A program made the position numbers and the translations under genes. From IMG/VR virus record IMGVR_UViG_3300005537_000015, positions 1 to 40,286 of that record: a stretch of DNA of 40,286 nucleotides. One strand, written 5' to 3'. How positions within the stretch are numbered: position 1 is the first letter of the stretch; every line of letters begins with the position of its first letter. A model generated the notes under the pieces. The model was not told where the DNA came from, made no database searches, and saw nothing but the letters and a program-made list of their open reading frames with translations. Source of the stretch: a virus. Shown here one piece after another: positions 1 through 40,286 of the stretch.

Positions 1-30
1 TTTTCACTTCTACTAACTGTCTATGGAAGT
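1..30. repeat. Terminal direct repeat (circular junction)
   Basis: The first 30 bases are identical to the last 30 (40257-40286). An open reading frame on the minus strand passes cleanly through the join, from 211 down to 1 and then from 40256 to 40234. This is what an assembler leaves when it closes a circular or circularly permuted molecule, so the repeat is probably an overlap artefact and not a physical phage terminus. The unit length is then 40,256 bp. Confidence 0.9.
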
Positions 31-211
31 CTTTAACTTCTTCGTGGATAGCGCGCACTAACTCGCGATTGCTTTCTAGCTTCGTGTCTAAGTGACGTAT
101 ATCTGTCCGTGCTTCGCCACGATTCCACAAAAACAATGGTATTATTAACGCTGCATTAGCGATAAACATACCTAGTACTGTAGCCACTGCTATTAAACTG
201 CTTTGATCCAT
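1..211 (-). CDS. Holin-like or lysis-associated membrane protein, spans the circular junction
   Basis: Read across the join (211 to 1, then 40256 to 40234) this encodes 77 residues ending in TAG. Residues 5-30 form one hydrophobic segment (IAVATVLGMFIANAALIIPL), followed by a charged helical tail rich in E, R and K of about 40 residues. One TM helix plus a coiled-coil tail fits small phage holin-like or hemolysin XhlA-like proteins, but I see no diagnostic motif. An AGG lies 8-10 bases before the ATG. The TAG stop lies inside the first codons of the recombinase gene in another frame, so the two are probably co-transcribed leftward. Confidence 0.6.
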   Translation of the reverse strand, partial: MDQSSLIAVATVLGMFIANAALIIPLFLWNRGEARTDIRHLDTKLESNRELVRAIHEEVKDFHRQLVEVK

Positions 212-218
212 TTCCAAC

Positions 219-320
219 CTATCGTTTAGATATTACATACATAAAAAACATTAACATACATGTTTGCATACTCAGCATCCACATGCCTAACTGGATTACT
301 CGCCATATGTTTTCATCCAT
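219..320 (-). CDS. Tiny membrane protein (33 aa)
   Basis: The ATG overlaps the TGA stop of the upstream gene (ATGGATGA). The product begins MDENIWRVIQLG and continues as a Met-rich hydrophobic helix ending in ISKR, with a TAG stop. It fills the gap between the 72-aa gene upstream and the holin-like gene downstream. One TM segment is likely. Function unknown; it could be a second holin or antiholin, but only its position suggests that. Confidence 0.5.
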   Translation of the reverse strand: MDENIWRVIQLGMWMLSMQTCMLMFFMYVISKR

Positions 321-531
321 TCTCGCCATCCCTTATATGTAACTTTTCAACACTCAGCAAGTGCCACCCAGTGTTTGTTGTATGATACTCGCTCGTAGCA
401 CGTATGCTTTCGTTTTCTTTTTGATCTTCATAGTACAAGTTAGCCAGTTCTAACGCGTGCGCTTCGTTATGCGCATGTATTACTACTTCTCTATGTCGAC
501 CTTGATAATGCGTCACCATGTAGTCAGCCAT
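313..531 (-). CDS. Unknown 72-aa protein
   Basis: Leftward gene between two overlapping neighbours; its ATG overlaps the TAA of the 62-aa gene before it. The product has a motif HAHNEAHALELANLYYED and a balanced charged composition typical of small soluble phage proteins. The stop is TGA, overlapping the ATG of the 33-aa membrane protein. I do not recognise the family. Confidence 0.65.
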   Translation of the reverse strand: MADYMVTHYQGRHREVVIHAHNEAHALELANLYYEDQKENESIRATSEYHTTNTGWHLLSVEKLHIRDGENG

Positions 532-719
532 TACATGACCTCACTTGGGAAGGGCATCGCTGTTACTTCTACAGTGCAGCCACCCGAACGTAAAAGATCA
601 ATGTCTTTCTTGCTAAAAGCTTTCTTTCTAGCTACCTGCAATATGCAAGTAGCTAATGGATCGTTCGGGTAATACAATGGGCGATTGCCCATTTGTTTAA
701 TCAATACGTTAATCGTCAT
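531..719 (-). CDS. Unknown 62-aa protein
   Basis: Starts at an ATG that overlaps the stop of the preceding gene (ATGACGATTAA) and ends in TAA, itself overlapping the next ATG. The sequence holds NDPLATCILQVARKKAF and a Gly-Gly-Cys-Thr-Val-Glu-Val-Thr strand. It looks like a compact alpha/beta protein of the kind common in phage accessory operons. No function assigned. Confidence 0.6.
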   Translation of the reverse strand: MTINVLIKQMGNRPLYYPNDPLATCILQVARKKAFSKKDIDLLRSGGCTVEVTAMPFPSEVM

Positions 720-933
720 TGTTGACCTCTGTTTGTTTTCTGTATTCTCTTACTGCTTGAGTAACAACTTCTAACACAGCCTCTACAGCAACCAACTCAC
801 TGGGTGCCAACGATAGCATGACCATCGTCGCATTATATATCAGCTCGTAGCCTAGTTGTTTACATGTCAGTTCGTTAGCGTATTGCTCGATCAAAGCGTT
901 TGTTTTATCTCTAAATTCATGTTGTATAGTCAT
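709..933 (-). CDS. Unknown 74-aa helical protein
   Basis: Predominantly helical, with Glu, Ala, Leu and Val in a heptad-like spacing and no membrane segment strong enough to call. It lies directly after ArdA and overlaps the next gene by 11 bases, so it belongs to the same operon. Stop TAA. No recognised domain. Confidence 0.6.
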   Translation of the reverse strand: MTIQHEFRDKTNALIEQYANELTCKQLGYELIYNATMVMLSLAPSELVAVEAVLEVVTQAVREYRKQTEVNNDD

Positions 934-940
934 GTTATCC

Positions 941-1480
941 TTATGTGTTTGAAAATACTGCTAATCCAGCATCGACGCTAATAGTAAATATGTCACCCCC
1001 ATATTCAAAATCACGTCCCATGCGTTCAAAATCGATATAGTTATATAACCAATCGTCAATTTTTCCATGTGTATCGTTAAAGTAGTTCTCTGCATACTCT
1101 TCTAACGTTTTCCAAGTGCCTTGATAGTTATCTTCTATGTAGTCTTTAGCATCTTGCACACTCGTGCCAGAACCTAAGTGATCCAGTATGCCACATAACA
1201 AACCTGGTTCGGGCATCTCGTTCATTGCTAACGCTACCTCGCTAATATACTCTAACGGCGACCATTCGTCTACTCTTAAACCTTCAAAGTTTTCGTAGTC
1301 ATGAATCGCCCACTCTTCACAAGTGTGTAGCTCGTTAGATATTGGACTATCGGCTAACATACGCTGAACGTCAGCGCGTATACCGCCAACGTCTTGGGCG
1401 GCATCTATCCATTCGCCATGCAACATGCCATTGTTATACGCTTCCAAACATGCAACGTAAATGTGTGGTCCGGTTCTCAT
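941..1480 (-). CDS. ardA: Antirestriction protein ArdA
   Basis: 179 aa, the usual ArdA length. The N-terminus IYVACLEAYNNGMLHGEWID matches the conserved ArdA opening, followed by EEWAIHDYENFEG (about residues 55-67) and an acidic second half with many Asp and Glu. ArdA proteins are elongated DNA mimics that block type I restriction-modification enzymes in the host cytoplasm. The gene has a repeated leader element upstream (1482-1530) and is followed by small unknown genes. Stop TAA. The family assignment rests on motif and length. Confidence 0.9.
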   Translation of the reverse strand: MRTGPHIYVACLEAYNNGMLHGEWIDAAQDVGGIRADVQRMLADSPISNELHTCEEWAIHDYENFEGLRVDEWSPLEYISEVALAMNEMPEPGLLCGILDHLGSGTSVQDAKDYIEDNYQGTWKTLEEYAENYFNDTHGKIDDWLYNYIDFERMGRDFEYGGDIFTISVDAGLAVFSNT

Positions 1481-1481
1481 A

Positions 1482-1530
1482 TATAATCCTGGTTTAGTGT
1501 TGTGTCTTGCTTAAGTGCAAGTCTTAGCAG
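1482..1530 (-). promoter_or_regulatory. Repeated 5' leader element upstream of ardA
   Basis: Read on the minus strand this contains a hairpin (CTTGC, six-base loop, GCAAG), then GACACAACACTAAACCAGGA, then TATATATG leading into the start codon. CCAGGA acts as the ribosome binding site. Close copies precede the genes starting at 1978 and 2675, with a weaker one before 2475. Confidence 0.55.
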
Positions 1531-1558
1531 TTAACAATGTTGACTGCTAAGTTCATAC

Positions 1559-1978
1559 TTAAGCGATTTTCTGTACTTTATCTCGAGCACGTAATGGCAT
1601 AACAACAAAGGTTTTTGCTTCGTTGCACAAAGGGGTGTATTGATCGCCCGCCAACAGTGTTGTTATCTTGAAGTGTTTAACATATTCCTCGTTGACTAAG
1701 TATTCGTTGCCTTCGTCGTCATGAAATACACGCGCCAGGCAGAACTTATAGTCATAAAGCACATCGGTTTTAGTGATAACAACACTGTTATCTTCACATC
1801 CAACAACCACACGCGATATGTCTGGATGTTGTTCGCCCGGCACATGTAAGCAATGTTTGAAGTGATCTTTAACGACGTTCTTCTTGATTGCAAAGCAACC
1901 ATTTGTTATCCAAGCGTCGTTATGGTAATAAGGCAACTTCTTGTATGCCATTTCAAAAGACTTCTTTAATGTAAACAT
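1559..1978 (-). CDS. Unknown 139-aa protein
   Basis: I chose the ATG at 1978 (MFTLKKSFEMAYKK) over an upstream in-frame ATG at 2026. The shorter start sits just after the conserved leader (CCCAGGACATATATG), and the longer form would translate the leader itself. The product is soluble, mixed alpha/beta and slightly basic at the N-terminus. No recognised domain. Stop TAA. It is part of the leftward accessory operon between ardA and two paralogous small genes. Confidence 0.65.
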   Translation of the reverse strand: MFTLKKSFEMAYKKLPYYHNDAWITNGCFAIKKNVVKDHFKHCLHVPGEQHPDISRVVVGCEDNSVVITKTDVLYDYKFCLARVFHDDEGNEYLVNEEYVKHFKITTLLAGDQYTPLCNEAKTFVVMPLRARDKVQKIA

Positions 1979-1979
1979 A

Positions 1980-2025
1980 TATGTCCTGGGTTTAGTTGTG
2001 TCTCGCTTGATTGCAAGCCATGACA
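1980..2025 (-). promoter_or_regulatory. Repeated 5' leader element, second copy
   Basis: Minus-strand order is hairpin GCTTG-CAAT-CAAGC, then GAGACACAACTAAACCCAGGA, then CATATATG. It shares the hairpin, GACACAAC, CTAAAC and CAGGA blocks with the copy before ardA while the hairpin stem sequence differs, which suggests the structure is conserved. Confidence 0.5.
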
Positions 2026-2058
2026 CACAACATAGTTATGTGCCATGACGGTAATCAA

Positions 2059-2475
2059 TCACAGTGTGTATATCTGACCACCAACATACGTAAACGTTGG
2101 TATGCCGAGTTGTATGTTGAACGTAGCCCCATTATATTCTGCGGTTATGTAACAAGCTTTCAACACATCACAACCGTCCGCCCTGCAACGTTCATAGTCG
2201 TCGTTTACTTTAGCGACCCAGTCTTTAGGCACAGGCGCATAGTAGTAAGGATTGGCATTTATGACGGTATCACTAGTCACATAACAATCGCTTTGATATG
2301 ACATTTGATCGTTTTCTATGCATTCACGTTCGCAGTATTGTTTGTACCAATCCCAGAACGGGTATGCGTGTTCAGTGTCCAACCATTGACCAAAAGCTTT
2401 GTATTGGTTAGGTGTGAATATATTCTGTCTGATATGCAACATATATACGTCGTCTTTCTTAAAGTTATGTGCCAT
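2059..2475 (-). CDS. Unknown 138-aa aromatic-rich protein
   Basis: Starts MAHNFKKDDVYMLH at 2475, after a weak SD (AGAGAT). Residues 17-48 include an aromatic block (AYPFWDWYKQYCER) that closely resembles the 49-aa product just upstream (DVDFWDFYKEYCKR), so the two are paralogs. The second half is Tyr- and Cys-rich. The stop is TGA. Reading past it would run straight into the leader of the next gene, so TGA is a real terminator here. Function unknown. Confidence 0.65.
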   Translation of the reverse strand: MAHNFKKDDVYMLHIRQNIFTPNQYKAFGQWLDTEHAYPFWDWYKQYCERECIENDQMSYQSDCYVTSDTVINANPYYYAPVPKDWVAKVNDDYERCRADGCDVLKACYITAEYNGATFNIQLGIPTFTYVGGQIYTL

Positions 2476-2494
2476 GTTTATCTCTTTGTTTAGT

Positions 2495-2513
2495 GTGTGT
2501 AGCCCCCGAAGGG
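2495..2513 (-). promoter_or_regulatory. GC hairpin between small paralogous genes
   Basis: Minus strand reads GCCCC, TTC loop, GGGGGC, in the gap between the 49-aa and 138-aa genes. There is no T-run after it, so it looks like a processing or pausing hairpin, not a full terminator. Confidence 0.4.
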
Positions 2514-2525
2514 GCATTGTTTATG

Positions 2526-2675
2526 TTAATAGTCGTCACGTTTACAGTATTCTTTATAGAAATCCCAGAAATCCACATCCAACGCAGGATCATTCACCCA
2601 TTCGTCAAAAGCGTCTACGTGATAGATTGTAAACAAGCTCTTTTGAATCTCTTTTAATGTCTCAGCACTTCGCAT
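2526..2675 (-). CDS. Small 49-aa paralog of the 138-aa protein
   Basis: ATG at 2675 follows GGGGGCTATAT and the frame ends in TAA. The product (MRSAETLKEIQKSLFTIYHV...) contains DVDFWDFYKEYCKRDDY, which matches the aromatic block of the neighbour encoded at 2059-2475. A partial gene duplication is the simplest explanation. It is the first gene of the leftward operon. Function unknown. Confidence 0.6.
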   Translation of the reverse strand: MRSAETLKEIQKSLFTIYHVDAFDEWVNDPALDVDFWDFYKEYCKRDDY

Positions 2676-2779
2676 ATATAGCCCCCATTTAGTGTTTATT
2701 GTGTCTCACACTGTACTCAGCGTTAGCAATTGCAGTGTTAACATACAACGTTAATAGCCATTTCCACATGTGAACCAAC

Positions 2780-2809
2780 ACTATATCATATGAACGCATA
2801 TATGTTCAA
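2780..2809 (-). promoter_or_regulatory. Predicted sigma70-like promoter for the leftward operon
   Basis: On the minus strand TTGAAC (-35) is followed after 18 bases by TATAGT (-10), 105 bases upstream of the first leftward gene. The spacer carries an inverted repeat, TGAAC-N8-GTTCA, placed where a repressor would block RNA polymerase. Prediction only. Confidence 0.5.
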
Positions 2810-2979
2810 TATATTTAACACATACTCGTTAGTAAACATAGCATTATGTGTGTGTATTTGCAGTATAATTCAAGAAAATGTTATGATGATTGTATAATCA
2901 TAGACGCGGGGTCTAGAACCACGCCGCCACGCCGATGTCAGGCGGGCCAACATAACTACGTTGCAACATAGATACACAC

Positions 2980-3387
2980 ATGAGCTTCCCAAAAGGCAAC
3001 AAACGAACAGGCATCAAGTCAAACAATCCCAGCGTTAGAACGAAAGTGCCAACAGAAGACATTATCGACGCTATACGTAAGTGTAGAGGCAATCTGTCGA
3101 GAGCGGCCGACAAGCTAGGTGTGTGCCGACAGACTTTGGATTTGAGAAGAAAGAGCGAACCAGTCATACAAGAGACTCTGAACACATGTAGAGAGCGTTT
3201 TCTTGACGACACAGAAGATGTCTTCCAGAACAAAGTGCTCTCAGGTGATACCATCAGCATGTTGTTCGCTCTTAAGACACTAGGTAAGCGACGTGGATAC
3301 GATCAAGATCGCGACGTTATCGCAGAGTCTGTAACACGTGCAGCACTCGACTTTGTCATGAACAAGTCAAAGAACCCCGCAGAATAA
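2980..3387 (+). CDS. terS: Terminase small subunit (TerS-like)
   Basis: 135 aa. The N-terminus is basic, then a helix-turn-helix (about residues 27-52) of the type GNLSRAADKLGVCRQTLDLR, followed by a segment ending in MLFALKTLGKRRGY. This order (HTH, short linker, a 'size/number-of-targets then LKT.GK.RGW/Y' tail) is typical of phage small terminase subunits that recognise the packaging site. No clear SD precedes the ATG. TerS is unusually far (8 kb) from TerL. A transcription regulator of Fis type is the alternative. Confidence 0.7.
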   Translation: MSFPKGNKRTGIKSNNPSVRTKVPTEDIIDAIRKCRGNLSRAADKLGVCRQTLDLRRKSEPVIQETLNTCRERFLDDTEDVFQNKVLSGDTISMLFALKTLGKRRGYDQDRDVIAESVTRAALDFVMNKSKNPAE

Positions 3388-3828
3388 TGTGTGTGGGTAC
3401 ATACCACGCTCACACATACATCACAACATACCACACAATACATACAACATACATACTCCACACTACAGTGTCAGTGTGTTAGTCATGCTCACACACCACT
3501 CTCACGTTATACCTACAGTGTTGCACGTCTGATTGTAGTCAAGCGTTCGATCATAGTAACAAACGTTTGAACCCAGGCGTGGGACTCTACCCACGAACGC
3601 ACACACCGACCTCCTTAACGAGTACCGGTTATGTCTATGTTGATATTCCCACTCCCGAAAACTTTTACACATACATTAAGTCAAGAATCGTATCAACGTT
3701 GTGATACCCGAAAACTTTTTTGATCGTATCCGTGTTAGTGCACGCGAAGTGTGTGAAATTTTTTTGTTCAGGGTATTGTTAAACATATCGTTGTGTGTTA
3801 GGGTGGTGTGTTTACGATGGGGGAAGTT
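3388..3828. other. Non-coding region with short repeats; candidate cos/pac or control region
   Basis: No convincing ORF in 440 bases. It holds CA-rich sequence, a direct repeat CCCGAAAACTTTT at 3654-3666 and 3707-3719, a palindrome GTATCA...TGATAC at 3690-3707 between the two copies, and a nested hairpin at 3541-3598 (GTGGG/CCCAC inside GCGTTC/GAACGC). Its position immediately after TerS makes a packaging site or an early control region plausible. I cannot distinguish these from the sequence alone. Confidence 0.4.
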
Positions 3829-4005
3829 ATGAAAGAAGACATTAAACGTTGTTGTCAGGAGTTATCCAGTATGTTGGAGCGTTATGATGCACGTGTGGTT
3901 ATGTTTACGTTAATTAGTGGTGTGCGTGGTTTGGTGGATTGTGCTGAAGATCGTTATATGGCATTGCAATGTGTTTTAAAAGCGTTGGGGGCTAAAGATG
4001 ATTGA
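3829..4005 (+). CDS. Small helical protein, paralog 1 of 3
   Basis: 58 aa starting MKEDIKRCCQELSS at 3829; upstream in-frame starts (GTG 3808, ATG 3817) exist. I prefer 3829 because GGGGAAG lies just before it and the start then aligns with the next two genes. All three share an acidic start, a Cys or Met about ten residues in, a central MVxVxV-type strand or helix and a C-terminal helix. Stop is TGA, inside ATGATTGA that overlaps the next start. Function unknown. Confidence 0.6.
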   Translation: MKEDIKRCCQELSSMLERYDARVVMFTLISGVRGLVDCAEDRYMALQCVLKALGAKDD

Positions 4006-4201
4006 AGACCGTACAGAATACGTACGTCAATGTGGTGAATGTACGATGGCGTTGGAGATGGTGTTTAAATGTTACGACCCAGTGGTGGTTATTGGTGTGT
4101 TGACCACCGAAGTATGTATGATGATACGCAATGCAGATAATCCACGTGCGGCGAAGCGTACGGTATTAACAACGATTGATATGGGGTGTCCCGATGTATA
4201 A
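3998..4201 (+). CDS. Small helical protein, paralog 2 of 3
   Basis: 67 aa, starting MIEDRTEYVRQCGEC at an ATG that overlaps the previous stop. Its pattern (acidic N-terminus, CTMALEMVFKCYDP, VVVIGVLTTEV, then a basic helix with a Pro-Asp end) parallels its neighbours on both sides. TAA stop. Tandem duplication is likely. Cys-rich, no known domain. Confidence 0.6.
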   Translation: MIEDRTEYVRQCGECTMALEMVFKCYDPVVVIGVLTTEVCMMIRNADNPRAAKRTVLTTIDMGCPDV

Positions 4202-4415
4202 ATGTGAAGACATGAACGAAGAAGACCACAAACACTTTGTTAACATGTGTATGGATATGACATCCCATTTGATGTTGTTGACGTCTATGTATACAGACCG
4301 TGTGCAAGTGTCGGTGTATGTTGAGATGATAAAGATGGTTGCGGATAGACAAGAACGTCCAAAAGATGCTATGCAGAATGCTATATCGTTGTTGAAAACC
4401 AAGTTGGTAAAATAA
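4194..4415 (+). CDS. Small helical protein, paralog 3 of 3
   Basis: 73 aa from ATG 4194 (MYKCEDMNEEDHKHF), overlapping the previous gene by eight bases. It aligns with the two preceding products through EEDHKHFVNMC, a middle section VQVSVYVEMIKMV and a helical C-terminus. Met-rich. TAA stop fused to the next start (TAATG). Function unknown. Confidence 0.6.
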   Translation: MYKCEDMNEEDHKHFVNMCMDMTSHLMLLTSMYTDRVQVSVYVEMIKMVADRQERPKDAMQNAISLLKTKLVK

Positions 4416-4567
4416 TGAATTACCTAGAAAGGTCTATGATATATGTCAGTGTGGGTTTGGCGATGTTGGGTTTTTATTACCAACATAATACGTTGGTATG
4501 TATCTCTAGTGGTATCTTCTTTGGTATGGCGACGGCTTATTACACAATGAGGCGTTATGAACCCTGA
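4415..4567 (+). CDS. Small membrane protein (50 aa)
   Basis: TAATG coupling to the previous gene. The product has two hydrophobic stretches (IYVSVGLAMLGFYY and LVCISSGIFFGMATAYY) flanked by charged ends, so it is probably a two-helix inner-membrane protein. Stop is TGA, ten bases after the next ATG. Function unknown. Confidence 0.5.
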   Translation: MNYLERSMIYVSVGLAMLGFYYQHNTLVCISSGIFFGMATAYYTMRRYEP

Positions 4568-4787
4568 AGATTCTAAGTGGTTGTTGTTTGATAAGCTGCC
4601 CAAGGTGTCGATACATTCGCCAACGCCAGATGTATATTCCAAACACTACGTGGCACGTCAACAATGTGATTGTGGGTGTGTGATGTTCAACGAGTCTACA
4701 ATGATTATGTTTGATGGTATGCCCCCACGTGATGTGCATCGGTGTGCTATGTGCAACGAAGTGAGGTTGTGTGACAAGATTCCGTGA
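4557..4787 (+). CDS. Unknown 76-aa Cys-rich protein
   Basis: Contains CDCGCVMF (about residues 38-45) and CAMCNEVRLC near the C-terminus, two CxxC/CxC pairs that look like a zinc ribbon. Starts by overlapping the membrane protein upstream and ends in TGA inside the next gene (which starts at GTG 4771). A DNA- or protein-binding small phage factor is likely, but the family is not recognised. Confidence 0.6.
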   Translation: MNPEDSKWLLFDKLPKVSIHSPTPDVYSKHYVARQQCDCGCVMFNESTMIMFDGMPPRDVHRCAMCNEVRLCDKIP

Positions 4788-5052
4788 CCTAGATGGGAAC
4801 CCTATATCGTTGTTGGTGTGGGCTAAGGCGTTTGAACTACACCGTTGGTATGTGCAAGATGTGGTGGGTGATTACGTGATTTCTACGGTATACATCGGCA
4901 TTGAAGATTTTATGTTTGAAACGAAGGTATTTGATAAAGAACACAATTCGTTGGAAGAATACACGGAAAACTATGACACACTCAAAGAAGCCGTACGTGG
5001 GCATGAATATACACAATCTCGTTTACATAAAAAACTTTACTTGATAAAATGA
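4771..5052 (+). CDS. Conserved phage hypothetical protein (93 aa)
   Basis: GTG start at 4771 gives MTRFRDLDGNPISLLVWAKA. The pattern 'R-DLDGNPI..W...FE', then ISTVYIGIED, then a 'FETKVF...EEYTENYDTLKEAVRGHE' end, is one I know from many unrelated tailed phages, where its role is undetermined. The TGA stop is directly followed by TAA, a tandem stop. Confidence 0.7.
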   Translation: MTRFRDLDGNPISLLVWAKAFELHRWYVQDVVGDYVISTVYIGIEDFMFETKVFDKEHNSLEEYTENYDTLKEAVRGHEYTQSRLHKKLYLIK

Positions 5053-5255
5053 TAATTACATGTCCAAGATGCCATGTTGGCACGTGCGAGATTGTACAAC
5101 GGATGCGTGTGATGCAACCTGGTAATCTACGTGTGTGGGGCACATTAACGTTTACGTGTGATTGTTATGAGAAAAAGTCGGGTTCGGGCGTTGAAGAAGA
5201 TATTCGCGATACTGACATGCGGTCAAGACGAGACATCGAAGACAACATGGCGTAG
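5049..5255 (+). CDS. Zinc-ribbon-like small protein
   Basis: 68 aa, ATG overlapping the previous TGA. CPRC (residues 5-8) and a later CDC (about residues 37-39) suggest a small zinc-binding N-terminal domain followed by a charged, probably disordered tail rich in Asp and Arg. TAG stop. No function assigned. Confidence 0.55.
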   Translation: MIITCPRCHVGTCEIVQRMRVMQPGNLRVWGTLTFTCDCYEKKSGSGVEEDIRDTDMRSRRDIEDNMA

Positions 5256-5272
5256 ATTCAAGAGAGCGTGGA

Positions 5273-5656
5273 ATGAACATCGGGTGTGATGCGCCTGGCA
5301 CGTTTATACGTCTATGTAGTGATACGCACATGCGATCGTTACGTGAATTGCAATATCAATACAACATGAGATGTCACAAGATGTTATATGGCACATCACC
5401 CGTAAAAGATGCTTACTGGAAAATTTACAGCAGCAAGATACCAACAGGAAACAAGATGTATTACAACCGAGAAGATGTAGAATTCATACAGAAGACGTCG
5501 ACAGACCACGCGACTGCGTTGGATTCGAAGATAGATCAAATAACCCAACACATGGCTAACTTGGGTAAACAACTGTACGATCTTAAGAAGACACGTGAGA
5601 GTGTACAATCGTTGTTGTCTAAGTCGGCTGAATACTTGGAAGAAGACGATGATTGA
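5273..5656 (+). CDS. Unknown 127-aa protein with C-terminal coiled coil
   Basis: Residues about 85-127 (TALDSKIDQITQHMANLGKQ and following) form a long coiled coil ending in an acidic tail EEDDD. The N-terminal half is aromatic and basic. TGA stop overlaps the ATG of the next gene. It might be a scaffold or oligomerising factor; no homolog recognised. Confidence 0.6.
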   Translation: MNIGCDAPGTFIRLCSDTHMRSLRELQYQYNMRCHKMLYGTSPVKDAYWKIYSSKIPTGNKMYYNREDVEFIQKTSTDHATALDSKIDQITQHMANLGKQLYDLKKTRESVQSLLSKSAEYLEEDDD

Positions 5657-5822
5657 TCCAATGTGGTTGGTAAACCGTGTGATGTATGGCACGTTCTATA
5701 ATCCAGATGATGTGAAGTTAAGGGATTTTATCAATGCCACGTCGTGCACGCTGGCATATTGCTGTAGTTGTCAACAACCCTTTTACATGGTGGATAATGG
5801 AAACACAATACATTCTAAATGA
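5649..5822 (+). CDS. Unknown 57-aa protein with CCxC motif
   Basis: ATG lies inside the end of the previous gene. Product begins MIDPMWLVNRVMYG and carries LAYCCSCQQPFYMVDNGN, a half zinc ribbon. Tandem TGA TAA stop. Overlaps the next gene by 26 bases in another frame. Confidence 0.5.
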   Translation: MIDPMWLVNRVMYGTFYNPDDVKLRDFINATSCTLAYCCSCQQPFYMVDNGNTIHSK

Positions 5823-5958
5823 TAAAGACATTGAACGTGTCATTGGTTATGTGCTAATGAAGGCTATGTTATCAATGCTATCTAGCAACGCAGAAGGGAT
5901 GAATCCCGAATCGTTGTTGAAAGGTGTGAAAGAAGAAGTTCTAACAAAACGTGCGTAG
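5797..5958 (+). CDS. Unknown 53-aa helical protein ending inside a tRNA-like gene
   Basis: ATG 5797 (METQYILNDKDIERVIG) gives a helical, Met-rich protein ending EVLTKRA and a TAG stop at 5956-5958. The stop falls in the first six bases of the tRNA-like gene at 5953. It may follow its neighbours by translational coupling. Confidence 0.5.
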   Translation: METQYILNDKDIERVIGYVLMKAMLSMLSSNAEGMNPESLLKGVKEEVLTKRA

Positions 5959-6021
5959 TGGTGTACGGTGCAATGCCGAGTATCAATGTCGGGGGAATGG
6001 GTTCAATTCCCATGCTGCGCT
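5953..6021 (+). tRNA. tRNA-like gene, loop centre UCA (candidate UGA decoder)
   Basis: Acceptor GCGTAGT pairs with GCTGCGC (two G-U pairs). The T-arm is canonical (ATGGG, TTCAATT, CCCAT). The D-arm is short, with GG in its loop. The anticodon arm is CCGA/TCGG enclosing GTATCAATG, whose centre is UCA (5983-5985). Flaws are a G-G at 31/39, A instead of U at position 33, and a three-base-pair D-stem. Discriminator is U, not the G of bacterial tRNA-Trp. It could be a UGA suppressor of unknown amino-acid identity or a decaying tRNA. Confidence 0.45.
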
Positions 6022-6084
6022 TCGAACGGTTGTGTGGTGTCGTTCTAAACCAAACCACTCATCATTAACCACATAGGAGATAAC

Positions 6085-6252
6085 ATGGAACAACTGTATT
6101 GCTTTTTTCCATTAGATGAAGATGATCGTTGGGAGAGTCTACGTGTAACAAACAACAAGCTATTGGTGGCACAAGCGTTTGAACACAAATATCAAGTGTG
6201 GACATTCCCACAAATGCAACCTATTACGTCGGCAGACATCGTAATTCAGTAA
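6085..6252 (+). CDS. Unknown 55-aa protein
   Basis: A strong SD (AGGAG) seven bases before ATG decides this start. Product begins MEQLYCFFPLDEDDRW and ends in VIQ with a TAA, nine bases before tRNA-Glu. Soluble, mildly acidic. Not recognised. Confidence 0.6.
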   Translation: MEQLYCFFPLDEDDRWESLRVTNNKLLVAQAFEHKYQVWTFPQMQPITSADIVIQ

Positions 6253-6260
6253 TCTACGCA

Positions 6261-6332
6261 GGTGTTATAGTGTAGTGGTTAGCACAGCAAGCTTTCTACT
6301 TGCAGGCGTCAGTTCGAATCTGGCTAACACCA
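6261..6332 (+). tRNA. tRNA-Glu (UUC)
   Basis: Acceptor GGTGTTA/TAACACC, anticodon stem GCAAG/CTTGC with loop CTTTCTA, T-loop TTCGAAT, discriminator A. A full cloverleaf can be drawn. No CCA is encoded. Confidence 0.9.
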
Positions 6333-6333
6333 T

Positions 6334-6380
6334 GTGACGGTAATGTGTGTACAAGAACCGAGTTCGATTCTCGACGTCAC
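6334..6380 (+). ncRNA. Acceptor/T-arm minihelix (tRNA-like remnant)
   Basis: A 47-base element between two tRNAs. A six-pair stem GTGACG/CGTCAC encloses a T-arm with a perfect tRNA T-loop (CGAG, TTCGATT, CTCG), but only about 19 bases stand where D and anticodon arms should be. It may be a deleted tRNA or a minimal RNase P substrate. Confidence 0.45.
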
Positions 6381-6384
6381 CCAT

Positions 6385-6455
6385 GGGGAGCATCGGATGG
6401 ACCGAAGTCATGCTTACAACATGGCAACTTCAGTGTTCGATTCACTGGCGCCCTA
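6385..6455 (+). tRNA. tRNA-Val (UAC)
   Basis: Acceptor GGGGAGC/GCGCCCT (one A-G mismatch), D-stem CGG/CCG, anticodon stem TCATG/CATGG with loop CTTACAA, T-arm CAGTG/CACTG with TTCGATT, discriminator A. Confidence 0.8.
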
Positions 6456-6467
6456 TAAGAGATCAAC

Positions 6468-6656
6468 ATGAGCTTAGACAAAGCAATCGCATCTGGCAAA
6501 GAACATCGCAAACCCTATACAGGGTCTAAAGCGTTCGACTTACATTGTAGAGATGCAAGATGTCCATATTGCCACGAAAACAAGTTTTTTGCCAACAAGA
6601 AACGTAAACAAAGTGTGGCAGACCAAATAAAGCAATATGGGGACTTAGGACAATAG
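6468..6656 (+). CDS. Conserved phage small zinc-type protein (62 aa)
   Basis: Starts MSLDKAIASGKEHRKPY. It has CRDARCPYC with basic flanks and a helical C-terminus. The opening 'SLDKAI.SGKEHRKPYRGSKA' and the Cys cluster are familiar from short proteins in many phages, where the role is undefined. The TAG stop lies 18 bases inside tRNA-Ala. Confidence 0.7.
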   Translation: MSLDKAIASGKEHRKPYTGSKAFDLHCRDARCPYCHENKFFANKKRKQSVADQIKQYGDLGQ

Positions 6657-6711
6657 GTAGTCTATCTGCTTTGCAAGCAGGTTGTTGCACGTTCAAGTCG
6701 TGCAGTCTCCA
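6639..6711 (+). tRNA. tRNA-Ala (UGC)
   Basis: Acceptor GGGGACT/AGTCTCC, D-stem GGAC/GTCT, anticodon stem TCTGC/GCAGG with loop TTTGCAA, T-stem GCACG/CGTGC with TTCAAGT, discriminator A. The first 18 bases also encode the end of the upstream protein. Confidence 0.9.
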
Positions 6712-6768
6712 TTGACGCAGAGAATGTCGGTACATGGTTCATTGACGAGAAGGTGTATACACGCTGAT

Positions 6769-6840
6769 GCCATGTTAGTTCAATGGTAGAACGCTAGCCT
6801 TCCAAGCTAGTTGTTGTGAGTTCAAGTCTCACACATGGTT
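6769..6840 (+). tRNA. tRNA-Gly (UCC)
   Basis: Acceptor GCCATGT/ACATGGT, D-stem GTTC/GAAC, anticodon stem CTAGC/GCTAG with loop CTTCCAA, T-stem GTGAG/CTCAC with TTCAAGT, discriminator U as in bacterial tRNA-Gly. Confidence 0.92.
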
Positions 6841-6845
6841 TTTAT

Positions 6846-6917
6846 ATCGAGTAACAGCAAATGGTGCGCGTGAAGTCTCCAAAACTTCTGTATAGAGTTC
6901 GATTCTCTAACTCGGTG
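6846..6917 (+). tRNA. tRNA-Trp (CCA) with weak D-stem
   Basis: Acceptor ATCGAGT/ACTCGGT, anticodon stem GAAGT/ACTTC with loop CTCCAAA, T-stem TAGAG/CTCTA with TTCGATT, discriminator G as expected for Trp. The D-stem is poor: only the inner GC/GC pairs form in AACAGCAAATGGTGCGCGT. In E. coli, D-arm changes in tRNA-Trp(CCA) (the Hirsh suppressor) permit UGA reading. Confidence 0.85.
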
Positions 6918-6921
6918 ATCG

Positions 6922-6995
6922 CAGAGAGTAGCGCAGTTGGCTAGTGTGGGAGCTTTGGAAGCTCTAGGTCGTAGGTTCAAGTCCTGCCTCTCTGA
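6922..6995 (+). tRNA. tRNA-Pro (UGG)
   Basis: Acceptor CAGAGAG/CTCTCTG, D-arm GCGC/GTGT, anticodon stem GGAGC/GCTCT with loop TTTGGAA, T-stem GTAGG/CCTGC with TTCAAGT, discriminator A. Confidence 0.9.
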
Positions 6996-7006
6996 TTACG
7001 CAGTAG

Positions 7007-7046
7007 GCTATGATGCTGTAAGTCTTAAGGGTAAGAGACACATAGC
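7007..7046 (+). ncRNA. Small nested hairpin between tRNAs
   Basis: GCTATG/CATAGC encloses GTCTT/GAGAC (eight-base loop), with one A between the inner stem and the outer 3' arm. The layout resembles the minihelix at 6334 but has no T-loop consensus. It sits four bases before tRNA-Asp. Confidence 0.3.
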
Positions 7047-7050
7047 ATTT

Positions 7051-7122
7051 GTTATTATGGTGTAGTGGCTAGCACGTCGCCTTGTCAGGGCGAAAGTCAG
7101 AGTTCGATTCTCTGTGATAGCG
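7051..7122 (+). tRNA. tRNA-Asp (GUC)
   Basis: Acceptor GTTATTA/TGATAGC, D-stem GTG/CAC, anticodon stem TCGCC/GGCGA with loop TTGTCAG, T-stem CAGAG/CTCTG with TTCGATT, discriminator G as usual for Asp. Confidence 0.92.
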
Positions 7123-7129
7123 TAGTTAA

Positions 7130-7202
7130 TGGCATGTAATTCAACGGTGAGAAATCAATGCTGATAACATTGAGGTAGGTGGTTCAACTCCATCCATGCC
7201 AA
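7130..7202 (+). tRNA. tRNA-Ile (GAU)
   Basis: Acceptor TGGCATG/CATGCCA, anticodon stem CAATG/CATTG with loop CTGATAA, T-stem GGTGG/CCATC with TTCAACT, discriminator A. D-stem TTC/GAA is short. Confidence 0.85.
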
Positions 7203-7209
7203 ATCGTGT

Positions 7210-7280
7210 TGCCTTGTAGTGTAATGGTAACACTCTAGACTTTGGCTCTAGCATTTTGGGTTCGAGTCCTAACGAGGCAA
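7210..7280 (+). tRNA. tRNA-Gln (UUG)
   Basis: Acceptor TGCCTTG/CGAGGCA, D-stem GTGT/ACAC, anticodon stem CTAGA/TCTAG with loop CTTTGGC, T-stem TTGGG/CCTAA with TTCGAGT, discriminator A. Confidence 0.9.
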
Positions 7281-7296
7281 ATCTTTGTGCGTCGCC

Positions 7297-7437
7297 ATGT
7301 GCGCTTTGAAGAAGTCAACAGGTCTAACTGAATCGCACAGCCTGTTGGACGTCTTGCCAGTGTGTAACGACTGGTATTGGGGTTGTCCATGTTGCAACGT
7401 GGGCACACCCTCTTTGTTCACGTGTGTCGAGTGGTGA
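7297..7437 (+). CDS. Unknown 46-aa Cys-rich protein ending inside tRNA-Cys
   Basis: ATG 7297 gives MCALKKSTGLTESHSLL, then WGCPCCNVGTPSLFTCVEW and TGA. The Cys/Trp-rich end resembles a compact zinc knuckle. No SD is evident. The last 22 bases, including the stop, are shared with tRNA-Cys. It explains the otherwise empty space between tRNA-Gln and tRNA-Cys. Confidence 0.45.
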   Translation: MCALKKSTGLTESHSLLDVLPVCNDWYWGCPCCNVGTPSLFTCVEW

Positions 7438-7488
7438 GGCGGCTGATTGCAAACCAGCATGATGTAGGTTCGATTCCTACCGTGAACT
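7416..7488 (+). tRNA. tRNA-Cys (GCA)
   Basis: Acceptor GTTCACG/CGTGAAC, anticodon arm GCTGA/CCAGC (one A-C mismatch) with loop TTGCAAA, T-stem GTAGG/CCTAC with TTCGATT, discriminator U as in bacterial tRNA-Cys. Confidence 0.88.
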
Positions 7489-7500
7489 ATAGGAGTATAT

Positions 7501-7638
7501 ATGGAAGCGTTTGTTTTTAGTTTGTTAGTGCCACCCATGTTGTTTTTGTTGGGCATATGTTATTGGGTTATGTATCGTGTTGTTTTGTCGGCATGTGGTA
7601 TTAAACCCTTATTTGACGATTCTGACTCGGACTATTAG
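7501..7638 (+). CDS. Small membrane protein (45 aa) ending inside tRNA-Asn
   Basis: SD AGGAG precedes the ATG. Residues 4-30 are hydrophobic (FVFSLLVPPMLFLLGICYW), followed by a short acidic tail DDSDSDY. A one- or two-helix membrane protein. TAG stop is ten bases into tRNA-Asn. Confidence 0.6.
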   Translation: MEAFVFSLLVPPMLFLLGICYWVMYRVVLSACGIKPLFDDSDSDY

Positions 7639-7700
7639 CTCAGTGATAGAGCAGCGGATTGTTAATCCGCAGGTCGTAGGTTTGATCCCTACATAGTCCT
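7629..7700 (+). tRNA. tRNA-Asn (GUU)
   Basis: Acceptor GGACTAT/ATAGTCC, D-stem GCTC/GAGC, anticodon stem GCGGA/TCCGC with loop TTGTTAA, T-stem GTAGG/CCTAC with TTTGATC. Discriminator is U, unusual for Asn. Confidence 0.92.
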
Positions 7701-7754
7701 AGACTTTAAATATGGGCATGTTTATATTCTTCGTATCTAACAACAGGAGATAAC

Positions 7755-8036
7755 ATGTATACACCAAAATGGACAGCTTTACCAACACCTGAAGGATCAA
7801 CGTTTGATAAAAATGGCTACGTTGAACCTCCCAAAACTAACCCAGATACATCTACATGGAGTGGGCGTGCCGTTAAGGCGCTTGAAGAGGGGAACGAAGC
7901 ACGTGCGATAAAACAACGTGCTTTAGGTTACAAGGTATACGATCAAGATCCAGGTAAAGATCCATACGAGATGAATCCATATGAACAATCTCAGTGCACT
8001 GGCCCATTCGTTGATAACACGTGCACCATCAGCTAA
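7755..8036 (+). CDS. Unknown 93-aa protein
   Basis: SD AGGAG before ATG 7755. Pro-, Thr- and Lys-rich N-terminus (MYTPKWTALPTPEGS), a helical centre with many Ala/Lys/Glu, and a QSQCTGPFVDNTCT end with two Cys. It looks partly disordered. Overlaps the membrane protein that follows by 56 bases in a different frame. Confidence 0.6.
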   Translation: MYTPKWTALPTPEGSTFDKNGYVEPPKTNPDTSTWSGRAVKALEEGNEARAIKQRALGYKVYDQDPGKDPYEMNPYEQSQCTGPFVDNTCTIS

Positions 8037-8379
8037 AGATGTAGATCATTGCATCTATCAAGGTCGCAAGTTTGTTTACTGTGTGGGCATCTTGCTGCCT
8101 TGTGTCCTCACTCCAACGTTGGCAGTCGTAATCAACGTCGTATCCATTCTTAGTATGTGTGCCTTTGTAACACTCAGTGTTGTATTTGAACACACCAATC
8201 CAACATTGCACACACTCGCCAATCGTTGTATTGCGTTGTGTTTTGTGGTGGGTGTCGGGTGTGCACTTACAAACGAGTTGTTCGATGTAACACATAGAGC
8301 TATTGCGATTGTTGTTGGCATATGCGCATCTAGTGTGCTAACATATATAACAGATAATTCAAAACATATGGAGTCTTAG
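7981..8379 (+). CDS. Polytopic membrane protein (132 aa)
   Basis: After a soluble N-terminus of about 30 residues there are about four hydrophobic segments (around 31-47, 49-67, 82-97 and 103-122). Phages often place such proteins among accessory genes as superinfection exclusion or lysis-timing factors, but no motif decides. TAG stop abuts the next ATG. Confidence 0.55.
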   Translation: MNNLSALAHSLITRAPSAKDVDHCIYQGRKFVYCVGILLPCVLTPTLAVVINVVSILSMCAFVTLSVVFEHTNPTLHTLANRCIALCFVVGVGCALTNELFDVTHRAIAIVVGICASSVLTYITDNSKHMES

Positions 8380-8574
8380 ATGTTATGTGGTCAATGTTGT
8401 GCGCATGTGCATAAGCTTCTGACGATGTTAGATGGTGGTCGCGTTCACCTAATGGCGCATGGTTGTGATGGAGACACATGTGATTATAGCCTTAGATAAC
8501 GGTTTGATGAGTATTATGGTAAGTGGGTGACAAAAATACGTGAAGAGCGTAACAACAAATCACCGAGAGATTAG
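8380..8574 (+). pseudogene. Cys-rich small gene interrupted by in-frame TAA
   Basis: The frame opens with MLCGQCCAHVHKLL and runs 39 codons to a TAA at 8497-8499. It then continues, without any start codon at the break, as RFDEYYGKWVTKIREERN and ends at TAG 8572-8574, ten bases inside tRNA-Phe, exactly where the neighbouring ORFs end. Either a nonsense mutation (CAA to TAA would restore LRQRFDEY), a sequence error, or a recoded TAA. Product: Cys-rich with a basic helix; function unknown. Confidence 0.45.
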
Positions 8575-8637
8575 CTCAGTAGGTAGAGTGGCATGTTGAA
8601 GGCTTGTGCGTCGTTGGTTCGATTCCAGCATCTCTCA
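8565..8637 (+). tRNA. tRNA-Phe (GAA)
   Basis: Acceptor GAGAGAT/ATCTCTC, D-stem GCTC/GAGT, anticodon arm GCATG/CTTGT (one T-T mismatch) with loop TTGAAGG, T-stem GTTGG/CCAGC with TTCGATT, discriminator A. Confidence 0.8.
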
Positions 8638-8641
8638 TATC

Positions 8642-8713
8642 GACTTCATAGCTTAACAGTAAAGCACCAACCTTTTAAGTTGGGTTATCTAGGTGCAAGT
8701 GCTAGTGGGGTCA
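8642..8713 (+). tRNA. tRNA-Lys (UUU)
   Basis: Acceptor GACTTCA/TGGGGTC with two G-U pairs, D-stem GCTT/AAGC, anticodon stem CCAAC/GTTGG with loop CTTTTAA, T-stem four pairs CTAG/CTAG, discriminator A. Confidence 0.85.
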
Positions 8714-8715
8714 AT

Positions 8716-8767
8716 CGTGGTAGTTCCTGTGTGGAATGTGATATGCGCTATAACGCGTACTACTACG
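8716..8767 (+). ncRNA. Structured RNA with nine-pair outer stem
   Basis: CGTGGTAGT pairs with ACTACTACG over nine positions (one G-U). Stacked directly inside the 3' arm is a second hairpin ATGCG/CGCGT with a six-base loop, and a small TTCC/GGAA hairpin lies on the 5' side. It fits between tRNA-Lys and tRNA-Ile(UAU). It resembles a tRNA with missing or altered arms, though no T-loop consensus is present. Confidence 0.35.
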
Positions 8768-8770
8768 TTC

Positions 8771-8843
8771 CGTGTTGTAACTCATTGGTGAGAGTGGCAA
8801 TCTTATAAGTTGCAAGTAGTGGGTTCAATTCCCACCAACACGA
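8771..8843 (+). tRNA. tRNA-Ile (UAU)
   Basis: Acceptor CGTGTTG/CAACACG, anticodon stem GCAAT/GTTGC with loop CTTATAA, T-stem GTGGG/CCCAC with TTCAATT, discriminator A. UAU is uncommon in bacteria, which usually read AUA with a lysidine-modified CAU. Confidence 0.88.
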
Positions 8844-9200
8844 TCATCCAGAACGTATGTAATCAACAATCACTATCTTGGGTGCCACTTCGCACTTCTT
8901 TATCATCACATAGTTACCGATAGCCACACAGAATGGTATTATACTGACTAAGAATACACAACCAATACAGCTTAGTGTTTCACTACGATCCAAAGCGCAG
9001 TCAAATGGCAAAGCTATTAGCAACAATAATATGACAACACCTAGAAAGATACACACAGATATTCCAGCACACATCCATACCATTGACACCAATATCTTAT
9101 AAGCAACAATCTGCATGGCAAAGTCAGGTAGTTGCTCACTAACGACGTCACCTAACGTTTCAACCCATTGCATTAGTTTTTGTTGTAGTTCTTCTTTCAT
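8844..9200 (-). CDS. Membrane protein (118 aa)
   Basis: An N-terminal amphipathic helix is followed by two hydrophobic segments (about residues 34-66 and 78-100) and a short basic C-terminus. TGA stop abuts the convergent tRNA-Ile(UAU). Overlaps the preceding leftward gene through ATGA. Function unknown. Confidence 0.65.
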   Translation of the reverse strand: MKEELQQKLMQWVETLGDVVSEQLPDFAMQIVAYKILVSMVWMCAGISVCIFLGVVILLLLIALPFDCALDRSETLSCIGCVFLVSIIPFCVAIGNYVMIKKCEVAPKIVIVDYIRSG

Positions 9201-9544
9201 GCGTGTTCAGCCACCAGATTGTCGATATATTCTTTAACAGTTTTTTCGCCATTGTAGTGATCAGTAAACTCACGCATACCAATCGCTTTCCAGTTTGTTT
9301 CTTCGGGTGCCCACTGACCTTCTAGCCCATAGCACGAGCAGTGTGAAGCGTTAACTTCATACAGTATGCCATTATGTTCAAAGATAACAAGCGACGTGCC
9401 ATCATAACTGCCGTGTCCATAATAAGCCAGGTATACAGTGCTTTCGTTTAACAACTTTAATATACGTTGTTTTTCTTCTTCTTGGTGATATCCTGCATAC
9501 TGATCGGCAACATCTTCATTGTTTTTGAATTCTTCTACGTACAT
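9197..9544 (-). CDS. Conserved phage hypothetical protein (115 aa)
   Basis: Has YGHGSYDGTSLVIFEHNG and VNASHCSCYGLEGQW (about residues 41-80), a pattern I recognise from uncharacterised proteins in several tailed phages, where it is usually a single-domain protein. His and Cys clustering hints at metal binding. TGA stop overlaps the next ATG. It follows rtcB in the same operon. Confidence 0.7.
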   Translation of the reverse strand: MYVEEFKNNEDVADQYAGYHQEEEKQRILKLLNESTVYLAYYGHGSYDGTSLVIFEHNGILYEVNASHCSCYGLEGQWAPEETNWKAIGMREFTDHYNGEKTVKEYIDNLVAEHA

Positions 9545-9547
9545 TTA

Positions 9548-10726
9548 TTAATCCTTGTAGGGGTCGTGATCTCTATTGTCAGCCATGCACACACCAACAG
9601 GCTTTAGTCTATGCACAACGTGCACAGTATTGCGATGTGCATGTAGCACTTGCTCTATGCGTTTGTAAACTTGGGGGGACTCATCGACATCACCACCCCT
9701 TAGTTCAACTCCAAACGTTGACACCCAAGTCTGCATATCTTCTCGACTAACAAGGCCAGCTCGTATGACTTCGTTCGTCTTACGATTGATCTTCCCCTTC
9801 GCTTGAGAACGACCCATAACACGTCCAGAACCATGAATCGTTGAATACATGCTGACTTCGTTGTCGGGATGCTGTACGCCTTCAAGGATGAATGAGTAAT
9901 CGCCCATAGACCCACCGACAAAGCTTTTGACACCAGGGTAATTAGGTGTCGCTCCTTTTCGTACAACCCATACATCTTTGTCGTGGTGACGTTCTCGCCA
10001 GGCAAAGTTATGATGGTTGTGAACCTCTTCGATGATGTCAGCCCGTAAGATTCTAGCCACACGCGAACACACCCAATTCCTACCAGCGTAGGCGTAACGA
10101 CCCGCAAGTTCCATACACTTAATATATTGTTGGCCCAAGTCCGAATCTTCGTCCAACACGATGGGTTGTGCGTGCATTCCATCTTTGCCTCCTGCGGCGT
10201 TGATAAAGTACGTTGCTATGCCATGTCCAAGCCCACGTGATCCAAAGTGAACACCAATCCACACACAATCAAGATCGTCAACAAATAGATCGACGTAGTG
10301 GTTGCCAGACCCAACCGTACCCAGTTGTTCAATGGATTTTTGTTTAAGCCCCTTGAGAACGTCGATTTCACCCCATACACCATCGTCAAACAACTCGTGT
10401 TCAATACGCTCGTTGTTCTTTCTTCCAAGGCCGAACGAGATATACTTCTGGACGTCGTTCATCGTTCTGTAGATGTCTTTACGTAGTGCGTCTCCATCCA
10501 TGTTGCAACGTACAGCTTTGTTACCACAAGCAATGTCATAGCCAACACCATTGACACATATTTTGCGATCATAAGCAAGCACACCACCAATAGGCACACT
10601 ATAGCCAATATGGTGATCAGCCATGAGAGCGCCATATAGTGCGTCATATTTAAACGCTTCAGTAATTTGTGCAACAGATTGAACATCCGGTTCGCCCCAT
10701 ACTGCAATGTTATTGATTACTTGCAT
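9548..10726 (-). CDS. rtcB: RNA-splicing/repair ligase RtcB
   Basis: 392 aa. RtcB joins a 2',3'-cyclic phosphate or 3'-phosphate RNA end to a 5'-OH end using GTP and Mn(II). The metal and guanylate motifs are present in order: GVGYDIACGNKAVRC (about 57-71), GSGNHYVDLF, HFGSRGLGH, RKGATPNYPG, GSMGDYSFI and HGSGRVMGRSQAKG. Length is slightly below E. coli RtcB (408 aa). Beside the tRNA cluster it probably reseals tRNAs cut by host anticodon nucleases. TAA stop. Confidence 0.95.
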   Translation of the reverse strand: MQVINNIAVWGEPDVQSVAQITEAFKYDALYGALMADHHIGYSVPIGGVLAYDRKICVNGVGYDIACGNKAVRCNMDGDALRKDIYRTMNDVQKYISFGLGRKNNERIEHELFDDGVWGEIDVLKGLKQKSIEQLGTVGSGNHYVDLFVDDLDCVWIGVHFGSRGLGHGIATYFINAAGGKDGMHAQPIVLDEDSDLGQQYIKCMELAGRYAYAGRNWVCSRVARILRADIIEEVHNHHNFAWRERHHDKDVWVVRKGATPNYPGVKSFVGGSMGDYSFILEGVQHPDNEVSMYSTIHGSGRVMGRSQAKGKINRKTNEVIRAGLVSREDMQTWVSTFGVELRGGDVDESPQVYKRIEQVLHAHRNTVHVVHRLKPVGVCMADNRDHDPYKD

Positions 10727-10910
10727 CGTCTAACACTCCTTTAAAGTCTGGGCTACATAGAAACATTGTACAGTCATATAGCTTTGCATACGTTGGACTG
10801 ACAATCCAATCACGTGGGCATTGTTCCGCAACTAACCACAGCACCCTAGGAGGTATACACCCACGGAACACTATATAGTTTTTATATGTTTTAACTGACC
10901 ACTCTAACAT
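10710..10910 (-). CDS. Unknown 66-aa protein
   Basis: First gene of the rtcB operon. The product opens MLEWSVKTYKNYIVFRG, with three Cys and several aromatic residues, and overlaps the rtcB start by 17 bases. TAA stop. No SD is obvious upstream. Family unknown. Confidence 0.5.
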   Translation of the reverse strand: MLEWSVKTYKNYIVFRGCIPPRVLWLVAEQCPRDWIVSPTYAKLYDCTMFLCSPDFKGVLDDASNQ

Positions 10911-10929
10911 AAAACCTCAAAGAAATATA

Positions 10930-10958
10930 TTGAAATGTGTTAAAAAAAAGTTTATCAT
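10930..10958 (+). promoter_or_regulatory. Predicted promoter of the late operon
   Basis: TTGAAA, 17-base spacer containing an A8 run, then TATCAT; the first late gene starts 22 bases after the -10 with SD GGAGG. It sits in the divergent gap between the rtcB operon and the structural genes. Confidence 0.6.
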
Positions 10959-10980
10959 ATAGATATACCTTGGAGGGTAC

Positions 10981-11226
10981 ATGAAGCAAGAAGGCGATTT
11001 AATTGTAAAGATATCATTGAGCAATGGCGTCAATATCGCAGCGTACGCAGGTGCGGGTGAATTAACAGAGATGGTGTGCCATCCAAAGTTTATAAGAATG
11101 CGTGGTGATAAGAACGAGCTGTTTGTGTCTATAGAAGACATTGCAGCGTTTGAGATAGAACCACAAACAAACCAGGATGAACATGCGCCGGAAACGAAGG
11201 AAGAACTATCGAAGAACCCCATGTGA
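10981..11226 (+). CDS. Unknown 81-aa protein, first gene of the late operon
   Basis: Strong SD (GGAGG). The first 60 residues look like a small beta-rich domain (LIVKISLSNG, IRMRGDKNELFVSIEDIAAF), followed by an acidic tail. Stop is TGA followed immediately by TAA. Its 3' end overlaps the next gene by 50 bases. Confidence 0.65.
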   Translation: MKQEGDLIVKISLSNGVNIAAYAGAGELTEMVCHPKFIRMRGDKNELFVSIEDIAAFEIEPQTNQDEHAPETKEELSKNPM

Positions 11227-11440
11227 TAATTGTGGATCACCGGAATACGACTTAAGACTTTATAAACATATTGACGGGGGATTGATGTTGTGCAGTACAT
11301 GTGCAGAACTCCCAGCGTGCGAAGTATGAAAGCGTGTACCACCCATTGTATGGGTTAATGTTTTCGGTGAATACTTCCCACCCGACTATCCAATAGCCAA
11401 ACGTCACCAGCAGGATAATGAACGAAAATCAAGCGTTTGA
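11177..11440 (+). CDS. Zinc-knuckle protein with in-frame UGA codon
   Basis: Opens MNMRRKRRKNYRRTPC (or from the ATG two codons later), with CDNCG at about 16-20 and CSTCAELPAC at about 39-48, a four-Cys zinc site. TGA occurs at codon 51 (11327-11329). The frame then stays open with natural-looking coding sequence KRVPPIVWVNVFGEYFPPDY and ends at TGA 11438, 20 bases inside terL. No start codon lies after the break. It may be read through to give an 87-residue product. HNH-like or regulatory roles are possible; not recognised. Confidence 0.5.
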
Positions 11441-12902
11441 GATGTTAGCCGACAAGACATGGCGCATGTCAAACTTGTATTACATAAAAGATAAACATGG
11501 CCAACGTGTGTTGTTCAAGCCCAACTGGGCACAACAAGAGTTAATGAAGCCACATTATCTTAATATCATATTAAAGGCTCGACAACTAGGTGTGACAACG
11601 TTTCACGCATTGTTGTTCTTAGACACATGCTTGTTCAACCATAACGTCAACGCCGCCATCATAGCGGACACAAAGCCAAACGCCAAGGAAATCTTCGTAG
11701 ACAAAGTAAAGTTTGCTTATGACAGCTTGCCAGACTGGTTAAAGTCAGTAACATCAGCAAAAAGGGATAACGTCAATGAGTTGCGATTTGAAAATGGGTC
11801 AGTGTTTCGCGTCGGCACGAGCTTACGAAGCGGAACATTACAACTTTTGCACGTCACCGAGTTTGCAAAGATCTGTGTGGAGAATCCGAAAAAAGCTAAT
11901 GAGATTATATCAGGCGCTCTTAACACGCTCGAACAGGGTCAGTTCTGTTGCATTGAAAGCACTGCACGTGGACGTGGGGGTGCCTTCTACGATCTTTGTA
12001 AAAGGGCAATGGACATCCAATCTGAAAACAAACCATTAGGAGCGTTAGACTGGAAGTTTTGGTTTTTCCCTTGGTGGAAAGAGCCAACGTATTCAATCAA
12101 ACCCGACAACATCGTTATCACCAAAGAACAACAAGACTACTTCGCCAAGATCGAAGTAGAGATTGGTCAAGAGCTAACCCCTAGTCAAAGAGCTTGGTAC
12201 GTCAAGAAGTTAGAAACACAGGCAGAAAATATGACACGTGAATATCCCAGCACACCAGAAGAGTCATTCCTAAGTGTTAATGAAGGTCTGTATTGGGGTC
12301 ATCAAGTGGCCAAGTGCCGTGCAGAACGTAGAATATGCCATGTGCCATATGACGAACATGCCTTGACCTATAGCAGTTGGGATATCGGTATTGGTGACAG
12401 TACGGCTATATGGGTGTGGCAGCTGGTCGGAAAGGAAATACACTTCTTGAATTACTATGAGAATAGTGATGAATCGTTACCACACTACGTTAACTGGATA
12501 AAGAAGTTACCATATACGTTTGAAAAGCATTACATGCCACACGACGCCGCAGCACGCGAGAAGGGATCAGGCAAGTCATATGCCACTATAGCACGCGAGT
12601 TAGGGTTAAACGTCAGCATCGTTCCGTTAGATCGTAATGAGATGTATGGCATCGAAGAAGTACGTAATACATTCCCACGTTTTTGGTTTGATCAATCGAA
12701 GTGCGACAAGGGTATTAAAGCCATAGACGCATTCCGTAAAGAGTGGAACGAAAAACTAGGATGTTATCGTGAGAAAAGCTTGCACGATTGGGCATCACAT
12801 GGTGCTAAAGCATTAATATATGGTGTTCAAGCAATAAACCAGATGTCAAACGGAAAAGGATTAACAGCCGATGAGTGGAGAAGATTACGACAATCCCTCT
12901 AA
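11418..12902 (+). CDS. terL: Terminase large subunit (packaging ATPase-nuclease)
   Basis: 494 aa. ATPase motifs: Walker A variant KARQLGVTT (about 52-60), Walker B region LQLLHVTEF (about 142-150), and C-motif IESTARGRGG. A RuvC/RNase H-like nuclease follows: the strand SSWDIGIGDSTAIWVW with the first acidic residue (about 323), a second block HDAAAREKGSGKS, and a C-terminal HDWASHGAKALIYG. It pumps DNA through the portal at the cost of ATP and cuts the concatemer. Overlaps the zinc-knuckle gene upstream. TAA stop. Confidence 0.93.
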   Translation: MNENQAFEMLADKTWRMSNLYYIKDKHGQRVLFKPNWAQQELMKPHYLNIILKARQLGVTTFHALLFLDTCLFNHNVNAAIIADTKPNAKEIFVDKVKFAYDSLPDWLKSVTSAKRDNVNELRFENGSVFRVGTSLRSGTLQLLHVTEFAKICVENPKKANEIISGALNTLEQGQFCCIESTARGRGGAFYDLCKRAMDIQSENKPLGALDWKFWFFPWWKEPTYSIKPDNIVITKEQQDYFAKIEVEIGQELTPSQRAWYVKKLETQAENMTREYPSTPEESFLSVNEGLYWGHQVAKCRAERRICHVPYDEHALTYSSWDIGIGDSTAIWVWQLVGKEIHFLNYYENSDESLPHYVNWIKKLPYTFEKHYMPHDAAAREKGSGKSYATIARELGLNVSIVPLDRNEMYGIEEVRNTFPRFWFDQSKCDKGIKAIDAFRKEWNEKLGCYREKSLHDWASHGAKALIYGVQAINQMSNGKGLTADEWRRLRQSL

Positions 12903-13077
12903 CAAGTGTTGTGGTTCATGTCGCCACTTTTGCCCATACTTGTACGAGTTTGAAGATCACGACGTCGAAACAGAATATGGTGAATGTAGACGCTTCCCAC
13001 CTAAACCAGTACCAGCTGAAGAGGTGGGCTTCCCAGTTGTCTTGAAGTCTTGTTGGTGTGGTGAGTTTGACATATAG
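12871..13077 (+). CDS. Cys-rich 68-aa protein (zinc-binding)
   Basis: Overlaps the 3' end of terL. Contains CCGSCRHFCPY, then GECRRFPPKP, and ends FPVVLKSCWCGEFDI. The 'CGSCRHF...G.CRR.PP...P.V...WCGEF' arrangement recurs in small phage proteins and probably coordinates zinc. TAG stop. Role unknown. Confidence 0.7.
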   Translation: MSGEDYDNPSNKCCGSCRHFCPYLYEFEDHDVETEYGECRRFPPKPVPAEEVGFPVVLKSCWCGEFDI

Positions 13078-13103
13078 CGGGTTGAAATGTCATAATTAAA
13101 ATT

Positions 13104-15143
13104 ATGATTTACCAACCACAGCCCAACGATAAAGTCAGCAAGTTCAATCAATTCTTCTACGATGCATATCGCACGTGGGGAGTTTTCTACGCAGCTGCCT
13201 ATCGCGATCTACGTGCGTACGCTGGTGATAACTGGACACAAGTTGAACGTACGTCGTTAGAACTTCAAAAGCGAATGGTTCTTGAACTAAATAAGATCCG
13301 ACGCGTTATCAATCTATATTCAGGCTATGAACGAGAAAATCGTTTAAGCACTGTCGTTGCACCTATTGAAGACTCTGATGAAGAGACAGCCGACTTGTTG
13401 TCAGACGTTATGTTGTATGTCTATGAAAAGGGTAATGCGCATCATGTCATATCAGAAGCGTTCGAGCACTCGTTAAAGACTGGCTTAGCCATCGTCGGTA
13501 TCTACATCGACTATACACACGACAAAGTCAATGGCGATATCAAGTTTTATTGGAAGCCATTCAACGCAATCATGTTAGATCCCTACTTTACAAAAAGGGA
13601 CTTGGAAGATTGTGATCAGGCAAGCACACGTGATTTACTAAGTCGCGAACAAGTTAAATGCTTAATGCCATGGGTAGACCCATCAGTTATTGATAATATA
13701 CCAACTGGTATTAGAGATAACAAATATCAATATCTAGGCATTTATAGACAATACAACTCCACATATATAGCAAAAAACTTACTGACATACGATCAATACT
13801 GGGTTCGTGTTAACAAACCTCAGAAGTATCTCGTTGATCTTGAATCAGGACAAACACAGGAATGGAATGGTAGCGAACAAGAAGAAAAAACAATCGAAGA
13901 AGTCCTTGAAGAGAATCCAAACGTTAAACTTATCAACTCCTACAAGCGGACTGTCGAACTCAACATCATCGTGGGTGGGCGCCTTCTGTATACTGGCCCC
14001 GATCCTACTGGTCTTGATGTGTTCCCTTTTATTCCTATAATTGCATATTTTGAACCGTTAATTGACACATATGAACTAAAGATACAAGGAATAGTTAGAT
14101 CAATTAGAGATGCGCAACGTCAGTATAATAGACGTCACAGTCAAATAATTGATTTAATGGAATCGGTAATCAACACTGGATGGATATCACGCAATGGTGC
14201 GGTGTTAGACCCAACCATGTTATTACAGTCTGGCCAAGCAAGAAATATTATACTTAATGAAAACTTCGATGTTAACGCAGATATTCGAGAGATTAACCCA
14301 CCACAAGTGCCACCTGGCTACTTGCAGTATCAAGACATCATCGACAAGAACATTATGGAGATACCCGGCGGTTCAGAAGAGCTGTTGGGGATCTCAAGCG
14401 TTGGCGATTCACAAGTTAGTGGACGGCTTGCTGAAATCCGTGCATCCAATGGCCTTAAGGGTAATCGCGGGCTTTTCGACAACTTGGAACAATCACTTGA
14501 ATGGCTTGGCAACATCGCATTGCAAACGATTCAACGTAACTTCACACCTGGCAAAGTCTGGCGCATAACAAAGCGTGATCCAACACCTGAGTTCTTCAGT
14601 GGCGACTTTGGACAATACCACTCAGTCATAAAACAAGCCGTACTAACACAGACACAGAAAGCAGCTTATTACTACCAGTTGTTGCAACTTAGAGAGATTG
14701 GTATCGCAATCCCTGACGATGAGATTGTTGATGCTGCACCTTTACAGGGCAAGTGGCGTCTACGTGAGAAGATGGCACAAATACAAGAACAACAAAACGA
14801 AGCAAGACAACGTGAGATTGCCGCTGAAGATCGACAAGCCCAGTTGGAAATTGCACAAACAGAACAGTCTCTCGCGTTGGCACAAGAACGTAGAGCACGT
14901 GTGGTTGCCGATATCGGTCTTGCACGTGAACGTATAAGCGAAGGTGAACAGAACCGCGCTAAAGCATTACTCGACAATGCCAAAACAGTCGCAGAAATCG
15001 AGGAACTGGACAGGAATCACTTCTTGGAAGTTATGCGTTTTGCGCGTGAAACACAAGCAGAAAATTCAGGTCAAATCGAACAAACGCTTCAGTCTGACAT
15101 ACAGACTGGCAACTCACTAACAGGAGATCATGCAAATGGCTAA
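13104..15143 (+). CDS. Portal protein (P22-like)
   Basis: 679 aa. The N-terminal two thirds fit P22-type portals: a helical start (FNQFFYDAYRTWGVFYAAAY), a 'RVINLYSGYERENR' segment, a DPYF-type wing strand, and a long helix of the channel (EPLIDTYELKIQGIVRSIRDAQRQY in the source, about 316-340). The C-terminus (about 560-660) is a long coiled coil rich in Gln, Glu and Arg, a barrel-like extension as in P22. It forms the dodecameric vertex through which DNA enters and leaves. TAA stop. Confidence 0.92.
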   Translation: MIYQPQPNDKVSKFNQFFYDAYRTWGVFYAAAYRDLRAYAGDNWTQVERTSLELQKRMVLELNKIRRVINLYSGYERENRLSTVVAPIEDSDEETADLLSDVMLYVYEKGNAHHVISEAFEHSLKTGLAIVGIYIDYTHDKVNGDIKFYWKPFNAIMLDPYFTKRDLEDCDQASTRDLLSREQVKCLMPWVDPSVIDNIPTGIRDNKYQYLGIYRQYNSTYIAKNLLTYDQYWVRVNKPQKYLVDLESGQTQEWNGSEQEEKTIEEVLEENPNVKLINSYKRTVELNIIVGGRLLYTGPDPTGLDVFPFIPIIAYFEPLIDTYELKIQGIVRSIRDAQRQYNRRHSQIIDLMESVINTGWISRNGAVLDPTMLLQSGQARNIILNENFDVNADIREINPPQVPPGYLQYQDIIDKNIMEIPGGSEELLGISSVGDSQVSGRLAEIRASNGLKGNRGLFDNLEQSLEWLGNIALQTIQRNFTPGKVWRITKRDPTPEFFSGDFGQYHSVIKQAVLTQTQKAAYYYQLLQLREIGIAIPDDEIVDAAPLQGKWRLREKMAQIQEQQNEARQREIAAEDRQAQLEIAQTEQSLALAQERRARVVADIGLARERISEGEQNRAKALLDNAKTVAEIEELDRNHFLEVMRFARETQAENSGQIEQTLQSDIQTGNSLTGDHANG

Positions 15144-15381
15144 AAGCAAAATGGCCTACATGACAGGTTACAGCAATGGCTACACACCACCTAGTGGTTC
15201 AGCAGGCAGTGCAGCTTTCGGCGAGTATTCAAAGAAAAGCAATACCATGTCAGTACCACGTAAGGGATCTAGTTTAACAGGCGATATGGGTTATCAACAA
15301 AACGCAGATCGCAACAAGGTTATGAACTTAAAAGATTCACAAGCAAAGAACGAGAATCTACGAGGACAAGCTGGATGTTAA
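15130..15381 (+). CDS. Unknown 83-aa Ser/Gly-rich protein
   Basis: ATG 15130 follows AGGAG closely and overlaps the portal end. The product is low-complexity, rich in Ser, Gly, Lys and Asn (SGSAGSAAFGEYSKKS), so probably disordered. Its place between portal and scaffold suggests a small head-associated protein. TAA stop overlaps the next ATG. Confidence 0.55.
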   Translation: MQMAKSKMAYMTGYSNGYTPPSGSAGSAAFGEYSKKSNTMSVPRKGSSLTGDMGYQQNADRNKVMNLKDSQAKNENLRGQAGC

Positions 15382-15725
15382 TACTGCCAAAAGAAGCACA
15401 ACTTGAAAAACATCGTGAAGCGCGTAGAGGGTTAGAGTCCCATTACAACTCCGAGATGGAGCACATATTAAACGCCAACTCACATAAAGACAAGTATTGG
15501 ATCTTAGGCAAGGTCAAGTTCCCAGAAGAACTTGGCGGTAATGTAGGAAGAACGTTCTTACAAGCTAGTGATAGCAAACCACCACTAGTCAAAAGTGCGT
15601 TCTTATATGAAGTGGATAATACACGTGGTGTCAAAACGTTGCTATGGGTAATGCATCCAGATGGCTCGTTGAGATTACCAACGTTGAACAAAACTATCCA
15701 CGTGCAACCAGGACGAAAGAGCTAG
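15375..15725 (+). CDS. Unknown 116-aa head-region protein
   Basis: GATGTTAA overlap with the previous gene. A helical N-terminus (residues 1-35) is followed by a beta-rich section (KYWILGKVKFPEELGG, TLLWVMHPDGSLRLPT). It lies between portal and scaffold, so a structural or assembly role is probable. TAG stop. Not recognised. Confidence 0.6.
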   Translation: MLILPKEAQLEKHREARRGLESHYNSEMEHILNANSHKDKYWILGKVKFPEELGGNVGRTFLQASDSKPPLVKSAFLYEVDNTRGVKTLLWVMHPDGSLRLPTLNKTIHVQPGRKS

Positions 15726-15773
15726 GACGTCTCTAGCATAGGCCGCCGCTATACGGGCGATTACGGGTGAACA

Positions 15774-16394
15774 ATGACAGAAGAAAACGAAGTGTATGAC
15801 GAGCCTGCCACCGAGGACGTTCAACATGATGAGGTACAAGACCAACCTAGGACTGTGCCATTAGAGGCATACGAAGCTGAACGTCGAAAACGTCAAGAAG
15901 TAGAAGCTGAAAAGCGTGCTTTAGAGAACGTTATCGCCAACCAGCACAAGCCTCAAGATGATTTAGAAGATGATTCAGACTTCATGACTAAGGCTGACAT
16001 CAAACGTTTAACGTTTGAACAGAAGAGAGAAGTGCTTGAAGAAGCCTACTTGGAATCAAAGCCAGAGAACGTCGAAGTCATAAACAAACACTTAGAAGCA
16101 ATTATTAAACGCAAGCCTTGGTTAGCACCGACAATCGAAGCTGCACCTAACAGGTATGCACGAGCATACGAAATTGTACAGGATTACATGCCGAAAGAAG
16201 AAAAAAGCGCGTCATCTAGCAAGTTTAGCAGACCACAAGATGACGCGAAACGAATCGTAGAGAATGCACAGAAACCTGGCAATCCAGCCACGATCGCTAA
16301 GGCATCACAGGGTAGCCAACAAGACTACTTAAAGTCAATCCGTGGAACAAGCGAGTTTAGGGAGTATCGTAAGAAGATGTTAGCTGGGGGATAA
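15774..16394 (+). CDS. Scaffolding protein
   Basis: 206 aa, highly charged and mostly helical, with a coiled coil at about 29-60 (LEAYEAERRKRQEVEAEKRA) and a basic C-terminus (EFREYRKKMLAGG). Such proteins guide capsid assembly and leave before or during packaging. Position directly before the major capsid gene is the classical one. The call rests on composition and synteny, not on a sequence motif. Confidence 0.78.
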   Translation: MTEENEVYDEPATEDVQHDEVQDQPRTVPLEAYEAERRKRQEVEAEKRALENVIANQHKPQDDLEDDSDFMTKADIKRLTFEQKREVLEEAYLESKPENVEVINKHLEAIIKRKPWLAPTIEAAPNRYARAYEIVQDYMPKEEKSASSSKFSRPQDDAKRIVENAQKPGNPATIAKASQGSQQDYLKSIRGTSEFREYRKKMLAGG

Positions 16395-16410
16395 CTACAA
16401 GGATTTCTAG

Positions 16411-17352
16411 ATGACACTAGGAATGACAACAACTACTCAGGTAGATCCAGAAGTTCAGATCTACTTTGACAACGTGTTGTTAGATAGACACCAACCATAT
16501 TATGTTTATGGTTATTTCTCTCAACAACGCCGAATCCCACAAAAGAACTCTAAGACAGCCATCTTTAGACGTTTTGAAAACTTAGCCGACTCTCTGACAC
16601 CTTTGTCAGAAGGTGTAACACCACCAGCCGAGCAAGTTAACAAGTTCGACGTCACAGCTGTTGTGTCGCAATATGGTAAGGTTGTGGAACTTACGGACGA
16701 TGTCATTATCACCGTACAGGATCAAACCGCTAACGAAGTCGCGGACATGTTAGCTCAGAACCAAGCTAGTTCGTACGATAAAATCGTTAGAAACATGTTA
16801 GTTGCTACAGCATCACAGATTGATTGTCTTAATGGACAAAACGGTAATGCTATTACCGAAATCACCGTACCAGACTTAGAGTTAGCTGTTGATTATCTAT
16901 TGGGTAACAACGGTAAGAAAATGGCACCTAACGTCGAAGGAACGAATGCGTTCGGAACAGCTCCCGTTTGGCAAGCCTACTGGATGGTAATTTCAACAGA
17001 TCTACGTACTAACATCAAACAACTAAGTAACTTCAACCCGACTGCGGCGTATCCACGTCAAATGTCAGTGCTTGAAGCAGAGCTTGGGGCATGTGATGAA
17101 GTGCGTGTTGTTATGACCACCGAGGCATACAAAACGGCAGCATCTCCAGCAGTGTATTCAAACTTGCTGTTTGCAGCTAACGGATATGGAACGATCGCAA
17201 TCGACGATCAATCGTTAGAAATGATCATCAAGCCTCTTGGAGCTGGTCAAGACCCATTGAACCAACGTTCAACCATGGGTTGGAAGGGTCGTCTTGGATG
17301 TACCATCTTGGATGACAGCTGGGTAATCAATCTACTTAGCACAAGACCATAA
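16411..17352 (+). CDS. Major capsid protein (N4-gp56 family)
   Basis: 313 aa. The N-terminal opening (TTTTQVDPEVQIYFDNVLLD) followed by PQKNSKTAIFRRFENLA and LTPLSEGVTP is the signature of the N4-gp56-type HK97-fold capsid protein. Central LAQNQASSYDKIVRN leads to the spine helix. The product forms the icosahedral shell. SD AAGGA precedes it; TAA stop; downstream genes follow with tight spacing. Confidence 0.93.
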   Translation: MTLGMTTTTQVDPEVQIYFDNVLLDRHQPYYVYGYFSQQRRIPQKNSKTAIFRRFENLADSLTPLSEGVTPPAEQVNKFDVTAVVSQYGKVVELTDDVIITVQDQTANEVADMLAQNQASSYDKIVRNMLVATASQIDCLNGQNGNAITEITVPDLELAVDYLLGNNGKKMAPNVEGTNAFGTAPVWQAYWMVISTDLRTNIKQLSNFNPTAAYPRQMSVLEAELGACDEVRVVMTTEAYKTAASPAVYSNLLFAANGYGTIAIDDQSLEMIIKPLGAGQDPLNQRSTMGWKGRLGCTILDDSWVINLLSTRP

Positions 17353-17362
17353 GGAGGACTAT

Positions 17363-18091
17363 ATGGCTGTAACTAACTTTGATGATGCAAACGTAGCAGT
17401 ATTCCGAATGGTATCTGCTGGTGCTGCATATAACATCACATTGCCATTCGCTGCGGATACGATCGAGTGGTGGAACTATACTAAGTATGGGACTGCTAAC
17501 GTCGACGCTACTGTTGGCAAACAAGGTATCTGGGTTAGGGGTTTCCCAAGTGGTGACGCTCTAGAGATGGATACCATCGTTGATAATGGTGTTACTGGGT
17601 TGACCAACTTAGTGTTGACAACTAGCAATGGCATCACACAACTGCCTGATGGATCTGGTTTTGCAGATAACCATAGAACGCCTACAGCGATTACAGCGTC
17701 GGCGTTGGGTGGTGTTGTAACGTCGGCTAACCACAGGCTAACCAATGGACAGTTTGTACGTGCTACAGACTTCCGAGCATTCCCTGTTGCTGATGCTACT
17801 GGTATGTATGGCTTAAACAACCAGATGTTCCAGATCGGTAACGTTACAACTAACACGTTCCAATTGTTCTATCCATACACAAACGTAGGTGTTGACACCA
17901 GTGCAGAAGTTGCATTTGTCAACAACGGTGTCGCTCAGTTCACGCTTATTGGTGAATCTCTGTACACAGAGAATCCAGCACCAACATTCAGCTATACACT
18001 GGGTACAACTGTGATGGGTGCTACAAGTGACGTGATCTATGTACGTGCCACTAAGGCAAACCAATACACCGACCTCGGAGTACTAGTGTAA
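17363..18091 (+). CDS. Capsid-associated (decoration-like) protein with FCCH-type domain
   Basis: 242 aa. After an N-terminal beta-rich part (1-105) there is a repeat-type domain at about 110-205: a 'VVTSANHRLTNGQFVRATDF' strand pair, then 'ATGMYGLNNQMFQIGNVTTN TFQLF' (two pieces), the layout of the ubiquitin-activating enzyme E1 FCCH-like domain found in many phage structural proteins. It probably binds the capsid surface. The next gene encodes a second copy of this domain. SD AAGGAGGA; TAA stop. Confidence 0.7.
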   Translation: MAVTNFDDANVAVFRMVSAGAAYNITLPFAADTIEWWNYTKYGTANVDATVGKQGIWVRGFPSGDALEMDTIVDNGVTGLTNLVLTTSNGITQLPDGSGFADNHRTPTAITASALGGVVTSANHRLTNGQFVRATDFRAFPVADATGMYGLNNQMFQIGNVTTNTFQLFYPYTNVGVDTSAEVAFVNNGVAQFTLIGESLYTENPAPTFSYTLGTTVMGATSDVIYVRATKANQYTDLGVLV

Positions 18092-18438
18092 TGAATACGG
18101 AACTGGGTTTTGCAACAACACAACTCACACCTACAGCGATTGATAAAACCAACCCTGTACGTGTAACGGTTCCAGATCATGGTCTACAAGCTCAACAAAC
18201 CGTACGGGCGACGCGATTCTATCCGTTGCCCGTATCTGATGCCACAGGCATGTATGAGCTGAATAACAATCTATATGTGGTTGGAAACATAACCACGAAC
18301 ACGTTCGATCTGTTTGATCAATATGGAGAACCAGTTGATGGCACGAACTATACAACATTTATCGACAATGGCTTGGGGCAATTCAACTTAACAGGCCCAG
18401 CGTTGTACACAGAAAATCTAAACACAATGGAAGTTTAA
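18091..18438 (+). CDS. Second FCCH-type protein (115 aa), paralog of the preceding domain
   Basis: Residues 20-110 align with the FCCH section of the gene before it: DHGLQAQQTVRATRFYPLPV, DATGMYELNNNLYVVGNITT, then NTFDLFDQYGEPVDGTNYTT. The shared 'PV-(A/S)DATGMY-LNN' core shows a tandem duplication that left a stand-alone domain. TAATG coupling. A structural, perhaps decorative, role. Confidence 0.65.
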   Translation: MNTELGFATTQLTPTAIDKTNPVRVTVPDHGLQAQQTVRATRFYPLPVSDATGMYELNNNLYVVGNITTNTFDLFDQYGEPVDGTNYTTFIDNGLGQFNLTGPALYTENLNTMEV

Positions 18439-18869
18439 TGAAAAAACAAGACGTAGAGATGCCTACAGAGCCAGCTTATGACCCAGCTGAGAGCGAGCCA
18501 ACAAAGCTTGAGCATTTCCCGATATACAACAAGTGGGCGCGTAAAAACAAAATCAGCGTGAAGGTGCCAGATGAAAGCTTTTACAAAAAAGTTAAAGTCA
18601 GGTTTCAACGCTTTGACCAACCAACTAACGTTCTTAAGTGCATCGTTCGCAAGAAAGATATCGAGTGGAGAGGCGAGCTTATTCCTGGATGCGTGTACGA
18701 CTTGGCTATCCCAGTGATCAAGTGGCTATCCAGCTTATCGGAACCTATATTTGCACAAGTACAAACGCATAACGACGCAGGCGATGGACGTACGATTATC
18801 AGATCAGAAACAAAGCAAGTAGGTGAGAAAGCACGTTTCTCTCTGATGCAACTAGAGCTTTTGGAGTAA
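18438..18869 (+). CDS. Unknown 143-aa structural-region protein
   Basis: Acidic N-terminus (DVEMPTEPAYDPAESEP) followed by a basic, mixed alpha/beta domain with KVKVRFQRFDQPTN and a C-terminal strand ARFSLMQLELLE. Lies between FCCH proteins and the putative connector. TAA stop overlapping neighbour starts. No recognised domain; a head-completion or minor structural role is likely from context. Confidence 0.6.
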   Translation: MKKQDVEMPTEPAYDPAESEPTKLEHFPIYNKWARKNKISVKVPDESFYKKVKVRFQRFDQPTNVLKCIVRKKDIEWRGELIPGCVYDLAIPVIKWLSSLSEPIFAQVQTHNDAGDGRTIIRSETKQVGEKARFSLMQLELLE

Positions 18870-18873
18870 CGAC

Positions 18874-19533
18874 ATGGTCAAGACTGCTGCTGATGTTATA
18901 GAGATCTTACGCAACGTCACTGGACGTGTTGATTCGTCTGACCCACAATTTACAGACGAAAAGATGTTAGATCGCGTCAACGATGTCTTGACTATCGAGA
19001 AAAGCACCGATTTGCGTTTGAAAGAGAAGCAAACGTGGTGGGAGTTTACGTTAACACCGTTAACACCTAACCCACTACCTGTGGACTTACAAGCGCCATT
19101 CGGTGCGCCATTAGGCACGCAATTCACTACGATTGGCCCACTATGTTATTGCGATGGGTTTGAAGTGTTCTGGTTTGAAGATCCAGCGTCATTCTATGCC
19201 ATATGGCCAGAAACACAACTATACCAACCCCAACGTCCAACGTATGTGTTGTACTATAATAACGAGCTGACGTGGCGTGGGCCTGCGGACAGAGATTACT
19301 TTATCAAGATGTCAGCATACCAAGTCGACTTACCATTAACACAAGATGGCCCACTTGCCGAAGACTACTACTGGCGTTATATCGCATACATGGCAGCGAG
19401 CGACTTGTTTAATGATTATGGCGAAGTTGAACGCGACGCCAACATACAACCTAAGATCTTGTATTACCGCAACAAGGTGTATGCACGTACGTATCAACAA
19501 CAACAACCCCAACGTTCAACCCCTAGGTTCTAA
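18874..19533 (+). CDS. Head-tail connector (adaptor) protein, probable
   Basis: 219 aa. N-terminal helical domain (about 1-50: TAADVIEILRNVTGRVDSSD, MLDRVNDVLTIEKS) then a beta-rich part with WWEFTLTPLTPNPLP and a C-terminal helix pair (LAEDYYWRYIAYMAASDLFN, then LYYRNKVYARTYQ). This three-part layout fits gp4/tubular-adaptor proteins that attach under P22-type portals. Assigned on layout and position. Confidence 0.6.
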   Translation: MVKTAADVIEILRNVTGRVDSSDPQFTDEKMLDRVNDVLTIEKSTDLRLKEKQTWWEFTLTPLTPNPLPVDLQAPFGAPLGTQFTTIGPLCYCDGFEVFWFEDPASFYAIWPETQLYQPQRPTYVLYYNNELTWRGPADRDYFIKMSAYQVDLPLTQDGPLAEDYYWRYIAYMAASDLFNDYGEVERDANIQPKILYYRNKVYARTYQQQQPQRSTPRF

Positions 19534-20126
19534 TGACTTTCAGTATTGTTGTACCCAACCAAGGGCAATCACCTGGCTTGTTTCCAGCTCAAAACAACAC
19601 CAACTTTAGACGTCTTAAAGAGATCATCAACCAAGAACATAACTTCTTGGATACCGAACCTGTACCCGCAGACAGTCAAGGTATACATAGACGTTGCACG
19701 TTGATAAATCAACCAACACCATCAACAACCAACGGTGGAAGTGGTGTTTTATACTCTAAGAACGACATCAACAACGAATCGCAAGTTAACTGGTTTAATG
19801 GCGTTTCAAACTATCAGATCACACCAGGCGTTCAACTATTTTACGGAACAGCTGCCAACGTTCCACCTAGTACGGCGGTAACGATCTTTGCTGATCCTGG
19901 TTATTTTTATTACTGCCCAATCATCGTTTGTTTCACTAACACCGTTGGAACATCACCAGTTATTGGAACGGCATCACACTTCTTGCCTAACCAAGGTTTT
20001 CGCAACACGACTGGTGTAGGCTTCGGTCAGTTCATATACCAACTGGCTAACTTGCAAGTGATCAACAACGACCCATCAAACGCTCACAGCATTCCATGGA
20101 TGATTCAAGTTAACCGAGTGCAATAA
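19533..20126 (+). CDS. Tail-region structural protein (197 aa)
   Basis: Begins MTFSIVVPNQGQSPG. Beta-rich with Gly, Asn and Pro, and few charged residues. The 'MTFSIVVPN..QSPGLFP.QNNTNF.RLK' opening looks like proteins encoded before the long tail-hub gene in related podoviruses. TAATG coupling at both ends. Role inferred from context. Confidence 0.55.
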   Translation: MTFSIVVPNQGQSPGLFPAQNNTNFRRLKEIINQEHNFLDTEPVPADSQGIHRRCTLINQPTPSTTNGGSGVLYSKNDINNESQVNWFNGVSNYQITPGVQLFYGTAANVPPSTAVTIFADPGYFYYCPIIVCFTNTVGTSPVIGTASHFLPNQGFRNTTGVGFGQFIYQLANLQVINNDPSNAHSIPWMIQVNRVQ

Positions 20127-22828
20127 TGTACCAGCCATATCTAATAGCCAACTTCGAGACTGGATACGATCGTGAGCGTCAGCCATGGTTATTGCCAGAC
20201 GAATCACAATTCGAGTTGTTTGATGGCTTTGTCTATCGTGGTGTATGGCAAAAGCGTGAGGGTTACTCACAACTATGTACTGGTCAGAAAGGTGGTGTTC
20301 CATATTGCGAATCGCGTATGGTACATACTGTAACGATCAGTGCCAACGAAGTGCCAGATGGCATGATAGACACATTTACGTTTACCGTTTCTAACACATA
20401 TCATCCATTAAGACGTGGTGGTTTTCGTGCTATTGATACGACTGCATTAGGCGTTCAAGCACAACTCATACGTGATAATGGCGTTGGTGGCACCCTATCA
20501 GGGTCAAATGGTACGATTGACTCAGTGTTGAATTACACAACAACGTTAGCGACTCCCCAATCAGTAACGTTCAATATTGCACCATCTGTTGGCCACGTTG
20601 TTACACTACAACTAGACATCCATCAAGGTTTTCCAGTCATGGGTGTAATGAACTTCTACACCCAACTAAACACACAAGAACTTATTGTTGCCGACACGAC
20701 GTATATAAACAAGTTCGATATCCCCACGAATCGACTTGTAGATATTTCCCCTACGACGTTGTTGACAGGCGATAAGTTCAACTTTATGTCTTGGACTAAC
20801 TACCCGACGCCAGCCAATCTACAACGTTTGTTATTTGTTAACAACAAAGATCCGATACAAGCCTACGATGGAACGTCTGTAACGCCATTTCCAGTGTACA
20901 CAACCAGCTCACCAGTAACCACTTCTGCATCTGGCGTTGTTGGTGATGGAACAAGTGGCCCATACACATTACAAACACCGGCCAATACTGGGATTCTGCC
21001 TGGATCGTTGACGCTCACAAACGCATCTAGCGCAGATATCGTTACCGACAATCAAGTTGGAGTACTTGGAGGAAATGGTACAGGCACTGTTGATTACTTG
21101 TCTGGTACGATCGTTGTGACGTTTACAAACGTTGTTAACATTGGGGACAATATCAACTGGGCATATATATCGTTGGAAGAGCCTATAGAGACGGCGTTGC
21201 ACATCTTCCAACTGAAAGACAGGCTTGTGGTGTTATACACAACAGAAGATGGTGTTCAATACGGACATCGTATTCGTGTGTCTGGCACAGGTGCATTCGG
21301 GGACATATTTACTTCTGATGCTATTGGTGCAGGTATTATCGACGTTCCAGATGACACATTCATATCTTCTGCCGACTTGAATCGTGATGACTTGTTGATC
21401 TTCACTGTGAACTGTACATGGATTATGAAGTATACACAGAATGACGTTGTGCCATTCACGTTAGATCGTATAGATCAATCTAGGGGATCGGATGCACCAT
21501 ATGGAACGATCACATATCTAAACAGGACAAACGCCGCTAGCCAACGTGGGTTTATCATCTGTGATGGCTATAGTGTTGAACGTTCTGATGACAAGATACC
21601 AGACTACTCGTTTAACGACATTGATCAAGACAACTTCCGACTTTGTTTTGCTGGATCGGTAGATGTCGATCGTGATCACTACTTATTACATCCAAGTCCA
21701 GACGACACTGTGTTGGATATCGACACGATCTCTGATCGCATCTTGGTCACTAACTATGAAGAAGACAACTTCAGCATATACCGATTGCCACTTAGCTGTA
21801 TGGGTACCTATGTAGGAACAGAAAGCATCACATGGGATGATCTTCTGATATACGAATCATGGGATGAGATGGCGAGTGTGTATGGCAACTGGAACGCATT
21901 CACATTCTCACGTGGTACGCCATTCTCTGTTGGTGGTGGTCATCATGGTCAGATAACACGTCTGAACGTTACAGAAACAGAAGACTATCCAGTAAAGATA
22001 CGCGATATGTCGGTGATTGATGGGTTTACACTTCAGTTGACAACCGACTTTCAAGAGTGGGAAGTGGGTGACTACGTTAACATCGAAGCTGTTAGTGGCA
22101 TGTTAGAAGCCAACGGTAAACAAGGGTATATTAAAGACATCGTCACAGACAACTACACGTTCCAAATCGAGTTGGTCACAACGGGATACAACACGCCATA
22201 CACCACAGGTGGCACAGCGTCTAAGACGATCCAATTCCAATCGAAGACAAAGAAGTTTAACCCATACGCTGATCAAGACAAGAAAGTGTCATGTGGTTGG
22301 GTGTATTTCTACGTGTCCACCAGTGGCACAGACTTAACAGATAACAAATACATCTTAAGCACATTGCAAACAAACCCATGTCAAATACTGGTACCTTCAC
22401 ATGGGTACGTAGATGGTCAACAAATCTACATCTATAATGTGGGTGGCATGACCGAGTTAAACAATAATGCATACAACGTCACTGTGATTGATGCTAATAA
22501 CATCTCTCTAGATGGTGTAGATGCCACTGGGTTTACGCCATATACCACTGGTGGATTCTGTTCTAGCCAGGTGGATGCGATATTGCACGTTAACGTTATC
22601 TCTAACGACACGGAACAATCAACACAACTACAACCATACAATCCAAGCCCATACCAAGTCAACCTCACTAGCCACATCGCTGGCAATGGCATCAAGAAGT
22701 GGTACAAGCTTTGGTTAAACCAAACCGCACGCTTCATACAACTTGAGGTGATTAACAATCAAGCAGGCTCTAAGACACAGATACACGCCATTATGTTTGG
22801 GTTTGCGGGTGTAGGGAGGCTTATCTAA
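20126..22828 (+). CDS. Large tail (hub or stabilisation) protein, 900 aa
   Basis: The opening ANFETGYDRERQPWLLPDES and then 'LFDGFVYRGVWQKREGYSQL' is common to a large family of phage structural proteins in P22- and N4-like podoviruses, usually a beta-propeller or tail-hub component. The C-terminal third has two FCCH-like repeats (EWEVGDYVNIEAVSGMLEAN and LVPSHGYVDGQQIYIYNVGG), ending in a lectin-like beta section. All reading is in one frame and ends TAA. Confidence 0.65.
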   Translation: MYQPYLIANFETGYDRERQPWLLPDESQFELFDGFVYRGVWQKREGYSQLCTGQKGGVPYCESRMVHTVTISANEVPDGMIDTFTFTVSNTYHPLRRGGFRAIDTTALGVQAQLIRDNGVGGTLSGSNGTIDSVLNYTTTLATPQSVTFNIAPSVGHVVTLQLDIHQGFPVMGVMNFYTQLNTQELIVADTTYINKFDIPTNRLVDISPTTLLTGDKFNFMSWTNYPTPANLQRLLFVNNKDPIQAYDGTSVTPFPVYTTSSPVTTSASGVVGDGTSGPYTLQTPANTGILPGSLTLTNASSADIVTDNQVGVLGGNGTGTVDYLSGTIVVTFTNVVNIGDNINWAYISLEEPIETALHIFQLKDRLVVLYTTEDGVQYGHRIRVSGTGAFGDIFTSDAIGAGIIDVPDDTFISSADLNRDDLLIFTVNCTWIMKYTQNDVVPFTLDRIDQSRGSDAPYGTITYLNRTNAASQRGFIICDGYSVERSDDKIPDYSFNDIDQDNFRLCFAGSVDVDRDHYLLHPSPDDTVLDIDTISDRILVTNYEEDNFSIYRLPLSCMGTYVGTESITWDDLLIYESWDEMASVYGNWNAFTFSRGTPFSVGGGHHGQITRLNVTETEDYPVKIRDMSVIDGFTLQLTTDFQEWEVGDYVNIEAVSGMLEANGKQGYIKDIVTDNYTFQIELVTTGYNTPYTTGGTASKTIQFQSKTKKFNPYADQDKKVSCGWVYFYVSTSGTDLTDNKYILSTLQTNPCQILVPSHGYVDGQQIYIYNVGGMTELNNNAYNVTVIDANNISLDGVDATGFTPYTTGGFCSSQVDAILHVNVISNDTEQSTQLQPYNPSPYQVNLTSHIAGNGIKKWYKLWLNQTARFIQLEVINNQAGSKTQIHAIMFGFAGVGRLI

Positions 22829-23103
22829 TGCCGAACTTACCACCGAAGTTTAACTGGGGAACAGAGATAAAGAACGTTAATCAAACGTTGTACAACCAGC
22901 TTAACGATTCTTATTTCACTATTGCGCAAGTCGTTAACACGAAGACGAACAACTATGCAACAACAACTAATCCACCTGCAGACAATGCAAAGAACATGCT
23001 GTTTGCTATAGGTGATATATGGGTTAACACAGCTACCAACACAGCATTCATCATGACGTCTAGAACGTCAAACACTGCTGTAACATGGACACAAATTACG
23101 TAG
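22828..23103 (+). CDS. Small tail-region protein (91 aa)
   Basis: TAATG-coupled to the 900-aa gene. N-terminal helix KFNWGTEIKNVNQTLYNQLN, then a compact beta hairpin domain with IGDIWVNTATNTAFIMTS, which resembles the short 'GD.WVNTAT...F..T.....WT' cap domain found at the ends of phage fibre proteins. TAG stop. Confidence 0.55.
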   Translation: MPNLPPKFNWGTEIKNVNQTLYNQLNDSYFTIAQVVNTKTNNYATTTNPPADNAKNMLFAIGDIWVNTATNTAFIMTSRTSNTAVTWTQIT

Positions 23104-23111
23104 GAGTATTT

Positions 23112-23834
23112 ATGGCATTCAATACAGGTGGCGCTCTGTCGGGTGCAGGTTCAGGCGCAGCAACAGGCTTTTCTGTGGGTGGCCCATGGGGTGCAGCTAT
23201 AGGGGGTGTTGCGGGTGGCTTGTTGGGTGCGTTCGGTCTTAGTCGTGAACGTAAAAAGAAAGCTAAGAAGTTGTCGACGTTAGATCCAACACAACAAGGA
23301 ATATACAATGAATATGCTAGAGGCGTTCAAGGTAAAGGTGGGCGTTTTCAAGATTTGTTTAACTTTAATCCTCAACAAACTACGGATTACTTTAACAGAA
23401 ACGTTGCAGCACCTGCGTACGAACAATACCAACAAAACGTAATCCCAGGAATTACAGGCCAGTTCCGAGGTCGCAACTTGCAAAACTCTAGCTATCTGGG
23501 GGGTGCGTTGTCAAATGCTGGTAGAGACGTTCAACGTAACTTAGATACGCAGCTGGCTAACATGTTGCAATCGGCACAAGAGAACTCAGTCAGTAATCGT
23601 ATAAATGGTATTAACAACATACTAGGAACACAGACGTTTGCATATCAACAACCACAAGCGAGTGGTGGTGATCAAGCCTTTGGTGCATTGCTGAACGCTG
23701 GTGGTACTGCGTTCGGGAACATAGCATCTGGACGTACAGCATACCAACAAAATCAAGCCGCTCAGCAACAGCAACGTCAACAATTCACACCTAGTGTGCC
23801 ACAACGTCAACCACTACCAGGCTTCCAATACTAG
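23112..23834 (+). CDS. Internal virion / DNA-ejection protein, small (240 aa)
   Basis: I chose ATG 23112 (SD AGGAG). The N-terminus is a glycine-zipper membrane segment (FSVGGPWGAAIGGVAGGLLG, about 20-39) followed by RERKKKAKK. The remainder is helical and Gln/Asn-rich, with PGITGQFRGRNLQNSSYLGG. Glycine-zipper plus Q-rich tail and location just before two larger helical proteins fits an ejection (pilot) protein that inserts in the host envelope. TAG stop. Confidence 0.65.
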   Translation: MAFNTGGALSGAGSGAATGFSVGGPWGAAIGGVAGGLLGAFGLSRERKKKAKKLSTLDPTQQGIYNEYARGVQGKGGRFQDLFNFNPQQTTDYFNRNVAAPAYEQYQQNVIPGITGQFRGRNLQNSSYLGGALSNAGRDVQRNLDTQLANMLQSAQENSVSNRINGINNILGTQTFAYQQPQASGGDQAFGALLNAGGTAFGNIASGRTAYQQNQAAQQQQRQQFTPSVPQRQPLPGFQY

Positions 23835-23842
23835 GAGTTTAT

Positions 23843-24751
23843 ATGCCACAAGCACAAGTTATTGACTTTGGGTCAGATCCATATGCTGATGCTATTGGTG
23901 GGTTTGCCAAGAATTTTACCGAAACGTTAAACAAGAACGCTGCACAAAAGCGTAACGAAGATCTGTTTAAACGTATTAGTGATAGTTATGGAGAAGATGC
24001 GTCACCCGAACGCATATGGCGTGACATACTGAAGACAGAAGGCTTTGATCAAGACTACAAGCGCGATCTACTTAAAGAAGTCAAAGAGTACGCAACATTA
24101 AGCAATCAAGCCAAGAAGACGGGCTATGAAGATGCTAAGTTGGCGTTGCGCACATCAGAGTTGTTTGCACGAAACAAAACCAATGAGATTGCAGAAAGAC
24201 GTTTAGACACTGAAGAAGCCAAAGCTGCCACAACGGCAAACGAATCGGCACGTAAGACAGCGAATGACATTTCTAAGTTTATAAAAGATCAGTTTACTGC
24301 TTCGGGTAGCACACCAACTATACAAGATCTTGCAGCGTATAACGATCTAACACGCCAGTTCATGGACAATCCAGAGAATCCATTGCCATTAAACCAGGCG
24401 TTCCAACAAGCCTATCAGTTCAAACAAGCACAAGACAACATCATAAATAACGCACCATTCGTCACACGTCCAAAACCAATCAGTGAGTCTTATTGGGGAG
24501 GTGCTACACCACAACAATACCAACAAGCTTTTGACAACGCTGAAGTCGAGTTGAAACGTATGTATGAAGAAGATGGCATTACCAGCCAGACAGACCTACG
24601 TAAGATCGCTAAACGTGGTCTATGGAATGACACAGAGATAACGAAGATGTTACAGACCGTGTTTGCACAAGAAGGACGCAAGTTACGTGGGCCAAAACCA
24701 AAAGACGAATACACAGACACGCAAGATGATCTTATTCTATGGGGTGGTTAA
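23843..24751 (+). CDS. Internal virion / DNA-ejection protein, medium (302 aa)
   Basis: Almost entirely helical, with charged heptads (ERRLDTEEAKAATTANESAR) and Gln-rich stretches. No membrane segment. Sits between the glycine-zipper protein and the 1564-aa protein, the position of the middle ejection protein in P22- and T7-like phages. SD AGGAG; TAA stop. Function inferred from context and composition. Confidence 0.6.
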   Translation: MPQAQVIDFGSDPYADAIGGFAKNFTETLNKNAAQKRNEDLFKRISDSYGEDASPERIWRDILKTEGFDQDYKRDLLKEVKEYATLSNQAKKTGYEDAKLALRTSELFARNKTNEIAERRLDTEEAKAATTANESARKTANDISKFIKDQFTASGSTPTIQDLAAYNDLTRQFMDNPENPLPLNQAFQQAYQFKQAQDNIINNAPFVTRPKPISESYWGGATPQQYQQAFDNAEVELKRMYEEDGITSQTDLRKIAKRGLWNDTEITKMLQTVFAQEGRKLRGPKPKDEYTDTQDDLILWGG

Positions 24752-27700
24752 ATGCCAATAACATACGAATCTCTACGTAAGGCACGTGAACATGGGATGG
24801 ATGACGATCGTATTGTTGCTAGTATTGAGCGCAATGATCCAGCACTTGCGGAACGATTTCAGTTTGCGCGAGAGCAAGGGTTAGATAACCAACGTATTAT
24901 AAGTAGTCTGGAACGTAAGTTAAAAGACAATCCACAAGAAGAAGTTGTCTCACAGATCGAGCCAACCAAGAAACAACGTTCTTTGATCCAAACGTTTGAA
25001 CAAGGCTTATCCAAGTCAGCAAGTGGGTCTATCGTTGGCACATTGGATGGTCACAAGTCACCCGAAGAGCTTACAGAAGACGCACCATTCTGGCAACACC
25101 TTGTAGAGTTTGGTGGAACTATCACTGGCGACGTGCCATTTATGGCTGCTGGTTCAACGTTGGGTGGGCTTATCGGTGGTGCGGCAGGATCACGTTTTGG
25201 TGGGCCAGGCGCAGCACTTGGTGGTGTTGGTGGTGCATTGTTTGGCACGTTGGCATTTCCAGCGTTCATAAAAGAATCACTGAAAGAATACCGAGATTAC
25301 GTCGACAAAGGGAACGATCTAACGTTTGGCGAGTTCTTACAACAAGCTGATCGCGTCGCCAGCAACACGTTACGCGAAGGTGCATTCGGTATTATACTGG
25401 GTGGATTGAATAAGCTTGGGCCTATGTTGGAGCAGCTACCAGGTGTTGGCAAATTGTTTACGTCGAAATACGCACAGAAAGGCGCCTCTATCGCATCGGA
25501 AACGTTAGGTGCTGCCACCATACCACCAGCCACACGTGGCGAGCTTCCAAGTGGTCAAGATTATGCCCTAGCGTTGGCTACGATCTTAGGGTTCAACGTT
25601 GCACGTATACCATCTAAGTTGCGCGAGCAATTCCAAGCACGTGGCGCAGCTAGTGGCAAGACGCCAGAAGAGTTTTGGAAGTCGATACCGCGCGAAGAGA
25701 TCGAACGTATTGCTGAGATGTTGAAACAAGATGTAGAGACGCCAACAAAGCAACTAGCGGATGTCAAAGCCGACATACGACAATCCACTCCAGAAGCCAA
25801 AACACGCAATCAAAAACAGAAGATTACCGTTGAACCTGCACGTGAAGATATCACACAGAAACGTCCAGACAACACATCTAAGTCAACTGAAGCATTACAA
25901 CAAGATCGTGAATCCACTACTAAGTTGGCTGATGAATTGCCACAAACCAACAAAGGCAAGTTAGCACGTGAAGCTGTTAAACGTGGGTATGTAGAGACGC
26001 CACAACAACTTGACCAGTTCTTAGACGAATACGAGTCGGCTTATCCAACGTTGCCTGGTAAGACAGGTCTACGTAAGAACGCCAAGTTCTTAAACAAGTA
26101 TGCCACGAAAGCACAAGAAAAACGTGAGATCACTAAACAGTCTACTAAACAGATTGTTGATGTGCGTCCAAGTGGTGAACGTCAACTGGAGATTGGCAAA
26201 CAACAAATACGTGAGGCGAAAGCAAGTGGTGACAAAGCCAAGATTAAAGAAGCTCAGAAGCGCATTGACCTGGCGAAAAGGCGCATCCAACGTGAAGCCC
26301 GTGAAGCGTCTAGCCAAGTTAAAAAGACTAACACGCAGGTAAGCAAACAAGAATACAAAGCCGACAAAGACATAAACAAAGACATACTAGCGTTCACTAC
26401 GGAGAAGGGATCTAAGTACACCGTAAAAGGCAACAAGACAACAAGGGACAAGGCATATAGACCTGAACATGGTGAAGCCGAACAAGGCTCACAACCAACA
26501 AGCCAAGAAACAATATACGTCGATAAGGCCTCTTTAGACAAGTTATCCGAGTTCCAAACATCTGGCCCATCTAAAGTGTTATACAAATACCCAGATGGAC
26601 GTGTTGGTGTGTACCACACTAGTGGCTCAAACGCTGGTAAGGTGTCAGCTAACTCTGTGGTGACGCCATCACGCGAACCTAGTGTTGGTTTGTATCCTGT
26701 AGAGGTGTGGGATAATGGTAGGCGTGTTCACTTCGGCAATAAGATCGACGACGTTCATACACGTGATAGTGGTTATGAGATCGTAGAGAAACGTAAAGGC
26801 AACACAGCCACTGTGTCTGTCAAGCCTAGATATTCCGAGTTGGTTATTGAACGTCCAGAGAAGCCTAATAAGAAACCCAAAGCAAAACCAACAAAGCCAA
26901 AAAAACCAGTCGCTATCACTGAAGAAACAGGTGTTAGTGTACAAGAACACATCGACTTGCCAAAGACAACGACTGAACGTGCTATAGAGAAGATCGACAC
27001 GCTTAAGAAAGCTGCAACAAACCCAGATGGTGTGATGGATTGGGCGACGGCTAAGATCTGGGATTTTATGATTCCGTTGGAACGTTTAGAAACCAACGTT
27101 CCAGTGTCACAACGTGTCAGCACGAAGATAAAACAAGCACAGAACGCTGCAAGTGATATCAACGGAGTTATCTACAATGGTGTGTATGACAACATACAAA
27201 ACGCATTCGTCTCTGATAGTCTAGCCGATATCTTCCCGAAAGATCAGTGGGTTCGATTAACAAAGAATATGAAGCCTGGCGAATACTCAATGCAAGAGTT
27301 CGACGAGTATCGTACAGCACGTCAGATATTGAAACGTCAACAACGTGGTCTTAAATCGGGTATCGACACGCGCGAAGCACAAGAAACCGTAGCCACATTA
27401 GGTGAGAAATACGCACCTATAGAACAACGTATACGTGAATTCCAAAGCAAGTTGTTAGACACGTACTCAAAAGATTTGTTAAACGCTGAAACGAGAGAAC
27501 AATGGAAACAAGACGCACATACGTCGTTATATCGGGTTATGGATTATGGAAGTGATGCGTTGCTCCCACAAGGTAGTTTGCAACCTGGAAAAACATGGTT
27601 CAAAGCCAAAGGTTCAAACAAGAAAGTCTTACCTGCTAGCGAATCTGAACTTCAGAACTTGTCGATGCTTATCACTAATTCTAAGAAGAATGATTCCGTC

Positions 27701-29446
27701 CTTCAATACAAACGTCTAGTTGAACAAGGCCAACTGCCAGGTCGAGTTGTCAAGTCTGCAAGCAAGCCAGTTCCAGAAGGCATGTTGGAATCGTTAGACA
27801 TCGACCCACAACATGCAGCGTTGGCTGAAGAACTGTATAATCAATCACGTAAGGACGCTTACACACCATCACACGGACGTTTACGTGGTTGGGAGAATGG
27901 CAAACCTTTCGAAATCGAAGTACCACAGGAAATATATGACATCTATAGCACTCTTGCTCCTAGTGACACTGGTGTGTTTACCAAAATCTTGCAAGCAACA
28001 AACCGACTTATGAGCAAAGGAATAGTCTTAGAACCTGTAAAAGCCTCCAGCATCTTCTTGAGAGACGCTGCAAACTCGTTGGTTTACAGCAAGTCAGGTT
28101 GGGACTTCCGAACGATCGTTAAAGCCTACAAGGACATCATAGGCAACAAGGAGTCATGGCAGAAGTTCCAAGCGTTGGGTGGCAACACCTACGCATCACG
28201 TTTGGCATATCGTAGTGAACGTTCTGCAAAAGTCAAAGAGTTATTGAAAGAAACAAACGCTACCGTTGTGCCATTCAGTAAGTTTGCACAGTTCATGCGC
28301 ACACACTATCAGGCGTTATCAGCCAGTGTGCCACTTGCCGAATACAATCGTTCTGTAGAGAAATATGGCGACACACCAACTGGACGTACACGTGCAATCA
28401 TCGAGTCTAAGATGGTGACATACGATCCGACAAAACGTGGATCATCCAAGTTCGTGCGCAAGGCGGCTAACTTCTTACCATTCTTCAACGTCATGTTGCA
28501 AGAACCATACATGATAGCGAAGAACTTGAAGAACCCAGCGTTCTGGGCAAAGGGCATCATACAATACACAATACCAACGTTGTTATTGCAATACTACAAC
28601 GATGGTAATCCAGAGTATGATGATATGAACCCTATACTGAAGGCGTCATGTTGGCATTTTTATACACCACTTGGCCACTTTGCCATACCGATACCGTGGT
28701 TGACAGCAGCACTGTTTAAGATCGTTCCAGAAACCATATACGACATTGCCAAGTCACAAGGTGCCGACGCAGTCCAGGGATTGATGAGTTATGTGTTTTC
28801 ACAACTATCTGGATCGTTCCCACCACTCGCACAAGCTGTCGTTGAACAATCAACAAACAGAACATTACCATCACCAGCGGGCGTTGCAGCAATGCCATTC
28901 ATGGACGTTCAAACACGTGCGCCACCAGTTGTTCCACGTCGTCTAGAGAACTTGCCACCAGAACAACAATATACATCCAAAACCAGTCAACTAGCACGTT
29001 GGTATGGCGAGTTAACGAACTCGTCTCCAATCAAGGTAGAACGTTTGATAAAGACGTTCGGAGGTGGGCTAGCAGCTGATGGCTTAGCACTCGCTGACGA
29101 GATGGTGTATGCGCTTGGATGGGCTGACGATAAACGTCCAGAAGCGGGTGAAAAGAACTTCTTGTTACTTGGTAAATTCTTAATTGAGAACACACCTAGT
29201 AGCACTAAGTACACAGAGAAGTTCTACAAGGCTTTAGAACAAGCCAAGTTAGACAATAAACGTGGTAATCCTAATAGGCTGAAGCAACTACAGTTTTGGA
29301 ATCGCAGCATCTCTTCCAAGTTCAACCAATATCGCAAAGTGGAAGAATCAGATATCGACCCAAAACAAAAGCGTTTCCAGTTGTTAGAGATACAAAAAGA
29401 CATCAATGCAACGTTCAAACGTGCAGTACAAGAATCAGGAGGTTAA
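24752..29446 (+). CDS. Giant internal virion / ejection protein (1564 aa, LPD38-like C-terminus)
   Basis: Residues about 1-60 hold two repeats of a 'ARE.G.DD.RI..S.E' motif. A glycine-zipper membrane segment follows (STLGGLIGGAAGSRFGGPGA, about 137-156). The middle is charged, repetitive and probably disordered (300-760). From about 1090 the sequence (RDAANSLVYSKSGWDFR, LPFFNVMLQEPYMIAKNLKN, PAGVAAMPFMDVQTRAPP) matches the large polyvalent protein-associated domain LPD38 in outline. It probably enters the cell with the DNA. No lysozyme motif was seen. TAA stop. Confidence 0.75.
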   Translation: MPITYESLRKAREHGMDDDRIVASIERNDPALAERFQFAREQGLDNQRIISSLERKLKDNPQEEVVSQIEPTKKQRSLIQTFEQGLSKSASGSIVGTLDGHKSPEELTEDAPFWQHLVEFGGTITGDVPFMAAGSTLGGLIGGAAGSRFGGPGAALGGVGGALFGTLAFPAFIKESLKEYRDYVDKGNDLTFGEFLQQADRVASNTLREGAFGIILGGLNKLGPMLEQLPGVGKLFTSKYAQKGASIASETLGAATIPPATRGELPSGQDYALALATILGFNVARIPSKLREQFQARGAASGKTPEEFWKSIPREEIERIAEMLKQDVETPTKQLADVKADIRQSTPEAKTRNQKQKITVEPAREDITQKRPDNTSKSTEALQQDRESTTKLADELPQTNKGKLAREAVKRGYVETPQQLDQFLDEYESAYPTLPGKTGLRKNAKFLNKYATKAQEKREITKQSTKQIVDVRPSGERQLEIGKQQIREAKASGDKAKIKEAQKRIDLAKRRIQREAREASSQVKKTNTQVSKQEYKADKDINKDILAFTTEKGSKYTVKGNKTTRDKAYRPEHGEAEQGSQPTSQETIYVDKASLDKLSEFQTSGPSKVLYKYPDGRVGVYHTSGSNAGKVSANSVVTPSREPSVGLYPVEVWDNGRRVHFGNKIDDVHTRDSGYEIVEKRKGNTATVSVKPRYSELVIERPEKPNKKPKAKPTKPKKPVAITEETGVSVQEHIDLPKTTTERAIEKIDTLKKAATNPDGVMDWATAKIWDFMIPLERLETNVPVSQRVSTKIKQAQNAASDINGVIYNGVYDNIQNAFVSDSLADIFPKDQWVRLTKNMKPGEYSMQEFDEYRTARQILKRQQRGLKSGIDTREAQETVATLGEKYAPIEQRIREFQSKLLDTYSKDLLNAETREQWKQDAHTSLYRVMDYGSDALLPQGSLQPGKTWFKAKGSNKKVLPASESELQNLSMLITNSKKNDSVLQYKRLVEQGQLPGRVVKSASKPVPEGMLESLDIDPQHAALAEELYNQSRKDAYTPSHGRLRGWENGKPFEIEVPQEIYDIYSTLAPSDTGVFTKILQATNRLMSKGIVLEPVKASSIFLRDAANSLVYSKSGWDFRTIVKAYKDIIGNKESWQKFQALGGNTYASRLAYRSERSAKVKELLKETNATVVPFSKFAQFMRTHYQALSASVPLAEYNRSVEKYGDTPTGRTRAIIESKMVTYDPTKRGSSKFVRKAANFLPFFNVMLQEPYMIAKNLKNPAFWAKGIIQYTIPTLLLQYYNDGNPEYDDMNPILKASCWHFYTPLGHFAIPIPWLTAALFKIVPETIYDIAKSQGADAVQGLMSYVFSQLSGSFPPLAQAVVEQSTNRTLPSPAGVAAMPFMDVQTRAPPVVPRRLENLPPEQQYTSKTSQLARWYGELTNSSPIKVERLIKTFGGGLAADGLALADEMVYALGWADDKRPEAGEKNFLLLGKFLIENTPSSTKYTEKFYKALEQAKLDNKRGNPNRLKQLQFWNRSISSKFNQYRKVEESDIDPKQKRFQLLEIQKDINATFKRAVQESGG

Positions 29447-29725
29447 ATGCCTAGTCCCAACTTAACAAGAGATAACTATTTTAATCTTATCCAACAAACG
29501 TATGACGAGAAGTCGTTTCGTGGTGAATACGATGGATCAAACAACTTGATCTATGCCGCATTCGCCATCGAAGGTAGTTCTGAGAGTGTGCGATGTTGGC
29601 AAATCAAAAAGCTGACATATACAGGTTCTAACTTAACTAGTGTTATATGGCCACAAATAGACGGTAAAGCGTCAACAGCATACAGCTTTTCGTGGACTAA
29701 TAGAGCTTCGTATACATACTCGTAG
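29447..29725 (+). CDS. Small tail-associated protein (92 aa)
   Basis: Starts at the base after the preceding stop, with GGAGG before it. The product has a helical start and a beta-rich end ([20 protein letters not shown]). The 'E.S.RCWQI.KLTY' type core occurs in short proteins next to phage fibre genes. TAG stop, SD for the next gene overlaps its 3' end. Confidence 0.55.
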
Positions 29726-29733
29726 GAGGTTTT

Positions 29734-30429
29734 ATGTCATTTGCATACAACCCATTTACTGACAACTTAGACTATAAGTCATCAGCAGGTGGTACAGGCC
29801 CAACAGGGCCGACGGGGCCTACTGGACCCACTGGACCGACTGGTCCCACAGGCCCAACAGGATCAGGAGGTGTCACAGGCCCAGGATCGTCAACAGATCG
29901 TTCTATACCGACGTGGAATGGAACAAGTGGTGATGCTTTAAGAAACAATGCCAACGCTTTGATAGATGCATCAGGTTATTACACCAACACAGACCAACCA
30001 GCGTTTTACGCATACTTAGACAATAACGTCGAAAATGCAGCTGGTGATGGAGGCATATACACGTTTCCATATAACACGTTGGCATTTGAATCTGGAGGTT
30101 CCAACTTTAACACTGGAACGTTCACATATGTCATACCAAAAAGTGGTGTATGGCGTTTCTCGTTGTCATTCGCATTTAACGCTGTAGATGTTACCAATGC
30201 TATTGGTATCTTCTATATCAACACTAACGGAACAAGAATTCGACTTGCTGAGTTTAACCCAGGGGTAGTTCAATGTAGTGGCGAGCTGATTGTAAATTGT
30301 ACTTGGCAATCGTTTGCTAGTGCAACATCTACAATATCCGCCGAACTCTTGATCACTGGTTCTGGGTTGAACGTTGGCTTCAGTGGTGGCAATACAATTA
30401 ATTCTTTCAATGGAGTTTTGGTCACGTAA
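29734..30429 (+). CDS. Tail fibre with collagen-like stem and C1q-like head
   Basis: 231 aa. Residues 1-19 are an attachment segment ([13 protein letters not shown]). A (Gly-Pro-Thr)7 collagen-like triple-helix stem follows at about 21-43; its codons vary (GGC, GGG, GGA; CCA, CCG, CCT), so the repeat is maintained at protein level. The C-terminal 130 residues ([20 protein letters not shown], then [10 protein letters not shown]) form a C1q/TNF-like jelly roll. This is a trimeric receptor-binding or accessory fibre. TAA stop. Confidence 0.8.
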
Positions 30430-30432
30430 GTA

Positions 30433-30591
30433 ATGCCACGAGTCGACAACGATAATATAATCGTTTACGAACACATACATTATGTCATCATCACCAAACC
30501 AAACGTGAGCTGGCATATGAGAATGTGGGTATGGACGATCGACAGGACTCGCCCACATCCACATAGGAATGAAAAAAAACATAACGAATAA
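30433..30591 (+). CDS. Possible 52-aa protein between fibre genes
   Basis: ATG 30433 gives MPRVDNDNIIVYEHIHYVII and TAA at 30589. Composition is plausible (His-, Trp- and Arg-rich) but there is no SD. The minus strand of the same region also reads as a signal-peptide-like ORF from ATG 30606 (see findings). I cannot decide which, if either, is translated. Confidence 0.3.
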   Translation: MPRVDNDNIIVYEHIHYVIITKPNVSWHMRMWVWTIDRTRPHPHRNEKKHNE

Positions 30592-30648
30592 CAAGAATCT
30601 ATACATGACCAAATCATACGTCATGATGGTTTCAAAGTACAGGAAAAT

Positions 30649-31530
30649 ATGACAAGTCCAACAACATACAAACTGGGAACGCCATGGTTGAAAAACAGTG
30701 TTGTTCCTATGGCATCTGGAGCGCCATTTCAACGTGATCCAACATCTAGCGATGTGCTTGATCCACGTGTGGGTGGGCCATACAAAATAGGTACGATCTG
30801 GCCAAACTCTGCAACTGGTGCAGTGTGGATACTTGCACAATCAAGTGCAGGTGTTGCATCATGGTTAGGTATCACCGACGCCGCTAGTGGTAACGTCGAT
30901 GGGCCAGCAAGTGCCACAGACAATGCTCTAGCCCGTTTCGACGGAACAACAGGCAAGTTGATTCAAAACAGTGTGGGCATACTTACAGACTTAGGTATCC
31001 TAACAGGGGTACGTCCAACATTACCAGCTGGTACGATCGTCGCAGGCACAGCACCTCTTAAGTTTACGTTAGGTGTTAACTTGACGACGCCAGAAGCTGG
31101 TGCTGTAGAATACGATGGTACACATCTGTATTATACAAACAACTCTGCTGCAAGACAAACGATCGGTGTAGGCCCAACATCATCAACAGACAATCGTTTA
31201 ACACGCATGGATGGCACAGCTGGTGCTTATCAACAAGCTACTGGTACAACTTTGTCAGACACCGACGTTATGACATTCCCTGCTAATGGTGGCGTAGTGT
31301 TAACAGCTGGTACACGAAAAGGAACATCTAGCTTTACAGCAGGTGTTAGTGGTGCGATTGCGACTGCCGCTGTTGCAGCTGACTCTGCGATCGTTATCAC
31401 ACGTACAAACTTGGCAGGTGCAGCAGCCGCTCTAGGACAATACGTAACAATCACACCAGGTGTTAGCTTTGTGGTAACGTCTGGAGATGGTGCAGATACA
31501 TCAACATTCACATGGGCAATAGTGGGGTAA
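30649..31530 (+). CDS. Tail fibre protein (293 aa)
   Basis: SD AGGAA before ATG. Repetitive beta structure with two 'ATDN..RFDGT.G..IQNS' type units (ASATDNALARFDGTTGKLIQ and SSTDNRLTRMDGTAGAYQQA), a common phage-fibre spacer that also appears in the collagen-stem fibre ([20 protein letters not shown]). The C-terminus is Ala/Thr/Val-rich. Probably a second host-recognition fibre sharing a module with the first. TAA stop. Confidence 0.75.
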   Translation: MTSPTTYKLGTPWLKNSVVPMASGAPFQRDPTSSDVLDPRVGGPYKIGTIWPNSATGAVWILAQSSAGVASWLGITDAASGNVDGPASATDNALARFDGTTGKLIQNSVGILTDLGILTGVRPTLPAGTIVAGTAPLKFTLGVNLTTPEAGAVEYDGTHLYYTNNSAARQTIGVGPTSSTDNRLTRMDGTAGAYQQATGTTLSDTDVMTFPANGGVVLTAGTRKGTSSFTAGVSGAIATAAVAADSAIVITRTNLAGAAAALGQYVTITPGVSFVVTSGDGADTSTFTWAIVG

Positions 31531-31532
31531 AC

Positions 31533-31676
31533 ATGCCATTACTTAAAGGAAAGGCGGCCAGATCACCAAAAGGGTTTGGCCACAATATCAAAGCTGAAAT
31601 GAAAGCAGGTAAGCCACAAAAACAAGCGGTAGCAATCGCGTACAACGTGGCAGATAAAAAGAAGAAGAGAAAATAA
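31533..31676 (+). CDS. Small basic protein (47 aa)
   Basis: Begins MPLLKGKAARSPKGFGHNIK and contains PQKQAVAIAYNVA, followed by a Lys-rich end. The 'G.PQKQAVAIA' motif is frequent in small phage proteins of unknown role, often near portal or tail genes. TAATG coupling to the next gene. Confidence 0.7.
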   Translation: MPLLKGKAARSPKGFGHNIKAEMKAGKPQKQAVAIAYNVADKKKKRK

Positions 31677-31861
31677 TGGACAAGAAGAAAAACTGGATTG
31701 CTGACGCCATTAGCAAACCTGGCTCGTTAAGAAAACAGTTGCATGTTCCAGCTGGAAAGAATATACCAGCCAAAACACTAGCAAAAGCAGCAACTAAGCC
31801 AGGCGTAGAAGGTCGACGTGCAAGGTTGGCTGAAACCTTAAAAAGCATGAGGCGTAAGTAA
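31676..31861 (+). CDS. Small basic protein (61 aa)
   Basis: MDKKKNWIADAISKPGSLRK followed by HVPAGKNIPAKTLAKAA and an Arg-rich end. 'W...AI.KPG.L....' is a pattern I recall from small phage virion-associated proteins. Basic charge suggests nucleic-acid or capsid contact. TAA overlaps the next start. Confidence 0.65.
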   Translation: MDKKKNWIADAISKPGSLRKQLHVPAGKNIPAKTLAKAATKPGVEGRRARLAETLKSMRRK

Positions 31862-32001
31862 TGAAGATAAAACAAGATGGTAAAGTGCTGAAGACAAAAG
31901 TACCGAAAGCCAAAACCGACACAGGTGAAACAAGCTTTACACAAGGCGCAAAGCCAAGTGCAAAATTACCACGTAAACCACCTAAGAAAGAACGTTATTA
32001 G
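31861..32001 (+). CDS. Small basic protein (46 aa), last gene of the late operon
   Basis: Lys-rich throughout (MKIKQDGKVLKTKVPKAK, ending RKPPKKERY) and probably disordered. TAG stop lies 15 bases before the terminator hairpin. Function unknown. Confidence 0.55.
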   Translation: MKIKQDGKVLKTKVPKAKTDTGETSFTQGAKPSAKLPRKPPKKERY

Positions 32002-32015
32002 AGTGTGTTTGTGTC

Positions 32016-32050
32016 CCCCGTTCTAACATAGGGTTAGCACGGGGTTTTTT
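32016..32050 (+). terminator. Intrinsic terminator of the late operon
   Basis: CCCCGT, T, CTAAC, loop ATAGG, GTTAG, C, ACGGGG, then six T. An 11-pair stem with a T6 tail ends late transcription and overlaps the last bases of the convergent methyltransferase gene. Confidence 0.9.
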
Positions 32051-32780
32051 ATTGCAAACCCATCAACAATCTGAACGCTTCTTTTGCCTGGAATGGTACC
32101 ACTGCATTGCCAAGGGCTTTAATTCGGTGTGACCGACATCGTAACCCATCATCCACTCCAACCATTTCAAGTTTATCTTCCGGTTCTTCGTTCCATGTAT
32201 AATGTTTAACATCGTTGTTAGACTGGGCGAGTGACGTCGACGATCTGAGGGGCTGTCTTGACGTTTGCAATCGCTCGCTCTTGGTGTGGGCCAATAAGAA
32301 CCAACGTTCTCGTTTGTGTGTTGCTCCAACGGAAGCAGCGGATATAACACACCATCGACAATCATACCGCATTTTGGTAATCTCTTGGACCAATACCAAA
32401 CCACCTCGGGTTGTAATTGCTGGGACATTTTCCAAGAATATGAAGGTGGGTCTAAGCTCTCGGGATAATCTGAGTATTTCGTAAATAAGCCCACTTCGCT
32501 TGCCTGCCAAGCCGACTCCAGTGCCTGCAATGCTGATGTCCTGGCAGGGGAAGCCAGCGTATATAATGTCAACAACTTGTGGTAGTTCTCGTACAGGGAA
32601 CGTTGTGATGTCATCCCATATAGGTGCCATGGTAATAGTCTTGCACAACATTCGAGATAACAAGACAGATTGACAATACTTGTCGACCTCGCAGTAGGCG
32701 AGTGGTCGAACCCACTGTCGTAGAGCGATTGACATCCCCCCGATTCCGCTAAATAGATCCAAGCCACAAATCACGTCCAC
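32049..32780 (-). CDS. C5-cytosine DNA methyltransferase
   Basis: 243 aa from a GTG start at 32780. Transfers a methyl group from SAM to C5 of cytosine. Motif I LDLFSGIGG (about 7-15), motif IV AGFPCQDIS with the catalytic Cys (about 75-83), ENVP (motif VI, about 117-120), VGATHKRERW (motif VIII), and GNAVVP (motif X, about 225-230) are in order. Its target domain is short. It probably protects phage DNA from restriction. TAA stop. A second long ORF fills another frame of the same strand. Confidence 0.93.
   Translation of the reverse strand: MDVICGLDLFSGIGGMSIALRQWVRPLAYCEVDKYCQSVLLSRMLCKTITMAPIWDDITTFPVRELPQVVDIIYAGFPCQDISIAGTGVGLAGKRSGLIYEILRLSRELRPTFIFLENVPAITTRGGLVLVQEITKMRYDCRWCVISAASVGATHKRERWFLLAHTKSERLQTSRQPLRSSTSLAQSNNDVKHYTWNEEPEDKLEMVGVDDGLRCRSHRIKALGNAVVPFQAKEAFRLLMGLQ
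32063..32767 (-). other. Long overlapping ORF in another frame of the methyltransferase gene
   Basis: An uninterrupted 234-codon frame on the same strand as the methyltransferase. It holds LASPARTSALQALESAW, SKRLPKCGMIVDGVL, YWPTPRASDCKR and LEWMMGYDVGHTELKP. These strings resemble a protein type often annotated in phages next to or as C5 methyltransferases. It may be translated (overprinting), or be a passive echo of constraint on the real gene. TGA stop. Confidence 0.3.
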
Positions 32781-32920
32781 GCTCTGAAGTCGACGTTTGG
32801 GTTGGCTTCTACGATATCGTCTATAAGATCAGACGTTGGCCCATGGGTATCTATGTTTTGGAATGTGATTGCACATCCACTAAGTAGTAGGGGTAAAGTT
32901 AACATCAACAACTTTGCCAT
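32771..32920 (-). CDS. Small lipoprotein (49 aa)
   Basis: MAKLLMLTLPLLLSGCAITF: a signal peptide with a clear lipobox LLSGC (Cys at residue 16), then a NIDTHGPTSDLIDDI stretch. Small phage lipoproteins with a 'DTHG..SDL.D' stretch occur widely with no settled function. An Rz1-like outer spanin or an exclusion lipoprotein are options. Overlaps recT at its start and the methyltransferase at its end, in different frames. TGA stop. Confidence 0.7.
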   Translation of the reverse strand: MAKLLMLTLPLLLSGCAITFQNIDTHGPTSDLIDDIVEANPNVDFRAWT

Positions 32921-33671
32921 GTTTTTGCACCCATGTTTGGTATTGTGTTTTGGTCTTTTCCATGTTTTGACAACACATCTCTATTGTTTGGTTTGTTGAC
33001 CACCCGAAATGTTTAGACATGGCATCAAGATATTGATTGATTTGTTCTACATGACCACCCAAGTGTTGGTATAGATCTTGCACTTGGTTAGCACTTGCCT
33101 CTGGAACGTCATTAGATGGCGTCTGTTGCGATATCTCACCTTCAACGTACCCAATGCCTATGACGTCACTAAAAAGCTGTCTAGCTAGACGTGAGATAGC
33201 TCTGGCGTATAACATGTCAGTTGGACACTTCTTCCATCCACCCTTGTCTTTGACCAACCCAGCGCGTTGTGCTTCGTCGATCGTAAACGACACTGTCAAG
33301 ATCTCGTTTGTGTCAGCACGTCTTCCACGGATCGTACATACATGGTCATTGCTTTCAACAATGGAAAGAACGTGGCGCGCTTTACGTATCAACGCTGACA
33401 TCATACGTGCAGACAACTCTACTTTGCCTTCGATGATGTGCAATCCACCATTCAACGCTTGTGCTGGGCCGATGCCATATTCACGCGCAGCCAGCATGAT
33501 CATCATGATTGCCGACTCTTTGCCAACGTTGCGATACATTTGGCTGTCGAATGCGTTCTTTGCCCACGTTTGATACACCATCAATTCTTGCGACGTTGGA
33601 ATGCCTATCGTCTGTGGCGTAGTGTTCTGTATTGCTGGTAGATTGGGTTGTTCTGATATTCCTGGTTCCAT
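32880..33671 (-). CDS. recT: RecT-type single-strand annealing recombinase
   Basis: 263 aa. Core motif region: ELSARMMSALIRKARHVLSI, CTIRGRRADTNE, FTIDEAQRAGLVKDKGGWKK and DMLYARAISRLARQLFSDVI, which match the RecT/Redbeta-like fold family used in many phages. It anneals single-stranded DNA after a partner exonuclease has resected it. The Cas4/RecB-like nuclease gene lies just upstream in the same operon. TAG stop. Confidence 0.82.
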   Translation of the reverse strand: MEPGISEQPNLPAIQNTTPQTIGIPTSQELMVYQTWAKNAFDSQMYRNVGKESAIMMIMLAAREYGIGPAQALNGGLHIIEGKVELSARMMSALIRKARHVLSIVESNDHVCTIRGRRADTNEILTVSFTIDEAQRAGLVKDKGGWKKCPTDMLYARAISRLARQLFSDVIGIGYVEGEISQQTPSNDVPEASANQVQDLYQHLGGHVEQINQYLDAMSKHFGWSTNQTIEMCCQNMEKTKTQYQTWVQKHGKVVDVNFTPTT

Positions 33672-33769
33672 TCTTTATCTCGTTTACGTTCGTAATCTTC
33701 TATGTCATCGCCATAATCACGTTGATATGGTACACGCTTCTGCTCTTCAGGACTTTCTTCTGTATTCAT
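33605..33769 (-). CDS. Small charged protein (54 aa)
   Basis: ATG 33769 gives MNTEESPEEQKRVPYQRDYG and a Tyr/Arg/Glu-rich rest ending in TAG. Overlaps the end of the nuclease by 23 bases and the start of recT by 67. Unstructured, highly charged. Likely coupled to the recombination module; no function known. Confidence 0.5.
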   Translation of the reverse strand: MNTEESPEEQKRVPYQRDYGDDIEDYERKRDKEWNQEYQNNPIYQQYRTLRHRR

Positions 33770-34313
33770 GAGCACCAATAAAAAAATGTTTATAGATATC
33801 AAGGCACTTACTAAAAAGTTCGAAACAGTCATCGTAAACGTACAAGTGTGGTGGTTTACCCAGTTTGTCAAGATGCAAGAAGTGTATGCCTTTGATGTCA
33901 TACCCATCTTTACGTGCCATGTAGGCATATGCCGACCCCTGTAAGGGCCATGTTTTACTGGGCTTGGAAGATGTTTTAAGATCTAGAATAACAGCACCTT
34001 GTGGTGTGTTTATTATCATGTCGACTTGGCCAGTGATCATCAACTCAGAGCAATAGAAGCGTTTTTCTAACGCCAATACGGTGTGTCCGGATTGCCACCA
34101 CAATTTAAAAGAATCAACATAACCACGAATATCATCAGTAACATTCCACTCACCTAACCCTTTCACAATACCTTCACAGATGTCATGCACCCGCGTACCA
34201 CGGTTTGCGGCGTTTGCTAAGATGTCGGGTTTTATGTATGTCAACCCGCTAAATGGGTATAAAACTTCAGTTACCCGTGTGTATTTAGCTTGAATGTTTT
34301 CGCTATTAGAGAT
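33747..34313 (-). CDS. PD-(D/E)XK (RecB/Cas4-like) exonuclease, apparently with a non-AUG start
   Basis: Motifs: TGQVDMIIN (Asp), ILDLKTSSK (D-x-K), and LQGSAYAYM (conserved Gln/Tyr helix), which form the metal-dependent nuclease core. It resects double-strand ends for RecT. The conserved opening YTRVTEVLYPFSG lies upstream of the first TTG (34244), yet no ATG, GTG or TTG exists between it and the upstream TAA. ATC at 34313, with AGGTAAAG before it, is the best candidate start. 188 aa, TGA stop. Confidence 0.78.
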   Translation of the reverse strand: MSNSENIQAKYTRVTEVLYPFSGLTYIKPDILANAANRGTRVHDICEGIVKGLGEWNVTDDIRGYVDSFKLWWQSGHTVLALEKRFYCSELMITGQVDMIINTPQGAVILDLKTSSKPSKTWPLQGSAYAYMARKDGYDIKGIHFLHLDKLGKPPHLYVYDDCFELFSKCLDIYKHFFIGAHEYRRKS

Positions 34314-34317
34314 AACT

Positions 34318-34398
34318 TTACCTGCAAGTTAGAATTCCTAACAGATATCCAACAGCAAACCACTGTAAAGAGTCGTAGATGTAGGGTGTTAGGAGCAT
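34318..34398 (-). CDS. Possible 26-aa leader peptide upstream of the nuclease
   Basis: ATG with TGGTGG before it, product MLLTPYIYDSLQWFAVGYLL and six more residues, hydrophobic, ending at TAA four bases before the proposed ATC start of the nuclease. The stop overlaps the nuclease SD (AGGTAAAG). This spacing suggests translational coupling. Confidence 0.4.
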   Translation of the reverse strand: MLLTPYIYDSLQWFAVGYLLGILTCR

Positions 34399-34432
34399 AT
34401 AACCACCAAGATGTTGCTATAAACTAAAATTT

Positions 34433-34461
34433 AGAATATCATGTTTTCAACTCACATGCAA
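34433..34461 (-). promoter_or_regulatory. Predicted promoter for the leftward recombination operon
   Basis: Minus strand TTGCAT, 17 bases, TATTCT, upstream of the leader ORF. A good consensus fit with optimal spacing, but unverified. Confidence 0.4.
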
Positions 34462-34534
34462 GATCTTTTTTTTAATTTCGTATCAAGTAAAGTTTTTGGT
34501 GACACAGATATGGGATATGCTGTTAAAATGAAAA

Positions 34535-34564
34535 AGGCCTAGACGTTGTTAAACATCTAGACCT
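34535..34564 (-). terminator. Intrinsic-terminator-like hairpin on the minus strand
   Basis: AGGTCTAGA pairs with TCTAGGCCT (one mismatch) around a 12-base loop; on the minus strand it is followed by TTTTTCATTTT. It immediately follows the long hairpin at 34566-34657 on that strand, so it could end a small leftward RNA. Confidence 0.45.
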
Positions 34565-34565
34565 G

Positions 34566-34657
34566 TGTGGATCAAAACATACAACCACGATCGTATAAAC
34601 CGTGAAGGAACCTGGAAGTTGCCTACACTATACGATCGTTGTATGTTTTGATCCACA
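34566..34657. ncRNA. 92-nt long hairpin (29-pair inverted repeat)
   Basis: TGTGGATCAAAACATACAAC and its continuation pair with the complement at 34629-34657 without mismatch except a three-base bulge in the left arm; the loop is 31 bases. No ORF covers it. It lies in the leader of the rightward operon and just before the minus-strand terminator-like hairpin, so transcription from either side would give a very stable RNA. It could also be a protein-binding or recombination site. Confidence 0.5.
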
Positions 34658-34669
34658 AAAAACCATCAG

Positions 34670-34951
34670 GTGATTGTGAATCAATACATAAATACTAACG
34701 AATATGTGGTGTCTCGTATAGCAGATGTGGCTCCACGCGCATTGTCAGCGTACTTCTTGTGTGTTCAACATTCTTTAGAAAATCCGCAAATAACTTTCAC
34801 TAGATCGTACATTATCGAACATTGCGCACGTTCATGGACTATGTTCAAGAACGACATTCGCAAGTTGGCGTATATGTTTCTGTTAACGTTTATAGATAAG
34901 GGACATACGATCGAAATAGAGCTTGTTGAACCCCTGGATGAGCCATGGTAA
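34670..34951 (+). CDS. Unknown 93-aa protein, first gene of the right arm
   Basis: GTG start with AGG immediately before it (a second GTG two codons later is possible). Mixed alpha/beta with TFTRSYIIEHCARSW and a short acidic end. TAA overlaps the next ATG. No recognised domain; from position it may be an early regulator. Confidence 0.5.
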   Translation: MIVNQYINTNEYVVSRIADVAPRALSAYFLCVQHSLENPQITFTRSYIIEHCARSWTMFKNDIRKLAYMFLLTFIDKGHTIEIELVEPLDEPW

Positions 34952-35265
34952 CTGCACATTGTTGCACGCAGTGTTTTAACAACATTGCACGAACAAACTA
35001 CACAGCTGCAAAGCTTTGGATGGACTTGTGTATGTTCTTTCTGAAGTATGAAGGTTGTTTTGGGTTAAACGAAGATAACTTATTGTCTTCAACCCAGCCT
35101 ATGTTCAAATATCTTGAACAACTTGGGTTTATCACATCATGCGATGCGACACCCAGCGTTATGATTAGAGTGAATGGTTATGATATTGTTAACGTGCCAG
35201 AAGACGATCTATGTCTAGAAACGTTCTGTATTGCTCGTAAGGATCACCACAATGAATGGGTATAA
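34945..35265 (+). CDS. Unknown 106-aa protein with winged-helix character
   Basis: ATG overlaps the previous TAA. Cys pairs at the start (CCTQCF), then helices and a basic hairpin region (FKYLEQLGFITSCDATPSVM), the 'Y.E.LGFI' turn typical of winged-helix DNA-binding domains. It precedes the replication genes. TAA stop. Unknown function; DNA binding is a guess. Confidence 0.5.
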   Translation: MVTAHCCTQCFNNIARTNYTAAKLWMDLCMFFLKYEGCFGLNEDNLLSSTQPMFKYLEQLGFITSCDATPSVMIRVNGYDIVNVPEDDLCLETFCIARKDHHNEWV

Positions 35266-35273
35266 AACACAAT

Positions 35274-35293
35274 GCCCACTCCGAAGAGTGGGC
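35274..35293 (+). promoter_or_regulatory. Eight-pair hairpin with CGAA tetraloop
   Basis: GCCCACTC/GAGTGGGC, loop CGAA. No T-run follows, so it looks like an RNA stability or processing element between operon parts, not an intrinsic terminator. Confidence 0.5.
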
Positions 35294-35365
35294 ACTAAAC
35301 TGAGGACTATAAACCGCAAGAGCGAGCAATATACGAAATAGCGACAAGCCATAGACGTACAACAA

Positions 35366-35417
35366 ACACCAGCGATACTCCCCATTGTATCAGCTGGTGT
35401 ATTTAAATCAATGGGGA
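35366..35417 (+). promoter_or_regulatory. Predicted pseudoknot or switch in the leader of the replication gene
   Basis: Stem ACACCAGC-GATAC with GTATC-A-GCTGGTGT (13 pairs, one bulge) has the loop TCCCCATT, which is complementary to AATGGGGA at 35410-35417, ten bases downstream. The complement lies just before the SD (TAGG) of the winged-helix gene at 35431. The two pairings may coexist (H-type pseudoknot) or exclude each other. Confidence 0.5.
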
Positions 35418-35430
35418 AAGTAGGAAATAG

Positions 35431-36372
35431 ATGAAGAAAGATGAAGTTTACATAAAACGTGCTCCCAGAAACGCGCAACATCCTTATATGCAGTTGTATC
35501 GTAAGGTGCCACAAGATTTAAGTTTAAGTTTGATAGCGAGAGCATTGTTGATTTACATACTAAGCCTTCCATTGACGTGGATCGACAACATCGTCGACAT
35601 GGGAAGAAAAAATGGTATTGGTAGAGATAAAACAAGAGACTTGATCAAAGAGCTTGAAAAAGCAGGTTACTGCAAAGTTTTCAAAAGAAAAGTTAAAGGT
35701 CAGTTTGCGGGTTCGTATTACTACTTTTCAGAAGATAAGCAATTCGACATGGAATTGATAAAAATAGACATGGACGAACAACCAGAACCTGAATTTCAGG
35801 GCGTGGAAGAAAACGCACCAGAGCCTGAAACGCCGTCTCTGGAAAACCAGGCTCTGGAAATGCCGCATGGTTCACTGGGAGAAAACGACGAAGAAAACGC
35901 TGCACATATTATATTAGATACTACTTCTTTAAAGAGTAAAGATATACCCCCTGTCCCCCAAATGGGGGAGTGTGTGTGTGTTGATTCATTCGATATCGAG
36001 ATCAAAGAAGCAACATCGCAAGTCGTTGAAGTGATTCGCGAAGTCAAACCTAACTTTGCCGTGCCCAAGAAGAAAACCACGTGGCATGAAGCGATGCGCA
36101 AAACGATCGTTGAAGATAAGCGTCCCTTATTCCAATTTCTAGAAGTTCTACGTTGGGCGTTGAACGATAACGAGATACGTGGCGACTGGAATGGCTGGTC
36201 TAGCAAGATTCTTCTCAGTAAGAACCCGATCGAATACCTACGTAAACGTTTTGATGGCATTGAACAACAATCACTTGCACGCAAATACCGCACATTCCTG
36301 CCTTCCAGCGATGACAACATGGCCGAAAAAACGTTGAACGAGCTGATCAAGCGGGGTGGCCACAATGGGTAA
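35431..36372 (+). CDS. Winged-helix replication initiation protein
   Basis: 313 aa. An N-terminal winged helix (residues 20-90: LSLIARALLIYILSLPLTW, GIGRDKTRDLIKELEKAGYC) is linked by an acidic, Pro-rich disordered segment (about 110-180) to a conserved C-terminal domain (TTWHEAMRKTIVEDKRPLFQ to WSSKILLSKNPIEYLRKRF). This matches phage replication proteins that bind the origin and recruit the helicase loader encoded next. TAA overlaps the next gene. Confidence 0.78.
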   Translation: MKKDEVYIKRAPRNAQHPYMQLYRKVPQDLSLSLIARALLIYILSLPLTWIDNIVDMGRKNGIGRDKTRDLIKELEKAGYCKVFKRKVKGQFAGSYYYFSEDKQFDMELIKIDMDEQPEPEFQGVEENAPEPETPSLENQALEMPHGSLGENDEENAAHIILDTTSLKSKDIPPVPQMGECVCVDSFDIEIKEATSQVVEVIREVKPNFAVPKKKTTWHEAMRKTIVEDKRPLFQFLEVLRWALNDNEIRGDWNGWSSKILLSKNPIEYLRKRFDGIEQQSLARKYRTFLPSSDDNMAEKTLNELIKRGGHNG

Positions 36373-37177
36373 GTTGATGTCGGCGATGGTCGAAAGACCT
36401 AACGCTACCGAGAAGATGGTGCACCATGTGTGTGTTGTTGGTGGATGGCGCAAGTTAGACACACCAATGTTGGCATCTGACGTGCAATGTTTGGCGTGTG
36501 GCAGTAATAAATATACAACATGGCCAGTTACACCCGAACGTGGCAGTGAAGTTGTGTGGTTTTGTGGAGAACGCAATTGCGTGACCACCAGCAAAGAAAA
36601 CAACCAAAAGCATAGGGTTACACCAACCACTATTAAACGCGCGCTCCCATGGCCTGTTCTGTGCGAAATAAGCGGCATTGGCGATCGGCATCACAACGTT
36701 CGATATGAAGAGATCAAACAACCCAAAGAAAAGTTGGGTGTTATCATGGGTTTCTTGAAAAACGATCGTCCAACGTTGTTGATGATGGGCAACCCTGGGT
36801 CTGGCAAGACATACGCCGCCATGGGATTGTGTGAATTTCACACACGAAGAAGCTCGTCATGTGTGTTTTTAACACAAAAACAACTTATGGATAAGTGGGT
36901 TACATCGTTTAAAGACCCCACCTCTCAGTTCGTTGAACGTGTGTACACGTGTGAGTTGCTCGTGATCGACGACTTCGGCACACTCAGCAAACCACCCGAT
37001 GGTTTTATGTCTTTCTTCATGGACATGATCAACTCGCGGATGCAGTGGGTTAAACGTAAAACGATCATAACGACAAACTTGAAGGCTGGCGACTTGGCCA
37101 AGGTGTGTGGCGACTCGCTTGTTGATCGTTTGAAAAAGGCAGATATGGTGATGTGCAATGAACCATCACGCAGATAG
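36365..37177 (+). CDS. DnaC-like helicase loader (AAA+ ATPase)
   Basis: 270 aa from ATG 36365 (an upstream GTG 36356 is possible). N-terminal zinc-type Cys residues (CLACGSNKYTTW, CGERNC, about 43-70), then Walker A GNPGSGKT (about 145-152), Walker B LLVIDDFG (about 202-209), sensor residues in TTNLK and an Arg-rich end. Loads the replicative helicase on single-stranded DNA at the phage origin. TAG stop. Confidence 0.85.
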   Translation: MGKLMSAMVERPNATEKMVHHVCVVGGWRKLDTPMLASDVQCLACGSNKYTTWPVTPERGSEVVWFCGERNCVTTSKENNQKHRVTPTTIKRALPWPVLCEISGIGDRHHNVRYEEIKQPKEKLGVIMGFLKNDRPTLLMMGNPGSGKTYAAMGLCEFHTRRSSSCVFLTQKQLMDKWVTSFKDPTSQFVERVYTCELLVIDDFGTLSKPPDGFMSFFMDMINSRMQWVKRKTIITTNLKAGDLAKVCGDSLVDRLKKADMVMCNEPSRR

Positions 37178-37283
37178 GGATTAAACCCACAGAAACATGG
37201 TTAGAATCGCTTATATATGCATGTTCTGTATGGTGGTAGCTTATGGGTTAAAAACATCGTTAAAATCAAAATATGGAGGTTCT

Positions 37284-37604
37284 ATGATAGAAGTGTACAA
37301 TGTCAACCCAATCAACAAGGGTGATGTTCTCGCTAGCGTTAGTGTTCATATTAAGCCATGGCGTTTGAAAATCCACGAGATCGTTGTTTTCCAGAAGGGA
37401 ATGACACGGTGGGTTAACATGCCAGCGCGTAAATACGAAGCAGGTGGTGAAACCAAGTATGCCAAGTTGATGGAATGGGACGAAAACGGTGTTGAAAAAC
37501 GTTTCCGTGATCAGATCATGCAAGCGGTGGATGATTATATCAATCAACATGGCGACTTGGTTGCGGAAGATGCCATCAAAGACAACGACGAGATACCATT
37601 TTAA
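37284..37604 (+). CDS. SpoVG/SSB-like single-strand DNA-binding protein
   Basis: 106 aa starting MIEVYNVNPINKGDVLA (SD GGAGG decides the start; an in-frame ATG at 37197 would add a hydrophobic leader). The fold pattern 'V..I.KG..LASVSVHI..W.LKI.....F..G.....NMPARKY' resembles SpoVG-family proteins, and the end DNDEIPF is the acidic tail typical of SSBs that recruit repair and replication partners. TAA stop fused to the next ATG. Confidence 0.72.
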   Translation: MIEVYNVNPINKGDVLASVSVHIKPWRLKIHEIVVFQKGMTRWVNMPARKYEAGGETKYAKLMEWDENGVEKRFRDQIMQAVDDYINQHGDLVAEDAIKDNDEIPF

Positions 37605-37798
37605 TGAAGATATCTTTACCAATGTTGGCAACGATCATCTTGATCGTTCTGCAATTAACGTCTGTGATTAACATATCTTGGTGGTTGGTGTTTTCACCCT
37701 TGATCGTGGTATGGGGCATCACAGTGTTCATTTTTTCAGTGTTAGGGTTGATTGCCCTGGCGTATGTCATCACCGAGGCTAAAGATGTCAGAAAGTAA
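37604..37798 (+). CDS. Two-helix membrane protein (64 aa), holin-like candidate
   Basis: Nearly all residues 6-57 are hydrophobic (ISLPMLATIILIVLQLTSVI, then WWLVFSPLIVVWG, then ITVFIFSVLGLIALAYVI). The 'SWWLVFSPL.V.WG' centre is characteristic of small phage transmembrane proteins of the 'Fragile-X-F-like' group, sometimes near lysis genes. No endolysin gene is near. TAA stop. Confidence 0.55.
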   Translation: MKISLPMLATIILIVLQLTSVINISWWLVFSPLIVVWGITVFIFSVLGLIALAYVITEAKDVRK

Positions 37799-37982
37799 TT
37801 ACAAAGTTCTCAAGGGAATTATTGACGACTACATACAACACATGGAAGGCGTTAATGATAAACGTTTAGCACATGCTGAACGCGAAGTCAATCTTGTAAC
37901 AAAAGAGTGCAACGCATTCAATTGTTTACGTAACAACTTAAGATTAATGGAGTTAGAGTATGCAGTACCCCAAAATACATAG
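37785..37982 (+). CDS. Small coiled-coil protein (65 aa)
   Basis: ATG 37785 (MSESNYKVLKGIIDDYI) overlaps the previous gene's end. Largely helical, with charged heptads and two Cys. Its last bases overlap the RNA ligase start in another frame. TAG stop. Function unknown. Confidence 0.5.
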   Translation: MSESNYKVLKGIIDDYIQHMEGVNDKRLAHAEREVNLVTKECNAFNCLRNNLRLMELEYAVPQNT

Positions 37983-38649
37983 CCTATGAAAGCGTCAGGG
38001 TTGGTACTTTGAAGAGAAAAAAACGTGTTCACCAGCGCGGCAAGAACATAGGCAAAGCTTTATCATAGGGGACTATGCTTGCGACGAGTTCGCCAGCATT
38101 AATCGTTGGGTTATCGACGAAAAAGTTGATGGTACTAACGTTCGTATCTTCTGGGAACCAGACGATCCGTTTTCCCCTACATTCGGTGGCAGGACAGATA
38201 ACGCGCAGATGCCTATTAGCTTGTTGCAACACCTGCAAAGAACGTTCACGCGCGAAAAACTGCTCGAGCAGTTCAAGGACGTAAAACGCGTGGTGTTGTT
38301 CGGTGAAGGGTATGGGCCTAAGATACAGGCTTGTGGAGCACGTTATCGCTCCGACGTGTCTTTCATCTTGTTCGACGTCGTCGTTGATGGTTGGTGGTTG
38401 CAAAAGCCCAGTGTATTGGAGATTGCCCAATCCCTTGACATTGAACACACTATCAATCAAGTGGTCATGACTACGAACGAAGTTGTCGAGTTCGTAAAAT
38501 CGCAACCCAAAAGCTATATCGCTGAGGATGCCACATTGATCATGGAGGGAGTAATAGCGCGTAGCATCCCGCTTATGTTGTTCAGACAAACACATACGCC
38601 CATCATGTTCAAGCTTAAAGTAAGAGACTTTGTACAAATGGAATATTAA
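37960..38649 (+). CDS. RNA ligase (nucleotidyltransferase type) with in-frame UGA codon 10
   Basis: 229 codons before the TAA stop. It starts MQYPKIHSL, then TGA (37987-37989), then KRQGWYFEEKK. The 'YPKI..L.KR' opening is conserved in DraRnl-like RNA ligases and spans the TGA, while no start codon follows it. The catalytic Lys is in EKVDGTNVRIFW (about residues 60-71), followed by VLFGEGYGPK and VIMEGV-type motifs (here LIMEGVIARS). It uses ATP to seal 3'-OH/5'-phosphate ends. UGA probably encodes Trp or is read through. Confidence 0.82.
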
Positions 38650-38654
38650 AAACA

Positions 38655-39116
38655 ATGTTAAAGTTGATATTACCAGGAGAACCCACAGCGCAGGCGCGTA
38701 TGCGGTTCTTCCGACGTGGGAATAAAACCATGTGTTTTGATCCACAAACAGCGTTGAAACGTGAGTTGCGTTTGTTGTTGCAAGAACAGATGCCAACACA
38801 GTGAAAGCAACCAGAAAATCCACGTGTCATGTTTTGGTTTGGCATGTCGATACCGAAAAGTATGCCTAAGTGTCAACGTGCTATGTGCAACACAGGGTTG
38901 TACAAGCATATAAAGAAGCCAGACGTTGACAACTTGATAAAATTGTATCTGGATGTTATGTCTGGCATCGTATTTAAGGACGACAATTGCGTGTCTCTGG
39001 GGTCGGCGATCAAAGTCTATACCGACTCCCCACGTGTAGAGATATACGTGCAAGAAACGCAAGCGCTCGTTTCAATGGACGAAATCTATGAGGGAACGTG
39101 GGAAATCAAGATCTAA
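38655..39116 (+). CDS. rusA: RusA-type Holliday-junction resolvase with in-frame UGA codon 50
   Basis: The opening LILPGEPTAQARMRFFRRGN is the RusA N-terminus. TGA occurs at 38802-38804, then KQPENPRVMFWFGMSIPKS continues. The active-site block KKPDVDNLIKLYLD and the acidic GIVFKDD (about residues 93-118) follow in the same frame. Both halves belong to one domain, so the frame must be read across TGA for a full protein of 153 residues. Resolves recombination junctions. TAA stop. Confidence 0.82.
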
Positions 39117-39604
39117 TTGATCAGTTATTTGGGCCAGATAAATATCATTGCTTGCGCGTAGCCAGTGAACGTTCACGTGAATCGTTGGTGAAAGATTATA
39201 TACATGCATCGTTTAAAGAAGTCTTACAGTTTTTAAACAAAAACTATAATGACGTTGAATTCTCTGCCGAATGGGTTATTAATGATGGCAATATAAACAT
39301 ACATGGCGACCTAGGCTACAAGGATTTGTATGACGAACACACAGCTAGCGATGTTGATGATATTCCAGACATGTTGGGTGATTTTGATGATAACGATCTA
39401 CTGTACAGTGAATCGTTGGAAGTCCTGGGAATCAAGTTGCAATACTGGTGGGTGCAACATTGTTCCCTTGGACACACACATTATAACAAGAAATATAGAC
39501 TTATAGGCGTCCCAGTGTTGTTGAACATGCTACACGTTTACAAGCTGGGCGCCAATGCCGGGGATCTGGTCAGCCAGTTTATACCCGACTTCTTTTACCA
39601 GTAA
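39098..39604 (+). CDS. Unknown 168-aa protein
   Basis: GTG start with GAGGG five bases before; overlaps the RusA end. Helical N-terminus, then an acidic Asp/Tyr-rich central part (DEHTASDVDDIPDMLGDFDD) and a beta-rich end. Convergent with the recombinase gene, overlapping by 75 bases on the other strand. TAA stop. Not recognised. Confidence 0.55.
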   Translation: MGNQDLIDQLFGPDKYHCLRVASERSRESLVKDYIHASFKEVLQFLNKNYNDVEFSAEWVINDGNINIHGDLGYKDLYDEHTASDVDDIPDMLGDFDDNDLLYSESLEVLGIKLQYWWVQHCSLGHTHYNKKYRLIGVPVLLNMLHVYKLGANAGDLVSQFIPDFFYQ

Positions 39605-40246
39605 GTAGTTCTTATACACCCGCGACGTTGCGCCATGCGTCCAGGGTGTATTTTTACGATTGCATAAGCCACGTTGTGTAAGCCACATGGCTATGTCTCT
39701 AAAGCTGTATAAACGTTGCGTTCGTAAGTGATACATGAACGCCAGCTGATAAGCTTCTTCTGCACACACTTCGATCTCGCCTTTGCACTTGAACTTAAAG
39801 CCATAGGGTATACGGCCAAGCCTCTCGCCCTTGGCACGTTTTTCTGCCATCTTGGACTTGATGTTATGGCTGATCGTTTCACGTTGTTTTTGTGCCATGC
39901 TACCGAATATACCAAGCATCCAGTCTTCAATGTGTGGCTCGCTAAAGCTGTAGACTTTTGCGTGCTTTGAGACGATCATGCGGTGAATATTAACCATCTC
40001 TACAATGTCACGGCTTAGACGATCCAACTTGAAGATAACAACCACGTCGCCACGTTTAACAGCGTCCAACATATTGGTTAATGCTGGACGCTTATGAATG
40101 GGTAACCGCGTTGAAACGTCGTGATCCCTGAACTCGACGACTGGAAAACCCTGGTTAACACTAGAAACATACTTCATGCAATGATGATTTTGCATTTCTT
40201 CATCTTGCTTGTCCGTTGAAACGCGTAAATATACTAAGTATCGCAT
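39530..40246 (-). CDS. Serine recombinase (resolvase/invertase type)
   Basis: 238 aa. Catalytic domain: YLRVSTDKQ with the nucleophilic Ser (residue 9 of about 238), GDVVVIFKLDRLSRD with two conserved Arg (about 65-79), AQKQRETISHNIKSKM helix E, and RLGRIPYGF leading into a DNA-binding domain. Larger than classic 185-aa resolvases, smaller than serine integrases. It could resolve genome multimers, invert a segment or integrate; no att site was identified. TAG stop. Confidence 0.88.
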   Translation of the reverse strand: MRYLVYLRVSTDKQDEEMQNHHCMKYVSSVNQGFPVVEFRDHDVSTRLPIHKRPALTNMLDAVKRGDVVVIFKLDRLSRDIVEMVNIHRMIVSKHAKVYSFSEPHIEDWMLGIFGSMAQKQRETISHNIKSKMAEKRAKGERLGRIPYGFKFKCKGEIEVCAEEAYQLAFMYHLRTQRLYSFRDIAMWLTQRGLCNRKNTPWTHGATSRVYKNYLLVKEVGYKLADQIPGIGAQLVNV

Positions 40247-40286
40247 GGAATACCCTTTTTCACTTCTACTAACTGTCTATGGAAGT
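40234..40286 (-). CDS. 3' part of the holin-like membrane protein (other side of the junction)
   Basis: The frame of the protein beginning at 211 continues here across the duplicated 30 bases to its TAG at 40234-40236. The end of the product is KKGIPCDT. The stop overlaps the first codons of the recombinase. Confidence 0.6.
   Translation of the reverse strand, partial: FHRQLVEVKKGIPCDT

Follow-up and report, generated by a model that had tools for sequence, protein, structure and literature searches.

In-frame UGA codons, probably read as tryptophan, in the adjoining RNA ligase and RusA genes of a phage

The ligase-RusA locus and its in-frame UGA codons

The stretch of DNA analysed here (the window) comprises all 40,286 bases of the virus record IMGVR_UViG_3300005537_000015. 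It carries an RNA ligase gene and, as the next gene downstream, a gene for a RusA-type Holliday junction resolvase, each with an in-frame UGA:

37960-38649, plus strand: RNA ligase gene; 229 aa with UGA read as Trp, ending in TAA; Pfam PF09414, 5e-14
37987-37989, plus strand: in-frame UGA, ligase codon 10, next codon AAG; the closest relatives have TGG (Trp)
38655-39116, plus strand: RusA-type Holliday junction resolvase gene; 153 aa with UGA as Trp; PF05866, 9.6e-24
38802-38804, plus strand: in-frame UGA, RusA codon 50, followed by AAG; present in 7/7 phages of the group that have the gene, TGG in outgroup G010

The ligase frame opens at 37960 with ATG CAG TAC CCC AAA ATA CAT AGC CTA TGA AAG, and GGAG lies upstream of the ATG at a spacing of 7. 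Past the TGA, 219 codons remain open before the TAA, a run with a chance probability of approximately 1.6e-6 at the base composition of the window. No ATG, GTG or TTG occurs in frame from 37990 up to 38209; the first such codon, ATG 38209 (codon 84), lies beyond the catalytic Lys55 of EKVDGTN, so that a start there would cost the ligase its motif I lysine. With TGA read as Trp, the product matches the Pfam RNA_ligase family, and in an alignment of ten homologues Lys55 of motif I (EKVDG; K55xDG), E196-G of motif IV and K218-L-K220 of motif V are invariant. The original prediction, made from sequence alone, had described an ATG, nine codons and a TGA followed by an open ligase frame, with all ligase motifs after the TGA and no start codon near the break; these three points were confirmed.

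Codon 10 of the ligase, the position that the original prediction had proposed to compare with the closest ligases, is TGG in all four closest relatives (G001-G004, IMG/VR contigs from four metagenomes). Among ligases recovered by protein search, it encodes Tyr in those of G008 and G009 and Phe in two that are distant. TGA at this codon is confined to a single contig, that of the window, and every other ligase found has a sense codon. A pattern search allowing TGA or TGG at codon 10 returned further ligases, all with TGG. The 17 contigs matched in this way were disallowed as proof of Trp at codon 10, because the pattern itself demanded TGA or TGG; they show only that TGA is rare there. The UGA of the ligase is likely to be translated as Trp, a conclusion that rests on a single assembly, without reads or protein evidence.

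The AlphaFold model of the window ligase (pLDDT 84) has as its nearest folds in the PDB T4 RNA ligase 2 (2hvr/1s68; 3.6e-9 for 2hvr) and then an RNA-editing ligase (TbREL1); NgrRnl also matches by fold, ranking behind both. No significant sequence match was found in the PDB, and the score against the NCBIfam Rnl2 equivalog was far below its cut-off. The description of the enzyme as DraRnl-like in the original prediction found no clear support in these comparisons. Judged by its nucleotidyltransferase motifs and by the modelled fold, the protein is predicted to be of the Rnl2 type. It shares the adenylyltransferase fold and motifs with the T4 RNA ligase 2 family; unlike those enzymes, it has only 229 aa, and identity is approximately 15%. 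Separately, a second RNA ligase, of the RtcB family, is encoded beside the PF09414 one in the window, at 9548-10726 on the minus strand, and the window holds at least 13 tRNA genes. RtcB, a second ligase and this number of tRNAs would suit a role of the ligase in tRNA repair, which is an inference.

In RusA, TGA AAG stands at exactly the same point in G001-G004, and TGA is also found in G008 and G009. The RusA proteins of the window and G001-G004 are 56-65% identical, whereas at 4-fold degenerate sites the window shows only approximately 33% identity to every other phage, which amounts to saturation. Among core-gene Trp codons, the window has 86 TGG, and G003 has 83 TGG in addition to the RusA TGA. 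Since silent sites are saturated, the keeping of one UGA among approximately 85 Trp codons is not inertia. The RusA UGA is therefore likely to be old and held by selection, and it makes a stronger case than the ligase UGA: the sequence of one and the same protein is conserved before and after an in-frame UGA that is itself retained, which satisfies the criterion for readthrough, whereas the ligase UGA is known from one sequence only. Both UGA codons of the window, and the RusA UGA of G001-G004, stand in the leaky context UGA AAG; misreading of UGA by E. coli tRNA-Trp occurs most readily when A is the next base (PMC5289835). A search downstream of the RusA UGA yielded no convincing and no conserved RNA structure. 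Beyond RusA and the ligase, no other internal UGA was found in conserved genes of the window; the remaining candidates fall before probable starts, within shadow frames or at the ends of genes, and a minus-strand frame with a TGA (10710-11342) had no supporting family.

UGA as tryptophan and as stop across the phage group

A tree of 18 concatenated proteins, rooted on G010 and G018, has the topology (window,(G012,((G001-G004),(G008,(G009,G011))))). Support is full for the group and for the separation of the window from the other phages in it, and weak (92.8/82) for the node at which G012 falls outside; a tree of TerL only leaves the branching order unresolved. No host could be called: against genome contigs, TerL gave one close match (66%), on a low-coverage contig in a Bacteroidales MAG, and the others, at approximately 40%, were to Proteobacteria. 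Annotated phages share less than 60% identity in TerL and the head protein, and no host was inferred from them.

Four members of the group use UGA broadly at tryptophan positions. Of the UGA codons, 39/52 in G008, 24/28 in G009, 9/12 in G011 and 10/13 in G012 occupy columns where other sequences have Trp. At core columns, the UGA/UGG counts are 36/45, 21/59, 9/27 and 12/24, respectively, so that 25-45% of Trp codons in these phages are UGA; the outgroups have none. TGA and TGG swap freely among the sister phages (for example, the TGA positions of G008 and G009 TerL do not overlap). These placements indicate that UGA means Trp in G008, G009, G011 and G012, and most probably at both sites of the window too. 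In G012 TerL, two UGAs (columns 7 and 73 in window protein numbering) differ from the rest, which fall on Trp columns, in standing where others have Phe.

UGA also ends genes, in the window and among its kin:

33747-34328, minus strand: PD-(D/E)XK nuclease frame (stop to stop) that terminates at UGA, against TAA or TAG in orthologues

UGA ends coincide with the residue at which orthologues have TAA or TAG in this nuclease (33747), in G002 compared with G004, in G004 compared with G003, and in G018 compared with G004. Code 4 for the whole genome of the window was ruled out on these grounds; UGA has two meanings there. The hallmark of code 4, numerous conserved Trp positions taken by UGA, is seen in G008, G009, G011 and G012, and not in the window, where UGA occupies only RusA codon 50 and ligase codon 10, against 86 UGG at core columns. 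In G008, G009, G011 and G012, no UGA stop could be verified; the few flagged were the RusA UGA and one ambiguous gene end. The claim of the original prediction that UGA is decoded, most plausibly as Trp, is thus supported, on evidence that was new to its reader, and it needs one correction: because this phage and its kin also terminate genes at UGA, the codon is ambiguous rather than reassigned. The RusA TGA at 38802 had been overlooked.

The concatenated tree makes the RusA UGA older than widespread reading of UGA as Trp, which G001-G004 either abandoned or never adopted. As for the nuclease, its frame lacks a clear ATG start in the window and in G001-G004, and a TTG or other non-ATG start seems likely.

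A candidate decoder tRNA and a prfB-type shift site in relatives

Two tRNA-Trp-like sequences lie in the window:

6846-6917, plus strand: tRNA-Trp(CCA) gene; relaxed ARAGORN; Infernal cmscan 28.2 bits, E 1.4e-4
5953-6021, plus strand: weak tRNA-Trp(UCA)-like sequence; relaxed ARAGORN only

The tRNA-Trp(CCA) gene, which the original prediction had also missed, sits between tRNA-Gly and tRNA-Pro; it has the anticodon loop CUCCAAA, G73 and an irregular D-arm, and its Infernal score is just below the 29-bit tRNA cut-off. Genes of the same type, with the common D-loop AAAUGGUGCG, were found in the window, G008 and G009, and the pattern matched no other viral contig. The type was not found in G003, G004, G010, G014, G015 or G018; contigs were scored for absence when they had tRNA genes or were near full length. 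This tRNA is thus carried by 3/3 phages that have UGA-Trp codons outside RusA, as against 0/6 of those that do not (Fisher p 0.012). The p value takes no account of kinship, and the nine contigs sampled are few and related by descent. Both sister phages with broad UGA=Trp use in which the tRNA region is covered (G008 and G009) carry this kind of tRNA.

It has been shown that a tRNA-Trp(CCA) with a 4-bp anticodon stem decodes UGA in E. coli, and that Hirsh-type D-arm changes act likewise (PMC13092985). In the G008 copy, pair 27-43 is broken (as read by eye), which leaves a 4-bp stem, while the copies of the window and G009 have 5-bp stems. As the anticodon stem of the window tRNA is normal, its decoding of UGA remains an inference: it is a putative UGA decoder, and it is possible that it merely reads UGG or is decaying. 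Moreover, G001-G004 keep the RusA UGA without such a tRNA, so that it is not required for RusA.

The sequence at 5953-6021 was rejected as a tRNA-Trp(UCA), as it has no Infernal tRNA match and its U33 is replaced by A; it is probably non-functional. With TCA at the anticodon position, good acceptor and T arms and a poor anticodon arm, it is possibly a relic suppressor tRNA. The window thus has this poor tRNA-like sequence as its only trace of a suppressor tRNA-Trp(UCA), and a tRNA-Trp(CCA) instead.

In G001-G004 the ligase is interrupted in another way: two frames are joined at AAGGAG-TGT-CTT-TGA-C (contigs L002-L005, at approximately 6061-6085), and this signature is invariant over approximately 20 nt. 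The features that it matches, a Shine-Dalgarno (SD) sequence, a 3-nt spacer and a shift site, are those of prfB (PMC5009743). The window ligase has no such cassette, being 10 nt shorter there and in frame, and does not meet the criterion for a prfB-type +1 shift. The exact 16-mer AAGGAGTGTCTTTGAC was sought in 2.9 million viral contigs, and outside G001-G004 it bridges a pair of frames in two viral genes whose products have a release-factor domain; these serve as a natural positive control:

L163, 1893-2472, plus strand: release-factor-domain gene (PF00472, GGQ) with the 16-mer shift site
L169, 4553-5160, minus strand: release-factor-domain gene (PF00472, GGQ) with the 16-mer shift site

The remaining matches to AAGGAGTGTCTTTGAC had no two-frame shift arrangement. 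No paper describing a prfB-type site in an RNA ligase was found in the literature searched, the coverage of which was incomplete. Taken across the window and G001-G004, translation of both genes of the ligase-RusA pair has to get past a UGA, either through readthrough or through a +1 shift. Dependence on a shortage of release factor 2 (RF2) would be the simplest common denominator of both gene interruptions, as we infer.

Proposed reading, alternatives and relation to known systems

The reading that we favour (probability approximately 0.72) is that the UGAs at ligase codon 10 and RusA codon 50 are read as Trp and that UGA is otherwise a stop. The two frames, the conservation of the RusA UGA, Trp at both positions in relatives, broad UGA=Trp use in sister phages and UGA stops elsewhere are shown. 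As to mechanism, we propose that RF2 competes with a tRNA-Trp at each of the two UGAs; some ribosomes would terminate and release a short, useless peptide, and others would insert Trp and make the enzyme. The phage's own tRNA-Trp(CCA) may raise the reading of UGA, aided by the leaky UGA-A context, and ligase and RusA would as a result be made at a low level or only under some conditions. The lineage would then be partway through a change of UGA to Trp, with other members much further along and the G001-G004 branch having backed out or never entered. It counts against this reading that UGA stops persist in the same genome, as an efficient suppressor would disturb them. A bolder version can be put forward, which we consider more likely to fail than to hold: a code change is under way, with UGA both stop and Trp in one genome and decoded by a phage tRNA-Trp with a CCA anticodon, and ligase and RusA act as RF2-sensitive valves, with readthrough as the gate of the ligase in the window and a prfB-type shift as its gate in relatives.

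The alternative that survives best is that the host decodes UGA as Trp, either by near-cognate misreading by host tRNA-Trp at UGA-A, which rises when RF2 is short, or because UGA is ambiguous in the host. The phage tRNA-Trp would then help with UGG only, and the level of RF2 would gate ligase and RusA. This remains possible. It is favoured by the retention of the RusA UGA-AAG in G001-G004 without a phage tRNA-Trp, and gating by RF2 is favoured by the prfB-like +1 shift that the ligase of these phages needs and by the same 16-mer in two release-factor-domain genes. However, the window ligase lacks the shift cassette and has a UGA together with the tRNA-Trp, and G008 and G009, which read UGA broadly as Trp, carry the same kind of tRNA.

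It is unlikely that the TGA in the ligase arose by nonsense mutation from TGG, leaving a dead enzyme, or through a miscalled base, with the gene really intact, and that RusA is a separate case of genuine readthrough. Only one contig has the TGA, and the other ligases found all have a sense codon. Against this, the remainder of the ligase gene is intact with all motifs, neighbouring RusA has a conserved UGA in the same UGA-AAG context, and some phages of the same group read UGA as Trp, with their type of tRNA-Trp encoded here too.

A third possibility invokes termination at the UGA, restart at an overlapping ATG and a +1 shift back into the ligase frame:

37986-38012, plus strand: overlapping ATG (37986) and CTT TGA (38007-38012), seen in the sequence; not conserved in relatives

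Although the TGA shares bases with this ATG, and slipping by +1 at CTTTGA would restore exactly the ligase frame, this is very unlikely: relatives have CTTCGA at that point, a proper SD is missing at the distance seen in prfB, the conserved YPKI..LWKR segment would be absent from the product, and RusA would be left unexplained. Selenocysteine or another non-Trp residue has nothing in its favour beyond the codon itself and is all but excluded, as the columns are Trp/Tyr/Phe in the ligase and Trp in RusA, never Cys, and UGA columns are Trp in sister phages.

The favoured reading, insertion of Trp at two UGAs in a phage that also stops at UGA, may be set beside known systems. In crAss-like and other gut phages, UGA=Trp (code 4), suppressor tRNAs and incipient stages are known (PMC7886860). 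The present group resembles them in the use of UGA as Trp, in codes that differ between close relatives, in stages of ongoing change and in the involvement of phage tRNAs. It differs as follows: the window has two UGA-Trp codons only, alongside UGA stops; CCA rather than UCA is the anticodon of the shared tRNA; the phages form a separate family of approximately 40 kb; and one UGA, that of RusA, has been kept in standard-code and reassigned members alike. Readthrough of UGA-A is known in bacteria, and the coat protein of phage Q-beta is subject to UGA readthrough by normal tRNA-Trp. As in readthrough by E. coli tRNA-Trp (PMC5289835), UGA is followed by A and Trp would be inserted in an otherwise standard code; unlike such cases, each of the two in-frame UGAs lies inside an enzyme gene and would gate the sole useful product instead of a C-terminal extension.

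The +1 shift of prfB, the gene for RF2, is textbook knowledge. The ligase of G001-G004 resembles it (PMC5009743, PMC12421855) in having an SD-like AAGGAG, a 3-nt spacer, CTT TGA C and the right frames, and differs in that the gene encodes an RNA ligase instead of a release factor; the cassette is missing from the window. The tRNA-Trp(CCA) decoders with a 4-bp stem (PMC13092985) are similar in that the CCA anticodon is kept in UGA=Trp genomes and in the 27-43 mismatch of the G008 copy; the copies of the window and G009 depart from them in their 5-bp stems and irregular D-arm, and in being phage-encoded.

New here are the conserved RusA UGA spanning standard and reassigned members, the CCA-anticodon tRNA associated with the change, and the prfB-type site in an RNA ligase. 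How a stop codon turns into a sense codon is an open question, and most known cases are already complete; one small group here holds outgroups without UGA-Trp, a phage with two such codons, phages with 25-45% UGA and a candidate CCA decoder. The prfB-type site in an RNA ligase would, if true, extend RF2-sensing control past release-factor genes. Standard gene callers truncate both the ligase and RusA in this phage.
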